Below are positions 1-30,977 of a DNA stretch of 30,977 bases, in pieces. Made by a program: the position numbers and the translations under genes. The notes beneath the pieces were generated by a model. That model was given only the letters and a program-made list of their open reading frames with translations, had not been told where the DNA came from and did no database searches. Numbering within the stretch: position 1 is the stretch's first letter; each line of letters opens with the position of its first letter. This stretch comes from a virus: IMG/VR virus record IMGVR_UViG_3300013018_000011, positions 1 to 30,977 of that record. The stretch is one strand, 5' to 3'.

Positions 1-890
1 ATTATATCTTGAATACTTTGTGAATTATCTATAGTATCCCGTTTTTGTTTGACTTCATGTAATGGTATATTATTTTCTCGATCTTCAACTTTATATAAGT
101 CAAATTGTTTAATTATTTCTCTATTACTATTGAAATGGGTTAAAATACCATTATCAACATCTTTAATTTGTTCTCCTGCAACAATATCAACAACACTATT
201 TATATCGTTTTCAACCATCTCAACCTCTAAACAAATTGGTTCGAAAAATGTGTTTGTTATTGATATTTTTTGTCCTGAAACACCAATAAAAGGTATTTGA
301 TTTGGTTTTAAATTAGATGCACTACTAGGTGTTAATTGTAAAAAAATTAAACTTCCACTATCATCAAATCTATATCTAATAGTCTTTTGAGATGTATTAC
401 TATTATTTTCAGTTATTGGTACAACTCTATTAGAAGTAACAATATGTCTAACAGTGTTTCTAATTTTAGTATTATCACTGTTATCATAATATTCAACTCT
501 ATAACCTTGTAATGAATTATTACCTCTTAAATCAGATGGTAAAGTATTTTTATCTATAACAATGCCGTTTACATCTGGTAAAGACGATAATACACCACAC
601 TCACTTATTTCTGTGTGAATAGTTTTAGGTTTTATATATATTGTATATATTCCTAATTGATTAAATGTTGTGGCTGGTAATGTTAAATTATATATTCCTT
701 CTAATAAATTATCTCTAACATCAGATTGTTCATCTTCAGGTAATTGAATTTCTGTTAACACATCAGCAGGATTCAATCTGAACATGTCTAAATTTTCAAC
801 TGTTCTATCAGAAGTATAATTATAGAAAATATCGATATCTGCAATATTTACATCTGATGGTCTGTTAATACCATATACTCCAACACTCAT
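1..890 (-). CDS. Virion/baseplate-region protein, 3' end missing
   Basis: An open frame starts with ATG at 888-890 and runs without a stop to the left edge, giving about 296 residues of a truncated protein that begins MSVGVYGINRPSDVNIADID. I do not recognise a family. It is acidic, polar, rich in beta-favouring residues, lacks cysteine-rich or membrane segments, and has a structural-protein look. It begins 2 bp after the stop of the preceding gene and is the fourth gene of the gp25-gp6 unit, where T4-like phages keep baseplate wedge genes, so a baseplate or tail role is inferred from position only. No Shine-Dalgarno sequence precedes the start. Confidence 0.7.
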   Translation of the reverse strand, partial: MSVGVYGINRPSDVNIADIDIFYNYTSDRTVENLDMFRLNPADVLTEIQLPEDEQSDVRDNLLEGIYNLTLPATTFNQLGIYTIYIKPKTIHTEISECGVLSSLPDVNGIVIDKNTLPSDLRGNNSLQGYRVEYYDNSDNTKIRNTVRHIVTSNRVVPITENNSNTSQKTIRYRFDDSGSLIFLQLTPSSASNLKPNQIPFIGVSGQKISITNTFFEPICLEVEMVENDINSVVDIVAGEQIKDVDNGILTHFNSNREIIKQFDLYKVEDRENNIPLHEVKQKRDTIDNSQSIQDI

Positions 891-892
891 AC

Positions 893-1516
893 TTATTCAT
901 TTTTATATATATTATAATAAGACCCACCAACATAATACTCTAAATCACTCAATTCATTAATATCTTTCATCCTAAAAAAAGGTTCTACAACATTAACTTG
1001 TGGTCTATCTATAAATAGGTCTTTTTTTATTAATGGTTTAGAAATGTTATCTATTAAAGAACTATCTTTATAAATATTACCATTAATAGAATTAATTGAA
1101 TTTAAACCATAACTTTCACCATAAAAATAAGTGATATTTGATTCAACATCATCAACATATTTTATTTTATCAATATAATAAACATATGTATCACCAGATA
1201 TACTTTCATTAACATTCAATCCGTTTACATTAATATCTGTTGATATAAAATATTTGTCTTCTAAATCACCATTATTGATTGTTTTTCTTAATTCACTCAA
1301 CCTACTAAACGTTTCACCTGATACAACATGTAAATCTTGATCGTTTCCATCAAGAAAATTATCAACGCCAAAAAAACCATAATTTATAGATTTTGATGTT
1401 ATTTGAATTTTAAAATTATAATTAATTGATTCATCTGGTACAATAACATACTCATTATCGGATGTTGTTGTACCAGTAGTGGTAATTAGCTTAATTTCTT
1501 TTTTTATATATTCCAT
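893..1516 (-). CDS. Uncharacterised protein of the baseplate unit
   Basis: A 207-residue protein that I cannot assign to a family. Its sequence is acidic, rich in Asn, Ser, Ile and Tyr, with alternating hydrophobic residues typical of beta-rich phage structural proteins; the N-terminus has a Thr/Ser stretch (residues 11-20). Its start codon overlaps the gp6-like stop by one base (TAATG), so it is probably translated by coupling to the baseplate wedge gene. The neighbourhood (gp25-like, gp6-like, this gene, then another virion-like gene) suggests a wedge, tail or tail-pin component, but nothing in the sequence itself proves it. Confidence 0.65.
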   Translation of the reverse strand: MEYIKKEIKLITTTGTTTSDNEYVIVPDESINYNFKIQITSKSINYGFFGVDNFLDGNDQDLHVVSGETFSRLSELRKTINNGDLEDKYFISTDINVNGLNVNESISGDTYVYYIDKIKYVDDVESNITYFYGESYGLNSINSINGNIYKDSSLIDNISKPLIKKDLFIDRPQVNVVEPFFRMKDINELSDLEYYVGGSYYNIYKNE

Positions 1517-3348
1517 TATAAATCAACCTTTTTTTTCAAATATACTTTAATATCTTTTTCAGGATATTTAATTTCAAACATTGAATCTTCCGCAGAATAT
1601 ATTGTGTTATTAATTATTTTTATTTCACCAGTATCTTCATTAATAATTTCTTGTTCTACAGGGTTTATCGAATAATTATTTCCAACTTTATTAAGAACTT
1701 TTAAATTTAAAATATTGTTAACACCTTCAACACCCATAATTTTATTAGTTAAATTTGTTAATAATATATCTTCATTCATTTTTCTATTATTTATATCAAA
1801 AAAATCACTAATAATTCTAATAACATCATTAATAATTATATTATCATTTCCATTTTGAATGTATAAATATATTTCAATACCAATATTAAAAATTCTACCA
1901 TCTCGTATTTCAATATAATCATTAATCATTCTATAATTACTAAGATATTCGCTAATATTATTTTTTAACAAATTATTTGATGTATTACTCAATAAACCAT
2001 CATTAGTTCTACTTAATATTGGAATAATTACTTTATTATTTTCTTTAAAAGCATTTACCCTGAATGGTGAACCAAATTTACCGGGCATAGTAAACACTTT
2101 AAACAAATAATCAGTAATTGTTACACATCTATCTTGAGATGAAAAATTATATTTAATTAAATATCTTATTTCTTCAATACTTAACCCGTCATTACCACCC
2201 ATTGCAGGTATTGGATTCGTAACAGTTAAACTTCTTCTAACATTATTATTAAAATCTTGTCTAGATCCTTCAACAGTGATAGTGAATTGACCCATTTCAG
2301 TTAAAACATTCCTACCAATATTACCATTAACACCACCACCACTTCTATATCTAACAAACAATGTCGCATTTTTATGTAATCTTTCACCTAAAGATGTGTT
2401 ATATAAATAAGTGTCTAAAAAATCTCTATTAGTTACACCCTCTTTCAATAATCCGTCTCTAAATGCATCGGTTTCTGTATCTCCACCACCAAATATAATA
2501 TGGCAATATCCATTAGAATCAAATTCTTTTATAAATTTTTTGGTTACATCAATCCATTTTGCAGCTTTAATAAAATTATTATTTAAACCAGTATTTTCAT
2601 CCTCAACTAACACTCTTTGTTGTGCTAAATATTTAACTTCATGAAATCTATTATCAATAGATTTATATTCTGTTTCTGATGGTTCTGGTATTGATCCAGT
2701 TCCATCTATTAAAGCAACGTCTAATATCTCCAATATATTTGGATCTGACAATGTTAAGTCAAAAAAAGGTGTTATATCAGAATCTCTAACTGTTCGTCTA
2801 TATACATTTGTTATTCCATTTAAAACAATTTCTCTTTTTTTGACTGTATAACTTTCAATTATGTTATTAGAATTAAAATTGGGTATAATTGTTCTATTTA
2901 AATCTCCTAATGAACTGTATGGTGAATTCCAATCAACAACGTCCATAGTTTCAAATGTAACACCACCACCAGTTACTTGAGCACCAGCTAATAATGTTGG
3001 ATAGTAATCTGAATCTGGTTTATCACCTTTAACTGGTACAAGAACACTAAATTCAGCCACTGTAACAGCAGGTCTTTTGTGGGGTATGTTAAACCCTAAA
3101 TTTTTTGCTATTTCAAACAAAGATTCTCTTTGTTGAGCATTTTCCAATTGTGTTTCTTGAAAAGCCCTATCAGTATTAATTGATAGATCATTACCAACAC
3201 CTGCGTTAATATCTATTAGTATAGATCCAACACTAGAATCATTAAAATCAGACATTACATTCGGATAATATTGTTCAATATAAGATTTTAATTCATCTCT
3301 ATATTCACTAAAAGTTCTTTTATTATAATGTATTATACTATCAGCCAT
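1516..3348 (-). CDS. 6: Baseplate wedge protein, gp6-like (baseplate J family)
   Basis: A 610-residue protein close in length to T4 gp6 (660). gp6 forms the ring linking the wedges of the contractile-tail baseplate. The first 120 residues show the family pattern: a Tyr/Phe-rich opening with a conserved 'YPNVMSDFNDSSVG' region (about 29-42), then an 'LIDINAGVGNDLSINTD' helix, an 'E-x2-L-x2-A-x2-R' helix (about 86-95) and 'AKNLGF-x-PHKRPA' (about 100-113). The middle is beta-rich with a Gly-rich turn (RYRSGGGVNGNIG, about 334-346). It follows the gp25-like gene, the usual order in contractile injection systems. Next gene overlaps by one base. The family call is by eye; I am confident of the baseplate J/gp6 class, less of orthology to T4 gp6. 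Confidence 0.85.
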   Translation of the reverse strand: MADSIIHYNKRTFSEYRDELKSYIEQYYPNVMSDFNDSSVGSILIDINAGVGNDLSINTDRAFQETQLENAQQRESLFEIAKNLGFNIPHKRPAVTVAEFSVLVPVKGDKPDSDYYPTLLAGAQVTGGGVTFETMDVVDWNSPYSSLGDLNRTIIPNFNSNNIIESYTVKKREIVLNGITNVYRRTVRDSDITPFFDLTLSDPNILEILDVALIDGTGSIPEPSETEYKSIDNRFHEVKYLAQQRVLVEDENTGLNNNFIKAAKWIDVTKKFIKEFDSNGYCHIIFGGGDTETDAFRDGLLKEGVTNRDFLDTYLYNTSLGERLHKNATLFVRYRSGGGVNGNIGRNVLTEMGQFTITVEGSRQDFNNNVRRSLTVTNPIPAMGGNDGLSIEEIRYLIKYNFSSQDRCVTITDYLFKVFTMPGKFGSPFRVNAFKENNKVIIPILSRTNDGLLSNTSNNLLKNNISEYLSNYRMINDYIEIRDGRIFNIGIEIYLYIQNGNDNIIINDVIRIISDFFDINNRKMNEDILLTNLTNKIMGVEGVNNILNLKVLNKVGNNYSINPVEQEIINEDTGEIKIINNTIYSAEDSMFEIKYPEKDIKVYLKKKVDL

Positions 3349-3358
3349 TTTTATTTAT

Positions 3359-3733
3359 TTAGAAAGTTATTTGTAATTGTTGTGCGCCTGTAAAAATATT
3401 ACCACTAAATGTATATACAACATCAATTATTTGTTCTGTTTCATTTTCACCCTGAGTATGTTTCATACTAACAACTTTGATCTCAGGTAAATATTTTTCA
3501 ACTGTTTGTTTTAAATCTGTTTCAACATCTTTTATTGTGATATTATCATTGGGTTCAAAAATATATTTTATTAGATATGTACCATAATCAGGCATATAAT
3601 ATCTATACCCTTTTTCAGTAAGCAGTAACAACATTAAATCTGATGAAACCGCATCCTTAGTAGTTGATGTTAATGAAAAAAATCTATTGTTGTTTACATC
3701 ATCTTCTAATGGAAATCTAATATTTATACTCAT
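3359..3733 (-). CDS. 25: Baseplate wedge protein, gp25-like
   Basis: A 124-residue protein, matching the short gp25/GPW family that forms part of the baseplate wedge and starts sheath assembly. Visible features: an N-terminal 'IRFPLEDD' strand, a conserved 'LLLTEKGYRYYMPDYGTYL' block (about 36-54) followed by 'IFEPND', a helix around 'VETDLKQTVEKYLPEI' and a final beta strand pair. The start at 3733 is favoured because a late-promoter-like motif ends 14 nt upstream and an intrinsic terminator lies just beyond it, so this is the first gene of the baseplate unit. The stop is 10 nt before the gp6-like start. Confidence 0.85.
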   Translation of the reverse strand: MSINIRFPLEDDVNNNRFFSLTSTTKDAVSSDLMLLLLTEKGYRYYMPDYGTYLIKYIFEPNDNITIKDVETDLKQTVEKYLPEIKVVSMKHTQGENETEQIIDVVYTFSGNIFTGAQQLQITF

Positions 3734-3747
3734 AGTTATTATTTTAA

Positions 3748-3757
3748 TATAAATAGT
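3748..3757 (-). promoter_or_regulatory. Late-promoter-like motif before gp25
   Basis: On the minus strand this reads ACTATTTATA, preceded by TTATA and followed by TTAAAA. It is one of six intergenic copies of the same sequence, here 14 nt upstream of the gp25-like ATG and 6 bp downstream of a terminator. I infer a phage-specific (probably late) promoter for the baseplate operon. A translation-linked element is the alternative. Confidence 0.65.
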
Positions 3758-3763
3758 TATAAT

Positions 3764-3799
3764 AAAAAAACCACCAAGCAGATACTTGATGGTTTTTTT
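3764..3799 (-). terminator. Intrinsic terminator closing the tRNA-Ser unit
   Basis: On the minus strand an A-run leads into CCATCAAG, a 6-nt loop TATCTG, CTTGGTGG and then seven T. The 8-bp stem is complete on the minus strand, using one G-U pair; the plus strand has an A-C mismatch at that position, so the minus orientation is favoured. It lies 22 nt after the stop at 3821 and just before the gp25 promoter. Confidence 0.85.
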
Positions 3800-3820
3800 A
3801 TTATAATACTTAATATTTAA

Positions 3821-4111
3821 TTACTCTGAAAAATCAAAAGTTTTAAATTCTTTAAACATTGAATCAATTTTAATTAGTTCTTCCCTCTTAATCAACGTTT
3901 TCTCATAAATTTCATGTATTTTATCGGTTAACCAATTATCATCCATCAACAAGTTATGATCATCAACAAAATCCTTAACTAATAAAACAGGTGTATCAAA
4001 TTTTTTCTTATATGATCCCTCTATCGTTACACCATCTATAAAATTAACATCAAAACTAATTATGATATTTGAATCCTTTTCAGATGTAATTGTATATGTT
4101 TTACTCTTCAT
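3821..4111 (-). CDS. Uncharacterised small protein, last gene of tRNA unit
   Basis: A 96-residue protein, not recognised. The N-terminal half is a run of predicted beta strands (YTITSEKDSNIIISFDVNFIDGV), the C-terminal half is helical and charged (WLTDKIHEIYEKTLIKREELIKID). Its start overlaps the end of the preceding gene by 11 bp, so translation is probably coupled. A strong terminator follows 22 nt after the stop. No catalytic motif is visible. Confidence 0.65.
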   Translation of the reverse strand: MKSKTYTITSEKDSNIIISFDVNFIDGVTIEGSYKKKFDTPVLLVKDFVDDHNLLMDDNWLTDKIHEIYEKTLIKREELIKIDSMFKEFKTFDFSE

Positions 4112-4550
4112 TTTTCTTCTTTTTTGATTGTTTTAATGCATCTTCATTTTCTTTCTTTTGTTGGAAAACAGCAATAATACTTTCTTTTAGTCTAATCATT
4201 CTCTCATCACCATGTTTACTAAGCATACCACCATATGTTGTAAAATCAAACTTTTCAAGAGTAATTTTATCATTTTCATTAACATTAACACCTGTTAATG
4301 CTTCTTCAAAAACCAACATCTTTTGATCATTTTCAAGTTGATCAAAAACTTCCTCATTTAATACAATAACAATATTTAAATTATCTGTTAATACTTCAAA
4401 CAATTCACTCATTTTTTTTACAGTATACAACTCATTTTGATTGTTATTGGCTAACAATTTAAATTCAACCCATTGAGGAATTGAAGTGTTATCTAACACT
4501 TCATTAAACAAATCTTGGGTTTCGTCAAGTACTTCTACAAATTTACTCAT
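4101..4550 (-). CDS. Uncharacterised protein, possible inactive phage metallopeptidase-like
   Basis: A 149-residue acidic protein with a highly charged C-terminal tail (QKKENEDALKQSKKKKNEE). The central part, a strand (IVIVLNEEVFDQL) followed by a helix (MLVFEEALTGVNVNENDKITLEKFDF), has the rhythm of the phage-borne putative metallopeptidase group, in which a helix carries the metal ligands. No HExxH is present here: the helix reads FEEALTG. I therefore give only a weak resemblance, and a catalytic role should not be assumed. It lies between two small unknown genes downstream of tRNA-Ser, overlapping the next gene by 11 bp. Confidence 0.6.
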   Translation of the reverse strand: MSKFVEVLDETQDLFNEVLDNTSIPQWVEFKLLANNNQNELYTVKKMSELFEVLTDNLNIVIVLNEEVFDQLENDQKMLVFEEALTGVNVNENDKITLEKFDFTTYGGMLSKHGDERMIRLKESIIAVFQQKKENEDALKQSKKKKNEE

Positions 4551-4562
4551 AATTATATTATT

Positions 4563-4868
4563 TTATTTAACAATTAAATCTTTTATTTCATTAAAAACTC
4601 TAAATTCTTCATCGGATAAATTAGTATCATCAAAAATCATAATCATCTCCATTAACGAATTATATTTATCAACAATTTTTTTTAGTTTTGGATTCATTTC
4701 ATTATTAATGATTAATTCATCCAATTCCTTTTCAATATTAACTTTATTTTTATCAATTGGTGTACCGTCAGCTTTTTTATGAATATTATTAATTAAATCA
4801 ACAACTTCATTTTTTTCACCATCTACTAAAGATGATTTCAATTGTTCTAAAAATTTTTTATTTTCCAT
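4563..4868 (-). CDS. Uncharacterised small helical protein
   Basis: A 101-residue protein, nearly all predicted alpha helix, with many Lys, Glu and Asp and no cysteine or membrane segment. It is the first protein gene after the tRNA, starting 16 nt downstream of the tRNA 3' end, so tRNA and mRNA must be cut from a common transcript unless an undetected promoter lies between them. No family recognised. Confidence 0.65.
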   Translation of the reverse strand: MENKKFLEQLKSSLVDGEKNEVVDLINNIHKKADGTPIDKNKVNIEKELDELIINNEMNPKLKKIVDKYNSLMEMIMIFDDTNLSDEEFRVFNEIKDLIVK

Positions 4869-4884
4869 AATATTTTCATTTATG

Positions 4885-4970
4885 CGGAGAGCATTGGAGT
4901 CGAACCAAACTCAAATTAATGAGCGATCAGATTAGCAGTCTGTCCCAATTCCACAACTGGTTTACTCTCC
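4885..4970 (-). tRNA. tRNA-Ser (anticodon GCU)
   Basis: On the minus strand an 86-nt cloverleaf folds: acceptor GGAGAGT pairs with GCTCTCC (one G-T), the anticodon arm is CAGA-CTGCTAA-TCTG with anticodon GCT, a long variable arm has stem CTCA/TGAG as expected for class II serine tRNA, and the T-loop is TTCGACT. The discriminator is G and the following bases are CATA, so the CCA end is not encoded and must be added by an enzyme. A host-type promoter lies 16 nt upstream, with its -7 element at 4986-4993. It would decode AGC and AGU codons. Confidence 0.93.
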
Positions 4971-4971
4971 T

Positions 4972-5004
4972 TAATTTTGTTGTTACAAACATACAACAAA
5001 ATTA
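4972..5004. repeat. 12-bp perfect inverted repeat around a promoter -7 element
   Basis: Arms 4972-4983 and 4993-5004 are perfectly complementary (TAATTTTGTTGT and ACAACAAAATTA on the plus strand) with a 9-nt loop that contains most of the -7 element of the tRNA promoter. There is no T-run after it on the minus strand, so it is not a standard terminator. It could act as an operator, or as a hairpin in RNA reading through from the upstream gene. Confidence 0.7.
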
Positions 5005-5017
5005 TTTATTATACAAC
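4986..5017 (-). promoter_or_regulatory. Bacteroidetes-type promoter for tRNA-Ser unit
   Basis: Minus strand: GTTG (5014-5017), 20-nt spacer, then TATGTTTG (4986-4993), against the known Bacteroidetes sigma-ABfr consensus TTTG-N19-21-TAnnTTTG. The -33 element has one mismatch. The predicted start is about 5-7 nt beyond 4986, some 10 nt before the mature tRNA 5' end. Confidence 0.6.
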
Positions 5018-5916
5018 TATTTTTTTATAACATCCATTTTTTTACAAAAGAATTTAAATACTTCATGAGTATCATTATAAACAATTCTCTTCTTAAATTT
5101 TTCTATTTTGTAACTATCTAATTCACCATAATCATTATAAACCCAAACATTTTCAATATTTATTAATTCTTTAAAAATTTTATCATCTTCAGATAGTTTA
5201 TCTGTTTTATATTTAAGGTTAAGAAAAAATTCTAATTGTCTATACTCATCATCAATTCTTTTAACATGTAAAAAGTCTGTTAATTGTTCAATTTTGTTGA
5301 TAACATTATTATTGTTTCTAATAATATTAATTGGGAATCTATCTTTCTTTATTTGTTTTGTTATATCAGATAAAATTTTATCCCCATTATTAGTAGTTTC
5401 AACAACATCAAATGAATTTGTTAACCCATCTAAAATTCTCTCATTATTATAAATTTCTAACAATTCATAATCGTCATCCTTAGTTCTTCTTTCATTCATC
5501 TCATTTTTTAAAACTTCTTCTAATGTTTTTCCATAATTCTTACTCTTTGGATCAAAAAACCCGTAATGTTCATGTCTTCTACCCCATTTGTCTTTTTTAC
5601 CATACGACATTCCATTTTTATCTGCTGCAGTACCATATTTAACTTTATCCGATTTTTTTATAAATTGGTCTGCTTTTTTCAACACCTCATAATAATCCTG
5701 AACGTATTTTTGATCTGTTTGTCCTTGATAAAATTTTTCAAGTAATGGGTTTCTATGTAGCATCCTTTGATTTTTTTTATTTTTTTCATCCAAATCATTT
5801 GGATCTGCTTTTAGAATATCCATTTCTGTATTATACAAAGCCATACTTATATAATACATAATTATTTTAAATTTTAGAACAAACCAATTCCATATCTTAA
5901 CCATATAATTACTCAT
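5017..5916 (-). CDS. Uncharacterised protein paired with glycosyltransferase
   Basis: A 299-residue basic protein with no family I can name. Residues 5-25 are hydrophobic and aromatic (VKIWNWFVLKFKIIMYYISM), but this could be untranslated if the real start is Met25 (5844), from which a charged, more typical N-terminus begins (MALYNTEMDILKADPNDLDE). A Gly/Lys-rich stretch with 'DKWGRRHEHYGFFDPKSKNYGKT' lies near 106-130. The annotated start overlaps the glycosyltransferase by 8 bp, so the two are probably co-translated and may work together. Either start is possible. Confidence 0.65.
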   Translation of the reverse strand: MSNYMVKIWNWFVLKFKIIMYYISMALYNTEMDILKADPNDLDEKNKKNQRMLHRNPLLEKFYQGQTDQKYVQDYYEVLKKADQFIKKSDKVKYGTAADKNGMSYGKKDKWGRRHEHYGFFDPKSKNYGKTLEEVLKNEMNERRTKDDDYELLEIYNNERILDGLTNSFDVVETTNNGDKILSDITKQIKKDRFPINIIRNNNNVINKIEQLTDFLHVKRIDDEYRQLEFFLNLKYKTDKLSEDDKIFKELINIENVWVYNDYGELDSYKIEKFKKRIVYNDTHEVFKFFCKKMDVIKK

Positions 5917-7276
5917 TTATCACATTTTTATAAAATTCAACCCTATTATTATTAACAGTATTTAAATGATATTTTTTGGAAAAATCATTATAAAAAGTTT
6001 CACCAATATTATTTCTCAATTCTTTATCAATGATTAATTTTTTCAAATTTTTATACCAATGTTTCTTATTATTTGGTTTATTTGGAACCAATAAACAATT
6101 TTGCATATGAACACCGTCAACATTATAAGGAATTACATCATTTGCTACAACAGGTAATTTTCTACTCCAAGATTCAACCATTTTTAATGGACTTTTCATG
6201 TTGTTGAATTTAGTATTTAATAATGGTGCTATCACAATATCAGCATCATCCAAATTAAATGCATATTCTTCTACTGGTCGTGTCCATCTTCTGGCATATT
6301 TTTTTTCATCATTATATGATTTATTGGAGTATGTTTTCAACCATTTCAAATAATCTGAATCATCAATAATTCTATAATTATCTGTAAATACTGTTTCATA
6401 ATAGTAATACGGTATTTCTTGAGGTTTATGCTTCACTTTCCTAACAGAAAAAACATTATCTTTATATTTTTCCTTTAATTCTGAGGGTATAAAATCAATC
6501 CTTGAAACATCACCTCTTGAATTAACAATCTTATTTACATTTCTCTGATTCCACAAACCCATATTTGTCAACTCAATTCTAAGATCATCATTGAAAATTG
6601 TTTCTGTTTTTTCCCCTCTCATGTCCCAACCAACATTAATAAACATAAATTTATTTTTTGTTTGTGGGTCAGCATTCAACATATTTGCAACACCTTCTAA
6701 TTGCTCAACATCTTTTTTATGTGTTGATCCACCCAAATACATAATTTTAACTATATCATTATATTTGTTTGATTTATCATCTTTGAATTGTGGCATCGTA
6801 TCAGGATCAACAGCATTAGGTAGAACAATAACATTATCTTTACCTGTTATTTTAACAATTTCATCTTTAAAAAATTCAGTTGTTGTTGTAACAAAATCAG
6901 CCATTTTTAAATTGGCTATAATGTTATCTTTGGTTTTTTTCTCTTTTGATATATTATATTTTGGGTGTGTTCTATCTAATTCCCAATAATCATCAATATC
7001 CATAATTAATTTAACACCTGAATTTCTTAATTCATTTGTAATTTTCATCATTACAGATGTAATCATTGTTAAACTAGTGTGATAATGTATTATATCAAAA
7101 GTTTTTAAATATTTTAAACTTTCTTCTGTTGTAGGATCAAAATCATTATCGATATGTACTTCAAATTCATCTTGATAATTTTTATCTAAATGAATTGCAG
7201 GTGTTAACGTTCTAAAATAATTAACACCTGATGTATTCTTGTTAAAGAATAAAATTTTAATTTTTTTCTTATTCAT
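5909..7276 (-). CDS. Glycosyltransferase, GT-B fold (group 1/GT4-like)
   Basis: A 455-residue enzyme expected to move a sugar from a nucleotide-sugar to an unknown acceptor. The N-terminal half contains the first Rossmann domain ('KILFFNKNTSGVNYFR', then 'DIIHYHTSL' and 'LIMDIDDYWELD'), a linker with 'VLPNAVDP' typical of this superfamily, then the second domain beginning 'IMYLGGSTHKKD'. The C-terminal donor-binding region is visible as 'NNMKSPLKMVESWSRKLPVVAND' with the usual K-x-x-E turn. Phage enzymes of this kind may modify DNA bases, virion proteins or host surface sugars; nothing here decides which. Its ATG lies in the arm of an 18-bp inverted repeat and it has a host-type promoter, suggesting early expression. 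Confidence 0.85.
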   Translation of the reverse strand: MNKKKIKILFFNKNTSGVNYFRTLTPAIHLDKNYQDEFEVHIDNDFDPTTEESLKYLKTFDIIHYHTSLTMITSVMMKITNELRNSGVKLIMDIDDYWELDRTHPKYNISKEKKTKDNIIANLKMADFVTTTTEFFKDEIVKITGKDNVIVLPNAVDPDTMPQFKDDKSNKYNDIVKIMYLGGSTHKKDVEQLEGVANMLNADPQTKNKFMFINVGWDMRGEKTETIFNDDLRIELTNMGLWNQRNVNKIVNSRGDVSRIDFIPSELKEKYKDNVFSVRKVKHKPQEIPYYYYETVFTDNYRIIDDSDYLKWLKTYSNKSYNDEKKYARRWTRPVEEYAFNLDDADIVIAPLLNTKFNNMKSPLKMVESWSRKLPVVANDVIPYNVDGVHMQNCLLVPNKPNNKKHWYKNLKKLIIDKELRNNIGETFYNDFSKKYHLNTVNNNRVEFYKNVINE

Positions 7277-7318
7277 AAAATTAAGTTTATCGCAAAAATA
7301 ATAAACTTAATTTTATGA
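7273..7318. repeat. 18-bp perfect inverted repeat covering a start codon
   Basis: Arms 7273-7290 (TCATAAAATTAAGTTTAT) and 7301-7318 pair perfectly with a 10-nt loop. The glycosyltransferase ATG (7274-7276) is inside one arm and the promoter -7 element fills the loop. RNA reading in from the upstream gene would fold and hide the start codon; RNA started at the local promoter would lack most of the 5' arm. An operator function is also possible. Confidence 0.8.
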
Positions 7319-7324
7319 TACAAG
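7293..7324 (-). promoter_or_regulatory. Bacteroidetes-type promoter for glycosyltransferase
   Basis: Minus strand: CTTG (7321-7324), 20-nt spacer, then TATTTTTG (7293-7300), one mismatch from the known TTTG-N19-21-TAnnTTTG consensus. The predicted transcript start near 7286-7288 leaves about a 10-nt leader before the ATG. Confidence 0.6.
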
Positions 7325-7331
7325 AGTTTTT

Positions 7332-7730
7332 TTAATCTTCTGAAGTATTTTCAGATTCTTTCTTTGTTGATTTTTTTTGTGTTTCTTTGGGTTTAGTATT
7401 GGTTTTTGTTTTATTTGATGTTTCTTTAGGTTTGGATTTCTTTTTATTTTCTTCGTTCTTTATTTTATTGTTCATAATAATTTTATTATGTTTTTCCAAT
7501 TCAGTATAAAAAACATCATCAGTTATTTGAAAAATAGATACTAATCCCTTTAAGCTTAATTTGCGTAAGCTAATTGGCAAACTATTAAATTCCATATACA
7601 TTAATTGAGATGGTTTAATACTAATTTCTTTCCTCTCAAACCCGTCAATATAACTAAAGTATAATGTTTTATTAAAGTTAGCATCTCTTTTATTTAATTT
7701 AAAAGTATTATTTATAATCTTATATTTCAT
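7332..7730 (-). CDS. Uncharacterised protein with basic repetitive tail
   Basis: A 132-residue protein in two parts. Residues 1-88 look folded, with strand-like segments (YKIINNTFKLNKRD, TLYFSYIDGFERKEISIKPS) and an 'LPISLRKLSLKGLVSIF' helix. Residues 89-132 are a low-complexity Lys/Thr/Glu/Pro tail with repeated 'KPKET' elements, probably disordered and able to bind nucleic acid or acidic partners. It starts 7 nt after the ParB-like stop and ends 14 nt before the inverted repeat of the next unit. No family recognised; a small virion or DNA-associated protein is possible. Confidence 0.6.
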   Translation of the reverse strand: MKYKIINNTFKLNKRDANFNKTLYFSYIDGFERKEISIKPSQLMYMEFNSLPISLRKLSLKGLVSIFQITDDVFYTELEKHNKIIMNNKIKNEENKKKSKPKETSNKTKTNTKPKETQKKSTKKESENTSED

Positions 7731-7737
7731 ATTTAAT

Positions 7738-8514
7738 TTATTTTAAAACTTGTAGTATTATATCACCATATTTAATTCCATCAAATCCATATTTATATCC
7801 TAATTCAGAAACACATCTGGATATTAATTTATTTTTAGGTATATCATTTTTATTTGCTAAATAATCAAAATCTACACCTTTAAACCAATATTCAGCCAAT
7901 TTAAATACTGGATTAATATTATTTTCAAAAACAATATCTAAATCATCAGTATCTAAAACATTATCCATTTCTATTTCATATTTATTATACCCTTTTATTG
8001 GTTGTAATGAAAAGAAATTTCCTGATTTAGAGTCATCTTTAATAGGTTTATTTCTATATCCAATTAATTTTCTCTTTTTACCACCGTAAATATTTTCATC
8101 ATAAAAATACTCGTCTCTAATAATATCAAAAACATTAATTTCATCAGGATAAGTTATTAAATTTTCTTGTTTTTCTTTAAAATTTATTATATCTTGAATT
8201 CTATTCAATTCTCTTATTGCTTCTAAATATGGTAACATGATTATAATACCTTTAATAGGTTTATTATATGATAAACAACTACCATATCTATGATGACCGT
8301 CTAATACTTTCAAATCCTTAGACAACCAAATATAATCATCAGAATAATCTTGTATTTTATCTAAAAAAACAATACCCTGAGAAGGTTTTATTGTATCTGG
8401 ATTTAAAAGTGTTTTTTTATACGGTATTTTTTCATCATCAAAATATTTCAACACAACATTAAATGGTGATGAGATTTGTGGTAAATACTTTGGTTTATAA
8501 TTAATGTCAATCAT
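7738..8514 (-). CDS. ParB/sulfiredoxin-like domain protein
   Basis: A 258-residue protein whose N-terminal part carries the ParB/Srx signature: 'INPDTIKPSQG'-like substrate loop (LLNPDTIKPSQGIVFLDKI, about 37-55) followed by 'KVLDGHHRYGSCLSYNKPIKGIII' (about 68-92), where DGHHR matches the 'DG.HR' nucleotide-binding motif. The family includes ParB CTPases, nucleases and sulfiredoxins, so the activity cannot be fixed from the motif. The C-terminal half (about 110-258) is unassigned and no helix-turn-helix typical of plasmid ParB is obvious, so a partition role is unlikely. It has its own late-type motif 13 nt before the ATG. Confidence 0.7.
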   Translation of the reverse strand: MIDINYKPKYLPQISSPFNVVLKYFDDEKIPYKKTLLNPDTIKPSQGIVFLDKIQDYSDDYIWLSKDLKVLDGHHRYGSCLSYNKPIKGIIIMLPYLEAIRELNRIQDIINFKEKQENLITYPDEINVFDIIRDEYFYDENIYGGKKRKLIGYRNKPIKDDSKSGNFFSLQPIKGYNKYEIEMDNVLDTDDLDIVFENNINPVFKLAEYWFKGVDFDYLANKNDIPKNKLISRCVSELGYKYGFDGIKYGDIILQVLK

Positions 8515-8527
8515 TATTAATTTTTTA

Positions 8528-8537
8528 TATAAATAGT
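8528..8537 (-). promoter_or_regulatory. Late-promoter-like motif before ParB-like gene
   Basis: ACTATTTATA on the minus strand, flanked by TTTAA and TATAAAA, 13 nt upstream of the ATG at 8514. Same sequence and spacing as at the gp25 and tail-fibre starts, so a late promoter is inferred for the 8514-7332 pair. Confidence 0.6.
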
Positions 8538-8543
8538 TTAAAT

Positions 8544-9044
8544 TTATTTAAATTGTTTATATATTTCTTCTTTTATTATTTGTAATAGATTGTATTTATC
8601 ACCATATTCATCTTTAAATTTATCAAACTCAATTAATTCTTTTTCTCTATCGTCATAAATATTAATTGTTTTTGTATTCTCGTCAACAAAACTAAGAATT
8701 CTCTCAACTTTATCAGCACCACCTTTTTTAAACGAATATTCATCAAAAACAATATTATTTTTTTCTAATACTTTTAAAACATCATCTTTTAATTTATACA
8801 TTCTATTAGTTAATAATATTGTTTTAATATTGTTATTCTTTGCATCACCTAACCATTTAGAATAAACGGTATCATTTACTTCAATATTAAAAACATCTAA
8901 ATCCAATGATTCTTTTCTCCCCCACCATCCTTTATGAGGGTATTCATTACCTGTTTTATCTTTATATATTTTCTTACCTTTCTCTGGTTCATATGTATTA
9001 AACAATGTACCATCAAAATCGTAAAACGAAATTTCTGTAATCAT
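8544..9044 (-). CDS. HAD-superfamily hydrolase, possible nucleotide/RNA-end phosphatase
   Basis: I choose the ATG at 9042-9044 (166 residues), not the in-frame one at 9089. It brings the catalytic motif close to the N-terminus, avoids a 38-bp overlap, and is preceded by AAAGAGAAT, one of the few Shine-Dalgarno-like stretches here. HAD motif I is 'FYDFDGTLF' (Asp9, Asp11), motif II 'ILLTNR', motif III lysine probably in 'KKGGADKVERIL', and motif IV 'IYDDREKEL'. The DxDGT pair means a phosphotransferase/phosphatase. The compact layout with 'YDDREKELIEF' resembles HAD domains linked to RNA repair, which fits the neighbouring 2H and CCA-adding genes, but the substrate is inferred from context only. 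Confidence 0.78.
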   Translation of the reverse strand: MITEISFYDFDGTLFNTYEPEKGKKIYKDKTGNEYPHKGWWGRKESLDLDVFNIEVNDTVYSKWLGDAKNNNIKTILLTNRMYKLKDDVLKVLEKNNIVFDEYSFKKGGADKVERILSFVDENTKTINIYDDREKELIEFDKFKDEYGDKYNLLQIIKEEIYKQFK

Positions 9045-9051
9045 ATTCTCT

Positions 9052-9438
9052 TTATTTATATGGTACTTCTTGAACTGTACCGTGAACAACTAATTTATTA
9101 TCAATATCTTTCCAATTATTTAATTTATTACTCATGAATGGTTTACCACCATTTCCCCTATTAACTGCTAATGTTATGTGAGGAATTTTATTCTTTGATG
9201 GATAACCATAAACACCAACAGCAACAACTTTATAATCAAATCCTAAACTATGAACAACTAATTTAACATTCTTACCAATATCTTCTTTTTTAAATGGTTT
9301 TGTCAATTCACCCATAGTAATGGTCATGTGATGTGCAATAATTTCAAAAGTATCTGGTATAAACTCTTCAAAATTATTTATTAATTCTTGTCTCGATTTA
9401 TCATCTAAAACAACTGCAGAATAAGAAATTTTACTCAT
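9052..9438 (-). CDS. 2H phosphoesterase (LigT/CPDase-like)
   Basis: A 128-residue single-domain protein with the two signature tetrapeptides of the 2H superfamily: 'HHMTITMG' (about 36-43) and 'PHITLAVN' (about 86-93). The two histidines cooperate in hydrolysing 2',3'-cyclic phosphates or 2'-5' linkages of RNA or cyclic nucleotides. The body 'GKNVKLVVHSLGFDYKVVAVGVYGYPS' is similar in pattern to the phosphodiesterase domain of fungal tRNA ligase. Its start overlaps the end of the large 2H/CCA fusion by 8 bp, and the HAD hydrolase follows 7 nt later, so the three are expressed together. It may open cyclic phosphate ends at RNA breaks or degrade a cyclic nucleotide signal; the sequence does not separate these. 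Confidence 0.85.
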   Translation of the reverse strand: MSKISYSAVVLDDKSRQELINNFEEFIPDTFEIIAHHMTITMGELTKPFKKEDIGKNVKLVVHSLGFDYKVVAVGVYGYPSKNKIPHITLAVNRGNGGKPFMSNKLNNWKDIDNKLVVHGTVQEVPYK

Positions 9439-11494
9439 TTTTATTATTTATAAATTCAACAATATTATTAAAATCATTATCTAACTTATCAGCATATATA
9501 TTGATTAACACTTTTCTCAACATATCACCAATTTCCTTACCTTTTAATCCTAATTTAATCAAATCATTACCATTAACAGCCAAATCTTTATTTGTTAAAG
9601 GATATTTACCGTTTTTTAATTCTTTTATCGTTTCATACAAATTATCCGGTAATATTTTACTATTCAATATGTTTGGTGTTATTTTATTTAAATTAAAAAC
9701 TAACACTCTATTTTCAACATTATTGTTTGAAACATTGTCATAAGCATAACTTAACCCTTTAATAATTTTATAATTATCCAGATCACCATCCAACTCATTT
9801 TTATAAAATTCTGCTGAATCATCAACCAAATTATGTGATAACATCCATACAAATTCGCCAATATTTTCAATTAAATCCCACTTATGACTTATTAATATTC
9901 CTTTATCATTACCAAAAATATTTTTTAATAAACCACTTTCTTTTAATAATTTAGCACCTACAAAAGGATTCCCCTTTGTAACAATTTTATCAAATTCAGT
10001 CAATATTCTCTCCGATGGAATTTCTTTTATTCTATGTGCATTATTTTGTATTGCTTTTAAAGTATTCTCTTCAATTTTAAAACCAAACCGAGCAGAAAAT
10101 TGGATTGAACGAAGCATTCTTAATGGATCATCAGAAAAAGCATCTGGATTAACCATTGAAATTTGTCTTTTCTTAATATCTTCTAACCCACCAAATGGAT
10201 CAATAATATTACCATCCAAATCTTTTGCTAATGCATTGATTGTTAAATCTCTTCTATAAAGGTCGTCTTCTATTGATAAATTATGGTCTGATTTAACTTC
10301 AAATCCTTTATGACCACCCTCTCCAGTAGGTTTTTCACTTCTAGGAATCGCAATATCTACATCCTCACCCTCATATCCTTCTGGTTTAAATTTTAATACT
10401 CCAAAACTTTTACCAACAGAATCCACTTTACCATATTTAGACACTATATTTTCAATACTATCCATTGGAACACCAGTTATTAGTATATCCAAATCCTTAG
10501 ATTCTTTACCTAATAATTCATCTCTAACAATACCCCCAACAGAATATATTTGACCACCCTTTTCTTGAATGTCTTTAATAAAAGGTAACTCATTTAATTT
10601 AATAGTATCTTCATTCATAATCGTTTTATTTTCATTTATGTCAAAAGTACTATTAATATTGTTACTAGCCAAATCTTTAAAATTATTTAACACATCATGA
10701 GTTTCATTATTACTGTTTTCTGATTTAGAATATTTAAAATATAAACCTTTTATTGTTAAGGGTTTATCAAAATCAAATTTATATTTATTACCTGTACCAG
10801 ATTTAACATATGCAATTGTCATATGTGGTTTATAATCAGGGTAATTATTTCTATAATCAAACTTTTTTGTTAATACGAAATTTAATTTATGTAATAATTC
10901 TGAATTAACATTAAATTTAACAACATCAAACTCATCATTTTCAAAACAATCAATACTTTCAATATTGACTTCAATATCTGGTTTAACTAATTTTTCAACA
11001 AGATTTAATACATCTTTTTCTGATATGTTATTATTAATACCATATAAAATAGTTACATGAGGTTCATCTTCAATACCATATCCTTCAACATTATATAAAT
11101 CATCATTTTTTATCTTACTAGTTATTATATTCCATTTGGGTATATCAAAAAATAACATCAAACAACCAGTATAAGTATTATTTTCCTCTTCATTAATAGT
11201 CGATAATTCTATATTGGATATATCACCTTGATTACAAGCAGCACTTGTATTACCCAAACCACCAATTTTACATTTGTTTTTAATATTAACTGCTTTAACA
11301 TTATCCATATATGATTTTTTTCTTTCATTTGTTAAATCACCAGTAAACCCGTGTTTTGTCCAATAAAGAGAACCACCATTTTCATCAACGTAATGAGGGG
11401 TTATAGCAAAACCACCATACCCCCCATCATTCTTAATTCGATCGTCTAACATCATATCGTTCTTAACAATCTCATCGTATTCATGTTTTTTCAT
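9431..11494 (-). CDS. 2H phosphoesterase fused to CCA-adding enzyme
   Basis: A 687-residue three-part protein. Residues 1-100 are of unknown function, with a 'KCKIGGLGNTSAACNQGDI' segment (74-92). Residues about 108-257 form a 2H phosphoesterase with 'PHVTILYG' (His146) and 'PHMTIAYV' (His224). Residues about 305-687 form a class II CCA-adding enzyme/poly(A) polymerase-type nucleotidyltransferase: 'VGGIVRDELLG' (319-329), metal-binding 'DLDIL' (Asp334, Asp336), 'RRDLTINALA' (414-423), 'DPFGG' (432-436), 'DDPLRMLRSIQFSARFGF' (455-472) and 'IPSERI' (492-497). It would add CCA to tRNA 3' ends while the 2H domain treats 2'/3' phosphates. The phage tRNA-Ser lacks an encoded CCA. A single gene product is likely, as there is no internal stop; the Met at about 293 could give a separate nucleotidyltransferase. 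Exact substrate specificity is unproven. Confidence 0.9.
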   Translation of the reverse strand: MKKHEYDEIVKNDMMLDDRIKNDGGYGGFAITPHYVDENGGSLYWTKHGFTGDLTNERKKSYMDNVKAVNIKNKCKIGGLGNTSAACNQGDISNIELSTINEEENNTYTGCLMLFFDIPKWNIITSKIKNDDLYNVEGYGIEDEPHVTILYGINNNISEKDVLNLVEKLVKPDIEVNIESIDCFENDEFDVVKFNVNSELLHKLNFVLTKKFDYRNNYPDYKPHMTIAYVKSGTGNKYKFDFDKPLTIKGLYFKYSKSENSNNETHDVLNNFKDLASNNINSTFDINENKTIMNEDTIKLNELPFIKDIQEKGGQIYSVGGIVRDELLGKESKDLDILITGVPMDSIENIVSKYGKVDSVGKSFGVLKFKPEGYEGEDVDIAIPRSEKPTGEGGHKGFEVKSDHNLSIEDDLYRRDLTINALAKDLDGNIIDPFGGLEDIKKRQISMVNPDAFSDDPLRMLRSIQFSARFGFKIEENTLKAIQNNAHRIKEIPSERILTEFDKIVTKGNPFVGAKLLKESGLLKNIFGNDKGILISHKWDLIENIGEFVWMLSHNLVDDSAEFYKNELDGDLDNYKIIKGLSYAYDNVSNNNVENRVLVFNLNKITPNILNSKILPDNLYETIKELKNGKYPLTNKDLAVNGNDLIKLGLKGKEIGDMLRKVLINIYADKLDNDFNNIVEFINNKNE

Positions 11495-12210
11495 TATTTT
11501 TTTCTTTTTAAACTCCTAATAGTTTCCTTAACAATTTCTTGAACCGTTTCTTTATTATTAACAATACCTTGATTCATCTTTTCTGTTAAGAACACTTCAG
11601 TAATAACTTCTTTAATTATTTCATTAATTCTATTACCAAAATATTTTTCAAATATTCCAATAACTTGTTCTTCAAAATTACTTGGGATATTCCCTACATT
11701 CTGTTGTCCACTATTTTGTTGAGTATACTGATGTTTAATATATTCTTCAGGTGCTAAATTTAAATCTTTACCAGCCCTTTTATTGTATTCTTGAGTTCTT
11801 CTTTCTATTTCACGATATAAATCATCATCTCTTTCAGTTCCAAATCCATTTAAATCATTATTAGTATTAGGAATACCGCCATTATTTTGAAACCTATCAG
11901 CTTCTTCAAATAAACCACCTGAACTATGTTGTTGTTTTTGTGGTGTTGTTTTCTTTGGTTGTGGTGAAGATGAAGTATGTTTCATTATTGGATCACCAGA
12001 AAACTCATCACTTTTCATTGCGACTCTTTTCAAATGTTCAGTTGATTCATTTTGAGTATTATGTTGCCATGCTTCAACCAATCCCTTTAAAAATGGTTTT
12101 TTTATATTTTTAGTTGTTTCTATCCCTAAAGTTTGATTCCTACTACTTTGCTCTTGCTTTAAAGAATCTATATCTTTTTTTAATTTACTTAAATCTAACT
12201 TATCACTCAT
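11494..12210 (-). CDS. Uncharacterised Gln/Asn-rich protein with helical ends
   Basis: A 238-residue protein. The N-terminus is a charged helix (LDLSKLKKDIDSLKQEQ), the middle (about 80-175) is low-complexity and rich in Gln, Asn, Ser, Gly and Pro, and the C-terminus is a long helix (about 180-235) ending in 'KRKK'. This bipartite layout, with flexible centre and helical ends, is common in phage scaffold, head or internal proteins, but I cannot identify it. It is the first gene of the unit that continues into the 2H/CCA fusion, sharing one base with that gene's start. Confidence 0.6.
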   Translation of the reverse strand: MSDKLDLSKLKKDIDSLKQEQSSRNQTLGIETTKNIKKPFLKGLVEAWQHNTQNESTEHLKRVAMKSDEFSGDPIMKHTSSSPQPKKTTPQKQQHSSGGLFEEADRFQNNGGIPNTNNDLNGFGTERDDDLYREIERRTQEYNKRAGKDLNLAPEEYIKHQYTQQNSGQQNVGNIPSNFEEQVIGIFEKYFGNRINEIIKEVITEVFLTEKMNQGIVNNKETVQEIVKETIRSLKRKK

Positions 12211-12232
12211 AATATAAATTTTTACTATTTTT

Positions 12233-12242
12233 TATAAATAGT
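12233..12242 (-). promoter_or_regulatory. Late-promoter-like motif before RNA-repair unit
   Basis: ACTATTTATA on the minus strand followed by AAAAAA, 22 nt before the ATG at 12210. The spacing is longer than the 13-16 nt at the other copies, but the core and the TTATA flank are identical to the gp25 copy. It would drive 12210, the 2H/CCA fusion, the small 2H gene and the HAD gene. Confidence 0.6.
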
Positions 12243-12251
12243 TATAAATTT

Positions 12252-13058
12252 TTATTTCTCTAAACTTTTTTTGAATAATTCTCTTTGTTTATCGAAAAAG
12301 GCTTTAGTAGGTCTTTTAAAATCATTATATTTAACAAACAATTCTTTTAAATTACCAATAACATTATCGTTATCATATTTATTTTTACTTTTTTCAGTTA
12401 CTGCAACAATATTACCATTTTCATTATAAACTAAATAATAATCTTTAGGCGATTTTTTTCTGTGTTTAGTAACTAATTCATAAAAATCGTTGATTTTCTT
12501 TTTAAAAATTTGTTTTTTATTTTTTTTATCATCATAAAAGTTCTTAAACTTTTTTGATTGTTTATCGAATTGACTTAATTTATCAGAATATTTATCTGGT
12601 TCTTTAATCGAAGATAATCCATCTACATTAATATTTGATTCATCTGGATCAATGGCATATATTATATCACTCATTTCTTTATCATCTGGGTTATAATTAG
12701 GTCGTATTTTTTTGAAATGTTTACCAGTTATTAACATAGATGTTATACCATCAACATAAAACAATCTCCATCCCGGCAATATATCATGATCGGGACGTGG
12801 TTTTCTAGTTATACCTCTATGACTATCACTAGCACCATTTTGTTGCCATGCTCTTAAAACAAGATTTCCAGCCTTTGATTTACCAATCAAAAATGGTTCA
12901 ATTGTTCTATAACCCTTTAAAGTTACCCCTGCTCCATCAGCACTTTTACCTTCAACACCTGCATAATAAATATAAATAACCTTACGATCTTTAATAGTAT
13001 CAATAAGATCATTTCTATTGACAACTTCTGTTAACAATATTTTATTATTTTTCATCAT
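12252..13058 (-). CDS. WYL-like domain protein with charged C-terminal region
   Basis: A 268-residue protein. Residues about 15-125 follow the pattern of the WYL (Sm-like) domain: 'LIDTIKDRKVIYIYYAG' , then 'GYRTIEPFLIGKSKAGNLVLRAWQ', and 'PGWRLFYVDGITSMLITGKHF', that is a strand with Tyr-Tyr, an R-x-I-x-P strand and a 'WRLFYVD-x-I' strand. WYL domains bind nucleic-acid or nucleotide ligands and occur in regulators and defence proteins. The rest (about 150-268) is very rich in Lys/Asp/Asn and contains 'YLVYNENGNIVAVTEK'. No helix-turn-helix is present, so it is not a standard WYL transcription regulator. Its ATG overlaps the TGA of the upstream homing endonuclease by 4 bp. Confidence 0.6.
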   Translation of the reverse strand: MMKNNKILLTEVVNRNDLIDTIKDRKVIYIYYAGVEGKSADGAGVTLKGYRTIEPFLIGKSKAGNLVLRAWQQNGASDSHRGITRKPRPDHDILPGWRLFYVDGITSMLITGKHFKKIRPNYNPDDKEMSDIIYAIDPDESNINVDGLSSIKEPDKYSDKLSQFDKQSKKFKNFYDDKKNKKQIFKKKINDFYELVTKHRKKSPKDYYLVYNENGNIVAVTEKSKNKYDNDNVIGNLKELFVKYNDFKRPTKAFFDKQRELFKKSLEK

Positions 13059-14707
13059 AATACCATTTCATATTTAATATTACCACAATCATATATCCAA
13101 TTATAATTATTATTCCTCATATTTTCAAATTCTGTTAAGTTTTTATCAAAATATTTCAATTGTTTTTTTAATTTATTTTTTTGGTATTTAATTCTACTCT
13201 CCAAATCAATAGTATTATTTTTAAAATAAAAATAATTTGGATTACTTATATGCACCTTTTTAAAACCATTTTTTAAATATAAATTATTATATAAATCAGT
13301 ATATCTTAAATCTGCAAAAGTTATTATTTTTTCACAATTATACTGTTTTATAAAATGCTTTAAAAGCTTACTAAAACCGCCAACAACAATGTATTTTGAT
13401 GCAAATCTATTTAAATCCCAATAATTAGAATTATTTTTAAAACCAATAACAGAAACCAATTCATCTTCATAAAACAATCCATATTTTACACTACACTTAT
13501 TATATCCTTGTATATGATATTTATTTAAAAATTCTTTAAATAAATTATTATTAATTTCAAATATTTTTGTTTTTCGTGCATAAATTTTTTTAGTGTTATT
13601 AATACCAATAATATGTTTTAATTTCGATTTAACAATTTCTTTTTTTAACAACCATTCATTTTCAAAAATAGAAACCAATCTAATATTATTTTTATATGCA
13701 TCCTCCATCTTATTTTTATGATAATATTTATCGTTTTTAAATAAATTTGAATGCCAATATAAACCACAATATTCTATCCCTATGTTTTTATCTGGTAATA
13801 AAATATCTATTTCTTTACCATCTAATATTTTTCTATTATTTCTTACTATTTTTCCATTGTAAATACTTTTAATATATTCATAAATATCATTTTCAGATTT
13901 TGATATTATTTGTCCACATTTTCCACAACCATGTCCAGATAAATGATCTCTAGGCGGTTGTTCAAAAATACCATGTATAGGACAAATTATATTAACTTTA
14001 ATATTACTATTAACATATTCAACCAACGAATAATCGTATTTATTATTGTGTCTTAAATTACCTTTTTTTATAAAAGAATCTAAATCATCTCTTTTAGCAT
14101 CAATAATATTTTTACTGGAACATTTAGGGCAATTACAACCTTTAATATGAAATTTAGGCGTTTGTTCAAAAACTCCATGTATTGGACATATAATTTTTAC
14201 TCTTTCATTATATGAATTATATTTAACCAACGAATAATCATATTTATCTTTATGTGTTTCTTTAAACTTCTTGATTATATCTTCATTAGTATGTTTTCTT
14301 TGATCATATGAACATTTTTTACATCCATTTGTCTTATAATGCCTAATTGGAGTTTGTTCAAAAACTCCATGTATTGGACATATAATTTTCACATTAGTTT
14401 TATTATTTACATACTCAACCAATGAATAATCATATTTATTATTATGTATTTTATTTGATTTATCTATAAAATATTTTTTCTCCTTATTTTTTTTTACTTT
14501 ATTATTTTTATATTTTGAACACTCCGTGCATTCATATCCATTCAATAAATCATTAGGAGTTTTAAAAAAAACTCCATGTATTGAGCATATAATTTTTACT
14601 TTAGTTTTACTATTAACATATTCAACTAAAGAATAATCATATTTATCACCATATTTATTTATTGCTTTTTCAATAAATGTCTTTTTTCTATCAATCATCT
14701 TTATCAC
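13055..14707 (-). CDS. Homing-endonuclease-like protein: four zinc repeats, EDxHD nuclease, GNAT-like tail
   Basis: A 550-residue multidomain protein. Four repeats of about 42 residues (22-63, 91-132, 155-196, 223-264) each read 'KYDYSLV-x-Y...IICPIHG-x-FEQTP...C-x2-C', giving a Cx2H/Cx2C zinc site; these are probably DNA-binding modules. Residues about 270-350 form a Vsr-like/EDxHD nuclease: 'EIDILLPDKNIGIEYCGLYWHS' region with Asp301, Glu312 and His319. Residues about 388-495 ('HIQGYNKCSVKYGLFYEDELVSVIGF', 'VVGGFSKLLKHF', 'ITFADLRYTDLYNNLYLKNGF') look like a GNAT/Mom-like fold. It sits tightly between two genes (3-nt gap and 4-bp overlap), as expected for a mobile gene that does not disturb its operon. 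Met4 at 14698 is an alternative start. Confidence 0.8.
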   Translation of the reverse strand: MIKMIDRKKTFIEKAINKYGDKYDYSLVEYVNSKTKVKIICSIHGVFFKTPNDLLNGYECTECSKYKNNKVKKNKEKKYFIDKSNKIHNNKYDYSLVEYVNNKTNVKIICPIHGVFEQTPIRHYKTNGCKKCSYDQRKHTNEDIIKKFKETHKDKYDYSLVKYNSYNERVKIICPIHGVFEQTPKFHIKGCNCPKCSSKNIIDAKRDDLDSFIKKGNLRHNNKYDYSLVEYVNSNIKVNIICPIHGIFEQPPRDHLSGHGCGKCGQIISKSENDIYEYIKSIYNGKIVRNNRKILDGKEIDILLPDKNIGIEYCGLYWHSNLFKNDKYYHKNKMEDAYKNNIRLVSIFENEWLLKKEIVKSKLKHIIGINNTKKIYARKTKIFEINNNLFKEFLNKYHIQGYNKCSVKYGLFYEDELVSVIGFKNNSNYWDLNRFASKYIVVGGFSKLLKHFIKQYNCEKIITFADLRYTDLYNNLYLKNGFKKVHISNPNYFYFKNNTIDLESRIKYQKNKLKKQLKYFDKNLTEFENMRNNNYNWIYDCGNIKYEMVL

Positions 14708-14710
14708 TCA

Positions 14711-14953
14711 TTAAACAGTACCCGATTCACCATATTCATTATTACTATTATATTTATTCTTTGCTATTAAAGTTTCTCTTTGTTTAATATCAACAGAGGT
14801 TCCAATTGTACCATTAAGTTCACCCCTACCATGTTCATCACCGTCAGACAAAGCATTCTTATGTGAATTAGTATATTCATTATTTCTATTGTAAGAATTT
14901 TTAGCGATTAATTTCTCCCTATATTCTTTTCCCGATTCTAATAATCTACTCAT
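14711..14953 (-). CDS. Small protein with a duplicated 16-residue motif
   Basis: An 80-residue hydrophilic protein. Residues 12-27 (REKLIAKNSYNRNNEY) and 59-74 (RETLIAKNKYNSNNEY) are near-identical repeats separated by an acidic Gly-rich linker (SDGDEHGRGELNG). Duplicated short motifs with flexible linkers may bind a repeated partner such as a capsid lattice or DNA. No family I can name. It is 12 nt downstream of the Nudix gene and 3 nt upstream of the mobile endonuclease gene. Confidence 0.6.
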   Translation of the reverse strand: MSRLLESGKEYREKLIAKNSYNRNNEYTNSHKNALSDGDEHGRGELNGTIGTSVDIKQRETLIAKNKYNSNNEYGESGTV

Positions 14954-14965
14954 AATATTATTTTT

Positions 14966-15724
14966 TTAGTATTTAGTTATTGCAATTGAAATATATTCCA
15001 TTAAATTAGGAACAGTATTTAAAAATTTTATTTCTGGTTCAGAAAACCATCCATATCCAGAGTTTTCTTCATCTAATGTAATATCTTCATCACTTCCTTC
15101 ATATTTGCAAACATAAACATATTCAACATTGTTATTTCTGATAATAGAAAAGGAAGCAATATATTTATTTATTTCTATATTTGTTTCTTCTTTAATCTCT
15201 CTATTTAATGCATCAATTATTTTTTCATTTTTATTAATTATACCACCGGGTAACGACCATTTATTTGGTTCCCATTGGTCTTCATATGAAGACCTTTTTA
15301 ATAAAAGTACTCTATTTTCATTATTAAAAATAACACAAACAACATTTAAATTTAAATCATTAATAGATTCAGTTAATTTGTGATTATTTTTGTTTGTTAA
15401 CGAAAGATTATTTTTGAAATCTTTTGTTGTTTTATCGTAAATCTCAACACCCTTTCTTTCTTTTTTTAAAGTTTGTTCAACAAAATCTTTCATTAAATCA
15501 CCACCACTCAAATTATATTTTATTTCATCTTCCTTATTTTTTTCATATTCATCATAAAAATTTTTTAATCTTTTTAATCCAGAATAAGTAATACTCTTAG
15601 TTTTCAACAAATTTTTACCTCTTTTCACACCATCATGATCTGAATGAACCAATACTTGTTTATTTATATAGTTTAATATTTTATCTGGTATTTTATAATC
15701 ATTACCATATAATTTACTATTCAT
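14966..15724 (-). CDS. Nudix hydrolase with extra N-terminal domain
   Basis: A 252-residue protein. Residues about 125-250 form a Nudix domain: 'NVVCVIFNNENRVLLLKRS' strands, then 'KWSLPGGIINKNEKIIDALNREIKEETNI', which matches the Nudix box G-x5-E-x7-REUxEExGU except that the usual Gly is Asn. Nudix enzymes cut nucleoside diphosphates linked to another group, such as mutagenic NTPs, NAD, ADP-ribose or RNA caps; which is not visible here. The N-terminal 110 residues are unassigned, with 'HSDHDGVKRGKNLLKTKSITYSGLKRLKNFYD' (about 32-64). The gene overlaps its upstream neighbour by 8 bp. Confidence 0.85.
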   Translation of the reverse strand: MNSKLYGNDYKIPDKILNYINKQVLVHSDHDGVKRGKNLLKTKSITYSGLKRLKNFYDEYEKNKEDEIKYNLSGGDLMKDFVEQTLKKERKGVEIYDKTTKDFKNNLSLTNKNNHKLTESINDLNLNVVCVIFNNENRVLLLKRSSYEDQWEPNKWSLPGGIINKNEKIIDALNREIKEETNIEINKYIASFSIIRNNNVEYVYVCKYEGSDEDITLDEENSGYGWFSEPEIKFLNTVPNLMEYISIAITKY

Positions 15725-16256
15725 ACTGCTTATTTTTTTCTAATAAAGTTATTAATTTATTAATATCATTTTTATTCATTTTAGAAAAAACATCAGCAAT
15801 ACCTTTTATTTTATCACTAAATTCATCCTCATCTTTTTCATCAACAATACCAGTACGATCTTTTTCTTTTTTTATTTTATCTTCTGCAATTTTAGATTCA
15901 GTGATAGTTCCTTTTAATTGTGATTGCACATTTTCTATATATTTATCAAAACCAACCATTAAACTATTAATATTATTCGCTTTAAAAAAAGAATACATAT
16001 CATCTTTTAAAACTTTTAATAATTTAATAAATTCTTCTATTTTTTCAACATTTACACTATCATCATCACTCTCATAAAAATAAAATCCAAATCTACCAAG
16101 AAAATCACTACCATAATTCTGTCCATGAACCATAACATTGTAATCTGTTGTTCTATTTGATTCTGTTTCAGTATAAGCATTAACATCACTTCTATTTTCG
16201 TTACCTATTAATGCATTATTACCATCAACTAATTCATTTATATCTTTTTTCTTCAT
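15717..16256 (-). CDS. Uncharacterised acidic protein, first gene of Nudix unit
   Basis: A 179-residue acidic protein. The N-terminal 70 residues are polar and probably flexible (NALIGNENRSDVNAYTETES), ending in a Gly/aromatic stretch 'GSDFLGRFGFYFYES'. From about 75 on it is helical with a charged linker (KIKKEKDRTGIVDEKDEDE) and a final helix 'INKLITLLEKNK'. No family recognised. It heads the unit leading to the Nudix, endonuclease and WYL-like genes and has a late-type motif 16 nt before its ATG; a virion or assembly role is plausible. Confidence 0.6.
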   Translation of the reverse strand: MKKKDINELVDGNNALIGNENRSDVNAYTETESNRTTDYNVMVHGQNYGSDFLGRFGFYFYESDDDSVNVEKIEEFIKLLKVLKDDMYSFFKANNINSLMVGFDKYIENVQSQLKGTITESKIAEDKIKKEKDRTGIVDEKDEDEFSDKIKGIADVFSKMNKNDINKLITLLEKNKQYE

Positions 16257-16272
16257 TTGTCATTTATTTTAA

Positions 16273-16282
16273 TATAAATAGT
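16273..16282 (-). promoter_or_regulatory. Late-promoter-like motif directly after polymerase stop
   Basis: ACTATTTATA on the minus strand with TTTAA before and TTAAAA after, 16 nt upstream of the ATG at 16256. It starts immediately after the DNA polymerase TAA (16283-16285), so the unit boundary is very tight and no terminator separates the polymerase gene from it. Confidence 0.65.
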
Positions 16283-19200
16283 TTAAAAATCATAATCTTC
16301 ATAATCATATTCTTCCTCTGTTGTAAATTCTAAAACCAAATCATCATAAGCTTGTTTAGCTTTCGGTTGTTTATTAAATAATTCAAACAAATTTATATTA
16401 TTATCAATTTTATATTTTTTTCTAAATTCTTCTTCATATTCTAAATTCACATTATCGAAATCAATTTTTTCTAAATTTGGTATTTCAACATTTTCTCTAA
16501 TAATCTTCACATATTTACCATTATAATACCCAACATTAAATTCATTTTTAATTTTAATAAGTATTAAATCACCCTTTTCAATATTATCATCAACTCTTTT
16601 CATTGATTTTTTACCAACCTTTTCTAATTCCGAATTAAGATAATTTAATGCATGATCATATATATCAACCCTTAACTTACCATTATCTTTATATCCATCC
16701 CAAACAATATCTGGATTATAACCATATTTATTCCAAAAGATAATTTCCTCATCTTCCATTGTTATTGCTTCATCTAAATCGTTTAAATCATTATCTGTAA
16801 GAATTAATTCATTTTTTTGAAAGATATTTTGTATTAGTTTCATCTCGTATCTATTCACTCCAAATTCATCTTTATACCTTTTTTTCTTTATTTTTGTTAG
16901 AATTTTACCTTGAACATCAACATTAAATGCTTCTAATAATGGTAACACTTTTTTATTAAATGCTTGAAGATATTTATCAACGTTATAATCTCCAATCATA
17001 TTAGGATTTTCATTTAAAAAATTTCTATCAATTAAAGATGATGCCATTCTTTCTTCACCAGTTTCAGCATCTTTTACCATTGCTGAATCACCATCATTAG
17101 CTTTATATCCAGTATTAATTAAATAAACAGTACTATCTAATTCAGGCTCATTTGGCATCCAATCATTAGTGAATTCATACAAATCTTCTAATTTATAATC
17201 CTCCACGTTCATATTTGAACAGTTTGGATATTTACTCTTAAATTTATCACCATACATTCTCAATATATCACTTAAATGCTCTTTAAATTTATCCTTAACT
17301 AATTTATCCCTCTCTTGGATAATTAACTCCATATGGGCTTTTTTAGCCTTTTGTTTACCATTCTTATCAGTACCTCTATTTACATAATCTTTAATTGACT
17401 CTTTTACTCTTTTTTTACTAGCGATTTTCTTTAATGGTATTTTTTTATAAAAAATATCTTCACAATAAGAATTATAATAATCAACAAAATCATCACCTCT
17501 ACCTTCCAAAATCATGATCAAACCTTTATCAATAAAATCTTCAATATATTCAGGCATAACTTTATTTTTAATCATACCACCAATTAATTTTACTTTCTTA
17601 TTACCCTTTTTATCTAACTGTAATAAAGCATAATTATTCTTTTTCAGATTTAGACATGAAATGAATTGTCCATCATCATCTACGGCCATGTACGGTTTTC
17701 TCATCACTTCGTTATTAAACTTTTCTATTAATGCTGAAACACCAATTTTACCATTATATTGCCATGCTTCACTACTTGATATTTCATCATTAATAATTTT
17801 TTCTTCATTATCTCTAACGAATATATTTGTTGTTTTTGGTATACTAAAGTTAATACCATCAGTAACACATAATAATGGTTTACAACCATAATTTTCAAAC
17901 CATTTAATGGCTTTCCTTAACTCTAATCTACCAATAGTAGTAATCCTACCAGCACAAATATTATCAGACCAATTAAAAGAATAACCCGATCCCAATGCAC
18001 CAAATAATGAGTTGTTCAAAATTTTAATTGGTAATTGTTGAACTTTAAACATTTTTCTCTCACTATCCAACAAAGTATTATTTTTATATTTTTCAATAAT
18101 ATCATAATAATTATTAAGTTCTAGGATACTTAACTCATTTTCATTAAGATTATCTCCAGATGCCATTTTTTTATAGACATTACGAGTTGTTGTCATATAC
18201 AACAACATTCTTTTAATAATATTTGTAGTATCAAAAATAGGAAATACATCATAAGTTAATTGAATCATTGGATATAGAGATGCAAAGTCGATTTTAATAA
18301 CATCTTCATTATACCCCTTTTTAAAACACCTAGATAAACCACCACTAAATTTAGTTTTTTCATCTGATTCTGGTATTGCTAAACCATTATCATTACTCCA
18401 CGCTGTAAGCAATAAATTCCATGTTGATGCTGTACCCATTGTGCAAATTCTTGTATATGTTGTGGGTATCATCTTTGCAAGTAAGAATGATGATTGGTTA
18501 TATAATTCATCAATTTTTTCTGTTTCCCATAAGTCGTCTAACAAATATTGTCTTAATAATTTTTTACCATTAATAATTTTATTATATTCTTCTAATTCAT
18601 ATTTCTCCTTAAACCAATCAATAAAATCTTTATTTTTTTCTTTTAATTTTGATTGTGCTTGTACATATTCATCTTTAGATAATACATTTTTACTATTTTG
18701 TAATTTGAAAAAGTTTAAAGCACTTTCTTGGTATTTATTTGGTATATCTAAATAATGATTATTTTTTTCGTTAACCAAAAACATCCTATTCTCTTTCCAC
18801 ATAGAATATATACCATTATCATCACCATCAATATATGTTCTATTCTCTTTAGCTACCTCTTCAAATTTACAGATGTATTTTAATCCAAATTCTTTAATAT
18901 CACTATTAATTGCTGCAGTTTTCTTAACTGCATGCATAATGTCAATAACACTAGTACCCCAAATAATAGTACTCATATATTTTAAAGATTCCCCACCAAT
19001 TTTAACAGTTGATGGTTTCCTTTTAATTTTTTCTTTCGGATCTAATGTTGTTGTAATATTAGATAAATCTAAATCTAAAATTTCTGCTCTCTTGATGATA
19101 AAATCAAAGTCAAATTCTTCTGAGTTATATCCAGCAATTATTGCAGGTTTTAACTTATTAATCACATAAAAAAAATCAATAATTATTTTTCTTTCTGCAT

Positions 19201-19870
19201 CATCATCTTCTTGTTTTTCAGCTTCTAAAATTGTTTCAAAACCTTTATTATCTTTAACACCAATGGAAAAAACCCTTGTTACTGATGGTCTTAATCCACT
19301 TGTTTCAATATCGAAAATCATTCTATGAACATCATTATAATGATCAATACCTTTAAACAATCTTAATTTAGTATCAATAAAAAATTGTTCTTCAGGGCTA
19401 ACATAATAAAAAAGATGACGATATAAAAAAATAGGTCTACCATTCTTTTCTTTAATTACTCTACCTCTTTCATTCTTTTTCTTTTCATATGGATTTACAC
19501 CACCATCCTTATAAAATTGAATTATATTATTAAACGATTTTTTACTACTTACTTTATAAGAAAAACCGTTCTCCAATCTCTTTTGCCCACCAGTTTCTAG
19601 TTTTGTAAAAGTGATTCCATGTTGAACCATTTTTAATTTTATTAATTCAGAATCACCACCATATAATTTTAAATCATGAAGTTTAAAATCTTTAACAAAT
19701 AAAAAAGGGATATAATTGATGGTATCAATATATTTAGAACCATCAGGTTTATGTATTAAACATTTAGCATAATTGTGGTTTTTATCTGTTTCAATGTTAA
19801 CAATATATTTATGTTCATCATTTTCACCCTCTAAAAATGTTTTAATTTCTTTTATATTAGTAGTATCCAT
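16283..19870 (-). CDS. 43: Family B DNA polymerase with 3'-5' exonuclease, gp43-like
   Basis: A 1195-residue replicative polymerase, longer than T4 gp43 (898). Exonuclease motifs: Exo I 'IFDIETSG' (Asp187, Glu189), Exo II 'IIAGYNSEEFDFDFI' (244-258), Exo III probably 'YLLDDLWET' (442-450). Polymerase motifs: A 'KIDFASLYPMIQ' (526-537), B 'KILNNSLFGALG' (616-627), C 'LLCVTDGINFS' (666-676). Motif C usually reads DTD; here the first Asp is Val while the second, metal-binding Asp671 is kept. A long acidic C-terminal region follows (about 960-1195). It starts 26 nt after the helicase and shares its host-type promoter, as expected for an early replication gene. Confidence 0.95.
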   Translation of the reverse strand: MDTTNIKEIKTFLEGENDEHKYIVNIETDKNHNYAKCLIHKPDGSKYIDTINYIPFLFVKDFKLHDLKLYGGDSELIKLKMVQHGITFTKLETGGQKRLENGFSYKVSSKKSFNNIIQFYKDGGVNPYEKKKNERGRVIKEKNGRPIFLYRHLFYYVSPEEQFFIDTKLRLFKGIDHYNDVHRMIFDIETSGLRPSVTRVFSIGVKDNKGFETILEAEKQEDDDAERKIIIDFFYVINKLKPAIIAGYNSEEFDFDFIIKRAEILDLDLSNITTTLDPKEKIKRKPSTVKIGGESLKYMSTIIWGTSVIDIMHAVKKTAAINSDIKEFGLKYICKFEEVAKENRTYIDGDDNGIYSMWKENRMFLVNEKNNHYLDIPNKYQESALNFFKLQNSKNVLSKDEYVQAQSKLKEKNKDFIDWFKEKYELEEYNKIINGKKLLRQYLLDDLWETEKIDELYNQSSFLLAKMIPTTYTRICTMGTASTWNLLLTAWSNDNGLAIPESDEKTKFSGGLSRCFKKGYNEDVIKIDFASLYPMIQLTYDVFPIFDTTNIIKRMLLYMTTTRNVYKKMASGDNLNENELSILELNNYYDIIEKYKNNTLLDSERKMFKVQQLPIKILNNSLFGALGSGYSFNWSDNICAGRITTIGRLELRKAIKWFENYGCKPLLCVTDGINFSIPKTTNIFVRDNEEKIINDEISSSEAWQYNGKIGVSALIEKFNNEVMRKPYMAVDDDGQFISCLNLKKNNYALLQLDKKGNKKVKLIGGMIKNKVMPEYIEDFIDKGLIMILEGRGDDFVDYYNSYCEDIFYKKIPLKKIASKKRVKESIKDYVNRGTDKNGKQKAKKAHMELIIQERDKLVKDKFKEHLSDILRMYGDKFKSKYPNCSNMNVEDYKLEDLYEFTNDWMPNEPELDSTVYLINTGYKANDGDSAMVKDAETGEERMASSLIDRNFLNENPNMIGDYNVDKYLQAFNKKVLPLLEAFNVDVQGKILTKIKKKRYKDEFGVNRYEMKLIQNIFQKNELILTDNDLNDLDEAITMEDEEIIFWNKYGYNPDIVWDGYKDNGKLRVDIYDHALNYLNSELEKVGKKSMKRVDDNIEKGDLILIKIKNEFNVGYYNGKYVKIIRENVEIPNLEKIDFDNVNLEYEEEFRKKYKIDNNINLFELFNKQPKAKQAYDDLVLEFTTEEEYDYEDYDF

Positions 19871-19896
19871 TTATCATTCTTTATATATTAATAACT

Positions 19897-21666
19897 CTAT
19901 TTTTTTAAATCACTAATCAATTCATTAATGACTGAATCATTCATTTTTGTTTCATATTTTTCATTATCTAAAACCAATCTAATTTCTTTCTTTTTCTCTT
20001 CAACAAGATAAAATACTTTTATATCCACAGTTTCCAAATATAATGGATAATAAACATTAACTTTTTTTGTTTGTGATATTCTATCCAATCTATCAACAAT
20101 CTGGTCATTCTCACCAACAGTATATGGTTCAGTTAAAACAACAATTTTTGATGCTGCCGTCAAAGTTAACCCTTCTTTTCCAGTTTGTACAGTAGAAAAG
20201 AAAATTTTAACATTACTTTCTTTATCTTGAAAAAGTTTAACCATTTCCCTTCTGTCTTCTGGAGAAGTATTACCATAATGTAATACACTAATATCTTTAT
20301 ATTTATCGTGTAAATACTCTAATCCTTCAACAAAGTAATCCATGATTACTATTTTCTCACCAGATTCAATCATTAAATCAATAAATTCATGCAAATCTTT
20401 ATTTCTTACTTTAAGATTTGATAAATATTGTCTAACTTTTAACATTGCGGTCATTGGATTAATCTTAACAAGTTTTCCATCCAAATCTTCTTTAACCTCA
20501 TTTAATATATCATTGTATTGTTTTCTTTCTTTTGAATTTAACTCAAATAAAATTCGATCATATGTTTTACCGGGTAAGAATTTTAATACTTCTTCTTTCC
20601 TTTTTCTAAATATATATGGACTAATTTTCTCATATAAAGATTCAAAATTGGTTTGTTTTGGGTCATAATCCCATTTATCAAAAGAATCAGGATTATATGT
20701 CATTCCACAATAATCTTGATAGAATGTAGTTTTATTTGGAAAATCTAATGGTGATAACATATTCATAACAGTATATAATTCATATGCCCTGTTATTCATA
20801 GGTGTACCACTCATAAAAACTTTACAAGGTGTCTCATTTAAAAATATTTTATCATCAAAAATATCTTTTATATTATTATATGTTTGACTTTTTTCGTTTT
20901 TTATTCTGTGACACTCATCTAAGATTAAACATTCAATATTATCAATTCCTAATTTTTCAAATTTTTCAATACTATTTTTACTTCTAAAAAAATCATAATT
21001 AATAATAATATATTTCGCTTCCTCAATAGAATATTCATTCTTTTTCCAATTTATAACATGTGCCTTTGAATATGTAAATTTATTTATCTCGTCATAATAA
21101 TTAAATTTTAACGATTTAGGTGTAATTACAAAGACTTTATTAAAATTATTAAACTCTGAGAATGAGATGCTTATAACACTTTTCCCGGTTCCCATGTCTA
21201 ATGCAAATAACACATTTCTAATAGCATCAGCAAATAAAACAGCTTGAGATTGATAAGGATATAACTTTACACCATCTTTTAATTTTTGATGTAGTTTATC
21301 TTCATGTACTTTATAAGTTTCTTTTAATTGTTCTTTATAATTTAACCAATATTCTTTTTTCTCTTCTAATTCTTTCTTTCTTCGATCATAATCCTTAATT
21401 TCATTTATTTTCTTCTTTACTTTCTTTTGAAAATAATTCTTTTCTTTATCATTCTGAAATTTGAAGAATATATCATTCCTACCTTTATATTCTTTCATTA
21501 ACAAATACAAAGAATACGTTTTTAATTTCCAAAGTTTTTCCTTTGGTAAATATTCCCTGTCTTCATAATGAATTTCCTTAATTTTAGATATAAGGTTTGG
21601 TTCATACTGAAATTTCAATATGAATTTATCTTTTCTCCCATCTTTTACACAATTAATTATAAACAT
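19897..21666 (-). CDS. SNF2-family (SF2) DNA helicase/translocase
   Basis: A 589-residue ATPase. Residues 1-60 may be a HARP-like DNA-binding segment ('YLPKEKLWKLKTYSLYLLMKEY', about 39-60), and 70-130 is a charged coiled coil. Helicase motifs: 'YPYQSQAV' (Q/I region, 136-143), Walker A 'DMGTGKS' (157-163), DECH box 'LILDECHRIKN' (247-257), 'MSGTP' (285-289), motif V region 'FSTVQTGKEGLTLTAAS', and motif VI 'DQIVDRLDRISQTKKV'. The order and the 'DRLDRISQ' motif point to the SNF2/SMARCAL1 side of the superfamily, which remodels or anneals DNA; a replication-fork or recombination role like that of T4 UvsW is possible. It is directly upstream of the polymerase. Confidence 0.9.
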   Translation of the reverse strand: MFIINCVKDGRKDKFILKFQYEPNLISKIKEIHYEDREYLPKEKLWKLKTYSLYLLMKEYKGRNDIFFKFQNDKEKNYFQKKVKKKINEIKDYDRRKKELEEKKEYWLNYKEQLKETYKVHEDKLHQKLKDGVKLYPYQSQAVLFADAIRNVLFALDMGTGKSVISISFSEFNNFNKVFVITPKSLKFNYYDEINKFTYSKAHVINWKKNEYSIEEAKYIIINYDFFRSKNSIEKFEKLGIDNIECLILDECHRIKNEKSQTYNNIKDIFDDKIFLNETPCKVFMSGTPMNNRAYELYTVMNMLSPLDFPNKTTFYQDYCGMTYNPDSFDKWDYDPKQTNFESLYEKISPYIFRKRKEEVLKFLPGKTYDRILFELNSKERKQYNDILNEVKEDLDGKLVKINPMTAMLKVRQYLSNLKVRNKDLHEFIDLMIESGEKIVIMDYFVEGLEYLHDKYKDISVLHYGNTSPEDRREMVKLFQDKESNVKIFFSTVQTGKEGLTLTAASKIVVLTEPYTVGENDQIVDRLDRISQTKKVNVYYPLYLETVDIKVFYLVEEKKKEIRLVLDNEKYETKMNDSVINELISDLKK

Positions 21667-21696
21667 AAAAAAAATCCAATGCTTTTATACATCGGA
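21667..21696 (-). terminator. Intrinsic terminator after tail-fibre operon
   Basis: Minus strand: TCCGATG, an 8-nt loop, CATTGGA, then eight T that run straight into the helicase ATG. The 7-bp stem uses one G-T pair. It closes the operon ending at 21731. It lies downstream of the helicase promoter, whose predicted start falls within the 5' arm, so helicase mRNA should not form the hairpin. Confidence 0.8.
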
Positions 21697-21728
21697 CAAA
21701 GATAGTAAATATTAAACAAATAAACAAG
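21697..21728 (-). promoter_or_regulatory. Bacteroidetes-type promoter for helicase and polymerase
   Basis: Minus strand: CTTG (21725-21728), 20-nt spacer, TATCTTTG (21697-21704), a full match to the known TAnnTTTG -7 element and a 3/4 match to the TTTG -33 element. Transcription would start about 21690-21692, some 25 nt before the ATG. The promoter is within the 64-bp gap between two operons. Confidence 0.65.
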
Positions 21729-21730
21729 AT

Positions 21731-22441
21731 TTATTGTTGACTCATAATTATTGTTTTAAAAACAACACTAGAATATTGTGAATCTGAATAATTAATATTA
21801 TTGCTTAATACTTTAATTCTATAATAATAAGTAATACCGTACGATAAATTCTCATCAGAATAAAAATATTGGTATACATTATTATTTAAATAGCCATCAC
21901 TAACTATATTTATTTCAGACCAATTAGAATTATCAATACTTCTTTCAATACTAAAAGAATATTCATCAGTATAATATATCCACGTCAATAAAATATCATT
22001 TCCCATACTATCAATATCTAAATATTCAACATTTTTTAAAGTATTAATAATGTTAACTATATCTGTTTTAGTATGTGTTTTAGATATTAAAATATTAATA
22101 TAATCATTATTTGGTAATGTTATAGTTCCACAATAATCACCAACAAAGTTTAATTTAAATTCACCACTATATCTACCATGATTAAATGTATCGATTTCAT
22201 CAAACACATAGTATAAAGTATATTTTGTTTCATATGGGGTTTCTTGTATATCTTCTCTATAAGAAATTTCTCCCTTTTTGTTTGCAATTACGTACTGTTC
22301 TTCCTCATCATCAAACATTGAAAATGCTACTGCCACATTTTGCATCATTTCGTCAGTAATATTAAATCTTTCCATTATTTTTTGTGTTATTGGAAATTTT
22401 AATATTGGCATTGTACTATGTTGTTTTATGTAAAAATTCAT
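21731..22441 (-). CDS. Tail-fibre-region protein with fibronectin type III domain
   Basis: A 236-residue protein. Residues 1-125 are beta-rich and unassigned. Residues about 128-232 match the fibronectin III pattern: 'LTWIYYTDEYSFSIERSIDNSNWSEI' (strand with Trp, then 'IERS-x-D-x-x-x-W'), 'YSDENLSYGITYYYRIKVLS' (Tyr corner 'Y-x-Y-R-I') and final 'VVFKT' strand. FN3 domains on phage tails usually act as spacers or in surface binding. It is the last gene of the fibre operon; a terminator follows. Confidence 0.75.
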   Translation of the reverse strand: MNFYIKQHSTMPILKFPITQKIMERFNITDEMMQNVAVAFSMFDDEEEQYVIANKKGEISYREDIQETPYETKYTLYYVFDEIDTFNHGRYSGEFKLNFVGDYCGTITLPNNDYINILISKTHTKTDIVNIINTLKNVEYLDIDSMGNDILLTWIYYTDEYSFSIERSIDNSNWSEINIVSDGYLNNNVYQYFYSDENLSYGITYYYRIKVLSNNINYSDSQYSSVVFKTIIMSQQ

Positions 22442-22446
22442 ATTTA

Positions 22447-22941
22447 TTAATCGTTTAAATTATATTTAAATAATTTCTCAGCTTCTACTGGATTTAAAAA
22501 TGGATCAATATTATATTTACCTGTTGCATTCAAGAATTGTATTACATGTTCATAACAATACAATTCAGCTGTAGTTCTTGATCCATACCATCTATCAGTA
22601 AATATTTTTAAGGTATGAAATAAAAAGTTTTCAAATTCATATTTTGTATTTTCTGATAATTTCAAATATTTCATTCCCTTCTCATATTGTTTTTCTGTCA
22701 ATTCAATAGTATAAAATCTTAATTTATATTTTTTTAATTCTATTAAATATTCTTCAAAATTTCTAGATTTAACACCTTCAGATATTGCACCAGAGGTCAT
22801 TTCACCGTATTTAAGTTCACAATGATTGTAACAGTATGATGGTTTCTTAAACCTCAATAAATACCATAAAAACATACCTATATGGATAATTATAGCACTT
22901 AAATTATAACTTCTAACTAAAACTACTTCTACTTTTTTCAT
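22447..22941 (-). CDS. Probable permuted papain-like (YiiX/NlpC-P60-type) hydrolase
   Basis: A 164-residue protein. The permuted NlpC/P60 layout places the catalytic His first and the Cys last: 'YNHCELKYG' (His40, Glu42) and 'ELYCYEHVIQFL' (Cys129). Between them 'TSGAISEGVKSRNFEEYL' is the substrate-side loop common in these proteins. Enzymes of this type cut amide bonds in peptidoglycan or lipids. Residues 14-30 are hydrophobic, possibly a core helix. Its place among tail-fibre genes suggests it helps attack the host envelope or mature fibres. Family call is moderate; activity unproven. Confidence 0.6.
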   Translation of the reverse strand: MKKVEVVLVRSYNLSAIIIHIGMFLWYLLRFKKPSYCYNHCELKYGEMTSGAISEGVKSRNFEEYLIELKKYKLRFYTIELTEKQYEKGMKYLKLSENTKYEFENFLFHTLKIFTDRWYGSRTTAELYCYEHVIQFLNATGKYNIDPFLNPVEAEKLFKYNLND

Positions 22942-22947
22942 AAATTT

Positions 22948-24225
22948 TCAAATTTCACTTAAAGATAAACCACCATATACACTTCCTCCAGTATCATCAA
23001 TATTAGCAACGCCTAAAACAATTTCATCACTAGTTTCATCTATATTAGAACCCATTGTTAAATAAGTTTTTATTACTTCTGAAACAATAGCTTTAACTTG
23101 ATTTGAACTAGAAGAATACCCTCCTGAAATAATAAACCCATCTGTTAATAAATTAGTATTATTTCTAGATATATCATATTGAATTGATGTATGATCAAGA
23201 TTAACCCAATTAGCATTATCAGTACCACCTATTGTAGGGTTTAAAAATAATTTCCATTCATAATTAATATTTGAAGTTGAGAAAATATCTATTGATTCTA
23301 TAATAACTTTTGATGTAAATGCATTTACATCAGGTATAGTACCAATATTAGAGTTAGATTTTAACCTAATACTAATAATTGGTGTATATGTGTCTTGTGC
23401 TCCTAATGTTACTAATGTTCCACCTCTACTAACATTATAAGTTATTGATGTGTTTTCTTGACCACCTTCACTTAATATTGATGAACAAATAGTATTTAAA
23501 CTACTTTCAGGGCCAGTACCATCATTAATAATTTCATATCTTATTGGTAATGATGGATCGCTCATATATACAACAGAATTTAAATCCAACTCATTACTAT
23601 TAGTTTCAATATGACAAAGATAATATATTCCTTTATCAACCACACCATATCTAATTTGTCCAACACCTAACCATTCAAAATCAATAAAGAAGATTTTAGA
23701 CCTATTTAAATTCATATTATAACCACTAATACCAGTCCCATCTAATTTATCAAAATTAAAATTATCTCTAATTATAATTTTATCAACCGGACTTCCACTA
23801 GTATTTGTTCTTATACCAACACTAAATAAACCATTTTGATCTTGAAAAAACAAACCATTTCTATTATCAAATGCACCCCATCTTTTAGTTATTCCATTTG
23901 GAGCATCACCAATTAAACCAGTTAAAAAAACAAATTGAGATTTACCCGGTTGATAAATTCCTCTTAATTTCGATTGTCTAGCTCTATGTCCAGCAGTATT
24001 AGCTGATACAGATATTTGATAACTAGATTTATTTATTTGAAATGCACTTGATGTACCTGTTCCTGAAATTTCAGCATCATCCCAAATCAAATTTTCGTTA
24101 CCTTTAACTGTTTTAGTATCAAAAATAGTATATGGAACAGATGTTCTCATTCTACCAAACGCATCATAATACATTTGACTCTGTGGAGTAGTACCATCAA
24201 ACTTTATAGATTTTAAATATGTCAT
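22948..24225 (-). CDS. Tail/fibre structural protein, uncharacterised
   Basis: A 425-residue protein with an N-terminal 'YYDAFGRMRTSVPYTIFDTK' segment (19-38), a pattern I have seen in structural proteins of other large marine-type myophages. The remainder is beta-rich with Asn, Ser, Gly and Thr, and contains regularly spaced 'GxxxRYGxVDKGIYYLCHIE' strands (about 193-211). No enzymatic motif. It lies in the fibre operon, 7 nt after the 24233 stop, and may be a tail-fibre or whisker component. Confidence 0.65.
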   Translation of the reverse strand: MTYLKSIKFDGTTPQSQMYYDAFGRMRTSVPYTIFDTKTVKGNENLIWDDAEISGTGTSSAFQINKSSYQISVSANTAGHRARQSKLRGIYQPGKSQFVFLTGLIGDAPNGITKRWGAFDNRNGLFFQDQNGLFSVGIRTNTSGSPVDKIIIRDNFNFDKLDGTGISGYNMNLNRSKIFFIDFEWLGVGQIRYGVVDKGIYYLCHIETNSNELDLNSVVYMSDPSLPIRYEIINDGTGPESSLNTICSSILSEGGQENTSITYNVSRGGTLVTLGAQDTYTPIISIRLKSNSNIGTIPDVNAFTSKVIIESIDIFSTSNINYEWKLFLNPTIGGTDNANWVNLDHTSIQYDISRNNTNLLTDGFIISGGYSSSSNQVKAIVSEVIKTYLTMGSNIDETSDEIVLGVANIDDTGGSVYGGLSLSEI

Positions 24226-24232
24226 ATTTATT

Positions 24233-25945
24233 TTATATTATAAACCAATTATTACCATCAGTTTGTATTGTAATGCTATTATTTTGTGTTGTTATTATTT
24301 GTTCTAATTCACCGTCAATAGTTTTATTATTACTTGTATTTATTAATAAATTATTAGATGAAGAGTCTATTTTTTTTATATTAAATAGTTTACCATAAAT
24401 ATTTGTAGTTTCAGGTAAAGTTATAATTATATCACCCAAACTACAATCAACTAGTACTGTGTAATTATTAAGTGTTAATAATGTATCACCTGTTAAAGTA
24501 TTAATATTTCTAATATTCAAATAATCATCAAATTTATTTTTTTCTTCACTTGTTAAGTGTTGATAATTTCCAGCATTTAAACCAACTAAAGAATTATGTG
24601 TAATTGCATTAACTGGTATTTCAATTCTACTTTTTGACGGTATTAAACCTTCAACAGATAATCTAAAAAGAGGATCACCACCACCTACAGTTTTTCTACC
24701 AAAAGTTCTAATAATTATTCTATCAGTATCACTCATAGTAAAACCACTATGTATAGCAACTGTATTATATAAAGTTAAATCTTCTTTATCAATATTTACA
24801 TTATTTGATTGTGATATAAATGTTTCCACACCTAAACCATCTCTTTTATAATATCTGACAAACATATTTATATCAGGCAATCCAGACAACTTAGCTGCAA
24901 TGAAAGAACTATCAATTAATCCTTCTGGAATTACACCAACAAATATATTTTCATCTGATATACCAGAACTTAAAATTTGATATTCATCAGTTGAACTTGC
25001 TGTTATAGTTGTATCTAAATAATATGATGTTTCCTTATCATATCTTGGATCTTCAATACTTTGACATCTTTGTTTAAAAAAATTACCAGTTAATGGATCA
25101 ATAATATCACTATCTTCATATAACAAAAAACTTGATATTGGTACGTTTAATGCTTTAGGTCTTGAATCATCACTAATATAATATTTGTTGTTTGCTTCTA
25201 TTAATGTGAATGATGTTCCATTAATACTCAAAGTTTGGATTGTATTATCTCCAATTAATGTTGTGCCCGAAGTAGTAATCAAACTAACACTACCCTCTCC
25301 TTCTAATAAGAATTTTGCTCTATACGATTTTTCATTATTTGGGTTTATTGGTTCTGGTAGTGTTAATGTTAATGATTGACCTTGAGGTTTACAAACATAC
25401 AAAACACAATTTTCTATACCATCATCAGTAAAATCTCTATTCGTTGTTATTTCAACAACACTTTCCAACATTCTTGTATCATTAATTATATCATAATGGT
25501 CATTATATGCTTTAACAAATACACCACCAGATATAGTCGGTAGTGTAAGACTTTCATACCCTCCTATTAATTGTTGTGATTGTGAATTAATTGTAATTTT
25601 ATGTGTATTTCTCTCTAAAATAAAACCATATTCACTTTCATCATTTATAATTGCATCAGGTAAAGTAATATTAATCGCTTGAAATTCTGCATTAATAATA
25701 TATATTGTTTGTGGTTCTGCTAATTCAACATCACCAGATACATGTATTATTTTCCAAGAGTAATAAGTATCTCCTGAAGATAATTCATCCAATTTTTCCT
25801 TTTCTAATTGTGTTAAATGTTGGTAATCACCAGCATTTAAATTATCTAAGTCATTATGTCTTAAATCCTCAGATGCAATTGCTAACTTTCTATTAAATAG
25901 AAAATAATTACCACTAACTAAATCTATTAATGAGGTTGTTGCCAT
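24233..25945 (-). CDS. Long tail-fibre-like protein with repeated modules
   Basis: A 570-residue beta-rich protein built from repeats. A linker repeat 'HNDLDNLNAGDYQHLTQLEK' occurs at about 30-49 and again as 'HNSLVGLNAGNYQHLTSEEK' about 450-480. A second module of about 60 residues ('-TLP-x... G...ti.G... -W/Y-x-I-I') occurs three times: about 93-155 (NITLPDAI), 193-258 (LTLPEPI) and 510-570 (ITLPETT, ending NNWFII). Both are typical of phage fibres and host-range proteins, and the last module is at the C-terminus, where the receptor-binding tip often lies. A related module ends the 26259 protein. Confidence 0.75.
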   Translation of the reverse strand: MATTSLIDLVSGNYFLFNRKLAIASEDLRHNDLDNLNAGDYQHLTQLEKEKLDELSSGDTYYSWKIIHVSGDVELAEPQTIYIINAEFQAINITLPDAIINDESEYGFILERNTHKITINSQSQQLIGGYESLTLPTISGGVFVKAYNDHYDIINDTRMLESVVEITTNRDFTDDGIENCVLYVCKPQGQSLTLTLPEPINPNNEKSYRAKFLLEGEGSVSLITTSGTTLIGDNTIQTLSINGTSFTLIEANNKYYISDDSRPKALNVPISSFLLYEDSDIIDPLTGNFFKQRCQSIEDPRYDKETSYYLDTTITASSTDEYQILSSGISDENIFVGVIPEGLIDSSFIAAKLSGLPDINMFVRYYKRDGLGVETFISQSNNVNIDKEDLTLYNTVAIHSGFTMSDTDRIIIRTFGRKTVGGGDPLFRLSVEGLIPSKSRIEIPVNAITHNSLVGLNAGNYQHLTSEEKNKFDDYLNIRNINTLTGDTLLTLNNYTVLVDCSLGDIIITLPETTNIYGKLFNIKKIDSSSNNLLINTSNNKTIDGELEQIITTQNNSITIQTDGNNWFII

Positions 25946-26247
25946 TATTTATAATTTAAATTTATTCTATTAGCCCACACATTATCATAAAATTCATTTC
26001 CATCGGCATATTTTTGTGCCCAAACACCACTATTATTTTCAATTTTTTTAATTTTCCATAATGGTTCATTTTCACTTGTTCCGTATTGTGCCCAACCTAA
26101 ATAAATATTACTCTCATCAGTATCATCAATTCTAGTTGGTGAATCATTTTTAAATATTGTTTTATCATTACCATAAGAATCTTTATTCTGAACTGATTTT
26201 CTATATAATGTTGTATCATATCCTACAGGTGTAAATTGTTTAGCCAT
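25945..26247 (-). CDS. Small fibre-operon protein
   Basis: A 100-residue protein: 'YLGWAQYGTSENEPLWKIKKIE' (about 48-69) and 'GVWAQKYADGNEFYDNVWANR' (about 73-93) form a Trp-rich, probably compact beta domain. Similar small proteins of this pattern are found beside fibre genes in other phages; I know no function. Its stop shares one base with the start of the 570-residue fibre gene. Confidence 0.6.
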   Translation of the reverse strand: MAKQFTPVGYDTTLYRKSVQNKDSYGNDKTIFKNDSPTRIDDTDESNIYLGWAQYGTSENEPLWKIKKIENNSGVWAQKYADGNEFYDNVWANRINLNYK

Positions 26248-26258
26248 ATTTTTTTAAT

Positions 26259-26846
26259 TTAGAAATATAATGATGTAATATACCAAAAACTTCCACTATA
26301 TTTGAAAGTAAAACTACCATAATTACTATCAATTTTAACAGATGTTTCACCATTAATAGTCTTACCATTGCCACTTATTGTAATTGAATTTGTTTCAGCA
26401 TCACCTCTTAAATCTGTTACTGTATATTCAACATAATCTTCTGGTTCTAATGGTAAATTTATTGTTGTTGTAGTGTCTAATACACCTATATAATTTAGAT
26501 CATCGTTTGCTATTGTATATTCAATTCCTTCACCAACAGTTGTTTTTATTTCAGCAGAAAATGAACTTTCACCAATTTTAACCCAATTATCAATATTAGT
26601 ATAATCTGGAACATTTATATTATTTGGGTCTAACAATACGTATACTCCACGATCTCTTACCACACTATCACCATAAACTGTTACTTTTATACCACTATAC
26701 AAATACACATTACCATCAGCATTTTGCCAAGTACTAGTACCTGTTAAATCTGATAAATTTTCCACCCTATCTCTACCATCAAAAGGTTCAGCAGATTTAG
26801 GTTCAAAGTTTCCTGAAAAAGGTATTAATCCAACTGTTCTTGCCAT
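26259..26846 (-). CDS. Tail-fibre-like protein sharing the TLP module
   Basis: A 195-residue protein. Residues 1-100 include 'GNVYLYSGIKVTVYGDSVVRDRGVYVLLD' and 'NWVKIG'. Residues about 125-195 are the same kind of module as in the 24233 protein: 'INLPLEPEDYVEYTVTD', 'TISGNGKTINGETSVKID', 'GSFTFKYSGSFWYI'. Such a shared C-terminal module suggests recombination or gene duplication among fibre genes. Confidence 0.7.
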   Translation of the reverse strand: MARTVGLIPFSGNFEPKSAEPFDGRDRVENLSDLTGTSTWQNADGNVYLYSGIKVTVYGDSVVRDRGVYVLLDPNNINVPDYTNIDNWVKIGESSFSAEIKTTVGEGIEYTIANDDLNYIGVLDTTTTINLPLEPEDYVEYTVTDLRGDAETNSITISGNGKTINGETSVKIDSNYGSFTFKYSGSFWYITSLYF

Positions 26847-26855
26847 ATTATTTTA

Positions 26856-27929
26856 TTAAAAAGTAAATCTTAATCTTCTTGCACCAATCAAAGATCCGTT
26901 ATGTGTGAACACATTATAATTGATTGTATAACCATTAATATTATTTGTTGTTGTTGATTGTGTAAAGGAATTTATGTCAATAATATCCCATTGTCCTGAA
27001 AGTTCATTATATTGTTCAATTCTTGATAATGTACCCCAAACATTTGGAATTTCCAATGTTTGTTTATTTGATGACGTTTCTGCAACCATTTCAACAATAA
27101 CTGCTGAACCATGCGCAGCCAAAGGTCTTTTTGTTAGTGATGTAATATTAGAAGTTGTTGCAAAATAAGGATATACACCAGTTATAGTTCTGTTAGTAGA
27201 TACTATGCTACCAGCAGGATAAGGTTCTAATTGTACTGTTGTTTCAGTATTTTCATCATAATATTCAGTATTACCATAACTGGTTGTTGGTTGTGAGCCT
27301 TCTCCAAAATATACTGTGCAATTCCAACTTTGAGCACCACTAACTATTTCATAATTTGTTAATGTTGTTGAATTTGTTAATGAATTTGTAATATTTTCAA
27401 CAGTTAAACTTGGCCCTGAATACACATATCTCTCAACTTCACCACTCCTAAAATCAAAAGAATTATATGTTGTTGATACAATTTCTATTTTACCTCTATT
27501 AAACACTATATTAAATGTTGAATTTATAATAGCACCAATTTCTCTAAATCCTGTTTCAGTAGCAGTAAAAGATGTTATACTAGGATCGACTAATGTTGGT
27601 ATTTTTTCTTCCCTTATTAAAGTATCCCACATTTCACTCATAGTTGCTTCTGTAAATTCATCTCCTTCTCTAATACCACCAACATTTCTTTCAGCAATAC
27701 CACTATATCTTGCAACAACTTCTTGTAGTACTATTTTATTTTTTTCATAATCATACACTAATGCATATTCATTATAATCGAGAGTATCACCAGTAATATT
27801 TGGATCAATTTCAACACCTTTTGATTTCAAAATACCAATAAAGTCTGTTTCACCTTCTAAACTTAAAGTGGAACCAGAAACTTGCTTAAACTGCCTACTA
27901 TCTAAATTTGGTCTTGTTACAAATGTCAT
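26856..27929 (-). CDS. First tail-fibre operon protein
   Basis: I place the start at the ATG 27927-27929 (357 residues, MTFVTRPNLDSRQFKQVSG); the in-frame ATG at 27962 would put 11 extra hydrophobic residues in front and lies upstream of the promoter motif. 'FKQVSGSTLSLEGETDFIGILKSKGVEID' looks like the opening of a T4-like fibre or baseplate-fibre connector. The rest (about 130-357) is beta-rich with Thr/Ser/Asn and 'GTLSRIEQYNELSGQW'. It heads the fibre operon, with a late motif 15 nt upstream and a terminator behind that. No catalytic motif. Confidence 0.7.
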   Translation of the reverse strand: MTFVTRPNLDSRQFKQVSGSTLSLEGETDFIGILKSKGVEIDPNITGDTLDYNEYALVYDYEKNKIVLQEVVARYSGIAERNVGGIREGDEFTEATMSEMWDTLIREEKIPTLVDPSITSFTATETGFREIGAIINSTFNIVFNRGKIEIVSTTYNSFDFRSGEVERYVYSGPSLTVENITNSLTNSTTLTNYEIVSGAQSWNCTVYFGEGSQPTTSYGNTEYYDENTETTVQLEPYPAGSIVSTNRTITGVYPYFATTSNITSLTKRPLAAHGSAVIVEMVAETSSNKQTLEIPNVWGTLSRIEQYNELSGQWDIIDINSFTQSTTTNNINGYTINYNVFTHNGSLIGARRLRFTF

Positions 27930-27944
27930 TATATTATGTTTTAA

Positions 27945-27954
27945 TATAAATAGT
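27945..27954 (-). promoter_or_regulatory. Late-promoter-like motif before fibre operon
   Basis: ACTATTTATA on the minus strand, followed by TTAAAA, 15 nt before the ATG at 27929 and 8 bp past the terminator of the helicase unit. It supports 27929 as the start rather than 27962, which would place the motif inside the coding region. Confidence 0.65.
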
Positions 27955-27962
27955 ATAAACAT

Positions 27963-27995
27963 AAAAAAACCACAGAATTAATATCCTGTGGTTTT
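27963..27995 (-). terminator. Intrinsic terminator after helicase C-terminal gene
   Basis: Minus strand: AAAACCACAG, 10-nt loop, CTGTGGTTTT and three more T. The 10-bp stem is perfect and ends in a T-run of seven. It lies 19 nt after the stop at 28014 and immediately before the fibre operon's promoter. Confidence 0.88.
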
Positions 27996-28013
27996 AATTT
28001 TAAAAAATATAAA

Positions 28014-28499
28014 TTATTCTCCTAGTAAATTTTTTAATTCATCTTTATTAAACACTTCACCATTATCTCCACTGTATTTATTTAACTTATCATCTAATGA
28101 TTCTGGTGTATCTGTTTTTTCAACAATCTTTTTAGACCTAGGTAAATCACCAGTAATTCTAATTTCCATAGTATCATTATTAAAAATTGAATCTTTAAAT
28201 ACATGCCCATCTTGTGCAAATCTAGCTTTTAATATCTGCATATTTGCTAATCCTGCAAGTTTTTGTTCTGAATTTTTAGCAATTGACATTAAAAAATGTG
28301 ATTTTTGTGCTCTTTTAATGTTACCACCCATTTGAGTATGGTCAACCAACTCAGCATTAAAACTAGAATTATGAGTGTATATATCATTAGCAAAAAACAT
28401 GTGTGTATCTTCAACCATAATATCTATCGTATCAATTTCATCATATTCTTCTATTGAAACAATTTCATCTTTAAAAAAATTAATCTTATTATCTTTCAT
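28014..28499 (-). CDS. 41: Split-intein C-fragment fused to C-terminal part of gp41-like helicase
   Basis: A 161-residue precursor. Residues 1-44 are an intein C-fragment: blocks F and G are visible as 'TIDIMVEDTHMFFANDIYTHN', with the penultimate His43 and Asn44 that cyclises. Ser45 is the +1 nucleophile. Residues 45-161 are the helicase C-terminus ('SSFNAELVDHTQMGGNIKRAQKS', then 'KARFAQDGHVF'), matching the end of the DnaB/gp41 motor domain after the Gln-x-x-Asn-Arg motif. After trans-splicing with the product of the gene at 29766 the join would be GNR-SSFNAE. It starts 1 nt after the endonuclease stop. Confidence 0.9.
   Translation of the reverse strand: MKDNKINFFKDEIVSIEEYDEIDTIDIMVEDTHMFFANDIYTHNSSFNAELVDHTQMGGNIKRAQKSHFLMSIAKNSEQKLAGLANMQILKARFAQDGHVFKDSIFNNDTMEIRITGDLPRSKKIVEKTDTPESLDDKLNKYSGDNGEVFNKDELKNLLGE
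28368..28499 (-). other. Intein C-fragment coding segment (44 aa)
   Basis: Codes for residues 1-44 of the 28014 protein, ending THN with Asn44 at 28368-28370; the first extein codon is Ser45 at 28365-28367. In length and end pattern it resembles the C-half of the known gp41 split inteins, about 37-45 residues long. Confidence 0.9.
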
Positions 28500-28500
28500 A

Positions 28501-29709
28501 TTAATTATTTATAAATTTTAAACATTTATTAACAACATTCTCTTTATTTTTTAAATATTCTTTTTCTGGAATTCTTAGTAATTTATAACCCTTCTTTTCA
28601 TATATTTTATTTTTTATAATATCTTTCTTTTTTGTTTCATTTAATGAATGCCAATATTCACCATCAAATTCAATAATAATATTATTTAATTTGAAGTCTG
28701 CAAATATAATATATTCTTCATCTCTAACAAAATATTCTTTATTCTTTTCGGCAAAATAACAATCATTTTTTTGTTGATCTGTTAAATGATTATATATACT
28801 CCAAAATAATTCTTGTGAAATTTTAGAATATTTATCATTAAAGTTGTTTCTTTTTAAGATTAAATCCTGATATTTCTTTTTTCCAATACTTTCACCATAT
28901 TTTTCAATATATCCATCTTTAGAATTAATATATGATATTTTCTTTGTATATTCATTATATTTTTCATTACCCTTTTCAGCACCATATCGTTTTATAAAAC
29001 TTTTTAAACTAGTTTTATTCATACTTTCTTTATATTCATTCCATTTTTTTATTCCTCTTTCCTTACCATATTTATCAATATAATATTTTTTTGAATACCT
29101 ATATTCATACCAAGAATATTTTTTATTGTATCTAAACAATCCTTCTTCCTCACCATATATTCTTACGAAATCTTGTAATGTTGATCCATTACTATATTTT
29201 TTACCATTTTTTTTATTTGTTTTATATGTTTGACTTCTTTTATTAACATATTCATACCACTTTTTTTCACCATTTTTATCACCATATCTTATAATAAAAT
29301 TATCCAACGAACAACCATTATATTTATTTTTATCTTTCCATTTTTTTCTTCCATCTATTTCACCAAATTTTTTTATATATTTTGATAATGTTTGTGTTGT
29401 TAAATTATTTCTATCATTAAATAATTTCTGACCATATTTTTCACCAAATCTTATTTCATGTGAATATAAAGAAGATGAATCCCTGAATAATTTTGTTTTA
29501 ATTATATCTATTCTATCAACCCAAGAGATATCTTTAGGTGATACATCATATTTAATGAAACCTTTTATTGTTTTTAATTGATACCTTATTTCATGATTAT
29601 TATATTTCTTCAATATTTTATTTATTTCAGGTATATCTTTTTCTCTAAATTCAACACCCTTCATTTCTTTTAAAGAAAATAATTCATTTATAGTATAATG
29701 TTTAGCCAT
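28501..29709 (-). CDS. Free-standing homing endonuclease nested between intein halves
   Basis: A 402-residue protein counted from Met at 29707-29709; the in-frame ATG at 29718 is only 4 nt from the promoter motif, whereas 29709 gives a 13-nt spacing like the other copies. Residue numbers here count from the 29718 Met. Seven copies of an 'FI-x-RYG-x3-G-x-KKW-x-EY' motif occur between 88 and 286 (for example 141-157, 212-229, 241-257), probably DNA-reading modules. The C-terminal nuclease is Vsr-like/EDxHD: 'FADFKLNNIIIEFDGEYWHS' with Asp341, Glu350 and His357, then 'KKGYKLLRIPEKEY'. It sits between the two halves of the split helicase, so it would be expected to cut uninserted helicase alleles. 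Confidence 0.85.
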   Translation of the reverse strand: MAKHYTINELFSLKEMKGVEFREKDIPEINKILKKYNNHEIRYQLKTIKGFIKYDVSPKDISWVDRIDIIKTKLFRDSSSLYSHEIRFGEKYGQKLFNDRNNLTTQTLSKYIKKFGEIDGRKKWKDKNKYNGCSLDNFIIRYGDKNGEKKWYEYVNKRSQTYKTNKKNGKKYSNGSTLQDFVRIYGEEEGLFRYNKKYSWYEYRYSKKYYIDKYGKERGIKKWNEYKESMNKTSLKSFIKRYGAEKGNEKYNEYTKKISYINSKDGYIEKYGESIGKKKYQDLILKRNNFNDKYSKISQELFWSIYNHLTDQQKNDCYFAEKNKEYFVRDEEYIIFADFKLNNIIIEFDGEYWHSLNETKKKDIIKNKIYEKKGYKLLRIPEKEYLKNKENVVNKCLKFINN

Positions 29710-29722
29710 ATTATTCATTTAT

Positions 29723-29732
29723 TATAAATAGT
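29723..29732 (-). promoter_or_regulatory. Late-promoter-like motif before nested endonuclease
   Basis: ACTATTTATA on the minus strand, the sixth copy, with a less conserved flank (GTCGT before, ATAAAT after). It lies 13 nt before the ATG at 29709. It would let the endonuclease, and possibly the downstream helicase C-fragment, be transcribed apart from the helicase N-fragment. Confidence 0.6.
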
Positions 29733-29765
29733 ACGACTAAACATTATTTTTGTGGGCTGTTCATC

Positions 29766-30977
29766 CTATTTTTTCACAGATAAACTATCACCAACTTTTA
29801 AACCATTATTAATTGATTTTAACGTATCACCAACAGGGAAGTTATGTTTTCCAGAACAAATAATTTCTTTACCACTCTTGGTTTTAATCTTAAATGTTTT
29901 CTGTTTTTTTATTGGATAAATATATTGAACATTTTTATAACCTTCTTTGGTTAAGATTTTATCACCTATATTTAATTCCTTTATTTTTATTTTTCCCTTA
30001 TCTTCAACATCAACAATTGTATTTAAATCAAGACATCTATTACCCTGCACTGCTGTCCACATAGGAATATCATACTTTGAAGCCATTGAAATAAACATTT
30101 TAATAATTGCCAATTCTGCTTGATTTTGATCAACAGCTTTTTTATGTGATTCTAAACAATCCAAATAATCTAAAACAATAATATCAAATTTATAACCAAA
30201 TTTCTTTTGATAATTATCAATCCAATTTTTTACATCTACTAAGGTTGTTTCATCTTCATCAAATTTTTTGATTACTAATTTATTCTTGATTTTTTGTACT
30301 TTATCATTAACAAGAGCATAAGCTTCATCTTTTCGATCTTGTAATTCTGATAAAGGTATTTTTGACCATATAGTAAAATGCTTCCTTTTTATTTCATCAG
30401 GAGTATCCTCAAAAATGATTTGTAAGACGTTTTTACCTTCTTCTAATGCAGAGTTGGCTATCTTGGTTAAGAATGTGCTTTTTCCAACCCCTGAAGGGGC
30501 TAAAACCAATCCAACTTCACCTTTACCTAATCCACCTCCAGTAACATTGTCTATACCATATACACCTGTTGGAATAGTCTCTCTAAATTTCTTATCAAAA
30601 GCAGCTTTAATATTATCAGTTAATAATACACCATAATCATTATCATCACCAATATTGTTAATTTTAGAGAATTGTTCTTCGATATGAAATATATTCTTTT
30701 TTGATTTAATTTCACCTGTTTTTACTTTTCTTAAAATATCTTCTGAGATTTTTCGATATTCTTGTTGTTTAATAAAAACAAATGTTTCCTTCTGCACTAT
30801 ATCCCCATCATAAGGTATTTTTTGATTTAAAACACTATCATTCCAATATTGTATTTGTTTAATTATTTCAGTTAATACTTCTTCTTCAATACTATTTTTA
30901 GAATTATATATCTTTAGAGCATGATAAATACTTTTATTTTCCAAATTCGGAATCATTTCATATTCATCACTATATTG
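29766..30977 (-). CDS. 41: gp41-like replicative helicase N-terminal part fused to split-intein N-fragment, 5' end missing
   Basis: The frame is open to the right edge (7 codons before the Met at 30956), and Walker A is about 40 residues closer to that Met than in T4 gp41, so the start probably lies outside. Counting from that Met: linker/N-terminal domain 1-110, Walker A 'APSGVGKST' (153-161), Walker B 'DIIVLDYLD' (258-266), then 'TAVQGNR' (301-307), the DnaB/gp41 Gln-x-x-Arg site. Cys308 begins the intein N-fragment (308-396), with block B 'KEIICSGKHNF' (SxxH) and a 'GLKVGDSLSVKK' end followed by TAG. Motor function therefore depends on trans-splicing with the 28014 product. Confidence 0.9.
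   Translation of the reverse strand, partial: QYSDEYEMIPNLENKSIYHALKIYNSKNSIEEEVLTEIIKQIQYWNDSVLNQKIPYDGDIVQKETFVFIKQQEYRKISEDILRKVKTGEIKSKKNIFHIEEQFSKINNIGDDNDYGVLLTDNIKAAFDKKFRETIPTGVYGIDNVTGGGLGKGEVGLVLAPSGVGKSTFLTKIANSALEEGKNVLQIIFEDTPDEIKRKHFTIWSKIPLSELQDRKDEAYALVNDKVQKIKNKLVIKKFDEDETTLVDVKNWIDNYQKKFGYKFDIIVLDYLDCLESHKKAVDQNQAELAIIKMFISMASKYDIPMWTAVQGNRCLDLNTIVDVEDKGKIKIKELNIGDKILTKEGYKNVQYIYPIKKQKTFKIKTKSGKEIICSGKHNFPVGDTLKSINNGLKVGDSLSVKK
29769..30035 (-). other. Intein N-fragment coding segment (89 aa)
   Basis: Codes for Cys308-Lys396 of the helicase N-half, starting at codon 30033-30035 (TGT) and ending just before the TAG. It begins CLDL, keeps the block-B His (SGKH) and is 89 residues long, very near the 88 residues I recall for the gp41-1 N-half. 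It matches the C-fragment at 28368-28499. Confidence 0.9.

What the first reader, a model, noticed from the sequence alone, without database searches (positions are those of the whole stretch)
28014..30977. Fractured gp41 helicase: split intein with a homing endonuclease between the halves
Seen: the helicase motor domain stops after 'TAVQGNR', a Cys-starting 89-residue intein N-half follows and ends at a TAG. An endonuclease gene comes next, then a 44-residue intein C-half ending THN, and then Ser-started helicase C-terminus. Known: split inteins gp41-1 and gp41-8 in fractured phage helicases, described mainly from metagenomes (Dassa and colleagues, 2009), show the same plan. Inference: this is a further instance in an assembled Bacteroidota-phage-like genome, with a potentially new fast split intein, inserted right after the Gln-x-x-Asn-Arg site.
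Basis: partly seen in the sequence, partly recalled or inferred. Interest (0 to 1): 0.85.

Follow-up and report, generated by a model that had tools for sequence, protein, structure and literature searches.

The report
Split-intein phage helicase with embedded nuclease
A virus's DNA-unwinding enzyme is encoded as two separate genes whose protein products are probably glued together by a self-cutting "split intein", with a selfish DNA-cutting gene sitting between them; this arrangement is already known, but the many relatives found here catch the element in every stage, from intact to decayed to re-fused.

Summary
On the minus strand, a gp41/DnaB-type helicase is interrupted after TAVQGNR by an 89-residue Cys1 intein N-half (TAG at 29766-29768). 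A 405-codon endonuclease gene follows, then a 44-residue C-half (…THN) and the Ser-started helicase end. Both halves match the gp41-1 intein (IntN E=1.8e-14; IntC family profile E=1.8e-10). The nuclease domain matches I-Bth0305I (EDxHD/Vsr). At least 28 IMG/VR relatives lack the intein and join the two helicase pieces exactly at this site. Many independent contigs carry the same split, so it is not a sequencing error. It is a new member of Dassa's fractured-gene/split-intein kind. One correction: the contig ends inside the helicase, about 57 residues short, so the spliced product is nearer 488 than 424 residues.

Beyond the finding, 68 distinct relatives form a series: split with HEN (43), split with a HEN remnant or disrupted HEN (9), split without HEN (8) and contiguous (8). 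The contiguous ones are not one clade (AU p=0.004), so splitting and/or re-fusing happened repeatedly. Diverged helicases carry near-identical cassettes with sharp edges, a homing signature. The nuclease gene has its own promoter-like motif. No splicing or cleavage was tested.

The parts
30036..30977 (-). helicase N-extein (gp41/DnaB-like, N-terminus cut off by contig end), ends TAVQGNR
   Evidence: PHROG 19 DnaB-like replicative helicase E=1.6e-38; DnaB_C Pfam E=1.3e-14; spliced form 53-58% identical to relatives
29769..30035 (-). split intein N-half (IntN), 89 aa, Cys1
   Evidence: phmmer to gp41-1 intein 6riz/6qaz E=1.8e-14; Pfam Intein_splicing and NCBIfam intein_Nterm below cut-off; 20 invariant columns in 12 relatives
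29766..29768 (-). TAG stop ending the N-half gene
   Evidence: sequence; the N-half also ends at a stop in many independent relatives
29723..29732 (-). promoter-like motif ACTATTTATA just upstream of the endonuclease gene
   Evidence: 7 copies in window against 0.65 expected, 0 of 100 shuffles reach 7; 6 lie upstream of gene starts; TATTTATA in 16 of 32 spacers, the window's included
28501..29718 (-). homing endonuclease gene (405 aa): helix-pair repeat array plus EDxHD/Vsr-type nuclease domain
   Evidence: A3 profile to 3r3p I-Bth0305I E=2.8e-5; AlphaFold mean pLDDT 83.8; Foldseek to Aes123 VSR endonuclease E=3.6e-14
28846..29469 (-). HEN repeat array, about seven helix pairs (YGxxxGxxKW type), unnamed in Pfam/NCBIfam
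   Evidence: model secondary structure; motif scan finds six clear copies; length varies among relatives at the same site
28504..28830 (-). HEN nuclease domain (YSKISQELF...DFKLNNIIIEFDGEYWH...LRIPE)
28368..28499 (-). split intein C-half (IntC), 44 aa, ATG just after the HEN stop, ends YTHN
   Evidence: NCBIfam intein_Cterm above cut-off; A2 profile to gp41-1 E=1.8e-10
28014..28367 (-). helicase C-extein, Ser+1, 117 aa plus stop
   Evidence: joined directly to the N-extein in at least 28 intein-less IMG/VR helicase loci

Best explanation
This is a replicative helicase (gp41/DnaB type) broken into two genes by a mobile IntN-HEN-IntC cassette. The two precursors bind through the intein halves and splice in trans: Cys1 attacks, Ser+1 accepts, the C-terminal Asn cyclises. 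This restores one continuous helicase at the R|S junction of its conserved Q-x-x-R motif. The separate EDxHD-type nuclease between the halves cuts uninterrupted alleles so that the cassette is copied in during mixed infection, and it probably has its own promoter. Shown: homology, anatomy, the empty sites, and homing-like cassette transfer in relatives. Inferred: splicing, cleavage and promoter activity.
For: IntN and IntC match the gp41-1 split intein. C1 and S+1 are invariant in the 12 aligned relatives, with the final Asn. At least 28 intein-less loci join the exteins at exactly this point, and the spliced window helicase aligns through the junction to intact relatives at 53-58% identity. 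The same split occurs in 60 of 68 distinct inteins at this site. IntN and IntC have dN/dS about 0.02-0.2 in most close pairs. The HEN nuclease domain matches I-Bth0305I. L042/L154: cassette 85-100% identical against 45-85% in the exteins, edges at both junctions; dS 0.25-0.32 against about 1.0. L086/L092: HEN dS 0.09 against 1.0-1.7 in the exteins. ACTATTTATA upstream of the HEN.
Against: No biochemical test. The homing signature is from relatives; no near-identical relative of the window itself was found (best intein identity 66%). HEN target specificity is unknown. In some close pairs the HEN is lost or broken while the split helicase is kept, so HEN activity is not needed for helicase function and the window's HEN activity is unproven. 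Correlation of intein with extein distances is also high (Mantel 0.84), so much of the history may be vertical.
Confidence: 0.93

Rival explanations
1. The nuclease is a separate free-standing element that homes into contiguous mini-inteins and fractures them. The HEN moves, and the intein is its target, not its vehicle.
For: Contiguous HEN-less versions of the same intein exist at the same site, some with IntN about 97% identical in DNA to split+HEN versions. L086/L092 HEN dS (0.09) is lower than intein dS (0.31-0.37), as if the HEN were the focus of conversion.
Against: L042/L154 shows equal dS for HEN and intein with breaks at the extein junctions, so whole cassettes also move. HEN and intein distances agree (Mantel r 0.90). 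Several contiguous forms sit at tips within split+HEN clades, although the root is not known.
Confidence: 0.25
2. Splicing is dead or inefficient and the two helicase pieces work as a non-covalent two-subunit enzyme.
For: No splicing assay is available; split forms persist after HEN loss.
Against: Catalytic residues and intein blocks are conserved, with IntN and IntC under purifying selection. The junction lies in a conserved core motif. Contiguous relatives would need to splice to restore the same core.
Confidence: 0.05
3. Sequencing or assembly error, or a pseudogene: one contiguous intein gene falsely broken.
For: None beyond the existence of contiguous relatives.
Against: A 1.2-kb nuclease gene lies between the halves. 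The same layout recurs in tens of independent contigs with both frames intact.
Confidence: 0.01

Closest known systems
gp41-1 split intein (PDB 6riz/6qaz; fractured genes, Dassa et al. 2009)
   Same: Same host protein type (from knowledge), Cys1/Ser+1, IntN 88-89 aa and short IntC; sequence match E=1.8e-14 for IntN.
   Different: Insertion differs: gp41-1 follows TRSGY (PMC7895425), which by comparison with relatives such as L121 (TNR|SGFSSSDL) lies three residues downstream of the window's R|S site. Sequence is diverged.
gp41-8 split intein
   Same: Gp41-family split intein. From memory its exteins are SQLNR and SAVEE, i.e. the same R|S position; relative L157 reads SQLNR...SAVEE at this site.
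   Different: The gp41-8 sequence itself was not compared. L157 carries a different HEN type, not the repeat-array type of the window.
Aeromonas phage Aes123/Aes508 VSR endonuclease and PolB split intein
   Same: The endonuclease is homologous to the window HEN (tblastn 1e-11 to 9e-14 over residues 216-403; Foldseek 3.6e-14); Aes123 PolB carries a split intein (PMC11923092).
   Different: Host gene is DNA polymerase, and the split intein is cysteine-less (PMC11923092). That the endonuclease lies between the PolB halves is from memory, not checked.
I-Bth0305I (EDxHD homing endonuclease)
   Same: Nuclease domain homologous (E=2.8e-5; Foldseek prob 0.99).
   Different: A mobile intron protein (PDB title), not split-intein associated; no YGxxxGxxKW repeat array is known for it.

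Membership tests
Fractured gene with split intein (Dassa 2009 type) | Two separate reading frames, one ending in IntN and the other starting with IntC, of one conserved host gene | tested here: met
Fractured gene with split intein (Dassa 2009 type) | Intein halves homologous to known split inteins with conserved nucleophiles and terminal Asn | tested here: met
Fractured gene with split intein (Dassa 2009 type) | Intein-less alleles with the exteins joined at the same point | tested here: met
   (L004-L032)
Fractured gene with split intein (Dassa 2009 type) | Free-standing EDxHD/Vsr-type endonuclease ORF between the halves | tested here: met
   Dassa's own HEN sequences could not be compared (paper not held)
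Fractured gene with split intein (Dassa 2009 type) | Protein trans-splicing activity | not testable with these tools
   needs expression and mass spectrometry
gp41-1 intein (as the same allele) | Insertion after TRSGY in the helicase | tested here: not met
   window insertion is after QGNR, three residues upstream by comparison with L121 (PMC7895425)
EDxHD homing endonuclease | Nuclease domain homologous to I-Bth0305I with conserved acidic/His core | tested here: met
   (homology and conserved D, E, D, H columns; residue-by-residue catalytic match not tested)
EDxHD homing endonuclease | Site-specific cleavage of the intein-less allele | not testable with these tools
   needs a cleavage assay

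The most novel reading that the evidence does not exclude
Fracturing is reversible and recurrent. In this phage helicase lineage the same intein passes repeatedly between split+HEN, split with decayed HEN, split without HEN, and contiguous cis-splicing forms, in step with gain, decay and loss of the nuclease, while the cassette spreads by homing between diverged helicases. The repeat-array EDxHD enzyme would be a distinct homing endonuclease subfamily with a modular DNA-reading array.
Probability: 0.55. Interest if true: 0.6.

Novelty: new member of a known kind. Interest (0 to 1): 0.42.

Why it matters
The window adds a diverged split intein close to the fast gp41-1 kind, useful as a candidate orthogonal tool. 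More important, its relatives give a series (intact, decayed, absent nuclease; split and contiguous intein) for how genes break and re-join around a homing endonuclease, which makes the origin of split inteins testable with natural allele pairs.

Tried and rejected
The N-half protein as a scan query found no relatives because its peptide patterns were too specific; the IntN alignment worked. The intein halves had no hit in 50,697 named phage records, so the close family is known here only from metagenomic contigs. DNA search gave one 70-base hit. A genome-contig scan gave one weak nuclease hit. Sequencing error was rejected. TATAAATA (T4 late promoter) was tested and is not enriched in the window; TATTTATA preceded by AC is. 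The 8fje match to the repeat array is weak (best stretch 0.1 on its own) and repetitive, not used. Dassa 2009 itself is not held, so comparison with its HEN sequences is indirect. PDB Foldseek gave no confident fold for the repeat array. The contiguous forms other than L002 and L148 could not be rejected as one clade (p=0.22), so the number of independent events is not pinned down.

Full report
What is there. The window is a 30,977-base virus record from IMG/VR, 25% G+C. Almost all genes are on the minus strand, with baseplate wedge, DNA polymerase and DNA helicase matches of T4-like kind. At its right end the replicative helicase is in two genes. The first runs off the contig and ends with helicase sequence TAVQGNR followed by 89 residues beginning with Cys and a TAG. 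After a 47-base spacer comes a 405-codon gene, and directly after its stop a 161-codon gene begins whose first 44 residues end in YTHN, followed by SSFNAELV.

Identity of the parts. IntN matches gp41-1 intein structures over its whole length (E=1.8e-14). A profile of IntC relatives matches gp41-1 (E=1.8e-10), and the C-half passes the NCBIfam intein_Cterm cut-off. The helicase matches DnaB-like replicative helicases. The middle gene's last 110 residues match the EDxHD homing endonuclease I-Bth0305I (E=2.8e-5; Foldseek prob 0.99). Its best match among viral models is the VSR endonuclease of Aeromonas phage Aes123 (E=3.6e-14), a phage whose PolB carries a split intein (PMC11923092). The N-terminal part of the nuclease holds a chain of about seven helix pairs with the signature YGxxxGxxKW, not named in Pfam or NCBIfam. 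The enzymes found at this helicase site run from 279 to 458 aa, with much of the difference in this array, so it is probably a modular DNA-reading array; this is inference.

Empty and occupied sites. Of 32 helicase loci found with the C-half, at least 28 have no insertion and join the two helicase pieces exactly where the window is interrupted; examples read QTNR|SGFNAEL (L004) and QSNR|SGFDAEI (L019). This gives the boundaries without any splicing assay. The site lies in the conserved Q-x-x-R element of the helicase (family knowledge). gp41-1 follows TRSGY (PMC7895425), three residues downstream by comparison with L121 (TNR|SGFSSSDL), so the window is a neighbouring, not identical, insertion. 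L157 reads SQLNR...SAVEE at the window's site, which from memory is the gp41-8 junction.

A series of states. Profiles of IntN, IntC and HEN over all fetched loci give 68 distinct inteins at this site, the window included: 42 split with this HEN type, 1 split with another HEN type (L157), 9 split with a HEN remnant or disrupted HEN, 8 split with no HEN, 8 contiguous in one frame with no HEN. Close pairs catch the steps. L147 and L145 are 97-100% identical throughout except for a deletion of roughly 940 bases within the HEN. L137 and L138 are about 99% identical in the flanks, one with HEN and one without. L092 (split+HEN) and L087 (contiguous) have IntN 97% identical in DNA. On the intein tree the contiguous forms need five changes; holding all eight in one clade is rejected (AU p=0.0036), while six of them without L002 and L148 cannot be rejected as one clade (p=0.22). 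So more than one change between split and contiguous occurred; direction is not proven because the root is unknown, and the alignment is short (133 columns).

Mobility. In L042/L154 the exteins are 45-85% identical while the intein and HEN are 85-100% identical, with breaks at both extein junctions; dS is 0.25-0.32 in the cassette and about 1.0 in the exteins. In L086/L092, dS is 0.09 (HEN), 0.31-0.37 (intein), 1.0-1.7 (exteins). The reverse also occurs: L129 and L098 have exteins 99% identical in protein but cassettes only 67% (HEN) and 82% (intein) identical. These are the marks expected of homing. IntN and IntC show dN/dS about 0.02-0.2 in most close pairs and HEN about 0.16-0.31, so all are under selection. 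These pairs are relatives of the window, not the window itself.

Expression. ACTATTTATA lies just upstream of the HEN and of five other gene starts in the window (7 copies in all, 0.65 expected, none of 100 shuffles). TATTTATA recurs in the IntN-HEN spacer of 16 of 32 distinct loci, the window included; these are related sequences, so the count is not of independent events. T4's intron endonuclease I-TevI is likewise controlled at its own late promoter (PMC3943268). That the motif is a promoter is inference.

Judgement. The finding is real and correctly read. It is a new, diverged member of a known kind. The added value is the comparative series and the homing signature in its family.

Noticed in passing
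window 3748-3757, 8528-8537, 12233-12242, 16273-16282, 27945-27954, 29723-29732 (-): Ten-base motif ACTATTTATA upstream of six gene starts (7 in window against 0.65 expected); probable phage (late?) promoter unlike T4's TATAAATA.
   Followed up: partly
window 13055-14707 (-): Free-standing endonuclease with DUF723/DUF4379-like repeats (PHROG 559/3339), resembling the CapR/DUF4379/DUF723 plus EDxHD/Vsr endonucleases described as a large unrecognised outgroup in PMC12350094; a similar-looking gene sits inside the split intein of L157.
   Followed up: partly
L055 943-3060, also L035, L030, L033: Relatives carry a second insertion at the Walker A motif (GVGK|T); in L055 it is an in-frame intein starting with Glu, with features suggesting a class 3 intein (no N-terminal nucleophile), in the same helicase as the split intein.
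   Followed up: no
window, upstream of 30 gene starts: Only 1 of 30 starts has a Shine-Dalgarno-like stretch; upstream regions are A/T-rich, as in phages of hosts that do not rely on Shine-Dalgarno sites.
   Followed up: partly
window 9431-11494 (-): One protein matching both a PHROG RNA-ligase family (residues 142-257) and tRNA nucleotidyltransferase (residues 314-528): an apparent fusion.
   Followed up: no
L145 / L147: Pair 97-100% identical in which one HEN has lost roughly 940 bases while both intein halves are intact: HEN decay caught in progress.
   Followed up: yes
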